A DNA stretch of 35,424 nucleotides from Acidobacteriota bacterium (lineage in GTDB: Bacteria; Acidobacteriota; Blastocatellia; Chloracidobacteriales; Chloracidobacteriaceae), in the NCBI GenBank assembly GCA_016208495.1, contig JACQXX010000001.1:1-35424 (forward strand), in the 5' to 3' direction. The position numbers and the translations under genes are program-made. Position 1 is the first letter of the stretch. Every line of letters begins with the position of its first letter. Below are positions 1 through 35,424 of the stretch, in pieces. Below the pieces are notes generated by a model. It saw only the letters and a list, made by a program, of their open reading frames with translations, was not told where the DNA came from and searched no databases.

Positions 1-624
1 ATACGCCTCGGCTGCCGCCGTCACCAATTGCTCGGCAATCGGAAGCACCTCCTGAAACCGTTCAACACCAAGCAGGATCTTGACCCGGTTTGCAAGCTGG
101 TCATAGTGGATAACGGCAGCGTCATCGGGCTGAGGCGGACGGACTTCCCCCAGCCGAATGGTATATTTCCCCGGTTTGGCCCCTTTTTCCAGCCCGGCGA
201 CTTCAACCCGGTAGGTTCCGGCTTCAACCGTGACGTGTCTGAGATATTCCGGTCCCTTGGTTCCATTTGGGCTGTCCATTTCCTGAACCTGTTTCCCAGC
301 CGGGTCAAACAATCGGACGATGACATCAATCCCTTGTTGCTCAACCTCGATACGGACATACTGATTGGCTTCAAGCTGCACGGTAAAACTATGCTTTTGT
401 TCGGCTTGCAACTCGCCTTCAAGTTGAATGCCGGGAACCAATCCAACCTGGATGGATGGCGGCTGCGGAGTCTCAGCCGATGCTGGTGGCGTTTGAGCCG
501 GTGGCGATTGCTGAGCCTGGGTCACCGGGAATCTGTCACCCGCAACGCAGACAAAACCCGCCAGGAAAAGAAGACTGCCCACGACAGAATGGCGAACCAG
601 GGGAGCAAAAGAAGATCGAGACAT
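1..624 (-). CDS. Secreted PPC-domain protein, N-terminal part, possibly TPR/CHAT type (runs off window)
   Basis: An open frame begins with ATG at 624 and continues through the left edge without a stop, so only 208 residues are visible. Residues about 10-30 are hydrophobic and look like a signal peptide or anchor, followed by a Pro/Gln/Ala-rich linker to about residue 57. Residues about 60-160 resemble a bacterial pre-peptidase C-terminal (PPC) beta-sandwich: motifs include EGELQAEQKHSF, IDVIVRLFDPAGKQV and AGTYRVEVAGLEK. After it, a helical stretch (DQLANRVKILLGVERFQEVL) could begin a TPR region. In acidobacteria this PPC form with RLFDPAGK and DSPNGTKGPE often leads into TPR and CHAT protease domains, but that part lies outside the window, so the CHAT assignment is only inference. 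It lies 127 bp downstream of nth on the same strand. No clear Shine-Dalgarno site precedes the start. Confidence 0.7.
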   Translation of the reverse strand, partial: MSRSSFAPLVRHSVVGSLLFLAGFVCVAGDRFPVTQAQQSPPAQTPPASAETPQPPSIQVGLVPGIQLEGELQAEQKHSFTVQLEANQYVRIEVEQQGIDVIVRLFDPAGKQVQEMDSPNGTKGPEYLRHVTVEAGTYRVEVAGLEKGAKPGKYTIRLGEVRPPQPDDAAVIHYDQLANRVKILLGVERFQEVLPIAEQLVTAAAEAY

Positions 625-734
625 AGGCTTGATTTTTAACTTTCTGAGAGGCTTAAAATAGTGATTGTTCGGCCTGATGAACATGACGCTTGAGAGAAAT
701 TCCACACTCAGCGAAGTCAGACTAATCTCTCTTT

Positions 735-774
735 GCGTCCTTTTTGTCCCTTCAGTCCTTTTTGTCCTTTTGAC
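735..774 (-). repeat. Tandem array, family with core AAAAAGGAC
   Basis: About four degenerate units of roughly 9-10 bp. On the minus strand they read as purine-rich AAAAGGACA-type units. The array contains the final codons and the stop of nth and continues past it. The same family recurs at 2196-2226 and 16780-16821. Confidence 0.75.
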
Positions 775-1534
775 CACCATATTTTTGAGCCGAAGGACAC
801 GCATCAGCGAGCACACAGGCAGGGCATTGCGGAGACCGGGCTTTGCACACCGCTCGCCCATGAAAAATCAGCCAGTGCGGAAACATCACAAAATGTTTTT
901 TGGGAATGAGCGCCATCAAGTCCCGCTCGATTTTTTCGGGGGTTGATTCGGCGGTGAGCCCGAGCCGATTGGACAACCGGGTCACGTGAGTGTCTACCAC
1001 GACTCCGGGGGCTTTGCCAAACGCATTGCCCAGGACGACATTCGCTGTTTTACGAGCCACGCCGGGCAGGGTGAGCAATTCAGCCATGGTTTTGGGGACT
1101 TTTCCGTCAAAGGCTTCGACCAGCCGCTGCCCCATTCCCTGCAAATGACGGGCTTTATTGCGAAAAAAGCCGGTTGACCGAATATCCATTTCCAGTTCGG
1201 AAAGCTCGGCTTCGGCATAATCGGCGGCGGTGCGGAACTTTCGGAACAAAGTTGGAGTGACCAGGTTGACCCGTTCATCGGTACACTGGGCCGAAAGAAT
1301 GGTCGCCACCAGCAATTCCAGCGGGCTGGAATACTCAAGCGAACAGTGCGCGTCGGGATATTCCGCCTGGAGTCGCCGAATGATTTCCCGGGCACGGCTT
1401 TTTGAAGATTTCGCTTTTTTGCTCCCAGTCTTTTCAGGTACTTCCTGACCGACAGGCTTTGAAGCTGAAGATTTGACGGAACGTGATGTCCGCGCCATAG
1501 TTGTGGTTCCATCTTTTGCCATGAGTTCACTCAT
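752..1534 (-). CDS. nth: Endonuclease III (DNA glycosylase/AP lyase)
   Basis: Base-excision repair enzyme that removes oxidised pyrimidines and cuts at abasic sites. The helix-hairpin-helix LLTLPGVARKTANVVL carries the catalytic Lys (the K of ARKTA), and VVVDTHVTRLSNRLGL carries the catalytic Asp (VDTHV). The C-terminal cysteines CKARSPQCPACVLADAC fit the C-x6-C-x2-C-x5-C pattern of the iron-sulfur cluster loop. The frame is open further upstream to 1705, but that stretch overlaps the divergent DJ-1 gene and is not Nth-like. I chose the ATG at 1534; ATGs at 1522 and 1498 are equally possible because residues before the SSKSRAREIIRRLQ segment are a basic, low-complexity tail without conservation. 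The last residues (GGQKDKKD) are encoded by a tandem repeat and are probably not ancestral. Confidence 0.93.
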   Translation of the reverse strand: MSELMAKDGTTTMARTSRSVKSSASKPVGQEVPEKTGSKKAKSSKSRAREIIRRLQAEYPDAHCSLEYSSPLELLVATILSAQCTDERVNLVTPTLFRKFRTAADYAEAELSELEMDIRSTGFFRNKARHLQGMGQRLVEAFDGKVPKTMAELLTLPGVARKTANVVLGNAFGKAPGVVVDTHVTRLSNRLGLTAESTPEKIERDLMALIPKKHFVMFPHWLIFHGRAVCKARSPQCPACVLADACPSAQKYGGQKDKKD

Positions 1535-1553
1535 TATAGTAAGGAGACAGTAT

Positions 1554-2147
1554 ATGCCGAACGTTCTGGTTTTTCTGGCGACTGGATTTGAGGAAATGGA
1601 AGCTGTGATTGTGGTTGATGTGTTACGGCGTGCGGGTGCCGCCGTCACCACGGCGGCCATTGGCGATGCACTGCTTGTTACTGGTTCACATGATATTGCC
1701 ATCAATGCCGATGTTTTGTTGAAAGAACTCCCGTCAGCTTCAGAAAGTGCGTTTGATCTGATTATTCTGCCGGGTGGTCAGCCTGGAACGACCAATTTAC
1801 AACATGACACCACGGTTCAGGAATGGATTTGCACCTATCAGGCCAAAGAACGTGGGATTGCCGCCATTTGCGCCGCCCCGATGGCCCTGGCAACCGCCGG
1901 TGTGCTCAAACAACGGACGTTCACTGGACACCCTGGAGCAAAACCATTTCTTGAAACCGAAGCCAATGGCACTTACACCGGCAACCGCGTCGAAATTGAC
2001 GGGAAACTGGTTACCAGCCAGAGCCCAGGCACCGCCTTTGAATTTGCCCTGGCACTGGTCGGCCAACTGTTTAGCCAGGAAAAAGCCAATGAACTGGGCG
2101 CCTCGATGCTGGTCAGGGCAACTGAAGGGATGAGGGATGAAGGATGA
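1554..2147 (+). CDS. DJ-1/PfpI family protein (YajL/ThiJ-like)
   Basis: A 197-residue single-domain protein of the DJ-1/PfpI superfamily, whose members act as glyoxalase-like or protein/nucleotide deglycase and oxidative-stress proteins. The N-terminal strand MPNVLVFLATGFEEMEA holds the conserved Glu of the active site. The nucleophile elbow AAICAAPMALA holds the reactive Cys, and LPGGQPGTTNL matches the family's PGG loop. The ATG at 1554 has a strong Shine-Dalgarno site AAGGAGA at 1541-1547, which rejects the longer frame starting at 1473. It is divergent from nth, with only 19 bp between the two chosen starts. The C-terminal tail GMRDEG and the stop codon are encoded inside a GAGGGATGA-type repeat array, so the tail is probably acquired. 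The family is clear; its substrate is not. Confidence 0.9.
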   Translation: MPNVLVFLATGFEEMEAVIVVDVLRRAGAAVTTAAIGDALLVTGSHDIAINADVLLKELPSASESAFDLIILPGGQPGTTNLQHDTTVQEWICTYQAKERGIAAICAAPMALATAGVLKQRTFTGHPGAKPFLETEANGTYTGNRVEIDGKLVTSQSPGTAFEFALALVGQLFSQEKANELGASMLVRATEGMRDEG

Positions 2148-2154
2148 GGGATGA
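2127..2154 (+). repeat. Short tandem array, GGGATGA family
   Basis: Four 7-bp units of GGGATGA/AGGATGA type. The DJ-1 stop codon TGA (2145-2147) lies within it. The same family appears in the opposite orientation, as about twelve ATCCCTC units, at 28159-28243. Confidence 0.8.
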
Positions 2155-2195
2155 AAAAATTTCCTGGCATCTGATTTTCGACAGGTTCGAATAAA

Positions 2196-2226
2196 TGTCC
2201 TTTTCGCCCTTTTCGTCCTTTCTTTA
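2196..2226 (-). repeat. Short tandem array, AAAAGGAC family
   Basis: Three or four degenerate units of TCCTTTTCG/C type on the plus strand. Same family as the array at the nth 3-prime end and the one at 16780-16821. Confidence 0.6.
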
Positions 2227-2270
2227 CTCGGAAGCCCAACTCATAAGGTTCTGTCCCTCTGCTTGCCCGC

Positions 2271-2418
2271 GCCCCTGCCGGGCAATGGCATTAAGTTAAG
2301 AAACTATTCTTCACCTGGGAGCGCGGGCGTCTCGCCCGCAGTCGGTTGGAATTGAAGCTCAAGCGGGCAGGATGCCCGCGCTCCCACCCTTAACTTAATG
2401 CCATTGCCCCTGCAGGGC
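2271..2418. repeat. Nested palindromic (REP/MITE-like) element
   Basis: Outer arms 2280-2300 and 2389-2409 are perfect 21-bp inverted repeats (inner side TTAAGTTAAG / CTTAACTTAA). Inside them, 2316-2328 and 2374-2386 form a second perfect 13-bp inverted pair (TGGGAGCGCGGGC and its complement). Each inner arm also contains its own small hairpin: GCGGGC-GTCTC-GCCCGC at 2323-2339 and GCGGGCA-GGA-TGCCCGC at 2363-2379. There is no coding potential beyond shadow frames. This looks like a non-autonomous palindromic element. I know GCGGGC...GCCCGC repeats of this kind as common dispersed elements in environmental genomes. Confidence 0.85.
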
Positions 2419-2459
2419 GCAGGCAGCGGCGGAGAGAAACACGGGAATGACTTTCGTGA

Positions 2460-2520
2460 CCGGTGGCGCGTCCAAAGCGACGCTGACCACCGGCTAACCT
2501 TGCCCCATCCCTGCGGGATG
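2460..2520. repeat. Palindromic repeats (two hairpins)
   Basis: CCGGTGG (2460-2466) pairs with CCACCGG (2487-2493), extended inwards by GCGTC (2468-2472) and GACGC (2479-2483). It is followed by a second hairpin CATCCC-TGC-GGGATG at 2506-2520. Probably a further REP-like element joined to the one at 2271-2418. Confidence 0.65.
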
Positions 2521-2544
2521 AAGTCAAAAAACCTACGCGTGAAA

Positions 2545-2588
2545 GGTTCCGGGTTCCGGGTTTTCGGAACCCTGAACCCTGAACCCTG
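2545..2588 (+). repeat. GGTTCCG / CCCTGAA heptamer array forming a hairpin
   Basis: GGTTCCG units run directly into complementary-type units GAACCCT. The centre can fold as GGGTTCCG-GGTTTT-CGGAACCC. The same family is found at 16719-16771 and 16836-16893. Confidence 0.75.
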
Positions 2589-2835
2589 ACTCCGAGTAGA
2601 CACCGCCTCAACCCACTTTGGTGCAGAAAAACAAAAACAAAAGCAGGTCGCATTGCCTGAATTGGGCACATAGTTCGCATGTTATGAACAGTTCGACGAT
2701 AATTGGGAAAAATACCAATTTTTGAACAAAAACTGATTTGAAACGACTTATTGCGCGATAGATAAAGGAAAAGCACCACTCCAAAAAAGCTGATTGTTCA
2801 TCCTTCTTTATATTGGAAAGCGTGTGGAGTTACCT
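2589..2835 (+). other. Leader region of the 2.8-11.8 kb cluster
   Basis: No gene and no repeat array. The region becomes AT-rich towards the giant gene and should contain its promoter. A TTGAAA followed about 17 bases later by GATAAA (about 2738-2766) is a possible sigma70-type pair, but it is not strong enough to call. Confidence 0.3.
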
Positions 2836-5800
2836 ATGAAAAACAAAGCACAACGAAATGGAATCATCATTGGATGGGGTATTTTGAGCCTGCTTGGACT
2901 TTTGATATGGCAGGGAAGTTATTTAAAAACAGCCGGTTATACTCAATCTCCGGAGCTGGCTGCCCGCCAGACGCCGACACTGACTTCGATTGTGCCGGGA
3001 CAAACACCCGTCGGACAGGTGCCCAAAAAGATTACGCTTCGCGGGAGCGGTTTTTCATCGGGCGCCACGGTGTTGTTTAACTCCACGCCGGTCACCGCAA
3101 AAGTCAAAGGGAGCGATAAAATCCTTTTGAAAAATCCTTCGGCCACGTTGTTTCAAACCGACCAGACCTATGACGTCCGGGTTCAGTTGAGCAATGGACA
3201 GCAATCCAACGTGCTCAAGTTTGTGGTGGGGACGGGATCAAGCCAGCAAAATGGAACAATTCGCGTAGACGCACCGCGCTCGCTGGTGGTCAATGTTGGG
3301 ACAACCGTCAAGATCACAGCCGTGGCCGTGGATCAAAATGGAACACCAATTCCCGGCGCCACGATTGCTTATGCCAGCGACAACCCGGACCGCGCCACCG
3401 TGGATGCGACTGGAACCGTGACCGGTGTTTTGCGCGGCGCGGCGACCATTCGCCTGACTGCGGGCAGCATCACCCGCCGACTGGTGTTTGCCGTCAACGA
3501 AGTCAATTCAACTGCTCTGGCTGGATTTGAAAACGGCGATATCGTTCGCTATGGCGGAGCGGTGTATGTTTCAGACCGGGAAAAGCACATTTTGATGGGA
3601 GCTTTGCTTGGGCAACCGCTCGGACCGCTGGCGGGAAGGCTCAACGCCAGCGGCAATATTGATGGCATTTTTGGTGATGCCCGGTTTAATGGTCCACTCG
3701 GAATTGGAATTTCCGGCGACCAGATTTTTATGGCCGACACCAACAACCGGAGCCTTCGCCGGGTGAATCTTGGCACCGGTCAGGTGCGAACCGTGGTGAC
3801 GCTCAACGATATGATTTCGGCTGGAATCACCGACTGGGCACCGCGATCTGTGGCGATTGATTCAAATGGCGACCTGTATGTAACGGATGCCGCCAATCAC
3901 ACCATCTGGCAAATTACCCTCAACACGACGCTGGATTCAGTCACCGCCTCCGCCAAACTTCTGGCTGGTGAAATTGGCCAGGCTGGTGGTCAGGATGGCA
4001 CTGGTCGGACGGCACGGTTTAACAGTCCGCAGAAAATCACGCTGACGGGAAACATTTTAAGTGTGGTTGATCGCAATGCCGGTGTGCGCCAGATTGCCCT
4101 GCCGGGTGGCGCCGTGAAAACAATTCGCTCAACCCAGGGGCGAACCGAGGTCAGCAGTCGCTTTGACCCGCAACAATCTCCAACGTTGGGCACCTTGAAA
4201 GCCGTGGCCTCTGATGCGCTTGGAAACCTGTATGTCGCTGAAGATGATCAGGTTCGGGTCTTGACGATCAATGGCGAACAGGTCGTGACTTCAGAACTGG
4301 CCCAATCTGGAACGTTTGTCAATCCATTTGCTATTGCGATTGCCGACAACTCAATTTTGATTTTAGACAGCCAGAAAACCCAGGCATCGTTGTTGCGCGT
4401 GGCGATGGCGGCACCAGTCATCAATACCGTGACGCCAACCCAGGTCGGTACTGGCAGCAGCACTGAAGTTACCATCACAGGCCAGAATTTTATCCAGGAA
4501 ACCCAGGTTTTGATCGGGCAACAACTGGTTCAAAACCTGCAGTTAGTCAGCTCCGGGGAACTCAAATTCACGCTTCCGGCCCAGACCGCCGGAGGAACCT
4601 TGCCAGTTGCGGTTCGCCACCGGGGCGGCACGGCCCAAAGTTCGATCAATGTCAGTGGAACACCTCAGTCAAACGTCACTTTGACGGCCTTTCCAACCGA
4701 ACGCAGCTTGAGAGCCGGCCAAAGCACCACCTTTACCCTTTCGCTGGCACGAACCAATGCCACCCAGGCACTTGACCTGTCTGCCCAGGTGCCAGCCGGG
4801 CTTTCCGCCACCATCAGTCCAAATCCGGTGGCAGGGAATTCAACCCAGATAACGGTGACTTCCAGTCCAACCGTTTCGCCAGGGCGGTACAATGTCCAGG
4901 TGACTGGAACGGCAAGCGGGGTCACCGTCAGTTCGGTTACGGTGTCAGTCGTGGTTGAAGCCGTGGCCCAACAACCATCAGTTGTTCTGGCATCAACACC
5001 GGGTTCGCGGTCCGTCTCTTCCGGACAATCGGCCACCTATGCCATTGACCTCAGGCGAACCAACTATCAAGGCGTCGTGAATTTATCCGCCGGATTGGTT
5101 GGGACACAGACCACTGGAATTGATTTGAGTTTCAATACACCTTCAACCAGCAGTAACACGGCGACGTTGACGGCCCGCACGAGTGCTGCCGTACCGCGCG
5201 GCGAATACACCCTCCGCGTCAATGCTTCATTTTTAGGAGGTTCAGCCGAACCCATTCAGGTGTTGCTGGTGGTGAATCCAGATCCAGCGCAGGTCACACT
5301 TTCACTGGCTCAGAATTCACAGACGATCAATGCCGGAGATGCAGCGCCCTATACCGTCACCGGCACCACTTCGAACTTTTCCGGTTCCGTCAATTTATCG
5401 TTGACTGGAAACATTCCATTTCAAGCCACCATCAGTTTGAGTCCGTCGCCGATGCCGGTGCCGGGAAGTTCAACTCTGACAATTCGAACGGCCACGACCA
5501 CTCCACCTGGCACCTACACTATGCAGGTGGTGGGCAGTGCCAGCGGGGCATCCATTGCACCCGTGCCCTTCACGCTGACGGTTCGGAGTTCGCAAGGGCA
5601 ATCAACCGTGGCGCTGGCAATCAGCCCGGCGACGCAAACAGCGGCACCAGGGCAAAATGCCGAGTACTCTTTGACGCTCCGGCGCACCAACTTTACCGGA
5701 GCGGTGGATATTCGAGTCACCGCCGCCGGATATGATCCATTTGGCGGAACAATTACGGGTGACACCGCAACCATTACCGTCTGGAACACCACTCCTGGCA

Positions 5801-8535
5801 CCTACACGTTTACTGTGACCGGGACGGCTCAGGGAGCGACGGTGACCAATACCGTTACGTTTACCCTGGTGGTGAGCCAGCAATCGGGCGGACCAACCGT
5901 TAGTATTTCCGCCAGTCCAGGTTCGATGACAGTCAATCGTGGGCAAAGTGCCAGTTATGCAATCAATTTATCGCGCAATGGATTTACCGGGCCGGTAACG
6001 CTCCAGACCTTTATCCGATCAACCACGATTCCACCTGGAATCACTCTCAACTACAGTCAAAACCCCGTAACCGGAGCCGCAACCACCCTGACGCTGTTTA
6101 CCACCACCGAAACACCAGGCGGTACTTACAATTTCTATCTGGAAGGCACCGCGACCGGCGCAACCGTGACCCGGTCGGCTGATTTTACCCTGGTGGTCAA
6201 TTCAACCATTACCCCAACGGTCAATTTGGGGGTCAGCCCCACGACCCAGACGGTGACTCAAGGGCAGGGGAGTACCTTCAATGTGGCACTCACGCGGACC
6301 AATTTCACGGGGCCGGTCTCGCTGCAGGTCTTTATTCAGGCCGAAGTCACTGAGCCGACGATTACGTTCCAATTTGCCCAGAATCCGACGACCGCAAATT
6401 CAACTTCGTTGAGTATGTTTACGACCAGTGCGACACCGCCGGGAGTCTATACTTTCTTTGTCCGAGGGACGGCGAGTGGTGCCAATGTGATTGATTCGCC
6501 AACCTTTACCGTGGTGGTCAATTCAAGCAATGGTGGCGGCGAAAACGGATGTGCCGTACCATTTTCAATCAACATTGGCCAAACCATTGATCGCACGCTT
6601 GACACCAGTTGTGTCTACCAGGGTACGCAGCGCAACATTGACGTCTATCGGTTTAATGGAACCGCCGGTCAACCAGTGACGATTACGCTTTCATCGTCAG
6701 CCTTTGATACCTACCTGTATCTGCTTGACAGTAATCGAAATACGCTGGCTTCAGACGATGACACCAACGGGACGAATTCACAAATTGTCTTTACGCTGCC
6801 CTATAGCGGGAGCTATCAACTTGACGTGACTTCGTACTTTGAAAACTCAACCGGGCCATATCGGCTGGTTCTGGCTGGACCCGGAGGCAGTTGCAACTAT
6901 TCGATTTCCCCAACCAGCCGCTCGCATGGCGCCGGAACTGAAACGGGATCCGTTTCAGTGACAACCACTTCCGGGTGTGGCTGGACGGCTACAAGCAATA
7001 GCTCGTTTGTAACCATTACCTCCGGAACAAGCGGTAGTGGCAGTGGCAGCGTGTCGTACCGGGTTGACAGCAATACTGGCAGCACAACCCGAACTGGTAC
7101 GCTCACCATTGCCGGACAAACATTTACCATTACCCAGGCGGCAGGTGGCGGTGGTGGGGAAGACGGCTGTGTAACGCCATTTACCGTCAGCATCGGCCAG
7201 ACGATCAACCGGACGCTCGATACCAGTTGTGCCTATCAAAACACAAATCAGTATCTGGATACCTATCGGTTTTCGGGTACCCAGGGACAGTCGGTGACGA
7301 TTACTTTGAGTTCATCGGCCTTTGACACCTTTGTCTATTTGCTGGATGCCAGTCGCAACACGCTGGCTTCAAACGATAACTTCAGCGGGACCAATTCGCA
7401 GGTCAGTTTTACACTCCCATCAACCGGCCTGTTTGGAATTGACGTGACCTCAGCCGTTTCGGGCGCCACCGGCCCCTACACCCTGGTCATCAGTGCTGGA
7501 GGTGGAACAAACGAAGACGGATGTGTGACGCCATACACCATCAATTTCGGTCAGACCGTGCGTCGAACGCTGGACGGTAGCTGCGTCTATTCCAACAATG
7601 AAAATCGGTTTGTGGATGTGTACCGGTTCAATGGCTCGGCTGGCCAGCAGGTGACGATTACGCACTCCTCAGCCGCCTTTGACGCCTATCTGTACCTGTA
7701 CCTGCCAGGTACCTTGCTGGCTGAGGATGATGATTCCGCCGGCGGCACCAACGCCCGGATTGTCTATACCTTGCCATCCACTGGAACTTATTTCATTGAT
7801 GCTACAGCTTTTAGCGATAACTCAACTGGAGACTATAGCCTGTCGTTGTCTGGCGGCAGCCTCAATCGCCTCGAATCAGTCACCGAACCCGTCAGGCTTG
7901 AATTTGGCCAAACGATAGTGGCCGGGCCATCTGGGAACGGAAATCTCTCCTCCACTCAGGAAGTTGATGGGTATCAGTTTTTGGGAACGGCAGGGCAGCA
8001 GGTCGCCATCACGCTTTTAACGCCAGGTTCCGGATTCTGGGTACATTTGATTGACCCATCTGGCAATCGGCTGGTGGAAAGTGCTATGGTGGGAAATCCC
8101 ACATCTCATCTCACCCAAACACTTCAGTCCGGTGGATTCTACAAAATTGAAGTAATTTCGACTGGTGAAGCGCCGTCAGGTGGATATACACTGACCCTCG
8201 CACTTATCAGCAAACTTACTCAGCAAACGACAATTTCTTCCACTTCAGTCTTGAACCCAAAATTGCAGGTTTCCGGTATAAAAAACCAGGGATTGCCTGC
8301 AGGTTTTCCCACTGCTTTACCACGTGTGAAGTGTGTGGAATGTCCAGCAATGGACGGGGCTGAAGCCTTGCCACCGGCCCTGAAATCGGAAGGAATTCCC
8401 GCATTTCCCCTAATGATTGCGACACCAGCGATGCTCCGGCTCATCCCACCGAAGTCCGAGCATTCGCGACGAGATGTACCTGTACGAGGAGGCACAGTAT
8501 GGCCAAACGGGCGTCAAACGAGCCCTGGGTTTTAG
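2836..8535 (+). CDS. Giant secreted multi-domain protein (TIG, NHL propeller, six Ig-like repeats, PPC, BACON)
   Basis: A 1899-residue exported protein. Residues 9-29 are hydrophobic (IIIGWGILSLLGLLIW), a signal peptide or N-terminal anchor. Domains in order: IPT/TIG about 40-125; Big-2-like about 130-225; NHL-type beta-propeller about 235-525 (GDARFNGPLGIGIS, MADTNNRSLRRV); a second TIG about 527-608; six tandem repeats of about 100 residues from 612 to 1230, each beginning like SPGSMTVNRGQSASYAI and ending with a GTYTF..GTA strand; PPC 1236-1348; a BACON-like domain 1352-1435 (GCGWTATSNSSFVTI); PPC about 1442-1554 and 1560-1672; and a diverged fourth PPC 1678-1792. The last roughly 107 residues match nothing I know. 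The ATG at 2836 was chosen over the one at 2794 because GTGGAG lies just upstream and the signal peptide follows. The end overlaps the DUF1501 gene by 37 bp. It is likely a surface or secreted binding scaffold; the ligand is unknown. Confidence 0.88.
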   Translation: MKNKAQRNGIIIGWGILSLLGLLIWQGSYLKTAGYTQSPELAARQTPTLTSIVPGQTPVGQVPKKITLRGSGFSSGATVLFNSTPVTAKVKGSDKILLKNPSATLFQTDQTYDVRVQLSNGQQSNVLKFVVGTGSSQQNGTIRVDAPRSLVVNVGTTVKITAVAVDQNGTPIPGATIAYASDNPDRATVDATGTVTGVLRGAATIRLTAGSITRRLVFAVNEVNSTALAGFENGDIVRYGGAVYVSDREKHILMGALLGQPLGPLAGRLNASGNIDGIFGDARFNGPLGIGISGDQIFMADTNNRSLRRVNLGTGQVRTVVTLNDMISAGITDWAPRSVAIDSNGDLYVTDAANHTIWQITLNTTLDSVTASAKLLAGEIGQAGGQDGTGRTARFNSPQKITLTGNILSVVDRNAGVRQIALPGGAVKTIRSTQGRTEVSSRFDPQQSPTLGTLKAVASDALGNLYVAEDDQVRVLTINGEQVVTSELAQSGTFVNPFAIAIADNSILILDSQKTQASLLRVAMAAPVINTVTPTQVGTGSSTEVTITGQNFIQETQVLIGQQLVQNLQLVSSGELKFTLPAQTAGGTLPVAVRHRGGTAQSSINVSGTPQSNVTLTAFPTERSLRAGQSTTFTLSLARTNATQALDLSAQVPAGLSATISPNPVAGNSTQITVTSSPTVSPGRYNVQVTGTASGVTVSSVTVSVVVEAVAQQPSVVLASTPGSRSVSSGQSATYAIDLRRTNYQGVVNLSAGLVGTQTTGIDLSFNTPSTSSNTATLTARTSAAVPRGEYTLRVNASFLGGSAEPIQVLLVVNPDPAQVTLSLAQNSQTINAGDAAPYTVTGTTSNFSGSVNLSLTGNIPFQATISLSPSPMPVPGSSTLTIRTATTTPPGTYTMQVVGSASGASIAPVPFTLTVRSSQGQSTVALAISPATQTAAPGQNAEYSLTLRRTNFTGAVDIRVTAAGYDPFGGTITGDTATITVWNTTPGTYTFTVTGTAQGATVTNTVTFTLVVSQQSGGPTVSISASPGSMTVNRGQSASYAINLSRNGFTGPVTLQTFIRSTTIPPGITLNYSQNPVTGAATTLTLFTTTETPGGTYNFYLEGTATGATVTRSADFTLVVNSTITPTVNLGVSPTTQTVTQGQGSTFNVALTRTNFTGPVSLQVFIQAEVTEPTITFQFAQNPTTANSTSLSMFTTSATPPGVYTFFVRGTASGANVIDSPTFTVVVNSSNGGGENGCAVPFSINIGQTIDRTLDTSCVYQGTQRNIDVYRFNGTAGQPVTITLSSSAFDTYLYLLDSNRNTLASDDDTNGTNSQIVFTLPYSGSYQLDVTSYFENSTGPYRLVLAGPGGSCNYSISPTSRSHGAGTETGSVSVTTTSGCGWTATSNSSFVTITSGTSGSGSGSVSYRVDSNTGSTTRTGTLTIAGQTFTITQAAGGGGGEDGCVTPFTVSIGQTINRTLDTSCAYQNTNQYLDTYRFSGTQGQSVTITLSSSAFDTFVYLLDASRNTLASNDNFSGTNSQVSFTLPSTGLFGIDVTSAVSGATGPYTLVISAGGGTNEDGCVTPYTINFGQTVRRTLDGSCVYSNNENRFVDVYRFNGSAGQQVTITHSSAAFDAYLYLYLPGTLLAEDDDSAGGTNARIVYTLPSTGTYFIDATAFSDNSTGDYSLSLSGGSLNRLESVTEPVRLEFGQTIVAGPSGNGNLSSTQEVDGYQFLGTAGQQVAITLLTPGSGFWVHLIDPSGNRLVESAMVGNPTSHLTQTLQSGGFYKIEVISTGEAPSGGYTLTLALISKLTQQTTISSTSVLNPKLQVSGIKNQGLPAGFPTALPRVKCVECPAMDGAEALPPALKSEGIPAFPLMIATPAMLRLIPPKSEHSRRDVPVRGGTVWPNGRQTSPGF

Positions 8536-9884
8536 AACGACGGGCATTTTTGCAACTCGGTGCTGCCGGGTTGACTTCATTGCTGGTGGGATGGCCCAAC
8601 CCAGCCAAAGCCGAAACTCTTTCCCGTCTCGCAACGGGAGTCCGAGCTGTAACCCCGCGCACTTCCGCGCGAAATTGTATTCTCGTCATGCTGCGTGGCG
8701 GTCCCAGCCACGTGGATATGTTCGATTTGAAAAAAGGGCGCTGGACGCCAAATGAGCTGGGCGTCGAGCGTCTGTCAAATGGGATTGACTGGCCCAGCGG
8801 CATTTTGCCGAGACTCAAAACGCAACTCAATAAATGCTCGATCATTCGTTCGCTCCAGCACTCAGAGGTTGTCCACGAACGGGCCGAGTACTTTGTTGAG
8901 ACCGGGCGGCGGCTCAATCCAGGGCTGCGCAATGAAGTGCCGCATTTGGGCGCTGTCATTTCGCTCGAATCCGAAGCCCAACGTACCGCCCAGGATGTGT
9001 TCCCATCCTTTATGCTGTTTAACTATGGCTTTTCCTATTCCAACAACGGCTTTCTCTCCGCGACGCACGCGCCGTTCAACGTGTTTTACCCGGCGTATGG
9101 CATTCCAAACCTGGATCCGCCAGATGGACCGGAAAGCTTTAACCGCCGTCGGGCGGCACTCCAGTTTGTGGATGGCATTGGGAATCGGCCCACGGGTACT
9201 GCCTCGGAATCAGTTTCCATTTTTCAGGCGCAGGCCGAGAAAATGATGAAGGATTCCGCCACCAAAGCGGCCTTTACCGCCACGGCTTCGGATATTGAAC
9301 GGTATGGCGACAACTATTTCGGCAGTTCGCTGGCAGTAGCCCGCAACGTTTTGGCGGCCAATCGGGGCACGCGCTATATCGAAGTTGACCATTATGGCTG
9401 GGATCACCACAACCTGATTTACAACAATGACAACCTGTATGGCCGAAGTCTCGAACTGGACATGGCCGTCAGTTCCTTGCTGGAAGATCTGGCTGCGACT
9501 CCGGGAAGTGCCAGTGGGAAGACCCTGCTTGACGAAACCCTGGTCATGGTGATGGGTGAATTTGGCCGAACGGTGGGTGATTTGAACCCGTCTTCGGGTC
9601 GAGATCATTACCCCTACGTCTTCAGCGGGTTGTTTGCGGGTGGCGGCGTCAAGGGGGGCCGCATCATCGGAGCAACCGACGAAACCGGTGGCGGTGTTCA
9701 GGATTTTGGTTGGTCTGTCAATCGCCCAATTCACATGCCGGATCTGGTCACCACCATGTTTTCCGTGCTGGGAATTGATTGGACCAAAACCATTGCCGAT
9801 ACACCTTCCGGGCGAATTTATCGCTATGCTGATCCAGAAGCCGTGGGCGATGACGCCAGCTTTGAAATCAGTCCGCTGTTTTGA
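8499..9884 (+). CDS. DUF1501 domain protein, Tat-exported
   Basis: A 461-residue protein of the DUF1501 family, which belongs to the alkaline-phosphatase/sulfatase-like fold. Its biochemical role is not established. The N-terminus has a twin-arginine signal (ERRAFLQLG followed by a hydrophobic stretch and PAKA, about residues 13-37), so export in folded form is predicted. Family hallmarks are LRGGPSHVDMFDLK near residue 66, HYGWDHHN in the middle, and MGEFGRT followed by GRDHYPY and GGGVKGGRIIG in the C-terminal third. The start is supported by GAGGAGG at 8487-8493, which lies inside the 3-prime end of the giant gene, so translation of the two is probably coupled. The next gene follows after 20 bp. 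DUF1501 and DUF1549/1553 genes pair widely in planctomycetes, verrucomicrobia and acidobacteria; here DUF1501 comes first. Confidence 0.93.
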   Translation: MAKRASNEPWVLERRAFLQLGAAGLTSLLVGWPNPAKAETLSRLATGVRAVTPRTSARNCILVMLRGGPSHVDMFDLKKGRWTPNELGVERLSNGIDWPSGILPRLKTQLNKCSIIRSLQHSEVVHERAEYFVETGRRLNPGLRNEVPHLGAVISLESEAQRTAQDVFPSFMLFNYGFSYSNNGFLSATHAPFNVFYPAYGIPNLDPPDGPESFNRRRAALQFVDGIGNRPTGTASESVSIFQAQAEKMMKDSATKAAFTATASDIERYGDNYFGSSLAVARNVLAANRGTRYIEVDHYGWDHHNLIYNNDNLYGRSLELDMAVSSLLEDLAATPGSASGKTLLDETLVMVMGEFGRTVGDLNPSSGRDHYPYVFSGLFAGGGVKGGRIIGATDETGGGVQDFGWSVNRPIHMPDLVTTMFSVLGIDWTKTIADTPSGRIYRYADPEAVGDDASFEISPLF

Positions 9885-9904
9885 TGGGGAGGGGAAACAA
9901 AGAT

Positions 9905-11839
9905 ATGAAACGATTGGTGTTACTGTTATTTTGTTTTGCATTTACGGCAACCGTGGCCTACCCGGCGCTCAACACGGAGCCAACCAAAACCCATTCGGCG
10001 GCCTCCTCAACCAGCGTTCAGGTCCGAAATCGTGAACAAGCCCAAAAGGATGCCCGTCGCAAAGATCCACACGCGGGGCTTTCGATCCAGATTGATACCC
10101 TGGGCGAAGCCGAACGTGCCACCCGAGCCGTGACCGCCAAACTGCCGGTTCGTCCGCTTTCGGGACAAGCTCGCATTCCGAGTTCAATCCAGCCCGCGCC
10201 TGACATTTCACGCCATCTGATTGATCGTGAAATTTTCGGGGTGTTGTCTCAAAAGGGAATCAAACCGGCGGCACTGGCGACAGATGAAGAATTCTGCCGG
10301 CGCATCACGCTCGACCTGACCGGGCGCCAGCCCAAACCCGAACGGTTGCAGCAGTATGTGACCGATACCGACCCGAAGAAAAAAGACAAACTGATTACCG
10401 AACTGATGAACAGTCCGTTTTTTGTGGACCGGTGGGCGATGTGGTTTGGTGATTTAACCCGCAACTATGCCTTGACTGGACCGGCAAGTGATCGAAATGC
10501 CATGCACGAATTTCTGCGCCAGGCCGTTTCGACCAACAAGCCCGTCCGTGATGTGGCCACCGAGGTGATTTCCTATGAAGGCAAGGCTTCGGAAGGACCT
10601 GCCGGATTTTTGGTGCGCCCGATTTTCAATACTGAAATTGCCCAGGATGCCTTTGATGAAATGGCTGCCGAAACCATGCGGACATTTCTGGGGACACAGG
10701 CGGTCTGTGTTTCGTGTCACGATGGGGCCGGGCATCTGGAACAGGTCAATTTGTATTTTTCAACCCGTCAGCGGTCTCAATATTGGGGGTTGGCGGCGTT
10801 CTTTTCGCAGACCACATTTCGAACCAACACGGAACTGACCGAATTTACCCTGGGCACTGACCGTCGTGGGTCCTATGACGCCAATACCGATAACGGGATG
10901 CGTCCACCTCGATTTGGCGGACGGATTGAGCCGACGTTTGAACTTTTCCGGGATGGAAAACCAAATGCCGGTGAAGATCTGCGCAAAGCGGCGGCCCGGC
11001 TGATTACCTCGGATCGGCAATTTGCCCGAGCCTTTGTCAATCGGATATTTGCTCATTTCTTTACCGTTGGTCTGGTTGATCCGGTTGACGGATTTGACCT
11101 GGCCCGGCTTGACCCAAACAATCCACCACCGGCCCCGTGGGAATTACAACCGTCAAATCCGATTTTGCTTGAAGAACTGGCCAAATTCTTTGAGACCAAA
11201 AACTATGATTTACGGGCATTGATTACCCTGATGGTCACTTCAAAAGCCTATGCGTTGTCATCGCATTATGACGAAACGCAATGGAAACCTGAATATGCCC
11301 GGCTCTATGCCCGGAAGCTGGTTCGCCGGTTGCAGGCTGAAGAAGTGCTGGATGCCATGTGTGATGCCACCCAAAAACCGGCACTCTACCCGGCACGGGG
11401 CTACAGTCAGGGCTTTACCTCGACCATGTCGCTGCCAGGGGTGGATGAGCCAAGCTACCTCCGCAACGGTCCCCGACCGACCGATGATCCCTACACAGTG
11501 TATACATTCTTGAACTCGTTTGGCCGTGGAGATCGCAACACAACCCCGCGTACCAGCAATGGTTCGATTGTGCAGGCGCTGTCACTCTTTAACAGCGAAA
11601 TGATCATCAATCGGATTGAAGACCGGTCCTCGCTGGCGAAATTGACGGAAGGTGCCCTTGATCGCAAGGAAATCACCGCGCAAGTCGCCATTGAACGGAT
11701 TTACCTCAACACAATTGCTCGCAAACCAACGACTGAGGAAGTTGCAGCTCTGGTGGCTCCAGTGAATTCAAAGCAAATCACGCTGGAAGACCTTCAGTGG
11801 GCGCTTCTGAACCGGGTGGATTTTGTGTACAACTATTAG
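9905..11839 (+). CDS. DUF1549/DUF1553 domain protein with CxxCH motif
   Basis: A 644-residue exported protein. Residues 1-19 (MKRLVLLLFCFAFTATVAYP) form a signal peptide. The DUF1549 half (from about residue 100) has the motifs TDEEFCRRITLDLTGRQP, DKLITELMNSPFFVDRWA and TMRTFLGTQAVCVSCHDG; CVSCH is a c-type heme attachment motif at the place where family members carry CxQCHDHP. The DUF1553 half begins near RQFARAFVNRIFAHFF and ends with YLNTIARKPTTEEV. The family is predicted to be periplasmic and redox-linked, but its function is unknown. The start at 9905 has GGGGAGGGG upstream; the frame's earlier ATG at 9881 overlaps the previous gene and lacks a signal peptide. It is the third gene of the compact cluster. 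A repeat array begins about 9 bp after its stop. Confidence 0.92.
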   Translation: MKRLVLLLFCFAFTATVAYPALNTEPTKTHSAASSTSVQVRNREQAQKDARRKDPHAGLSIQIDTLGEAERATRAVTAKLPVRPLSGQARIPSSIQPAPDISRHLIDREIFGVLSQKGIKPAALATDEEFCRRITLDLTGRQPKPERLQQYVTDTDPKKKDKLITELMNSPFFVDRWAMWFGDLTRNYALTGPASDRNAMHEFLRQAVSTNKPVRDVATEVISYEGKASEGPAGFLVRPIFNTEIAQDAFDEMAAETMRTFLGTQAVCVSCHDGAGHLEQVNLYFSTRQRSQYWGLAAFFSQTTFRTNTELTEFTLGTDRRGSYDANTDNGMRPPRFGGRIEPTFELFRDGKPNAGEDLRKAAARLITSDRQFARAFVNRIFAHFFTVGLVDPVDGFDLARLDPNNPPPAPWELQPSNPILLEELAKFFETKNYDLRALITLMVTSKAYALSSHYDETQWKPEYARLYARKLVRRLQAEEVLDAMCDATQKPALYPARGYSQGFTSTMSLPGVDEPSYLRNGPRPTDDPYTVYTFLNSFGRGDRNTTPRTSNGSIVQALSLFNSEMIINRIEDRSSLAKLTEGALDRKEITAQVAIERIYLNTIARKPTTEEVAALVAPVNSKQITLEDLQWALLNRVDFVYNY

Positions 11840-11847
11840 AAGAACCA

Positions 11848-11900
11848 GGGCTGAAAAATCCTCGGGCTCAGGGCTCGGGGCTGAAGAAAACGGGCTGAAG
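11848..11900 (+). repeat. GGGCTGA / GGGCTCGG type tandem array
   Basis: Degenerate units AGGGCTGAA, CGGGCTCA, GGGCTCGGGGCTGAAG, starting 9 bp after the DUF1553-gene stop and purine-rich on its sense strand. The same family is found at 18213-18235, 20945-21131 and 23198-23262. Confidence 0.7.
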
Positions 11901-11939
11901 AACATGGATAAAACCACACTCTTCAGCCTGTTCTTTTTT
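11893..11939 (+). terminator. Possible Rho-independent terminator
   Basis: GGCTGAAG (11893-11900) pairs with CTTCAGCC (11921-11928) across a 20-base loop, followed by TGTTCTTTTTT. It is placed downstream of the three-gene cluster. The loop is long, so this is only a candidate. Confidence 0.45.
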
Positions 11940-11946
11940 CACCCCG

Positions 11947-12054
11947 TAATATCATTTTGGAATGAAACGCTCGTATTCGTGAACAATTAAATAACTCAAA
12001 GAAATGGAGTTGGTGAACTACTGACTACTGACTACTGACTACTAACTACTAACT
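11947..12054 (+). repeat. Composite dispersed repeat, copy A, ending in an ACTACTG heptamer array
   Basis: A 31-bp core at 11947-11977 (begins TAATATCATTTTGGAATG, ends CGTATT), a 35-bp linker, then GTGAACTACTGACTACTG and further heptamers to about 12054. A second copy lies reversed at 33377-33472: the cores match at 28 of 31 positions, the linkers align with few gaps, and both end in GTGAACTACTGACTAC. It occupies most of the gap before the small gene at 12099. Confidence 0.75.
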
Positions 12055-12098
12055 GGTTTATCATTCTTCATTCTCAATTCTTCATTCAAAGGGGTGTT

Positions 12099-12536
12099 AT
12101 GACTGCAAACTTTGATCAACCACTGGCTAAGCTGAAACAAAAAGTGCAAACGGCGAAAAACCTGAAAGAACCGTGGGAATACTTTTTTGATCATCTGGGT
12201 GAAAAAGACGAATTTCTGGCTGCCGGGAAGGAGATTCAACATCCTTTTTTAGAGTCGGTTTTAAAAGAAGTTGGGAAAGCCATTTTTCAAACTGACCCAA
12301 AACCAACCCAGACATTGTTGATCCAGGTAAATGGTCAGCCATTTATTCATGGTGCCAGTTGGATCTCAGGAAGATTATTCAATATTCTGTTTTTTTCGGA
12401 TGCCCAGATTGGAATGATCACCGTCGCTTCCCCCTGGGATATGAAAAATGTGACGTTTGCCCGCTTTTCATGCACTGAAGTTGATGGCGAACAACGGCTA
12501 CTGCTTGAACCCCTGACCAGTTCCTCCACACAGTAA
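12099..12536 (+). CDS. Small protein of unknown function
   Basis: A 145-residue soluble protein with no signal peptide and no transmembrane segment. I do not recognise a family. The N-terminal third is helical and charged (DQPLAKLKQKVQTAKNLK, WEYFFDHLGEKDEFL). The remainder looks like alternating strands (TLLIQVNGQPFIHGASWI, LFNILFFSDAQIGMITV). The ATG is preceded by AAAGGGG, a good Shine-Dalgarno site. It ends 37 bp before the hybrid kinase gene in the same direction, so the two are probably co-transcribed and it could assist that kinase; this is inference from spacing only. Base composition is like its neighbours. Confidence 0.75.
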   Translation: MTANFDQPLAKLKQKVQTAKNLKEPWEYFFDHLGEKDEFLAAGKEIQHPFLESVLKEVGKAIFQTDPKPTQTLLIQVNGQPFIHGASWISGRLFNILFFSDAQIGMITVASPWDMKNVTFARFSCTEVDGEQRLLLEPLTSSSTQ

Positions 12537-12573
12537 AAAAACACCGTTTAGTTCCTGGTTCTGACCAAACCTC

Positions 12574-15500
12574 ATGCCACAGCGACCGTTTGCCCAACAT
12601 TTGATCATTTGCTTTTGGCTGGGGATTTGGGGACTGACGTGCCTTCCAGGAATGGTTGCCGCCGCTCAGCCAGCCTCACCACGTTCGGCGGTGGTGGAGA
12701 AACCGGACGGGTCAATCCTGGGTCATGCCCGCGAAGATTGGGTCTATCAACAGTTTACCGATCAAAACGGCCTCCCTCAAAATTCAGTCGAAGCCATTTG
12801 CGAGTGGAACCAGTATGTCTGGGTCGGTACTCAGGATGGAATTGCCTGTTACAATGGCCGACAGTGGCAGCGGGTTCAATTTCCGAAAAATCTTCTCTCC
12901 ACATTTGTCTATGCCTTGCTCCCAGCCAGCGATAAAAGCCTGTGGGTTGGGTTAAATGGCGGCGGTGTTGCTCATTTTAAAAATGGGGAATGGGAACTTT
13001 TTTCAACCCAAACCGGGCATCTTCCCAGCAATTTTGTTCGCACCCTGTATGAAACCCAGTCACCGGATGGCACGTCAACCATTTGGGTGGGAACGGCTGG
13101 GAATGGCATCGTCCGCTATCATCAAGGCCAGTGGACTCCGATTGATATGCGCCCCTGGTTGCCGACCAACAATATCCGGTGTTTTTTGGAAACCGGGCAG
13201 GGTGACACCAGGAGGCTATGGGTTGGGTCGCTTGGCAGCGGATTGGCCTATCTGGAACAGGGGCAATGGCATCGCTTCGAACCCGCTGATGGAAAATTGC
13301 TTGATCCCACAGTGCATTGTTTGCTCGAAACCAGCCAGGCATCGAGTCCGAATCAGTTGTGGGTTGGGATGGAATCCGGTTTGGCCTGTGTGCAAAATGG
13401 TGTGATTCAAAAAGTTCCAATCCACTCATCAACCCGGCCTAACTCGCCAGTGATTGCCTTGAGGGAAACCCGCAATCATCGCGGCGAACCCCGATTATGG
13501 GCGGCGACTTTTAGTGGGGTTCATTGTCTGGTTCAAAATCAGTGGCAACAGGTAGGGAATATTGCCGATAACCGCCAGCAGGTCGCGATCAGTTTACTGG
13601 AAACAACTGGAATCAATGGGGAAAGCAGCATCTGGGTTGGCTTTAACAGTGCTGGTGTGTCGCGGATTCAGAAAAGTTCCTGGTCTAAATTTGGATTGGC
13701 CTGGAAGCCCGCAAATAACACCATCACCAGTTTGCTCGAAACAGTTGATGCGGATGGCACCCCAACTATCTGGATGGGCACCAACGGCAGCGGTCTGGTG
13801 CGATACCAACGTGGTGATTGGACGCTGTTTGATTCACAATCAGGCCAGTTACCGGATGATGTGGTTTTGTCGCTCCTGGAAACGGTTGAAGGGAATGGGT
13901 CAAAGACCCTGTGGGTTGGAACGCTACGCGGTGGGCTGGTGCGATTTCGAAATGGGCAATGGACGAAGATTCCTTCAACGGAAAACAGAATTACCTCGGG
14001 TCGGATATTCTGCATTTTAGAAACCAGAGACCCAGATGGCGCCCAGATACTCTGGTTTGGGACGCGCAATGGGCTCATTCGGTACAAAAATGATCAGTGG
14101 ATGGCAATCGGAGACGACCAGAGCGCTCTTGCAACCAACTCAATTTATTGTTTGGCTGAAACCACATTTGGAGACGGTTCAAAAGCCATTTGGGCCGGCA
14201 CGAATGTTGGATTGTTTCGACTCTATCAAGATCAATGGACCACGTTTGATAGTACCAGGGGGCTTCCAAATAATCAGGTGCGTGATGTTGAGCAAGTGCT
14301 GGATTCCGATGGAAAGCGATCACTGTGGATTGCCACTCGGGGCGGGGTCGCCACCCTTGAGCTGGAAGTACCAACCGCCGAGATTGTCCCGCTGGCCTCA
14401 ACTGATGCTCCTCCGCTCGGCAATAATGTGGTGTATCGCATTCAGCAGGACGCTCAGCGGCGAATCTATCTTTCAACGTTGCGTGGAATCACGCGATTTT
14501 CCCCGCGAACTCCAACGCCTGAAAATCCATCTCCATTTTCTGCTTATACTTACACCACCGAAGACGGGCTGCCAAGTAATGAATGCAACGCTGGGGCTTC
14601 GATGATTGACCGGGCTGGGTGTTTATGGTTTGGAACCATCGGCGGCGCCACGTTCTTTGATCCCAGCCAGGAAATTCCTGATACGACTTCCAAGCCGCTC
14701 CGTCTGGAAACGGTGTTGATCAACGGGTCGCCGCTTTTCCGGGTGCAAGGGTTAGCCCAATCGGCCAGTGACTGGTACACAGGCCGTGAATTTGCCTACG
14801 ATGAAAACAACATTGTCATTGAATACAGTCTCCTGAGTTATTTTCGCGAGCCGGATAGTCAGTATTGCACCCAGCTTGTCGGGTTACAGACGCGACCAAC
14901 GTCCTGGACAACCGAAGCCAAAACTGTGTACACGACGCTGCCCCAAGGGTACTACCGGTTCAAGGTGTGGGGGCGCGATTATGCCGGGAACACCTCTGGG
15001 CCCGTGGAAATTAGTTTTACGATTCGCCCGGCGCCATGGGTAACCTGGTGGGCGTTTGTGCTCTATGCTGGCGTGATTGGTGGCCTTGGCTATAGTGGGT
15101 ATCAGTGGCGAGTGTTTCGTTTCAGGCAGGCCAATGCCCAACTCGAAGCCAAAATTCGGGAACGAACCGCCGCCCTGGCCAGATCAGAGGCGCTGACCAA
15201 AGAAAAGGCCGATGAACTGGCTCGACTGGTGACCAAATTAAGTATTTCAGAGCAGCAGGCTCAGGACGCCAAAGAAGAAGCCCTCGTTCAGCGTCAGCAG
15301 GCACTGGAAGCCAGCAAAGCCAAAAGCCTGTTTCTGGCCAATATGAGCCACGAACTCCGCACCCCGCTCAATGCCATTTTGGGGTTTGTCCAGTTGCTCA
15401 ACCGGGCACCTGGCCGTTCGGACGAGGATCGTGAATATCTGGGGATTATCATTCGCAGTGGCGAGCATTTGCTCAACCTGATCAACAACATCCTCTCGCT

Positions 15501-16710
15501 GTCAAAAATCGAAGCCGGTCAGATTGTCCTTGAAGAAAAAACATTTGATGTGCGGATGCTCTTGACCGAACTCGAAGGGCTCTTCCGGTTTCGTGCCCAA
15601 TCAAAACACCTGCGATTTACCATTGAATTTCCGCCAGAACTCCCCAGGTTTGTGGCCGGTGATGAACGCAAATTGCGTCAGGTCTTGATCAATTTGCTTG
15701 GGAATGCCTTTAAATTTACCGAGCACGGCGAAGTCAAATTGAAGGTCATCCTTCATCAAGAATTGATTGCATTTGAAGTCTCCGACACGGGGGCGGGGAT
15801 TGCCCCGGCGGAGATGGAGAAGATTTTTCAGCCGTTTACCCAAACCCAAAGTGGCTTGCAGGCTCAAGAAGGCACGGGTTTGGGACTGACCATCAGCCAG
15901 GATTTTGTCAAAGTGATGGGTGGGGAAATTACAGTTGAAAGCCAGCCTGGGCGTGGGGCGACCTTTCGGTTTTCGATCCGGTTGACACCCACGTCTGAGG
16001 CTCCCGCACTGGTCAGGCCAAAATCAGTGATTGGTTTGGCGCCTGGACACCTCGTTTTTCGGCTCCTGGTGGTTGATGATGTGGTCGAAAACCGACAGCT
16101 TTTAACCACCTTGCTCAAACAACTCGGCTTTGACGTCCAGGATGCCGCCAATGGCGCCGAAGCTCTGACCCTCTGGCACAACTGGCGTCCACACCTGGTG
16201 TGGATGGATATGCACATGCCGGTCATGGACGGGTTTGAAGCCACCCGGAAGATTCGCGCTACTGAGGCAACCGGAAAATCCAGTACTTCGGATTCAGTTT
16301 CGGATGTGCCTACCTGGGTTATCTCGATTTCAGCGAGTGCTTTTGATGCTGACCGGAAAGCGATTTTTGATGCTGGCTGCGATGACATTGTGATTAAACC
16401 GTTTTCAACGGATGTGATTGTTGAAAAACTCGTAAAATACCTTGGGGTTGAGTTTATCTATGAATCTGAATCCGAATTTAGCTCAGAAACACATCAATCT
16501 CCCAGCCAGCCTGGATCTCTGAAACAATCGGTCGCCAATCTTTCTCCCGAGCTACGCACCCAACTTTATGAAGCCGTACTTGGCTGCAACCGGGAAAGAG
16601 TTTATGGTGTGGCCGAACAAATTCACTCAGTTGACCCCACCCTCGCCCAGGAACTCCATCATCTAGCCCGGCAGTACCAGTTTGAAGAACTATTGACCTG
16701 GTTTGATTGA
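12574..16710 (+). CDS. Membrane hybrid sensor histidine kinase with two-component propeller
   Basis: A 1378-residue protein. A signal peptide or first membrane segment lies at about 8-30. A sensor region of about 14 Reg_prop blades (WVGTQDGIACYNG, LWVGTLRGGLVRFRNG and others) at about 50-700 would form two seven-bladed propellers outside the inner membrane. A Y_Y_Y domain spans about 706-820, a transmembrane helix about 823-846, and a coiled coil about 850-915. HisKA has NMSHELRTPLNAILGF with phospho-acceptor His926. HATPase_c has LINLLGNAFKFTE, DTGAGIAP and GTGLGLTIS. A receiver domain at about 1163-1290 has VVDD and phospho-acceptor Asp1212 in WMDMHMPVMDG, and IKPF with the conserved Lys. 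A 60-residue helical C-terminal piece follows. No Shine-Dalgarno site is visible before the ATG. Such kinases usually sense sugars or other periplasmic ligands, but no ligand can be read here. A GGTTCGG array starts 8 bp after the stop. Confidence 0.94.
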   Translation: MPQRPFAQHLIICFWLGIWGLTCLPGMVAAAQPASPRSAVVEKPDGSILGHAREDWVYQQFTDQNGLPQNSVEAICEWNQYVWVGTQDGIACYNGRQWQRVQFPKNLLSTFVYALLPASDKSLWVGLNGGGVAHFKNGEWELFSTQTGHLPSNFVRTLYETQSPDGTSTIWVGTAGNGIVRYHQGQWTPIDMRPWLPTNNIRCFLETGQGDTRRLWVGSLGSGLAYLEQGQWHRFEPADGKLLDPTVHCLLETSQASSPNQLWVGMESGLACVQNGVIQKVPIHSSTRPNSPVIALRETRNHRGEPRLWAATFSGVHCLVQNQWQQVGNIADNRQQVAISLLETTGINGESSIWVGFNSAGVSRIQKSSWSKFGLAWKPANNTITSLLETVDADGTPTIWMGTNGSGLVRYQRGDWTLFDSQSGQLPDDVVLSLLETVEGNGSKTLWVGTLRGGLVRFRNGQWTKIPSTENRITSGRIFCILETRDPDGAQILWFGTRNGLIRYKNDQWMAIGDDQSALATNSIYCLAETTFGDGSKAIWAGTNVGLFRLYQDQWTTFDSTRGLPNNQVRDVEQVLDSDGKRSLWIATRGGVATLELEVPTAEIVPLASTDAPPLGNNVVYRIQQDAQRRIYLSTLRGITRFSPRTPTPENPSPFSAYTYTTEDGLPSNECNAGASMIDRAGCLWFGTIGGATFFDPSQEIPDTTSKPLRLETVLINGSPLFRVQGLAQSASDWYTGREFAYDENNIVIEYSLLSYFREPDSQYCTQLVGLQTRPTSWTTEAKTVYTTLPQGYYRFKVWGRDYAGNTSGPVEISFTIRPAPWVTWWAFVLYAGVIGGLGYSGYQWRVFRFRQANAQLEAKIRERTAALARSEALTKEKADELARLVTKLSISEQQAQDAKEEALVQRQQALEASKAKSLFLANMSHELRTPLNAILGFVQLLNRAPGRSDEDREYLGIIIRSGEHLLNLINNILSLSKIEAGQIVLEEKTFDVRMLLTELEGLFRFRAQSKHLRFTIEFPPELPRFVAGDERKLRQVLINLLGNAFKFTEHGEVKLKVILHQELIAFEVSDTGAGIAPAEMEKIFQPFTQTQSGLQAQEGTGLGLTISQDFVKVMGGEITVESQPGRGATFRFSIRLTPTSEAPALVRPKSVIGLAPGHLVFRLLVVDDVVENRQLLTTLLKQLGFDVQDAANGAEALTLWHNWRPHLVWMDMHMPVMDGFEATRKIRATEATGKSSTSDSVSDVPTWVISISASAFDADRKAIFDAGCDDIVIKPFSTDVIVEKLVKYLGVEFIYESESEFSSETHQSPSQPGSLKQSVANLSPELRTQLYEAVLGCNRERVYGVAEQIHSVDPTLAQELHHLARQYQFEELLTWFD

Positions 16711-16718
16711 TGAAAACA

Positions 16719-16893
16719 GGGTTCGGGGTTCGGGGTTCGGGGTTCCGGGTTCCGGGTTCCGGGTTCCGGGTCTTCGGATTTTTGTCCTTTTCGCCCCTTT
16801 CGTCCTTTTTGTCCTTCTTTCAACTCCCAATTCTCAAACCCGGAACCCGGAACCCTGGTTTTCAAACCCTGAACCCCAAACCCTGAACCCTGA
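16719..16893 (+). repeat. Inverted pair of GGTTC(C)GG arrays with an AAAAGGAC-family core
   Basis: GGGTTCGG/GGGTTCCG units at 16719-16771 face complementary AACCCGG/AACCCTG units at 16836-16893. Between them, 16780-16821 holds TCCTTTTTG/TCCTTTTCG units of another family. The two arms can pair into a long hairpin filling nearly the whole gap between the two kinase genes. The second arm ends 15 bp before the next ATG. Confidence 0.85.
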
Positions 16894-16908
16894 TTTTCCC
16901 TAATTCCT

Positions 16909-18093
16909 ATGCCGCAAGCTGATATTCTGGTCGTTGACGACAACCCAACCAACCTCGATTTGTTATCTGGTCTGTTGCAGGACCATCACTTTCATGTGCG
17001 TGCCGTGACTTCGGGGCGGCTGGCACTCACGGTTGCCCGAACCTTCAAACCAGCTCTGATTTTGCTGGATATCAACATGCCGCAGATGAACGGGTTTGAA
17101 GTCTGTACCCAGCTCAAAGCCGACCCGGCCACCTGTGATATTCCCGTTATTTTTATCAGCGCGCTGGATGAAACCATTGATAAGGTACGGGCTTTTGAAG
17201 TCGGTGGCGTTGACTATGTGACCAAACCCTTTCAAATTGAGGAAGTTCTGGCCCGTGTCAACAGTCAGCTTCGGATTGCCCGGTTGCAACACGAGTTAAT
17301 CGAAAAAAATGTTGCCTTGACCCAGGCCAACGCTGACCTCTCTGCTTCACGTCAGGAACTGGCCGAAGCAAACATTCAACTCCGGGAAATGGCCGAAATC
17401 AAAGCCAACTTTACCGCCATGTTGGTGCACGACCTCAAGTCCCCGCTCAGCGTGGTGAAGGCAACGCTCGATTTTTTATCCATTGATGGGGACGTTGTGG
17501 CTGGGCCCTATGGAGCGTTGGTGCATGCCAGCGTCAAAACCATCTCAAAGATCCTGGCCATGATTGGGGAACTCCTCGAAGTCTTTCGCACCGACTCGAA
17601 AGAAATTCATCTGCGCCGTGAATCAGTCAAGTTCACTGAATTTTTAAAAGAATTTCTTGAAAATACCAAAATTGCTGCTCAGTCTGAGAATCTGGTCCTG
17701 GAAACCACAATTCACCCAGCCCTCCCTGAGATGGCAATTGATGCTGGAAAGCTAGAACGGGCCCTTTCAAACTTGCTCTCAAACGCGATCAAATTTACCC
17801 CGGCTGGCGGCACGATTTCAGTTGAAGCCAGTGAAGTCATGCACATGCACTCTGGCGTCGGTCGAACTGCCGTGCTGATCCGCATTTCCGATACCGGGGA
17901 AGGGATTGAATCTGATGTATTGCCGATCATTTTCGACCCGTATCGGCAGGGGCAATCCGGAAAAGGACGTCTCGGGGTTGGGCTTGGATTGGCGATTGTC
18001 AAACGCATCGTCGAAGCCCACGGCGGCACCATTTCCGCCACCAGCCAGCCTGGACAGGGAACAACCTTTACGCTTTTGCTGCCCGTTGAGTGA
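16909..18093 (+). CDS. Receiver-first sensor histidine kinase (REC-HisKA-HATPase)
   Basis: A 394-residue soluble protein with no membrane segment. An N-terminal receiver domain (about 4-122) has VVDDNPTN, phospho-acceptor Asp54 in LILLDINMPQMNG and Lys106 in YVTKPF. A coiled-coil linker (about 128-160) leads to a HisKA domain with His174 in LVHDLKSPLSVV. The HATPase_c domain has LSNLLSNAIKFTPAGG, DTGEGIES and GLGLAIVKRIVEAHGG. This layout is common for kinases that take phosphate from another hybrid kinase, and the large hybrid kinase 198 bp upstream in the same direction is an obvious candidate partner (inference). No Shine-Dalgarno site is visible; the 5-prime side is a pyrimidine-rich repeat array. 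The stop TGA is the first three bases of a GTGACAGG array. Confidence 0.94.
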   Translation: MPQADILVVDDNPTNLDLLSGLLQDHHFHVRAVTSGRLALTVARTFKPALILLDINMPQMNGFEVCTQLKADPATCDIPVIFISALDETIDKVRAFEVGGVDYVTKPFQIEEVLARVNSQLRIARLQHELIEKNVALTQANADLSASRQELAEANIQLREMAEIKANFTAMLVHDLKSPLSVVKATLDFLSIDGDVVAGPYGALVHASVKTISKILAMIGELLEVFRTDSKEIHLRRESVKFTEFLKEFLENTKIAAQSENLVLETTIHPALPEMAIDAGKLERALSNLLSNAIKFTPAGGTISVEASEVMHMHSGVGRTAVLIRISDTGEGIESDVLPIIFDPYRQGQSGKGRLGVGLGLAIVKRIVEAHGGTISATSQPGQGTTFTLLLPVE

Positions 18094-18217
18094 CAGGGTG
18101 ACAGGGTGACAAGGTGACAGGGTGACAGGGTGACAAGGTGACAGGGTGACAAGGTGACAGGGTGACAAGGTGACAGGGTGACAGGGTGACAGGGTGACAG
18201 GGTGACAGGGTGACAAG
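18091..18217 (+). repeat. GTGACAGG/GTGACAAG octamer array (about 16 units)
   Basis: About 16 units of 8 bp, alternating GGTGACAG and GGTGACAA. It starts with the stop codon of the receiver-first kinase and runs nearly to the 3-prime end of corA. Because the unit is 8 bp long and holds TGA, every reading frame is closed within three units. The same family is at 27967-28149. Confidence 0.95.
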
Positions 18218-18235
18218 TCTTCAGCCCCAAGCCTC
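18213..18235 (-). repeat. Fragment of the GGGCTGA family
   Basis: On the minus strand it reads GCGAGGCTTGGGGCTGAAG, starting about 7 bp after the corA stop. It is purine-rich on the corA sense strand. Confidence 0.55.
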
Positions 18236-18241
18236 GCTTTC

Positions 18242-19249
18242 TCACAGCCACTTCTTACGTCTGAAAAAGACCAGCATGGCGAGGGCAATCGCGATCATCA
18301 GAAGCCACAAAAACGGGTAAAACCAGGTCATTTTGAGTTCGGGCATGTAGTCGAAATTCATTCCATAAATGCCGGCGATAAAGGTGAGCGGCATAAAGAT
18401 GGTTGAGAGCACCGTGAGTACTCGCATGGCTTCATTCATTCGATTTGAAGCCACCGAGAGATAGGCTTCGGCGACACCACTGGCAAAGTCGGTCAGGATG
18501 ATGGCGGCTTCCTCAATCCGGACGGCGTGGTCATAGACGTCACGAAAATAAATGGCGGTTCGTGGCTGGATGTAGGGAAGGTCTTCGCGGCGACTCAGGC
18601 GTGAGAGCATTTCGCGTTGTGGACTGATCAATCGCCGCAGGTTCAATAATTCGCGTTTGAGCTTGAGGATTTGGGACAGTTGGACTGGTTTGGGATCGGC
18701 AAAGATTTCATCTTCAATGAGTTCGACTTCATCTTCAAGTTGTTCCAAAACCGGAAAAACACCATCAATCAGACGGTCCACAATGCCGTGTAGAATCTGA
18801 TCCAGATGCTGTTCGTACGCCAGATTCCGAGTATCAACAAATTTGGCCATTTCAACCACGGCTGGAACCTGTTTGTCATGAATGGTCACCAGAAAATCTT
18901 TTCCAAGGTAGACGGCCAGTTTCATGGTGCTGCAGTATTCACGCGTGTGGCGCTCTGGCGTGTAACACATATCATATTCATCGGTTACCGGAGAAACGCT
19001 CCGAAAGACCAGAAACAGATAGTCGTCAAATTCATCAATTTTGGGCTGGTGGTGTGGTGAAACCGTGTCGTCCACGGTCAGTGGGTGAAACTCACATATA
19101 TCAACCAGTTGTTTGAGGTCGGCCTCGATTGGGTATTCGATATCAACCCAAATTGGGAACTCATGGCGTCTCGGCCAATGGTATGCAAGATCGAATTTGG
19201 ATTGGAGCACAAGTCCCGCGTTGCCGTGGTAGGTTCGAATTGAAATCAT
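18242..19249 (-). CDS. corA: CorA family magnesium/cobalt transporter
   Basis: A 335-residue inner-membrane divalent-cation channel. The long cytoplasmic N-terminal domain ends in two C-terminal transmembrane helices. The family signature YGMNF is present at about residues 295-299 in IAGIYGMNFDYMPELK, at the end of TM1, followed by a second helix (WFYPFLWLLMIAIALAMLVF) and a basic tail RRKKWL. The domain begins with MISIRTYHG, so the ATG at 19249 was preferred to the frame's earlier start at 19354, which would run over the end of the Uma2 gene. No Shine-Dalgarno site is evident. It lies about 100 bp downstream of the Uma2 gene on the same strand and is convergent with the receiver-first kinase. 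CorA activity is normally controlled by bound Mg2+; no riboswitch is visible upstream. Confidence 0.94.
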   Translation of the reverse strand: MISIRTYHGNAGLVLQSKFDLAYHWPRRHEFPIWVDIEYPIEADLKQLVDICEFHPLTVDDTVSPHHQPKIDEFDDYLFLVFRSVSPVTDEYDMCYTPERHTREYCSTMKLAVYLGKDFLVTIHDKQVPAVVEMAKFVDTRNLAYEQHLDQILHGIVDRLIDGVFPVLEQLEDEVELIEDEIFADPKPVQLSQILKLKRELLNLRRLISPQREMLSRLSRREDLPYIQPRTAIYFRDVYDHAVRIEEAAIILTDFASGVAEAYLSVASNRMNEAMRVLTVLSTIFMPLTFIAGIYGMNFDYMPELKMTWFYPFLWLLMIAIALAMLVFFRRKKWL

Positions 19250-19350
19250 GTGAAGGTGAAATGACTGAGCGGTTGGAAACAAAAGGGCGCGGTGACTGAC
19301 TGGCCGCGCCCTGATGTTGAATGGATATCCTGATGAATTGATGGAGCGGT

Positions 19351-20058
19351 TCAAACTGTTTCAGGATCAACTCCAAGTTCGAGCAGTTTCTGCTTGAATC
19401 GTTGAGTGATCAGTCGTTCCTGTTCAATCTGGGAGAGTGCTTGTTGAGCCCGTTGCGCTTCAGCTTCAGCTCGTTGGTGCTCAGCTTCAGCCCGAGCTTC
19501 AAGTTCGGCAAAGGTCTCAAAACGCCGTCCATCTGGACGAAAGATCATCAGAGTTTCAGGCGTTCGTTCAAACCGAATGCTCAGTCGTGGACTGGTCCAG
19601 GTGTCAATTCCTGGAATAGCCGTCAGGCCCTTTTCAGAGCGAATCCACCCGAAAAGGTCGTTTTTCTCAGGATCATAGAGGTAATACTCTTCAACGCCAT
19701 GTTCATTATAAAAAAGCTCTTTTTTGGTCATTTCCGAGGCAGTGTTCCCCGGTGAAAGAATTTCAAACACGACCTGTGGCGCAATATGTCCTTCCTGCCA
19801 TTGCAGATACGAGCGGCGATGACCTTTAGGGCGACCAATGGCCACCATCACATCAGGCGCCTGAGTAATTTTTGGTTTTCCTTCAACCGGGTACCACAAC
19901 AGGTCCCCAGCCACAAAATCATTGGGGAGCACGGCATCTAACCCGCCTTTAATCATCACAATCCATTCATACTGGAGTGTATTTTCAGCCATTGGTTTTC
20001 CATCGCTTTCTGGATAAACAATGTCAACCAGGTTATCCGTTACAAAGATTGCTGACAT
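19351..20058 (-). CDS. Uma2 family protein (DUF820, PD-(D/E)XK fold) with C-terminal coiled coil
   Basis: A 235-residue protein of the Uma2/DUF820 family, which has a restriction-endonuclease-like fold and is found in many copies in cyanobacteria and some acidobacteria. Its biological role is unknown. Fold motifs are visible: AGDLLWYP, APDVMVAIGRPKG (the Asp), QVVFEILSPGN (the Glu-x-Leu element) and KKELFYNEHGVEEYYLYDP. Residues about 175-225 form a charged coiled coil (AELEARAEAEHQRAEAEAQ), usual for this family. The ATG at 20058 has AAGGAG about 5 bp upstream. Downstream it is followed by corA without an obvious terminator. Confidence 0.9.
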   Translation of the reverse strand: MSAIFVTDNLVDIVYPESDGKPMAENTLQYEWIVMIKGGLDAVLPNDFVAGDLLWYPVEGKPKITQAPDVMVAIGRPKGHRRSYLQWQEGHIAPQVVFEILSPGNTASEMTKKELFYNEHGVEEYYLYDPEKNDLFGWIRSEKGLTAIPGIDTWTSPRLSIRFERTPETLMIFRPDGRRFETFAELEARAEAEHQRAEAEAQRAQQALSQIEQERLITQRFKQKLLELGVDPETV

Positions 20059-20178
20059 AGCATTCTCCTTGGGTTTTTACTGTGGGTTATGATTGGCGTG
20101 GCTCGAAGGAAACAACCCCAACTATAAGCTGAAAAAGATAGTTTGTGCAATTTTTCAGTCAGGATTCCAAACACTATG

Positions 20179-20208
20179 AAAAAACCCCACCGTGGCAGGT
20201 GGGGTTTT
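20179..20208 (-). terminator. Rho-independent terminator after the nitroreductase gene
   Basis: A perfect 11-bp stem AAAACCCCACC / GGTGGGGTTTT with loop GTGGCA. On the minus strand it ends in a run of six T. It lies about 40 bp downstream of the nitroreductase stop. Because the stem has A and T ends it could also act on the plus strand. Confidence 0.85.
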
Positions 20209-20248
20209 GGCACGAAACACAGCACAACTGAGAAAAGCTGAAACAAGG

Positions 20249-20920
20249 CTATTTCTGAAATGGCGTTTCCAGTGTGTCGGCAAAAACATTGACTTCCCAG
20301 GCAAAGCGTCCGGGATCTTTACGGGGCTCGGCGGCATATCCCACCGGAATCACCACGGCAATCGCCAGATTGGGATTGTCTGCGGCGCCAATCGCCGCTT
20401 TGACTTTGTCTTCAACCCAGCCGTTCATATAGCAGGTTGACAGTCCAAGACTTTCTGCCGCCAGTACCAGATGCGTGGCCGCAATCATGGCGTCTTTGAT
20501 GGCGTATTCACGCTGTTTGTCGCCAAGTGCCTGCTGAAATTGGGGAATGGCCTTCTTGAAATAGCCGACCGTGCCTTCATTCCAGGCCCCGGCGGCCAGT
20601 GCCTGCTCGAAAATTGGTGTCAGATCCTGGTTGCCGGCGTCGGCGTCAGCGGCAAACACAAACGTGACTGGTGCCTGCTTAATCTGGGTCTGTCCCCAGG
20701 CAGCTTCGCAGAGTTCGGCTTTTTTGGCTTCGTCACGGACGACGATGATGCGCCAGTCCTGCAAATTCCAGCTACTTGGGGCCGCGACAGTCAGTTCAAT
20801 GAGTTGATGGAGTAATTCATCCGAAATCGGATCTGATTTGAAGTTTTTAATTGAGCGGCGCTGCAAAATCGCCGTCGGCACGTCCAGTGGTTGAACGGCC
20901 TTGTGTTCGGGAGTACTCAT
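20249..20920 (-). CDS. Nitroreductase family protein
   Basis: A 223-residue FMN-dependent oxidoreductase of the nitroreductase superfamily, cytoplasmic, reducing nitro or quinone compounds with NAD(P)H. The N-terminal ILQRRSIKNF carries the Arg-Arg-Ser element that binds FMN phosphate. PSSWNLQDWRIIVV is the typical flavin/substrate segment, and SLGLSTCYMNGW with VIPVGYAAEPRKDPGR in the C-terminal half completes the family pattern. Length is usual. AAAGGA lies about 13 bp before the ATG. A strong terminator follows the gene, and a pair of GGGCTGA-family arrays separates it from pepA, so it is probably its own transcription unit. The substrate cannot be read. Confidence 0.92.
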   Translation of the reverse strand: MSTPEHKAVQPLDVPTAILQRRSIKNFKSDPISDELLHQLIELTVAAPSSWNLQDWRIIVVRDEAKKAELCEAAWGQTQIKQAPVTFVFAADADAGNQDLTPIFEQALAAGAWNEGTVGYFKKAIPQFQQALGDKQREYAIKDAMIAATHLVLAAESLGLSTCYMNGWVEDKVKAAIGAADNPNLAIAVVIPVGYAAEPRKDPGRFAWEVNVFADTLETPFQK

Positions 20921-20944
20921 GGTTGTTTGAAATCCTTTCTGATT

Positions 20945-21131
20945 TAGGGCTGAGAAAACCAGGGCTTAGGGCTTGGGGCTGAAGACTCGCAAGTTCGGGG
21001 CTGAGAAAGCCAGGGCTAAGGGCTGAGGGCAAAAACCCAATTGAATTCAAATGATTTGTATACCCTTAGCCCCAAGCCCCAAGCCCAATGTTTTCAGCCC
21101 TCGGCCCTCAGCCCAAGGGTTTTTCAGCCCC
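20945..21131 (-). repeat. Inverted pair of GGGCTGA/GGGCTTAG arrays
   Basis: On the plus strand, 20945-21030 reads AGGGCTTAGGGCTTGGGG-type units and 21063-21131 reads CCCTTAGCCCCAAGCCCC-type units. They are separated by about 33 bp. The array beside the pepA stop (within 5 bp) is purine-rich on the pepA sense strand; the other arm faces the nitroreductase start. The two can pair as a long hairpin. Confidence 0.85.
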
Positions 21132-21134
21132 AGA

Positions 21135-22619
21135 TTATTGAGCCATCACCCACTCAACCAGGGTTCGGACCGAAAACCCGCTGGGGCCCTTGGCAAGGTA
21201 GGGTTTGGTTGATTGGTTCCAGCCCACTCCGGCGATATCGAGATGCACCCAGGGGGTATCACCGGCAAATTCTTTCAAAAAGTAAGCGGCGGTGATGCTG
21301 CCAGCATATTTTCCGCCAATGTTTTTCAGGTCGGCGATGTCGCTCTTGATCAACTCGCCATATTCAGCATCCATCGGCAGTTGCCAGAATTTTTCGTCCG
21401 CATTTTTTCCAGCCGCCAGGACCTGATCAGCGAGTTCCTGGTTTGAAGTGAACAGCCCGCAATACACTGTTCCCAGCGCGACTGAAATCGCACCAGTCAG
21501 CGTGGCCAGATCAACCATTTTTTGAGCGCCGAGGTGTCGGGCATAGGCCAGGGCATCAGCCAGAATCAGGCGACCTTCGGCATCGGTATTGAGGACTTCG
21601 ATGGTTTTGCCGGCCATTGAGGTCAGCACATCACCAGGCTTGAGTGCCCGACCTGACGGGAGGTTTTCCGAAGAGGGCACAATCCCAAACACTTTCACCC
21701 GTGGTTTAAGCTGGGCAATGGCGCGCATCGCACCAATGACCGAAGCCCCACCGGCCATGTCGTATTTCATTTTCTCCATGCCTTCAGAGGTTTTTAACGA
21801 CAACCCGCCAGCGTCAAAGGTTAATCCTTTTCCAATGAGCGCAATGGTTTGTGTGCCTTCTTCAGCCGTTTCCGGCGTGTAGGTCAGCACGATCATTTTG
21901 GCTTCTTCATCCGAGCCGCGTGACACGCCGAGCAGCGCACCCATGCCGAATTCGGCCATCCGGGCTTCATCCAGAATATCAACTCCCAGGCCATACTGAG
22001 CCGCGACCTGTTCGGCATGTTCAGCCAGTTTTCGGGGAGGAAGCTGCATACCGGGTTCATTGACCAGCATGCGGGTGAAGTTGGTGGCTTCGCCGACAAT
22101 GTTCCCAATTGCCAATCCCTGTTCAGCCGCAGATAGTTCGGCTTCAGAGGTATTCACACTGATTTGGGTGACGGTTTGCTCGGCTTTGCCTTCTGTTTTG
22201 TATGTGTCGGGCTCATACAAACCAATCAAGGCACCTTCGGCGATGGATTTTCCAAACGCCTGGAGATCGAGCCCTCCGCGTTTGACAAAGGCAATTGATG
22301 TTGCCCCCTTTTTGCGGGCAATGCGGGCAGCGGTACCAGCCAGGTTGCGAGCAGCACGGGTGGCAAATTTTTCCTCAGTGCCAGCACCAACCAGCAGCAA
22401 GCGACGGGTTTTCAGTCCGGTGGCAACGTGCACATAGGCGGTATCACTTGATTTGCCCCGCATTTCGTCCGTCCCGACAATAGTGGAAATCAAGCCGTTG
22501 GTGAGTTCATCCAACGATTTGAGCACATCGCTTTCGAGCGATTCATTTTCAAAAACCGGAATGACCACGACGTCAGCGGCCAATTCCGAAAGTGGTCCAT
22601 CCTGCACCTTAAAATCCAT
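21135..22619 (-). CDS. pepA: Leucyl aminopeptidase, M17 family
   Basis: A 494-residue cytoplasmic metallo-aminopeptidase that removes N-terminal residues from peptides. The catalytic C-terminal domain has the metal-binding segment GKGLTFDAGGLSLK, followed by MKYDMAGGASVIGAM, and the M17 signature NTDAEGRLILADAL. The N-terminal macro-like domain (DFKVQDGPLSELAADVVV) and the length are typical. CGGAG lies about 7 bp before the ATG. It follows the YjbR-like gene by 41 bp on the same strand with no repeat between, so those two are probably co-transcribed. In other bacteria PepA can also bind DNA; nothing in the sequence speaks to that here. Confidence 0.96.
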   Translation of the reverse strand: MDFKVQDGPLSELAADVVVIPVFENESLESDVLKSLDELTNGLISTIVGTDEMRGKSSDTAYVHVATGLKTRRLLLVGAGTEEKFATRAARNLAGTAARIARKKGATSIAFVKRGGLDLQAFGKSIAEGALIGLYEPDTYKTEGKAEQTVTQISVNTSEAELSAAEQGLAIGNIVGEATNFTRMLVNEPGMQLPPRKLAEHAEQVAAQYGLGVDILDEARMAEFGMGALLGVSRGSDEEAKMIVLTYTPETAEEGTQTIALIGKGLTFDAGGLSLKTSEGMEKMKYDMAGGASVIGAMRAIAQLKPRVKVFGIVPSSENLPSGRALKPGDVLTSMAGKTIEVLNTDAEGRLILADALAYARHLGAQKMVDLATLTGAISVALGTVYCGLFTSNQELADQVLAAGKNADEKFWQLPMDAEYGELIKSDIADLKNIGGKYAGSITAAYFLKEFAGDTPWVHLDIAGVGWNQSTKPYLAKGPSGFSVRTLVEWVMAQ

Positions 22620-22660
22620 GAAGTTGTCTCCGTTCTACCTGAGATTGCTTTGCAAAAAAA

Positions 22661-23014
22661 TTATTGTTCCGTAGTCGTTGTGAGTTGAGCCTGAACTTTT
22701 TTCGGAAGCTTGGAAAAGGTCCGAGTATACGCTTGCTGTAAATACTCTTTTAATTCAAATGAGGGAAGGGCGGAAAGTTTCTGGAGCAACACCCAGTGAT
22801 ACCGGGCCGAATAGGGTGCGGGGATGATGTTGGCCTGTTCAGTGAGGGTGTAAAAATCATCCGGAGAACAGGGAAACGAAAGCCCCAGATTATCCAAATC
22901 CAGAATGGCAAACATCTTTCCCCCAACCTTAAAGACCAGATGGTTTCCCCACTGCAGACTCTCGGTCGCATGCGGGAAGGCCAGACAATATTCACGAAGT
23001 ACTTCAGCGTCCAT
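22661..23014 (-). CDS. MmcQ/YjbR family protein
   Basis: A 117-residue protein of the MmcQ/YjbR family, small cytoplasmic proteins with a CyaY-like, possibly DNA-binding fold and no settled function. Recognisable motifs are LREYCLAFPHATESLQWG, VFKVGGKMFAILDL and SARYHWVLLQ with a trailing LPKKVQAQ. Length is typical. The ATG at 23014 has no Shine-Dalgarno site: the CAGTAGT heptamer array begins only 9 bp upstream, in its pyrimidine-rich orientation relative to this gene. pepA follows after 41 bp. Confidence 0.9.
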   Translation of the reverse strand: MDAEVLREYCLAFPHATESLQWGNHLVFKVGGKMFAILDLDNLGLSFPCSPDDFYTLTEQANIIPAPYSARYHWVLLQKLSALPSFELKEYLQQAYTRTFSKLPKKVQAQLTTTTEQ

Positions 23015-23023
23015 AGATCAAAC

Positions 23024-23160
23024 CAGTCAGTAGTCAGTAGTCAGTAGTCAGTAGTCAGTAGTCAGTGGTCAGTGGTCAGTAGTCAGTAGTCAGTGGTCAG
23101 TAGTCAGTGGTCAGTGGTCAGTAGTCAGTAGTCAGTGGTCAGTAGTCAGTAGTCAGTAGT
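23024..23160 (+). repeat. CAGTAGT/CAGTGGT heptamer array (about 19-20 units)
   Basis: A nearly perfect 7-bp array, the longest of this family in the window. It has no unique spacers, so it is not CRISPR. It lies directly upstream of the YjbR-like gene. The same family is at 12017-12054, 23768-23812, 23919-23955 and 33377-33402. Confidence 0.95.
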
Positions 23161-23197
23161 ATTTTTGAATCAATATGTTCAAGCTCCAAACTCGAAG

Positions 23198-23262
23198 TTT
23201 TCAGCCCCGAGTTTGCGAGTTTTTCAGCCCTCAGCCCGTCGTCTTCAGCCCCAAGCCCTGGT
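23198..23262 (-). repeat. GGGCTGA-family array after smpB
   Basis: On the minus strand it reads CAGGGCTTGGGGCTGAAG and further GGGCTGAGGGCTGAAAA units. It begins within about 10 bp of the smpB stop and is purine-rich on the smpB sense strand. Confidence 0.75.
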
Positions 23263-23264
23263 CT

Positions 23265-23741
23265 TTATCTCCGCTCCTTCATCATGGCGCGGGTTTCACG
23301 TTCAACCGTGCGCTTCTGCTCGGTTTCCCGTTTGTCATAGAGCTTTTTGCCCTTGGCAACCCCGATTTCAACCTTCACCCGGCCATTTTTGAAATAGAGT
23401 TTGGTGGGCACCAGCGTCAATCCCTTTTCCTGGATAAAGTTGAAGAGCTTGCGAAGTTCAGCCTTATGCAACAAGAGCTTGCGAGATCTGAGCGGATCGT
23501 GGTTCTGGCGATTTCCGTGACTATAGGGACTGATGTGGGCATTGAGCAACCAGCCTTCGCCGTCCTTGACCATGGCATAGGCATCCTTGAGGTTGATGCG
23601 TCCTTCCCGGAGCGACTTGACCTCAGTGCCAACCAGTTGCAGCCCGGCTTCAAAGGTTTCCAGGATGTGAAAGTTGTAAAAGGCTTCCCGGTTGGTGGCA
23701 ATCAGTTTAAAACCAGGAATTGGGGAGCTTTTGTTAGCCAT
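23265..23741 (-). CDS. smpB: SsrA-binding protein SmpB
   Basis: A 158-residue tmRNA-binding protein needed for trans-translation, which frees ribosomes stalled on mRNAs lacking a usable stop. Family motifs are clear: NREAFYNFHILETFEAG, LVGTEVKSLREGRINLKDAY, NAHISPYSHGN, RSRKLLLHKAELRKL, GLTLVPTKLYFKNGRVKVEIGVAKGKK split over residues about 106-132, and the basic tail KRETEQKRTVERE. Length is typical. No Shine-Dalgarno site is visible in the 20 bases before the ATG; a heptamer array starts about 26 bp upstream. The ssrA gene itself is not in the window. Confidence 0.97.
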   Translation of the reverse strand: MANKSSPIPGFKLIATNREAFYNFHILETFEAGLQLVGTEVKSLREGRINLKDAYAMVKDGEGWLLNAHISPYSHGNRQNHDPLRSRKLLLHKAELRKLFNFIQEKGLTLVPTKLYFKNGRVKVEIGVAKGKKLYDKRETEQKRTVERETRAMMKERR

Positions 23742-23767
23742 AGGAATAAAGTTCGGAGATTCTGATG

Positions 23768-23955
23768 AGTCAGTAGTTGATAAGTCAGTAGTCAGTAGTC
23801 AGTAGTCAGTAGATAAAACCCGGATCGTTGAATCCGTGGAATTCTTGAAAAGAATTGTTCCTAACTGACTCAAATAGAATCAAATTCACTTGATACAAGT
23901 CCTCAAATCCCAACACTCGACTACTGACTACTGACTACTGACTACTGACTACTGA
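23768..23955. repeat. Inverted pair of CAGTAGT arrays between gpsA and smpB
   Basis: AGTCAGT units at 23768-23812 face ACTACTG units at 23919-23955, about 106 bp apart. The arm beside the gpsA stop (7 bp away) is purine-rich on the gpsA sense strand, and the arm towards smpB is pyrimidine-rich. The spacer has no gene and no other structure that I can see. Confidence 0.9.
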
Positions 23956-23961
23956 CTAAAA

Positions 23962-24990
23962 TCAAAACTCACGTTTCAGTGGCCGGCCCAGAATATCAGC
24001 CAGGGCGTCAGTTGCCTTGCGGTTTTCATAGAGCGCCTGATAGACGCCACGGGTAATCGGCATATCTACATTGTTCAGTTTTGAGAGTTCATAGACCGCT
24101 TTGGCGGTTTTGACCCCTTCGGCCACGGAATTCATTTCACCCAGAACATCGCTCAATGCTCGTCCCCGGCCAAGCTCAAACCCCACGTGGCGATTGCGTG
24201 AAAGACCGCCGGTGCAGGTGAGGAACAAATCGCCCACGCCAGCCAGTCCAGAGAGCGTTTCAACCCGCCCGCCTTGAGCAATGGCCAGCCGGGTAATCTC
24301 AGCCAGTCCGCGGGTAATCACGGCCACCAGCGTGTTGTGTCCAAATCCCATGCCGGTGACGGCTCCGGCGGCAATTGCAATCACGTTTTTGACGGCGGCG
24401 CCGATTTCCACACCAACCATATCGAGATTGGAGTATAGCCGGAAATTTGGGTTGCTGAGTTCAGCCTGGATATATTCGCTCCAGCGTTGAGTGGTCGAAG
24501 CCGCGACCACTGCGGTTGGATCGCCTTTAGCCACTTCCTGGGCAAAGCTGGGACCAGACAGAGTCACGATACGCGGTTCAAAATCTTCACTCAACACATC
24601 GGAAATTACCTGTGACATCCGCTTGAGTGTGTCGCCCTCAATGCCTTTTGTGCCGTTGACAAACACCATTTGGGGTTTCAGAAATGGCCGCATTCTTTCG
24701 TAGGTGGACCGGGTAACGTGTGATGGAACTACGGTCAACACAATGTTTGCCCCATCGAGTGCCTCTGCCAGATCCGACGTTGGTTTTAGATTGTCCGGGA
24801 AGGTAAATCCAGGCAAATAAGTGGCATTCATTCGGTCCTGGGTCATTTGCTCGGCGTGTTCAGCCCGATGAGACCAGAGTCGAACGTCCCGCACGGGTCT
24901 TCCTGTCGGGGCATATCGAGCGGTGCTGAGTGCCAGAGCCGTTCCAAAACTGCCAGCGCCAATGACGGCAATGTGTTCTGCAGATTTCAT
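23962..24990 (-). CDS. gpsA: Glycerol-3-phosphate dehydrogenase (NAD(P)+)
   Basis: A 342-residue cytoplasmic enzyme reducing dihydroxyacetone phosphate to sn-glycerol-3-phosphate for phospholipid synthesis. The dinucleotide-binding loop GAGSFGTALA is at residues 11-20. LSGPSFAQEVAKGDPTAVV and the catalytic Lys201 in GVEIGAAVKNVIAIAAG are present. The substrate-binding segment GLAGVGDLFLTCTG..SRNRHVG is complete. Length is usual. The ATG directly precedes the normal start of the fold, so it is secure, yet no Shine-Dalgarno site exists: an octamer array stops only 4 bp upstream. plsY, whose product uses glycerol-3-phosphate, is the next gene upstream on the same strand, 212 bp away across the array pair. 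Confidence 0.97.
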   Translation of the reverse strand: MKSAEHIAVIGAGSFGTALALSTARYAPTGRPVRDVRLWSHRAEHAEQMTQDRMNATYLPGFTFPDNLKPTSDLAEALDGANIVLTVVPSHVTRSTYERMRPFLKPQMVFVNGTKGIEGDTLKRMSQVISDVLSEDFEPRIVTLSGPSFAQEVAKGDPTAVVAASTTQRWSEYIQAELSNPNFRLYSNLDMVGVEIGAAVKNVIAIAAGAVTGMGFGHNTLVAVITRGLAEITRLAIAQGGRVETLSGLAGVGDLFLTCTGGLSRNRHVGFELGRGRALSDVLGEMNSVAEGVKTAKAVYELSKLNNVDMPITRGVYQALYENRKATDALADILGRPLKREF

Positions 24991-24994
24991 AAAA

Positions 24995-25248
24995 GCGAAG
25001 TAGCGAAGTCGTGAAGTCGTGAAGTAGCGAAGTCGTGAAGTCGTGAAGTAGCGAAGTCGTGAAGTCGTGAAGTCGTGAAGTAGCGAAATAGTGAAGTCGT
25101 GAAGTGCTTCAGCCTTGATTCCCAGTCCTGGTCTGTCAACCCCAAAATTCTTTGTCTTCCACGACTTCGCTATTTCACTTTCTTTTCTACTTCACTATTT
25201 CGCTATTCGCTACTCGCCACTTGGCTATTCACGACTTCGCTATTTTGC
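24995..25248. repeat. Inverted pair of GAAGTCGT/GAAGTAGC octamer arrays between plsY and gpsA
   Basis: GAAGTCGT and GAAGTAGC units fill 24995-25105 on the plus strand. The complementary ACGACTTC/CGCTATTTC units occupy 25159-25248, reaching 46 bp into plsY. The two arms can pair. On the minus (gene-sense) strand the plsY side is purine-rich and the gpsA side pyrimidine-rich. A short relic of this family (AATAGTGAAGTG, minus strand) sits just after the stop of the TPR gene near 30980. Confidence 0.9.
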
Positions 25249-25868
25249 TTTTTGAATGAACTTTCGGTGCCAGAAAGCAGCCGCCGAATATTTTCGTGGT
25301 GTTTGGAGATAATCAGCAGGCCAATCCCCAATCCCCACAAGAGTTTAGGTACCCAAATCGCAGCCGGTTTCCCGGCCAGAACTCCTTCAAAGGCCCAAAT
25401 CGCAACTGGCAGCAGACCGGTGGCCACAACTGACCCGAGTGAGACAGTTCGGGTGATGGAAAAGATCAATCCCCAGACAGCAAACACGGCCAGGGTTGGA
25501 AGCGGTGCCAGGAGCAGAAAGACGCCGACCCCAGTGGCCACGCCCTTGCCACCCTGGAATTTCAAGAAAATGGGAAACATGTGACCGAGAATGGCCACCG
25601 CGCCTGCGCTCCCCATGACGTGAACATTCTGTCCGCTGAGCTGGCCAGCCAGATACACCGCCAGCATGCCTTTTCCGACGTCCAGCACATAGGTCATCAG
25701 GCCGGCTTTCACACCAGCTTTGCGGGTGACATTGGTGGCGCCGGTACTTCCCGAGCCAATATTGCGAACATCATCCTGGGTCAATAAGCGGACGATCAGG
25801 TACCCCGAAGGGAATGATCCCAAAAGGTATGCGAGAAAAAGAATGCCGGACCAGAAAACAAAGGACAT
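25203..25868 (-). CDS. plsY: Glycerol-3-phosphate acyltransferase PlsY
   Basis: A 221-residue inner-membrane enzyme that transfers an acyl group from acyl-phosphate to glycerol-3-phosphate, the first acylation in phospholipid synthesis. The three conserved PlsY motifs are seen: GSFPSGYLIVRL and IGSGSTGATNVTRKAG near the N-terminus, GHMFPIFLKFQGGKGVATG in the middle, and KHHENIRRLLSGTES near the end. Five hydrophobic segments fit the family. The ATG at 25868 was chosen because MSFVFWSGILFLAYLLGS is the normal first helix; the longer frame to 26039 adds non-conserved residues. The last 15 or so residues (KQNSEVVNSQVASSE) and the stop are encoded by the octamer repeat array and do not belong to the family core. 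gpsA follows on the same strand. Confidence 0.95.
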   Translation of the reverse strand: MSFVFWSGILFLAYLLGSFPSGYLIVRLLTQDDVRNIGSGSTGATNVTRKAGVKAGLMTYVLDVGKGMLAVYLAGQLSGQNVHVMGSAGAVAILGHMFPIFLKFQGGKGVATGVGVFLLLAPLPTLAVFAVWGLIFSITRTVSLGSVVATGLLPVAIWAFEGVLAGKPAAIWVPKLLWGLGIGLLIISKHHENIRRLLSGTESSFKKQNSEVVNSQVASSE

Positions 25869-26236
25869 AGCGATTTGGTCAGAGAGACATGTGCCAGGAA
25901 TCAGAGGTGGAACCGGTGACTGGTCCCTGGTGACGAAGATCCAATCCCGGTGAAGAGAAGCCCAGAACCAGGAAATTGAGGTGAATACTTGCCTGTAAAC
26001 ACAATGGGGCGCAATATAACAACCACCTTCGGTGAGCACAAGTTGTTACCAATTATGAATTATGAATTATGAATTATGACCAAGCCTCTGGTTCAATCAA
26101 TAAGGGGCAGTTCAGGATTCAGAATTCACCCCGTATAATTTGTCTACCTGTCCTTTGAGCAGCACGCCTTTATCCTGATCGAGATGCTCCACCCCGCTGC
26201 TTTCAAATCCAAATCATTCAATCAAGGATTCAGACC
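25869..26236. other. Divergent intergenic region between plsY and the soluble hybrid kinase
   Basis: 368 bp without a gene. It must contain the promoters of both flanking genes. The only structure I see is a short TTATGAA-type array at 26051-26079. No convincing promoter boxes or operator palindromes stand out. Confidence 0.5.
26051..26079 (+). repeat. AATTATGA octamer array
   Basis: Three and a half units of AATTATGA. The same family, reversed as AATTCATA, lies at 28266-28292 directly before the glycosyltransferase gene. Confidence 0.8.
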
Positions 26237-27985
26237 TTGGCCAAGCGACGTCATTTAAACCGATTTCGTTCACACTCACAGACGCGTTCCTTCGTGAAAC
26301 CGGGGCAGATAGCTGCTCACGTGCGGGTTGCCCGGCAGGAAGCCTCCCGGCTGGCTGAAGGGTTGGCGCATCGGTCCAGCGAGGTGGCGATAAAAGAGGC
26401 TGAAGTAGCGGCCTTGCAAGATCAGCTTTTGATCGTGCGGGCACAACTCGAAGCGCAATCGGCGCTCTATTATTCTTCCCTGGACCACCTCAAAACCATG
26501 GAGCAGGCCCTGGCAAAAACCCAGCAGCACGTATTCCTGGCGGAACAAAAAGCGGCGCAGGCAGCCCAGTCCAAAAATCTTTTTCTGGCCAACATGAGCC
26601 ACGAACTCCGCACGCCGCTCAATGCCATTCTTGGGTTTCTCCAATTGCTTGAACGGGATGCAACCTTAACGGCAGACCAGCGAAAATACCTGAGCACGAT
26701 GGAACGCAGTGGTGAAAATCTGCTCGGACTCATCAATGACATCCTCGCCATTGCCAAGCTGGAATCTGGACAGGTTCCGCTTCAGGAAACCACCTTTAAC
26801 CTGCACACCCTGCTGTTGACGCTGGAGGAAATGTTTCGCACCCGGGCCAACGAAACCAGAGTTACCTTGATTTTTGAACTGGATCCGGAGCTTCCCCGCT
26901 GGGTGTGGGGCGATGAAGGCAAGTTGCGCCAGATTTTGATGAATGTGCTTGGCAATGCCTTTAAGTTTACTGAGGCCGGGTGTGTTGCCCTTCGTGCCAG
27001 ATGGCAGGATGGGCAGGTGGTCTTTACGGTTGAAGATACTGGAAGTGGGATTGATAAACACGAAATTGATGAGTTGTTTCAACCATTTGTCCAGACCACA
27101 AGTGGCCGAGAGATCAAAGAAGGGTTGGGCCTGGGATTGCTCATTTGCCGCAATTATGTCCGGCTGATGGGCGGAGACATTTCAATTACCAGCCAGCGGG
27201 GACAGGGAACCCGGGTTTGCTTTCAGGTTCGATTACTGGTGGCACTGGGCACATCGCTCCAGCTTCCTGAGCGTCGCGTTGTGGCCTTGGAGCCAGATCA
27301 ACCCCGGTACCGAATTCTGGTGGTGGATGATAAATGGGAAGATCGAACCCTGCTGGCGCGACTCCTGACCCTGGTCGGTTTTGACGTCCAGGAAGCTGGA
27401 AGCGGCGAAGAGGCTGTTTCCTGCTGGAGGACCTGGTCACCGCATTTGATCTGGATGGATTTGGTGATGCCCGGAACCGATGGATTTTCAGCCACTCAGA
27501 TTATTCGGCATACCGAATTTGCCCTCCTCAACGACCGGACCCAGCCACTCCGGTTTCGCACCACCATCATTGGGATTTCAGCCAATTCGGCGGAAGGTGA
27601 TCGCAAAGCCGCCTTTGATTCAGGCTGTGATGACTTTGTGGCCAAACCGTTTCGGGAAGACACCATTTTTGAAAAGATGATCGGATATTTAGGTGTCCGG
27701 TATGTCTATGAAAATCAACCGGTTGAATTTGAATGCCCTGAAACCTGGGAAGAAATTGACGTTCAAAAAGCCCTGCGCCAGATTTCACTCATTGACACTG
27801 AATTGCTCGATCAATTGAGGCAGGCAGCGATTGATGGTGATATTGCGAACGCACAAACTGCCTGCAATCTCATTGCCGGCCAGAACACGGTCTTAGGAAC
27901 TCATCTCAAGGATATGGTCCGGCTCTTTCAATTTGATGAAATTCTGACCATCCTTGGCGGCGAAGATGACAAGGTGACAAGGTGA
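26237..27985 (+). CDS. Soluble hybrid histidine kinase
   Basis: A 582-residue cytoplasmic kinase with no membrane segment or known sensor domain. Residues about 25-105 are a coiled coil. HisKA has NMSHELRTPLNAILGF with His122. HATPase_c has LMNVLGNAFKFTEAG, DTGSGIDK and GLGLGLLIC. The receiver domain has LVVDD, phospho-acceptor Asp408 in IWMDLVMPGTDG, and VAKPF with the conserved Lys. A helical tail of about 60 residues follows. From the coiled coil onward it is a clear paralogue of the 1378-residue kinase. The start is TTG at 26237, with AAGGA about 8 bp upstream; I see no better ATG before the coiled coil. The last residues DDKVTR and the stop are encoded by GTGACAAG repeat units. The input signal is not visible and may come from a partner protein. 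Confidence 0.92.
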   Translation: MAKRRHLNRFRSHSQTRSFVKPGQIAAHVRVARQEASRLAEGLAHRSSEVAIKEAEVAALQDQLLIVRAQLEAQSALYYSSLDHLKTMEQALAKTQQHVFLAEQKAAQAAQSKNLFLANMSHELRTPLNAILGFLQLLERDATLTADQRKYLSTMERSGENLLGLINDILAIAKLESGQVPLQETTFNLHTLLLTLEEMFRTRANETRVTLIFELDPELPRWVWGDEGKLRQILMNVLGNAFKFTEAGCVALRARWQDGQVVFTVEDTGSGIDKHEIDELFQPFVQTTSGREIKEGLGLGLLICRNYVRLMGGDISITSQRGQGTRVCFQVRLLVALGTSLQLPERRVVALEPDQPRYRILVVDDKWEDRTLLARLLTLVGFDVQEAGSGEEAVSCWRTWSPHLIWMDLVMPGTDGFSATQIIRHTEFALLNDRTQPLRFRTTIIGISANSAEGDRKAAFDSGCDDFVAKPFREDTIFEKMIGYLGVRYVYENQPVEFECPETWEEIDVQKALRQISLIDTELLDQLRQAAIDGDIANAQTACNLIAGQNTVLGTHLKDMVRLFQFDEILTILGGEDDKVTR

Positions 27986-28149
27986 CAAGGTGACAGGGTG
28001 ACAAGGTGACAAGGTGACAAGGTGACAAGGTGACAACGTGACAGGATGACAAAGTAAGCGCCAGGATAAGGATTTCAGGCCCGCAGGGTCGTTGTGTGAT
28101 AGCCGTGGTGCGCAGCCCACGGTCTTATCGGATGACAAGGTGACAAGGG
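27967..28149 (+). repeat. GTGACAAG octamer array, interrupted
   Basis: About ten units at 27967-28054, beginning inside the hybrid kinase gene, then a 75-80 bp palindromic element, then two more units at 28133-28149. Same family as 18091-18217. Confidence 0.9.
28053..28129. repeat. Palindromic element inserted in the octamer array
   Basis: A non-repeat stretch containing CCGTGG-TGCGCAGC-CCACGG-type pairing (28103-28121). It is flanked on both sides by GGATGACAA (28044-28052 and 28130-28138). It looks like a REP-like element placed inside the array. Confidence 0.6.
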
Positions 28150-28158
28150 ATTTTTTTT

Positions 28159-28243
28159 CATCCCTCATCCCTCATCCCTCATCCCTCATCCCTCATCCCT
28201 CATCCCTCATCCCTCATCCCTCATCCCTCATCTCTCATCCCTT
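28159..28243 (+). repeat. ATCCCTC heptamer array (about 12 units)
   Basis: Near-perfect 7-bp units with one variant (ATCTCTC) near the end. It is pyrimidine-rich on the sense strand of the glycosyltransferase gene that follows. The reversed form (GGGATGA) ends the DJ-1 gene. Confidence 0.95.
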
Positions 28244-28265
28244 AGTTTCGGCCCGGAACCCCGAC

Positions 28266-28292
28266 ATAATTCATAATTCATAATTCATAATT
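28266..28292 (+). repeat. AATTCATA octamer array
   Basis: About three units, ending only 3 bp before the glycosyltransferase ATG and taking the place of a Shine-Dalgarno site. Confidence 0.8.
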
Positions 28293-28295
28293 CTC

Positions 28296-29315
28296 ATGAT
28301 TTCAGCTCACGAGAACCAGTCCACTCTCAGAGTTTCGGTCGTGGTGCCGGTTCGCAACGGAGGCGATGTCTTCCGCCAGTGTTTGCTTGCACTTCGTCAG
28401 GCACAGCCTCCTGCCGATGAACTGATTGTCGTGACTGATGGTGATACTCAGGCGTCAGGTGATCTCGCACAATCATTTGGGGCCACGGTCTTTACGACAC
28501 CAGAACCTTCTGGCCCAGCCGCCGCGCGGAACCTGGGCGCTGGCCAGGCGAGCGGAGACATCGTGTTTTTTGTGGATGCGGATGTGATGCTCCATCCAGA
28601 TGCGATTGGACGGGTTCGCACGACGTTTGATCAGTTTCCGGAAGTTGTCGCGGTGTTTGGTTCCTATGACACGCAGCCCGGCGCTCCCAATTTTCTGTCC
28701 CAATATCGAAATCTGCTCCATCACTATGTCCACCAGACCGCCCGGGAAGAAGCTTCAACGTTCTGGAGTGGCTGCGGGGCGATTCGCCGGTCAGTGTTTT
28801 TGGAAGTCGGTGGTTTTGACGCCCAAACCTATCGCACTCCCTGTGTTGAAGATATCGCACTCGGCTATCATTTGCGGGCGAAAGGGCTTCACATTCGACT
28901 TGATAAACAACTGCAATGCAAGCACTTAAAAGAATGGCGCATCTGGTCCATGGTGAAAGCCGATTTCTGGTATCGGGCCGTGCCCTGGACGCTGCTTATT
29001 TTGCGCTCCAACGGGTTTGTCAACGATCTGAATGTTCAGACTTCCAGCCGGTTGTGCGTGGCGCTGACGTTTTTGTTGATTTTCAGTGCTGGCAGCGGCT
29101 GGTGGTGGCCGGTGATGTGGGCTGTGACAATGGTTTGTGCTCTGGTGCTTTTCGTGGTAAACAGAGAATTGTATCGGTTTTATTACCACTTGCGCGGACT
29201 CCCGTTCACCCTCCTTGCTGTTTTCTGGCACTGGTTGTACTTTTTTTATAGTGGACTTGCCTTCATCTTCGGATGTATGCTCCACCACTTCAGTCTGTCC
29301 AAGCCCTCACTTTGA
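28296..29315 (+). CDS. Family 2 glycosyltransferase, membrane-associated
   Basis: A 339-residue inverting glycosyltransferase of the GT-A fold, probably acting on the inner face of the cytoplasmic membrane. The N-terminal VSVVVPVRNGG is the nucleotide-sugar site. The metal-binding DxD is Asp94-Ala-Asp96 in FFVDADVML. The likely catalytic acid pair is Glu185-Asp186 in CVEDIALGYHLRAKG. Residues about 245-330 form two or three transmembrane helices (LCVALTFLLIFSAG, LLAVFWHWLYFFYSGLAFIF). The ATG is right after an AATTCATA array and has no Shine-Dalgarno site. The flavoprotein gene follows after 58 bp and is probably co-transcribed. Donor and acceptor sugars are unknown. Confidence 0.92.
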   Translation: MISAHENQSTLRVSVVVPVRNGGDVFRQCLLALRQAQPPADELIVVTDGDTQASGDLAQSFGATVFTTPEPSGPAAARNLGAGQASGDIVFFVDADVMLHPDAIGRVRTTFDQFPEVVAVFGSYDTQPGAPNFLSQYRNLLHHYVHQTAREEASTFWSGCGAIRRSVFLEVGGFDAQTYRTPCVEDIALGYHLRAKGLHIRLDKQLQCKHLKEWRIWSMVKADFWYRAVPWTLLILRSNGFVNDLNVQTSSRLCVALTFLLIFSAGSGWWWPVMWAVTMVCALVLFVVNRELYRFYYHLRGLPFTLLAVFWHWLYFFYSGLAFIFGCMLHHFSLSKPSL

Positions 29316-29373
29316 TTTTCACCCTGCCGCCCCTGCGCGGTCATTTTTTTCAAGAAAGACTCAATAAACCGGA

Positions 29374-30852
29374 ATGACCGATCATTTCCCAACTGTCATT
29401 ATTGGTGCCGGACCGGCGGGACTTACGGCGGCGTATGAACTTGTCCGTAACGGAATGCGGCCATTGGTTTTAGAACAAGGCACGCAGGTAGGCGGTATTG
29501 CCCGGACCGAAGTCTATAAAGGATATCGGTTTGATATCGGCGGCCATCGGTTTTACACCAAGGTCAAAGAGGTCGAAGATTTGTGGCGCGAGATGATGGG
29601 TGATGACTTTATCAAAGTGCCCCGACTGTCGCGGATTTACTACAAGGGCCGGTTTTATCAATACCCACTCAGTTTTCTGAACACGCTGACCAATCTTGGG
29701 TTGACCGAGAGCTTTCTGGTGTTGATGAGTTACTGCAAAGCCCGGATTGTTCCGCACCGGGATGAACAGACCTTTGAGGAATGGGTGACCAATCGGTTTG
29801 GTTCGCGGCTTTATCGCACGTTCTTTCAAGCCTACACGGAAAAAGTCTGGGGTATTCCCTGTAATAAAATCCAGGCAGAGTGGGCAGCCCAACGGATTCA
29901 AAATCTGTCGCTGGTCAAAGCCGTGGCCAACGCGCTTTTTGGTTCAAATGGTGTGAAGTCGCTCATCAATGAGTTTGACTATCCACGACTCGGACCCGGG
30001 CAGATGTGGGAGCGATTCCAGCAGGCGGTGGAAGATCGCGGCGGCGCCGTTCATCTCAACACGACGATTGTGCGCCTCAATTATGAAGGGAATCGGGTGA
30101 CCAGTGTGATTGCGCGGCGCGATGGTCAGGAATTTGAAATTGCCGCTCCCCACTTTATTTCCAGCATGCCGATCAACAAGCTGGTGCTCCATATGAATCC
30201 TCAACCGCCGGAAGCGGTGGTAAAGGCAGCCCAAAGCTTGAGTTATCGAGCCTTTGTCCTGGTTGGCCTGATCGTCAGGCGTGAAAACCTGTTTCCGGAC
30301 AACTGGATTTACATTCATAGCCCGGAACTCAGTGTTGGTCGGATTCAAAATTTTGGGAACTGGAGCGCCGCCATGGTGCCCGAACCAGGGAAGAGCTGCC
30401 TGGGGCTCGAATATTTTTGCAATGCCGGCGACGATTTGTGGAAAACCCCGGATCAAGAACTGATTCGGTTGGCTGAGAAAGAATTGATCGAGCTGGGACT
30501 GGCGCGAGAAGGCGATGTTGAGGACGGCGTTGTGATTCGCCAGCCGAAAGCCTATCCGGTATATGACAGTGAATATCGCGGCCACCTGGAAGTCATCAAA
30601 TCATTTCTGGACCAGTTTACCAATCTGCAAACGGTTGGACGCAATGGCATGCATCGGTACAACAACCAGGATCATTCGATGTTGACCGGTATGCTGGCCG
30701 TGAAAAACATCATGGGTGAGAAGCACGATCTGTGGGACGTCAACACCGAACGATCCTACTATGAAGAATTTACCACCACCGATGCTCCCAAGCCCGCCAG
30801 TGCGCACCTGCACAGCACAGGAGTGATTCCTCAACTCCACGAGGCCGAATAG
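29374..30852 (+). CDS. NAD(P)/FAD-dependent oxidoreductase, UDP-galactopyranose-mutase/protoporphyrinogen-oxidase-like
   Basis: A 492-residue flavoprotein of the amine-oxidase/UGM-like group. The N-terminal TVIIGAGPAGLTAAYEL binds the FAD ADP moiety. GGIARTEVYKGYRFDIGGHRF is the typical second segment of this group. AYTEKVWGIPCNKIQAEWAAQ recalls UDP-galactopyranose mutase relatives rather than heme-pathway enzymes. The C-terminal NLQTVGRNGMHRYNNQDHSM is the second FAD-contact region. Relatives are often found beside family 2 glycosyltransferases in surface-polysaccharide loci, as here (58 bp after one). Sugar-nucleotide or lipid-carrier processing is inferred, not shown. After the stop comes a palindromic element, then a convergent gene. 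Confidence 0.88.
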   Translation: MTDHFPTVIIGAGPAGLTAAYELVRNGMRPLVLEQGTQVGGIARTEVYKGYRFDIGGHRFYTKVKEVEDLWREMMGDDFIKVPRLSRIYYKGRFYQYPLSFLNTLTNLGLTESFLVLMSYCKARIVPHRDEQTFEEWVTNRFGSRLYRTFFQAYTEKVWGIPCNKIQAEWAAQRIQNLSLVKAVANALFGSNGVKSLINEFDYPRLGPGQMWERFQQAVEDRGGAVHLNTTIVRLNYEGNRVTSVIARRDGQEFEIAAPHFISSMPINKLVLHMNPQPPEAVVKAAQSLSYRAFVLVGLIVRRENLFPDNWIYIHSPELSVGRIQNFGNWSAAMVPEPGKSCLGLEYFCNAGDDLWKTPDQELIRLAEKELIELGLAREGDVEDGVVIRQPKAYPVYDSEYRGHLEVIKSFLDQFTNLQTVGRNGMHRYNNQDHSMLTGMLAVKNIMGEKHDLWDVNTERSYYEEFTTTDAPKPASAHLHSTGVIPQLHEAE

Positions 30853-30874
30853 CGATAGATCTTCAGACAAGGAA

Positions 30875-30960
30875 ACAGTTCAGAGTAACGCCTTCAGGCG
30901 TGAGGTGTGACGAGTGGGATGGAAGAAAATTCCTCTCGTCTAAAGACGATACTCTGAACC
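30875..30960. repeat. Three-hairpin palindromic element
   Basis: Outer arms GTTCAGAGTA (30878-30887) and TACTCTGAAC (30950-30959) enclose two small hairpins: ACGCC-TTCA-GGCGT (30888-30901) and TCGTCT-AA-AGACGA (30936-30949). It fills the gap between two convergent genes, so it may act as a two-way terminator or be a mobile REP-like element. A diverged, shorter relative lies at 35167-35224. Confidence 0.8.
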
Positions 30961-30988
30961 TTTTTCTGAAAAGCCACACTTCACTATT

Positions 30989-33316
30989 TCATTCCTTCGT
31001 TCTTCTTTCATGCGCTTCCGCTTCACTGAGTTTGCCTTGTTTTCGCAGGATTTTGCTCAACAGCAGGTGGGCGCCAGGGGAATCCGGGTTTTGTCTGAGT
31101 ACTGTTTGGACTTCGGCTTCAGCTTCCGCGATTTTTTCAATGCCAAGCAGGAGATTGGCCAGACTCAGCCGGGCGGCGGCAAAATCAGGTCGCAATTCAA
31201 GTGCGGTCTGGTACTGGGTAATGGCTGAGGCGAGATATTGCGCTGAATGGTGTTGCCCGGCCAGGAGCGTGTAGATGTCACCAAGATGAAAATATCCTTC
31301 GACCCAGTCTGGTTTGATTTCAACACCTTTTTGAAAATAGACCAGTGCTTCGGCAGGTTTGCCTTGCAATAAATAGCCGGCCCCCAGATTACGATAGGGT
31401 TCGTACTGGTCAGGTCTGAGTTCAATTGCTTCAAGGTAGAGCGGGAAAGCCTGATCGAATTTTTGTTGGGTGTAATACACATTCGCCAGATTGAAAATGG
31501 CTTCGTAAAAGCGTGGCTTTAAACGACGTGCCTCGTGAAATGCTGCAATGGCCTGATCGAAATTCCCCAGTTTGAAGCAGGCCAGCCCCAGGTTGGCATA
31601 GCCGTCGGCATATTTCGGCAGGAGTTTTGTGGTTTGCATTAAATGCTCGATAGCCTGGGTGAGATGGGCCGGGTCTTTGGTCTGTTCAAAGAATTCAAGC
31701 TGAACCAGCCCCATATTTTGATGGGCTGCGCCGTATCGCGGTGTCTTCTGTAGTGTCTGGGTGAGCAGGAGCTGGGCTTCGCCAGGTTTATGCTGTTTCA
31801 AGAGCGATTTCCCCAGGCTATTCAGTCCAAAATCACTATTTGGCGACAGCCGGACAACTTCGCGAAAGTGTTTTTCGGCCAGTGAGTAGTCACCACAGTC
31901 CATCAATAATCGGCCTAAATTGTGATGGATGACCAGATTATCCTGAGTGACCGCCAGGGTATGTTCAAAGATGGTGCGCGTCGTGCGCCAGTGGCCAACT
32001 TGATTCCAGGTCAGCACCAGACAGGCAAGCCCCACGACCGCGCTGATTGGCGGTGCCCAGGATTCACGGCCAGTTTTGTTCAACCAGTCTGCCAACCACC
32101 AGACCATCATCACCAGCAATCCCAGCGTTGAAACATAGGTATACCGGTCAGCCAGGAGCAGATGGGAAACTGGAAACAGCGTCCCCAGATACCAGAACCA
32201 TCCCACCACCAGATAGGGCATCGAGCGCATATTTCGAAGCCCATACACTGTGATGACCACGAGCAGAAGCACCACAAACCCGAGCCAGAGATATGAGTAT
32301 TTCTGCTCCAACGGGTAATACATTCCCAACTGAACCGGAAAAAACAGTTTGAATAGATAAACGGCATATGCGCTTAATCGAACACTCACTGGATTAAAGG
32401 ATCCAGGGGCAAGTGGCCCGAGTGGTTCGGTATCAGGCATCGTTGCCATTACCGCAGGTGCCATACCACGGGTGGCCCTGAGTTGCATGACAAGTGAAAT
32501 TGAAATCAATATAAAGAAGGGAATTTTTTCGATTCCAAGTCTGATGGCTCTCATTACAAATAGTTTGATCGAATGCGTATCAGCCGTTGAAAACCGGTTG
32601 AGCGGCCAGTAATCAAGCAGGAGCAGGGCAAACGGGAGCGTGATAAGCATTGATTTGGCCAGTAACCCAAGTGCCAGCCACAGGCAAACCAGTAGATACC
32701 GTTTCCAGGAAAAGGGCAACTGCGCATAGCCAGCATAGGCCCACACGGCCAGCACCCCGAAAAAGGTGCTGAGCACGTCCTTGCGGCTGGCAATCCACAC
32801 GACGGGTTCAACGTGGGTTGGATGAATGGCAAACAGGAGCGCCACCACGGCACTGTGCCAGAACGCCCTGGTCATTCGATTGAGAGCCAGAAAGATCAGC
32901 ACGGTCGAGGCTTGATGGAAGAGCAAATTGACTGCGTGGAAGCCACCAGGTTTCAAGCCAAAGAGTTCAAAATCAAGGAAATACGAGATCCAGGTCAGCG
33001 GATGCCAGTGACCCACGTGAAACGTGGTAAACGCCCATTTGAGGTTTGCCAGCGTGAGGCCCTGCCGAACATTTGGGTTATTAAACACATAACTATTGTC
33101 GTCAAAATCAATAAATTCAAAGCTGACAACGCGACCAAACACAACCAGATTGAGCGTGATGAGCCCCAAACAAACCAGCAAGATCGGGTGACGCTGGGCC
33201 CAGCCAGCAATCCCGGTCCTGGGGCGAACGATTGGATCTGACGGCCTCACTTCGGCGACAGATGGCTGAGGTGTCACTGGCGGCGGCTCAGTCGGGCGGG
33301 TTTTCTTTCGGGACAT
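30989..33316 (-). CDS. TMTC-like integral membrane protein with C-terminal TPRs
   Basis: A 775-residue protein. The N-terminal half (about 38-430) holds roughly ten hydrophobic segments in the pattern of bacterial TMTC/GT-C-like proteins: FEFIDFDDNSYVFNNPNV, HVGHWHPLTWISYFLDF, FAIHPTHVEPVVWIASRKD and LADRYTYVSTLG. The Asp-Asp of the first loop and the HPTHVEPV segment are family hallmarks. The C-terminal half (about 445-770) has eight to ten tetratricopeptide repeats (for example FRPDQYEPYRNLGAGYL-like units). Eukaryotic TMTC proteins are O-mannosyltransferases; for bacterial relatives a glycosyltransfer role is inferred only. The basic N-terminus MSRKKTRP stays in the cytoplasm. No Shine-Dalgarno site is seen; a TAACCAC array ends about 20 bp upstream. 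It is convergent with the flavoprotein gene. Confidence 0.9.
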   Translation of the reverse strand: MSRKKTRPTEPPPVTPQPSVAEVRPSDPIVRPRTGIAGWAQRHPILLVCLGLITLNLVVFGRVVSFEFIDFDDNSYVFNNPNVRQGLTLANLKWAFTTFHVGHWHPLTWISYFLDFELFGLKPGGFHAVNLLFHQASTVLIFLALNRMTRAFWHSAVVALLFAIHPTHVEPVVWIASRKDVLSTFFGVLAVWAYAGYAQLPFSWKRYLLVCLWLALGLLAKSMLITLPFALLLLDYWPLNRFSTADTHSIKLFVMRAIRLGIEKIPFFILISISLVMQLRATRGMAPAVMATMPDTEPLGPLAPGSFNPVSVRLSAYAVYLFKLFFPVQLGMYYPLEQKYSYLWLGFVVLLLVVITVYGLRNMRSMPYLVVGWFWYLGTLFPVSHLLLADRYTYVSTLGLLVMMVWWLADWLNKTGRESWAPPISAVVGLACLVLTWNQVGHWRTTRTIFEHTLAVTQDNLVIHHNLGRLLMDCGDYSLAEKHFREVVRLSPNSDFGLNSLGKSLLKQHKPGEAQLLLTQTLQKTPRYGAAHQNMGLVQLEFFEQTKDPAHLTQAIEHLMQTTKLLPKYADGYANLGLACFKLGNFDQAIAAFHEARRLKPRFYEAIFNLANVYYTQQKFDQAFPLYLEAIELRPDQYEPYRNLGAGYLLQGKPAEALVYFQKGVEIKPDWVEGYFHLGDIYTLLAGQHHSAQYLASAITQYQTALELRPDFAAARLSLANLLLGIEKIAEAEAEVQTVLRQNPDSPGAHLLLSKILRKQGKLSEAEAHERRTKE

Positions 33317-33337
33317 AAAGAGAGTGAAGAAACTATT

Positions 33338-33561
33338 TAGTGGTTAGTGGTTAGTGGTTAGTGGTTATACCAGTTTGTAGTCAGTAGTCAGTAGTCAGTA
33401 GTTCACTAAGTTCATTTTATTGAATAACTTGACTGTTTTCTAATACGACCGCTTCATTCCAAAATGGTATTAGTGGTTAGCTTTTGGTGCTGGGTGCTTA
33501 GTGCCTGGTTCTTCTTCGAAAGTATTGATTTCTAACCACTAACCACTAACCACTAACCACT
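33338..33561. repeat. Inverted pair of TGGTTAG heptamer arrays
   Basis: TTAGTGG units at 33338-33367 face CCACTAA units at 33533-33561. A single TTAGTGG unit lies near 33471-33479. The arm beside the stop of the 33571 gene (about 10 bp away) is purine-rich on that gene's sense strand; the other arm faces the TPR gene start. Confidence 0.9.
33377..33472 (-). repeat. Composite dispersed repeat, copy B
   Basis: The reverse complement of this stretch matches copy A (11947-12054): core 33442-33472, linker, then GTGAACTACTGACTAC and heptamers. It is nested inside the TGGTTAG inverted pair, which suggests that one inserted between or grew around the other. Confidence 0.75.
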
Positions 33562-33570
33562 TTGTTCATT

Positions 33571-34845
33571 CTACATTCTGCTTTGCGTCTTCAGGAGCAG
33601 GTTTTTGGCGTGGTTGGCAAAGAGAATCCACAAGACCAGCAAAATATGAGCAATTGGGGTGAGCGTCGGTACACACATCAGGGTTAATCCGGCGACGGCC
33701 AGTCCAAACCCGGCGCCACCTTCATAGCCCGTTCCCAGTCCATAATGCGCCCGTTGAATAGCTGCCGAGACACCGGCAATCGAACGAAACATCCAGTACA
33801 CATTAAACAAAGGAATGAAGAGAAACCCGATGGCTGTTCCTGGTGTGCGGCCCTTGCGGAAGCGTTCAGGGACAGCGGACCAGGCTTGATAGAGCCAGGT
33901 CAGCAGCAAAATCATGGATGGAATTGAGATGAGCATCGTCAACACAGAGCAAATCACAAAGATATCGTCATCATCTCCGCGCAGATCTCCTCGATCAAAC
34001 AATTCAAACAGCAAAATCGAAGGCGGAAAACTGGTAATTGCACTCAGTACGCCACAAATTGCATATCCAATGGCGAGCCCAAACCCCGGTTGTTGTGTGG
34101 GAGGTGATGACTGGAAGCCTCCATAGGGCGAATGTCCCTGGCCCATTGGTGCTGGAGGAAAGCTCTGATGAACTCCCTGGAACTGGCCTTGATAGATTCC
34201 TGGAGGTTGAACCCCTGGTGGATAGCTGTATCCCGGCGGAAGGTTTGGTGGTGGAGACATCGCCGGTTGGGTCGGCGCCTGTTCTCGATTGGAAGCTGAC
34301 ACAGGTTGGGTCGGTGTATTGGCATTGGCCGGAGTGCGCCGATCAAGTTCTGCCAGAATCACCGTGATGCGATGCTCAACGGTCTGCGCCAGTGCGGCAA
34401 GCTTGTTGATGGTCAATGGCTGGTCGCCTTGTGCCGCATACACTTTGACCACGACGCACCCAACCCGAAACAAATACATATAACTGGTAATTTTGGCGAG
34501 CCCGCTCACCTCCTGCTGTCCACCGAAGGCATAACATTCCTGTCCAACCGCTGGAGCTTGCGGCAGATAGGGCATGCCTTCGCAGTTGGTGTTGAGTGTG
34601 TGCTTGTGGTAGTTGGCCGCCTGTTCCGCGGTTGGAAACACCCAGCGAATATCCACCAGTCGTTGCACGGCGCCACGGTAGGTTGGGTCTTCCCAGGCAT
34701 TCATCCCCGAAAATTGACCAAGGCAGGTGCCAAACCAGCCATCTTGCGGGTCCGGGCCGCGCATCCGGCTATCTTGAACAAGTTTGAGTGCGGCAGGGAG
34801 TTCAGCCGATTCCAGAAAGAGGCGCAGGAAGTCATGGTTTTGCAT
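33571..34845 (-). CDS. Membrane protein of unknown function with Pro/Gln-rich linker
   Basis: A 424-residue protein in three parts. The N-terminal 165 residues are soluble and not recognised (MQNHDFLRLFLESAELPA, WVFPTAEQAANYHKHTL, ITSYMYLFRVGCVVVKVYA). Residues about 170-245 are a linker rich in Pro, Gln and Gly with PPG repeats. The last 175 residues have four hydrophobic segments. Between them, LTWLYQAWSAVPERFRKG and FLFIPLFNVYWMFRSIAGVSAAIQ resemble the WLY.AW...P plus P.FN.YW..R pattern seen in DUF4328-like membrane proteins. GAGG lies about 10 bp before the ATG. It has no signal peptide, so the N-terminal part is probably cytoplasmic. It could be a sensor or damage-response membrane protein, but nothing supports a specific role. 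Confidence 0.82.
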   Translation of the reverse strand: MQNHDFLRLFLESAELPAALKLVQDSRMRGPDPQDGWFGTCLGQFSGMNAWEDPTYRGAVQRLVDIRWVFPTAEQAANYHKHTLNTNCEGMPYLPQAPAVGQECYAFGGQQEVSGLAKITSYMYLFRVGCVVVKVYAAQGDQPLTINKLAALAQTVEHRITVILAELDRRTPANANTPTQPVSASNREQAPTQPAMSPPPNLPPGYSYPPGVQPPGIYQGQFQGVHQSFPPAPMGQGHSPYGGFQSSPPTQQPGFGLAIGYAICGVLSAITSFPPSILLFELFDRGDLRGDDDDIFVICSVLTMLISIPSMILLLTWLYQAWSAVPERFRKGRTPGTAIGFLFIPLFNVYWMFRSIAGVSAAIQRAHYGLGTGYEGGAGFGLAVAGLTLMCVPTLTPIAHILLVLWILFANHAKNLLLKTQSRM

Positions 34846-35166
34846 GGAGAGTTCCTCTGACAGAAGAGTTGATATGCCGATACAATCTCGCCGACTGATA
34901 TTTGGTTCCTCATGGAGCGAATCGAGTTCTCAGCGAAGCAGCCAGTGAATGTTCCATTCCGTTACCGAAAGAATCAAGCGCTTCCTGGAAAAATGCTTGA
35001 CGATTCGATCACTCCTCGTTTACCGTGGGTTTCGGAGAGTTTATTTTTGGGCCATCTGCACATTTGCCGGGGTTTTTGCTCAGGCAACCTAACTTGCTTT
35101 GCGAGTTGGTTATTCTTCGGTCATCAAGGAATACTTTCTCAAGTCAGACTTCTCTTTCAGGTGAAT
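34846..35166. other. Gene-free region upstream of the 33571-34845 gene
   Basis: No gene that I can support. It should hold the promoter of the minus-strand membrane-protein gene. A plus-strand frame at 34912-35268 is open but has no ribosome binding site, resembles no family, and runs through a palindromic repeat. Confidence 0.5.
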
Positions 35167-35224
35167 ACAGTTGAGAGTCCCGCCTTCAGGCGGTCGGTTT
35201 TACTTTTGCCATTCTCGAAACTGT
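35167..35224. repeat. Diverged relative of the 30875-30960 palindromic element
   Basis: ACAGTTGAGAGT followed by CGCCTTCAGGCG matches ACAGTTCAGAGT..CGCCTTCAGGCG at 30875-30900. The far arm CTCGAAACTGT (35214-35224) pairs imperfectly with the near arm. Confidence 0.6.
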
Positions 35225-35289
35225 CGGAAAGTGCTTGTCGTGCCTGGCTAGAGATTGGGCGTGGATGAGTTCACCAACGCCTGGGCCCG

Positions 35290-35424
35290 ATGTCAGTAGC
35301 ACCTGCGTGAGCGGGTGGGTTGCCCGACAAATGTCAGTACCACCCGCGTGAGCGGGTGGGTTACCCGACAGTATATTCAATCAGCGCAACCATGAATGTC
35401 AGTACCACCTGCGTGAGCGGGTGG
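35290..35424. repeat. Three copies of a palindromic repeat (ATGTCAGTACCACC...GCGGGTGG)
   Basis: Copies start at 35290, 35331 and 35396; the last is cut by the window edge. The core CCACCCGC-GTGA-GCGGGTGG is a perfect 8-bp hairpin in copy 2, weakened by T or G changes in copies 1 and 3. Copies 1 and 2 share a tail GTTGCCCGACA/GTTACCCGACA. Spacing is uneven (41 and 65 bp). Confidence 0.85.

Follow-up and report, generated by a model that had tools for sequence, protein, structure and literature searches.

The window, the whole 35,424-nucleotide stretch of acidobacterial DNA that we analysed, holds two copies of a short dispersed element that carries a heptamer array and no genes. Copy 1 lies on the plus strand at 11950..12058 (109 bp, delimited from its own sequence and from its alignment to other copies), and its array (12017..12054, plus strand; TRF and sequence) consists of three CTACTGA units followed by two CTACTAA units. 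Copy 2 lies on the minus strand at 33368..33469 and is complete, with 102 bp running from TACCA to TGGTA and 99% identity to the 102-bp query; its array (33377..33403, minus strand; TRF) has three CTACTGA units and a partial one. The two sites form a gap-free alignment of 101 columns with 83% identity, and E = 1.2e-23 was obtained when the own genome was searched. This alignment bears out the 31-bp core with 28 matches described in the first-pass annotation, and the equal-length linker and the junction GTGAACTACTGACTAC are likewise present in the sequence of both sites. The annotation had located the sites correctly but had drawn their boundaries too narrowly.

The surroundings of the two copies differ. 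Copy 2 is enclosed by a TTA target-site duplication (33365..33367 on its right-end side and 33470..33472 on its left-end side, given on the plus strand from the sequence) and adjoins a 4.4-unit TTAGTGG (AACCACT) array at 33337..33367 on the plus strand, delimited with TRF and the joined flanks. That array resumes in phase beyond the copy for about one and a half units (33470-33480), and when the flanks of 33368-33469 are joined with a single TTA they yield an in-phase array that matches ordinary AACCACT arrays elsewhere. Judged by these flanks, copy 2 is an insertion into the edge of an AACCACT/TTAGTGG array. Copy 1 is flanked by TAA and TAT and thus has no perfect duplication; its left end has changed to TATCA and its right end has decayed to TGGTT. 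With these altered ends and its two CTACTAA units, copy 1 is an older copy.

CTACTGA-type units also lie elsewhere in the window. A 19-unit CTACTGA/CCACTGA array at 23025-23160, with a YjbR-like gene on one side and a 196-aa ORF on the other, is tied neither to the core of the element nor to that of a second repeat, family D; one of its ends reads ACTGGTTTGA and may be what is left of a right end of the element. Family D occupies 23763..23962 (no strand assigned), between two convergent ORFs, and is made of a 106-bp core (23813-23918) flanked to left and right by inverted CTACTGA arrays. Apart from these repeats, positions 29374-30849 encode an amine-oxidase-like protein. Of the 80 relatives listed for it, the first 30 are cyanobacterial, with 59-68% identity, and the rest are scattered, which suggests gene transfer.

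Structure, copies and flanks of the element

The full element measures 102 bp and comprises an inverted repeat, a 66-bp core, CTACTGA heptamers and the end CTACAAACTGGTA; with its target sites, a full copy reads TNA-TACCATTTTGGAATGAAGC...CTTAGTG-AACTACTGA(CTACTGA)n-CTACAAACTGGTA-TNA. Terminal inverted repeats were indeed found as the pair TACCATTTTGGA / TACCAGTTTGTA, which is short and imperfect (10 of 12 bases). At the two window sites the array belongs to a larger element, as the first-pass annotation had held; this element is bounded by inverted repeats and has the array inside it, and a free microsatellite is rejected there.

The assembly is divided into 177 contigs with a total of 8,375,582 bases. 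A profile of the 66-bp core detected 73 copies in 1,632,118 bases (the window and 80 stretches), equivalent to ~375 copies per genome; this figure is an extrapolation, since the stretches were picked non-randomly from long contigs of known length. The 17-base left end TACCATTTTGGAATGAA, with up to 3 mismatches, occurs at 370 places in the genome compared with 13 for a reversed-pattern control, and a 121-bp query against the own genome returned at least 44 matches, 40 of 503 first-look candidates having been scored. The label of a two-copy element is thus accurate for the window alone and not for the genome, and a chance match between the window sites is ruled out by the left-end counts together with the alignment described above.

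A right end, defined for the 73-copy set as [TC]GGTAT, TGATAT or TGATAC, was recognised in 59 of the core copies, while 14 were without one. Of these 59, 34 copies are 102 bp long, six are 109 bp, five are 95 bp, three are 88 bp and 11 have other lengths. Since 49 of the 59 lengths fit 102+7k, the copies differ mostly by whole heptamers; the 88-bp copies retain one unit and part of another. Representatives of three subfamilies, A, B and C, align over their full length without gaps, and the 102-bp length is common to all three despite differences in core and units.

Identical 3-bp flanks, mostly TNA, were found at 33 of the 59 copies; with the flanks mispaired and the end rule unchanged, 11.4 would be expected. 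We ascribe the lack of identity at the other 26 to decay, nesting and wrongly recognised right ends, an attribution made without proof. A sub-sample drawn from the first 44 copies gave 22 of 35 with identical flanks, all of them TTA, TAA, TGA or TCA, and a slightly different end rule gave 21 of 37 against 7.0 expected. A further set, selected from search hits, gave 42 of 59 against 14.0 expected, but five CCC-type copies were counted in it on both strands, at least two rows were mispaired and both ends were required for inclusion, so that it is no test of the ends; given these flaws, the statistic relied on is 33 of 59.

Four copies, each at a different place, share 100% identity along their 102 bp. 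Moreover, when flanks were joined after removal of one duplicated triplet, those of four copies, among the matches listed for 40 of 56 copies tested, matched unbroken sequence in the own genome, that is, paralogous empty sites. The joined flanks of the copy at L012 match L053 with 82% identity over 72 bp, and those of L021 and L052 identify these copies as insertions inside other copies of the element.

The element is short, occurs in high copy number, codes for no transposase and has terminal inverted repeats, a target-site duplication and paralogous empty sites, the features by which bacterial MITEs are recognised. The copy number in the sample, the ends, the 3-bp duplications, the 7-bp steps and the empty-site matches can be read from the letters themselves, and so can the identical copies at different sites and the differing unit types between copies. 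From these features we consider it highly probable that the element is a MITE, a 102-bp non-autonomous DNA transposon that disperses ready-made heptamer arrays as their carrier and not as their source.

The internal array and the placement of copies

At the fixed place behind the core, 56 of the 73 copies have at least one CTACTGA-type unit, which agrees with the expectation that the core would be followed by heptamers at a fixed distance; 13 have CCC-type heptamer sequence there and four have neither. Among the last four, the copy at L322:9736 has a CCACTAA array and in the remaining three the core passes into other sequence. Two or more CNNCTGA units are present in 26 of the first 44 copies. 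In all, the unit types among the copies are CTACTGA, CTCCTGA, CCCCTGA, CCCTGAA and CCACTAA, with CTCCTGA at three loci and CCCTGAA at two, by eye.

One rival reading gives the array a function within the element. Subterminal binding repeats for the transposase occur in other transposons, and the heptamers could be putative repeats of this kind, needed near the right end for movement. Heptamer sequence of one type or the other at the same place in 69 of 73 cores, the length common to the three subfamilies and the retention of a unit and part of another in the 88-bp copies are consistent with this idea. Nevertheless, the units differ between copies while the 3-bp duplication is still kept, the common length is equally explained by a founder effect, and the left end has no array. 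We regard a role of the heptamers in binding as possible but on the whole unlikely.

The copies lie predominantly between genes. In an 835-kb sample, 40 of 44 copies overlap ORFs by less than 30 bp, whereas 300 random placements gave a mean of 4.1 and a maximum of 11 (the ORFs were taken with a simple greedy rule and not with a gene finder). Insertion into existing arrays was also considered as a preference, suggested by copy 2 of the window and, by eye, by the copies at L010 and L046, which abut arrays too; it was rejected, as only 1 of 37 sample copies abuts another array.

Such an intergenic bias would also be expected if the host kept the element for a function between genes, as a terminator, a promoter or an RNA-stability signal, and segments of BrickBuilt, an element of Porphyromonas gingivalis, are described as having promoter activity in Escherichia coli in the part of the report consulted (PMC4596501). 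Selection against gene disruption gives the same bias, however, and among the 44 copies the orientation relative to tandem neighbouring genes is balanced, with 16 in the same and 14 in the opposite direction. Neither of the two window copies has a significant RNA fold (z -1.72 for one, a fold equalled in 10 of 200 shuffles, and z +0.76 for the other), and no Rfam family matched in the window at gathering scores; a structured RNA accordingly has no support. We therefore judge a host function to be improbable.

Origin of the arrays and means of movement

The first-pass annotation had proposed that the element may be the parent from which the CAGTAGT (CTACTGA) arrays spread. Within the genome this idea has some appeal, for about half of the CTACTGA runs are in or beside element copies: an automatic rule assigned the 49 runs of the 835-kb sample to positions directly behind the core (18), to family D (18), before a right end only (1) or to neither (12). 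Inspection of these 12 by eye indicated that three are pieces of one window array, one resembles an arm of family D and three resemble truncated copies of the element. On the other hand, as many runs belong to family D, whose core differs from that of the element while the arrays are common to both, and the other common heptamers lie outside the element (AACCCTG in 46 of 49 cases, AACCACT in 39 of 40, AAGAATG in 25 of 26 and AGGGATG in 22 of 22; these counts include weak profile hits such as the 23025-23160 array, and the count of 49 runs is stricter).

The relatives point the same way. The core had no match at E <= 0.001 in 57 related genomes, nor in 395 genomes drawn from the phylum, a set that overlaps the 57 and in which up to two candidates per genome were scored among the matches listed. 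As an exact pattern it had 0 matches in the contigs of named genomes, from which the own or near genomes may be left out. Array sequence, by comparison, matched in at least 17 of the 57 relatives, none of which has a core match, and the matches listed span query positions 53-99 of 102. We inspected 28 of these loci and found an array at 23 of them (two being the same place), often with drifting units and inverted partner arrays; by eye, no core precedes and no TGGTAT end follows any of them. Among the genomes searched, the element family is confined to this one. With arrays in relatives that have no core match, with family D carrying the same arrays and with unit types that vary from copy to copy, the element's parentage of the CAGTAGT arrays is not supported, and we give it very little credence. 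Recombination or gene conversion among arrays, in place of transposition, is a still less probable way for the copies to have spread: the units of an array look as if they had been homogenised (within-array identity 0.958, a value reached in 0 of 2000 shuffles, for which it was 0.771, in a test confounded by the common descent of the copies and not used as proof), but the exact ends, the 3-bp duplications, the empty sites and the scarcity of copies abutting arrays speak against it.

Several other repeats accompany these arrays. At the relatives' loci L098, L102 and L117, inverted pairs of CTACTGA arrays surround a short spacer and are able to form long hairpins. Family D has at least 41 matches in the own genome (40 of 91 candidates scored), with 85-100% core identity among the matches listed, and is absent from the 57 relatives searched. 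At its loci (L164-L193) the arrays are often long, and several of the copies are located at the ends of contigs. TACCA/TGGTA-like ends, as in the element, occur in a few family D copies (L166, L182 and L187). The genome is also rich in arrays of fixed heptamer units (AACCCTG, AACCACT, AAGAATG, AGGGATG and AATTATG, at L124-L163 and in the window) and has octamer (AAGGTGAC) and nonamer (AAAAACACG) arrays as well, with 437 array clusters in 835 kb. A small hairpin repeat, TACAAGTCCCCATAAATAGGGGATGG..., adjoins or interrupts element copies (at L088, at L153 near 14554 and at L294 near 9204), and a dispersed repeat, AAGTACCTTACCGAAAATTTCCAGACATTTTAACCACG or close variants, adjoins CACGAAAAA-like tandem units (L019, L053 and L057). 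In this genome, then, it may be more generally the case that dispersed repeats contain tandem units.

We searched for an autonomous partner with the same ends through four Pfam families and a scan for end pairs, and found none in the assembly of 177 contigs. There are two PF01609 genes in the genome, one of them at a contig end, which presumably are of the IS982 and ISAs1 types; neither has element-type ends on its visible sides, one of the genes being visible on one side only. No PF13586 or PF13340 genes were found in the genome, and PF13359 is represented by one fragment at a contig start that, by eye, is not followed by a TGGTA end on its one visible side. When the stretches and most of the fetched loci of the own genome, about a fifth of it, were scanned for a left and a right end that share their TNA and are separated by 0.5-3.5 kb, 0 candidates emerged.

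For the MITE that we favour, a DDE-type transposase, a type that we infer, would act in trans on the TACCAnTTTGnA ends, its gene perhaps lost or hidden at contig ends. The transposase would insert the element at TNA trinucleotides, with a stagger of 3 bp and for the most part in intergenic DNA. The array, just inside the right end, would move along with the element at every jump and would gain or lose whole units, probably by replication slippage, and heptamer arrays would thereby be dispersed through intergenic space. The element would thus carry a class of arrays that existed before it, having presumably trapped an older array, and would probably serve no host function.

A broader possibility, which we put forward only tentatively and hold to be rather unlikely, is that small transposons act as both nursery and distributors of intergenic arrays. 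After an element had taken up an array, the unit would be replaced as a block (CTACTGA by CTCCTGA, CCCCTGA, CCCTGAA or CCACTAA) and the new one spread by later jumps, and the free arrays of this genome and of its relatives would be the remains of many successive elements that are now unrecognisable.

Comparison with known systems

We know of no explanation for the origin of bacterial heptamer repeats, which are over-represented in many bacterial genomes (PMC4692102). Here one type of array lies physically within a mobile element with well-defined ends and duplications, whose numerous copies have diverged to varying degrees, and the gain, loss and replacement of units can for that reason be read copy by copy. 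Whether mobile elements spread bacterial heptamer arrays thus becomes testable in one genome, and the answer so far is that they carry such arrays but did not start them.

The STRR repeats of cyanobacteria are intergenic tandem heptamers. Arrays of other units in this genome lie outside the element, like such free-standing repeats, while the CTACTGA arrays are mostly in the element or in family D. The intergenic tandem heptamers of Xanthomonas and Nostoc are, in the portion of the study consulted, generally not tied to insertion sequences or transposable elements (PMC4692102), whereas 37 of the 49 CTACTGA runs of the 835-kb sample are within the two dispersed repeats.

As for the mobile part, the IS1031 subgroup of the IS5 family is described as preferring TNA and producing exclusively a 3-bp duplication (PMC12016507), and the element is like it in its 3-bp TNA duplication. 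The example given in the part of that source consulted has 17-bp ends beginning GAACC (PMC12016507), unlike the TACCA ends found here, and the searches of the genome yielded no IS5-type transposase that carries ends of this sort. On these two grounds we have not filed the element under IS5/IS1031 and use the general name MITE. Transposable elements linked to simple repeats have been described in eukaryotes, namely the microsatellite-associated MITEs of pineapple and DINE-1 of Drosophila (PMC8449440, PMC4067079), and are likened to the element through their descriptions, in the parts of these reports that were accessible, and not through their sequences. In the accessible part of a review of prokaryotic MITEs the word 'tandem' is absent and 'minisatellite' appears only in the references (PMC10969869), and among the papers listed from the literature searched, largely outside subscription journals, none reports this element or a heptamer-bearing bacterial MITE.

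Within that literature, and as far as the accessible part of its report goes, the closest published case is BrickBuilt, or MITEPgRS/464, of P. gingivalis (PMC4596501). It is intergenic and MITE-like, has short inverted-repeat ends and no transposase, and contains, enclosed by a leader and a tail, a tandem array, which its authors infer to be a trapped and propagated repeat (PMC4596501). Its units are of 23 nt and its 19 copies have the terminal repeat GAGACC..., with both repeats intact in 4 of 19 and duplications of irregular length (PMC4596501). Our element shares with BrickBuilt, as described there, the intergenic location, the MITE-like form, the internal tandem array and the lack of a transposase. 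In contrast, it has 7-nt units, ~375 copies by extrapolation, ends beginning TACCA... and a regular 3-bp duplication, and its units differ between copies and match the free arrays of the genome and, for CTACTGA, those of relatives. Membership of the BrickBuilt family was discarded, as the GAGACC... repeat and the 23-nt unit, the forms given in the part of the report consulted, are absent by inspection. The kind of element is therefore already known from one other bacterium, while the variant described here and its scale are, to our knowledge, new.
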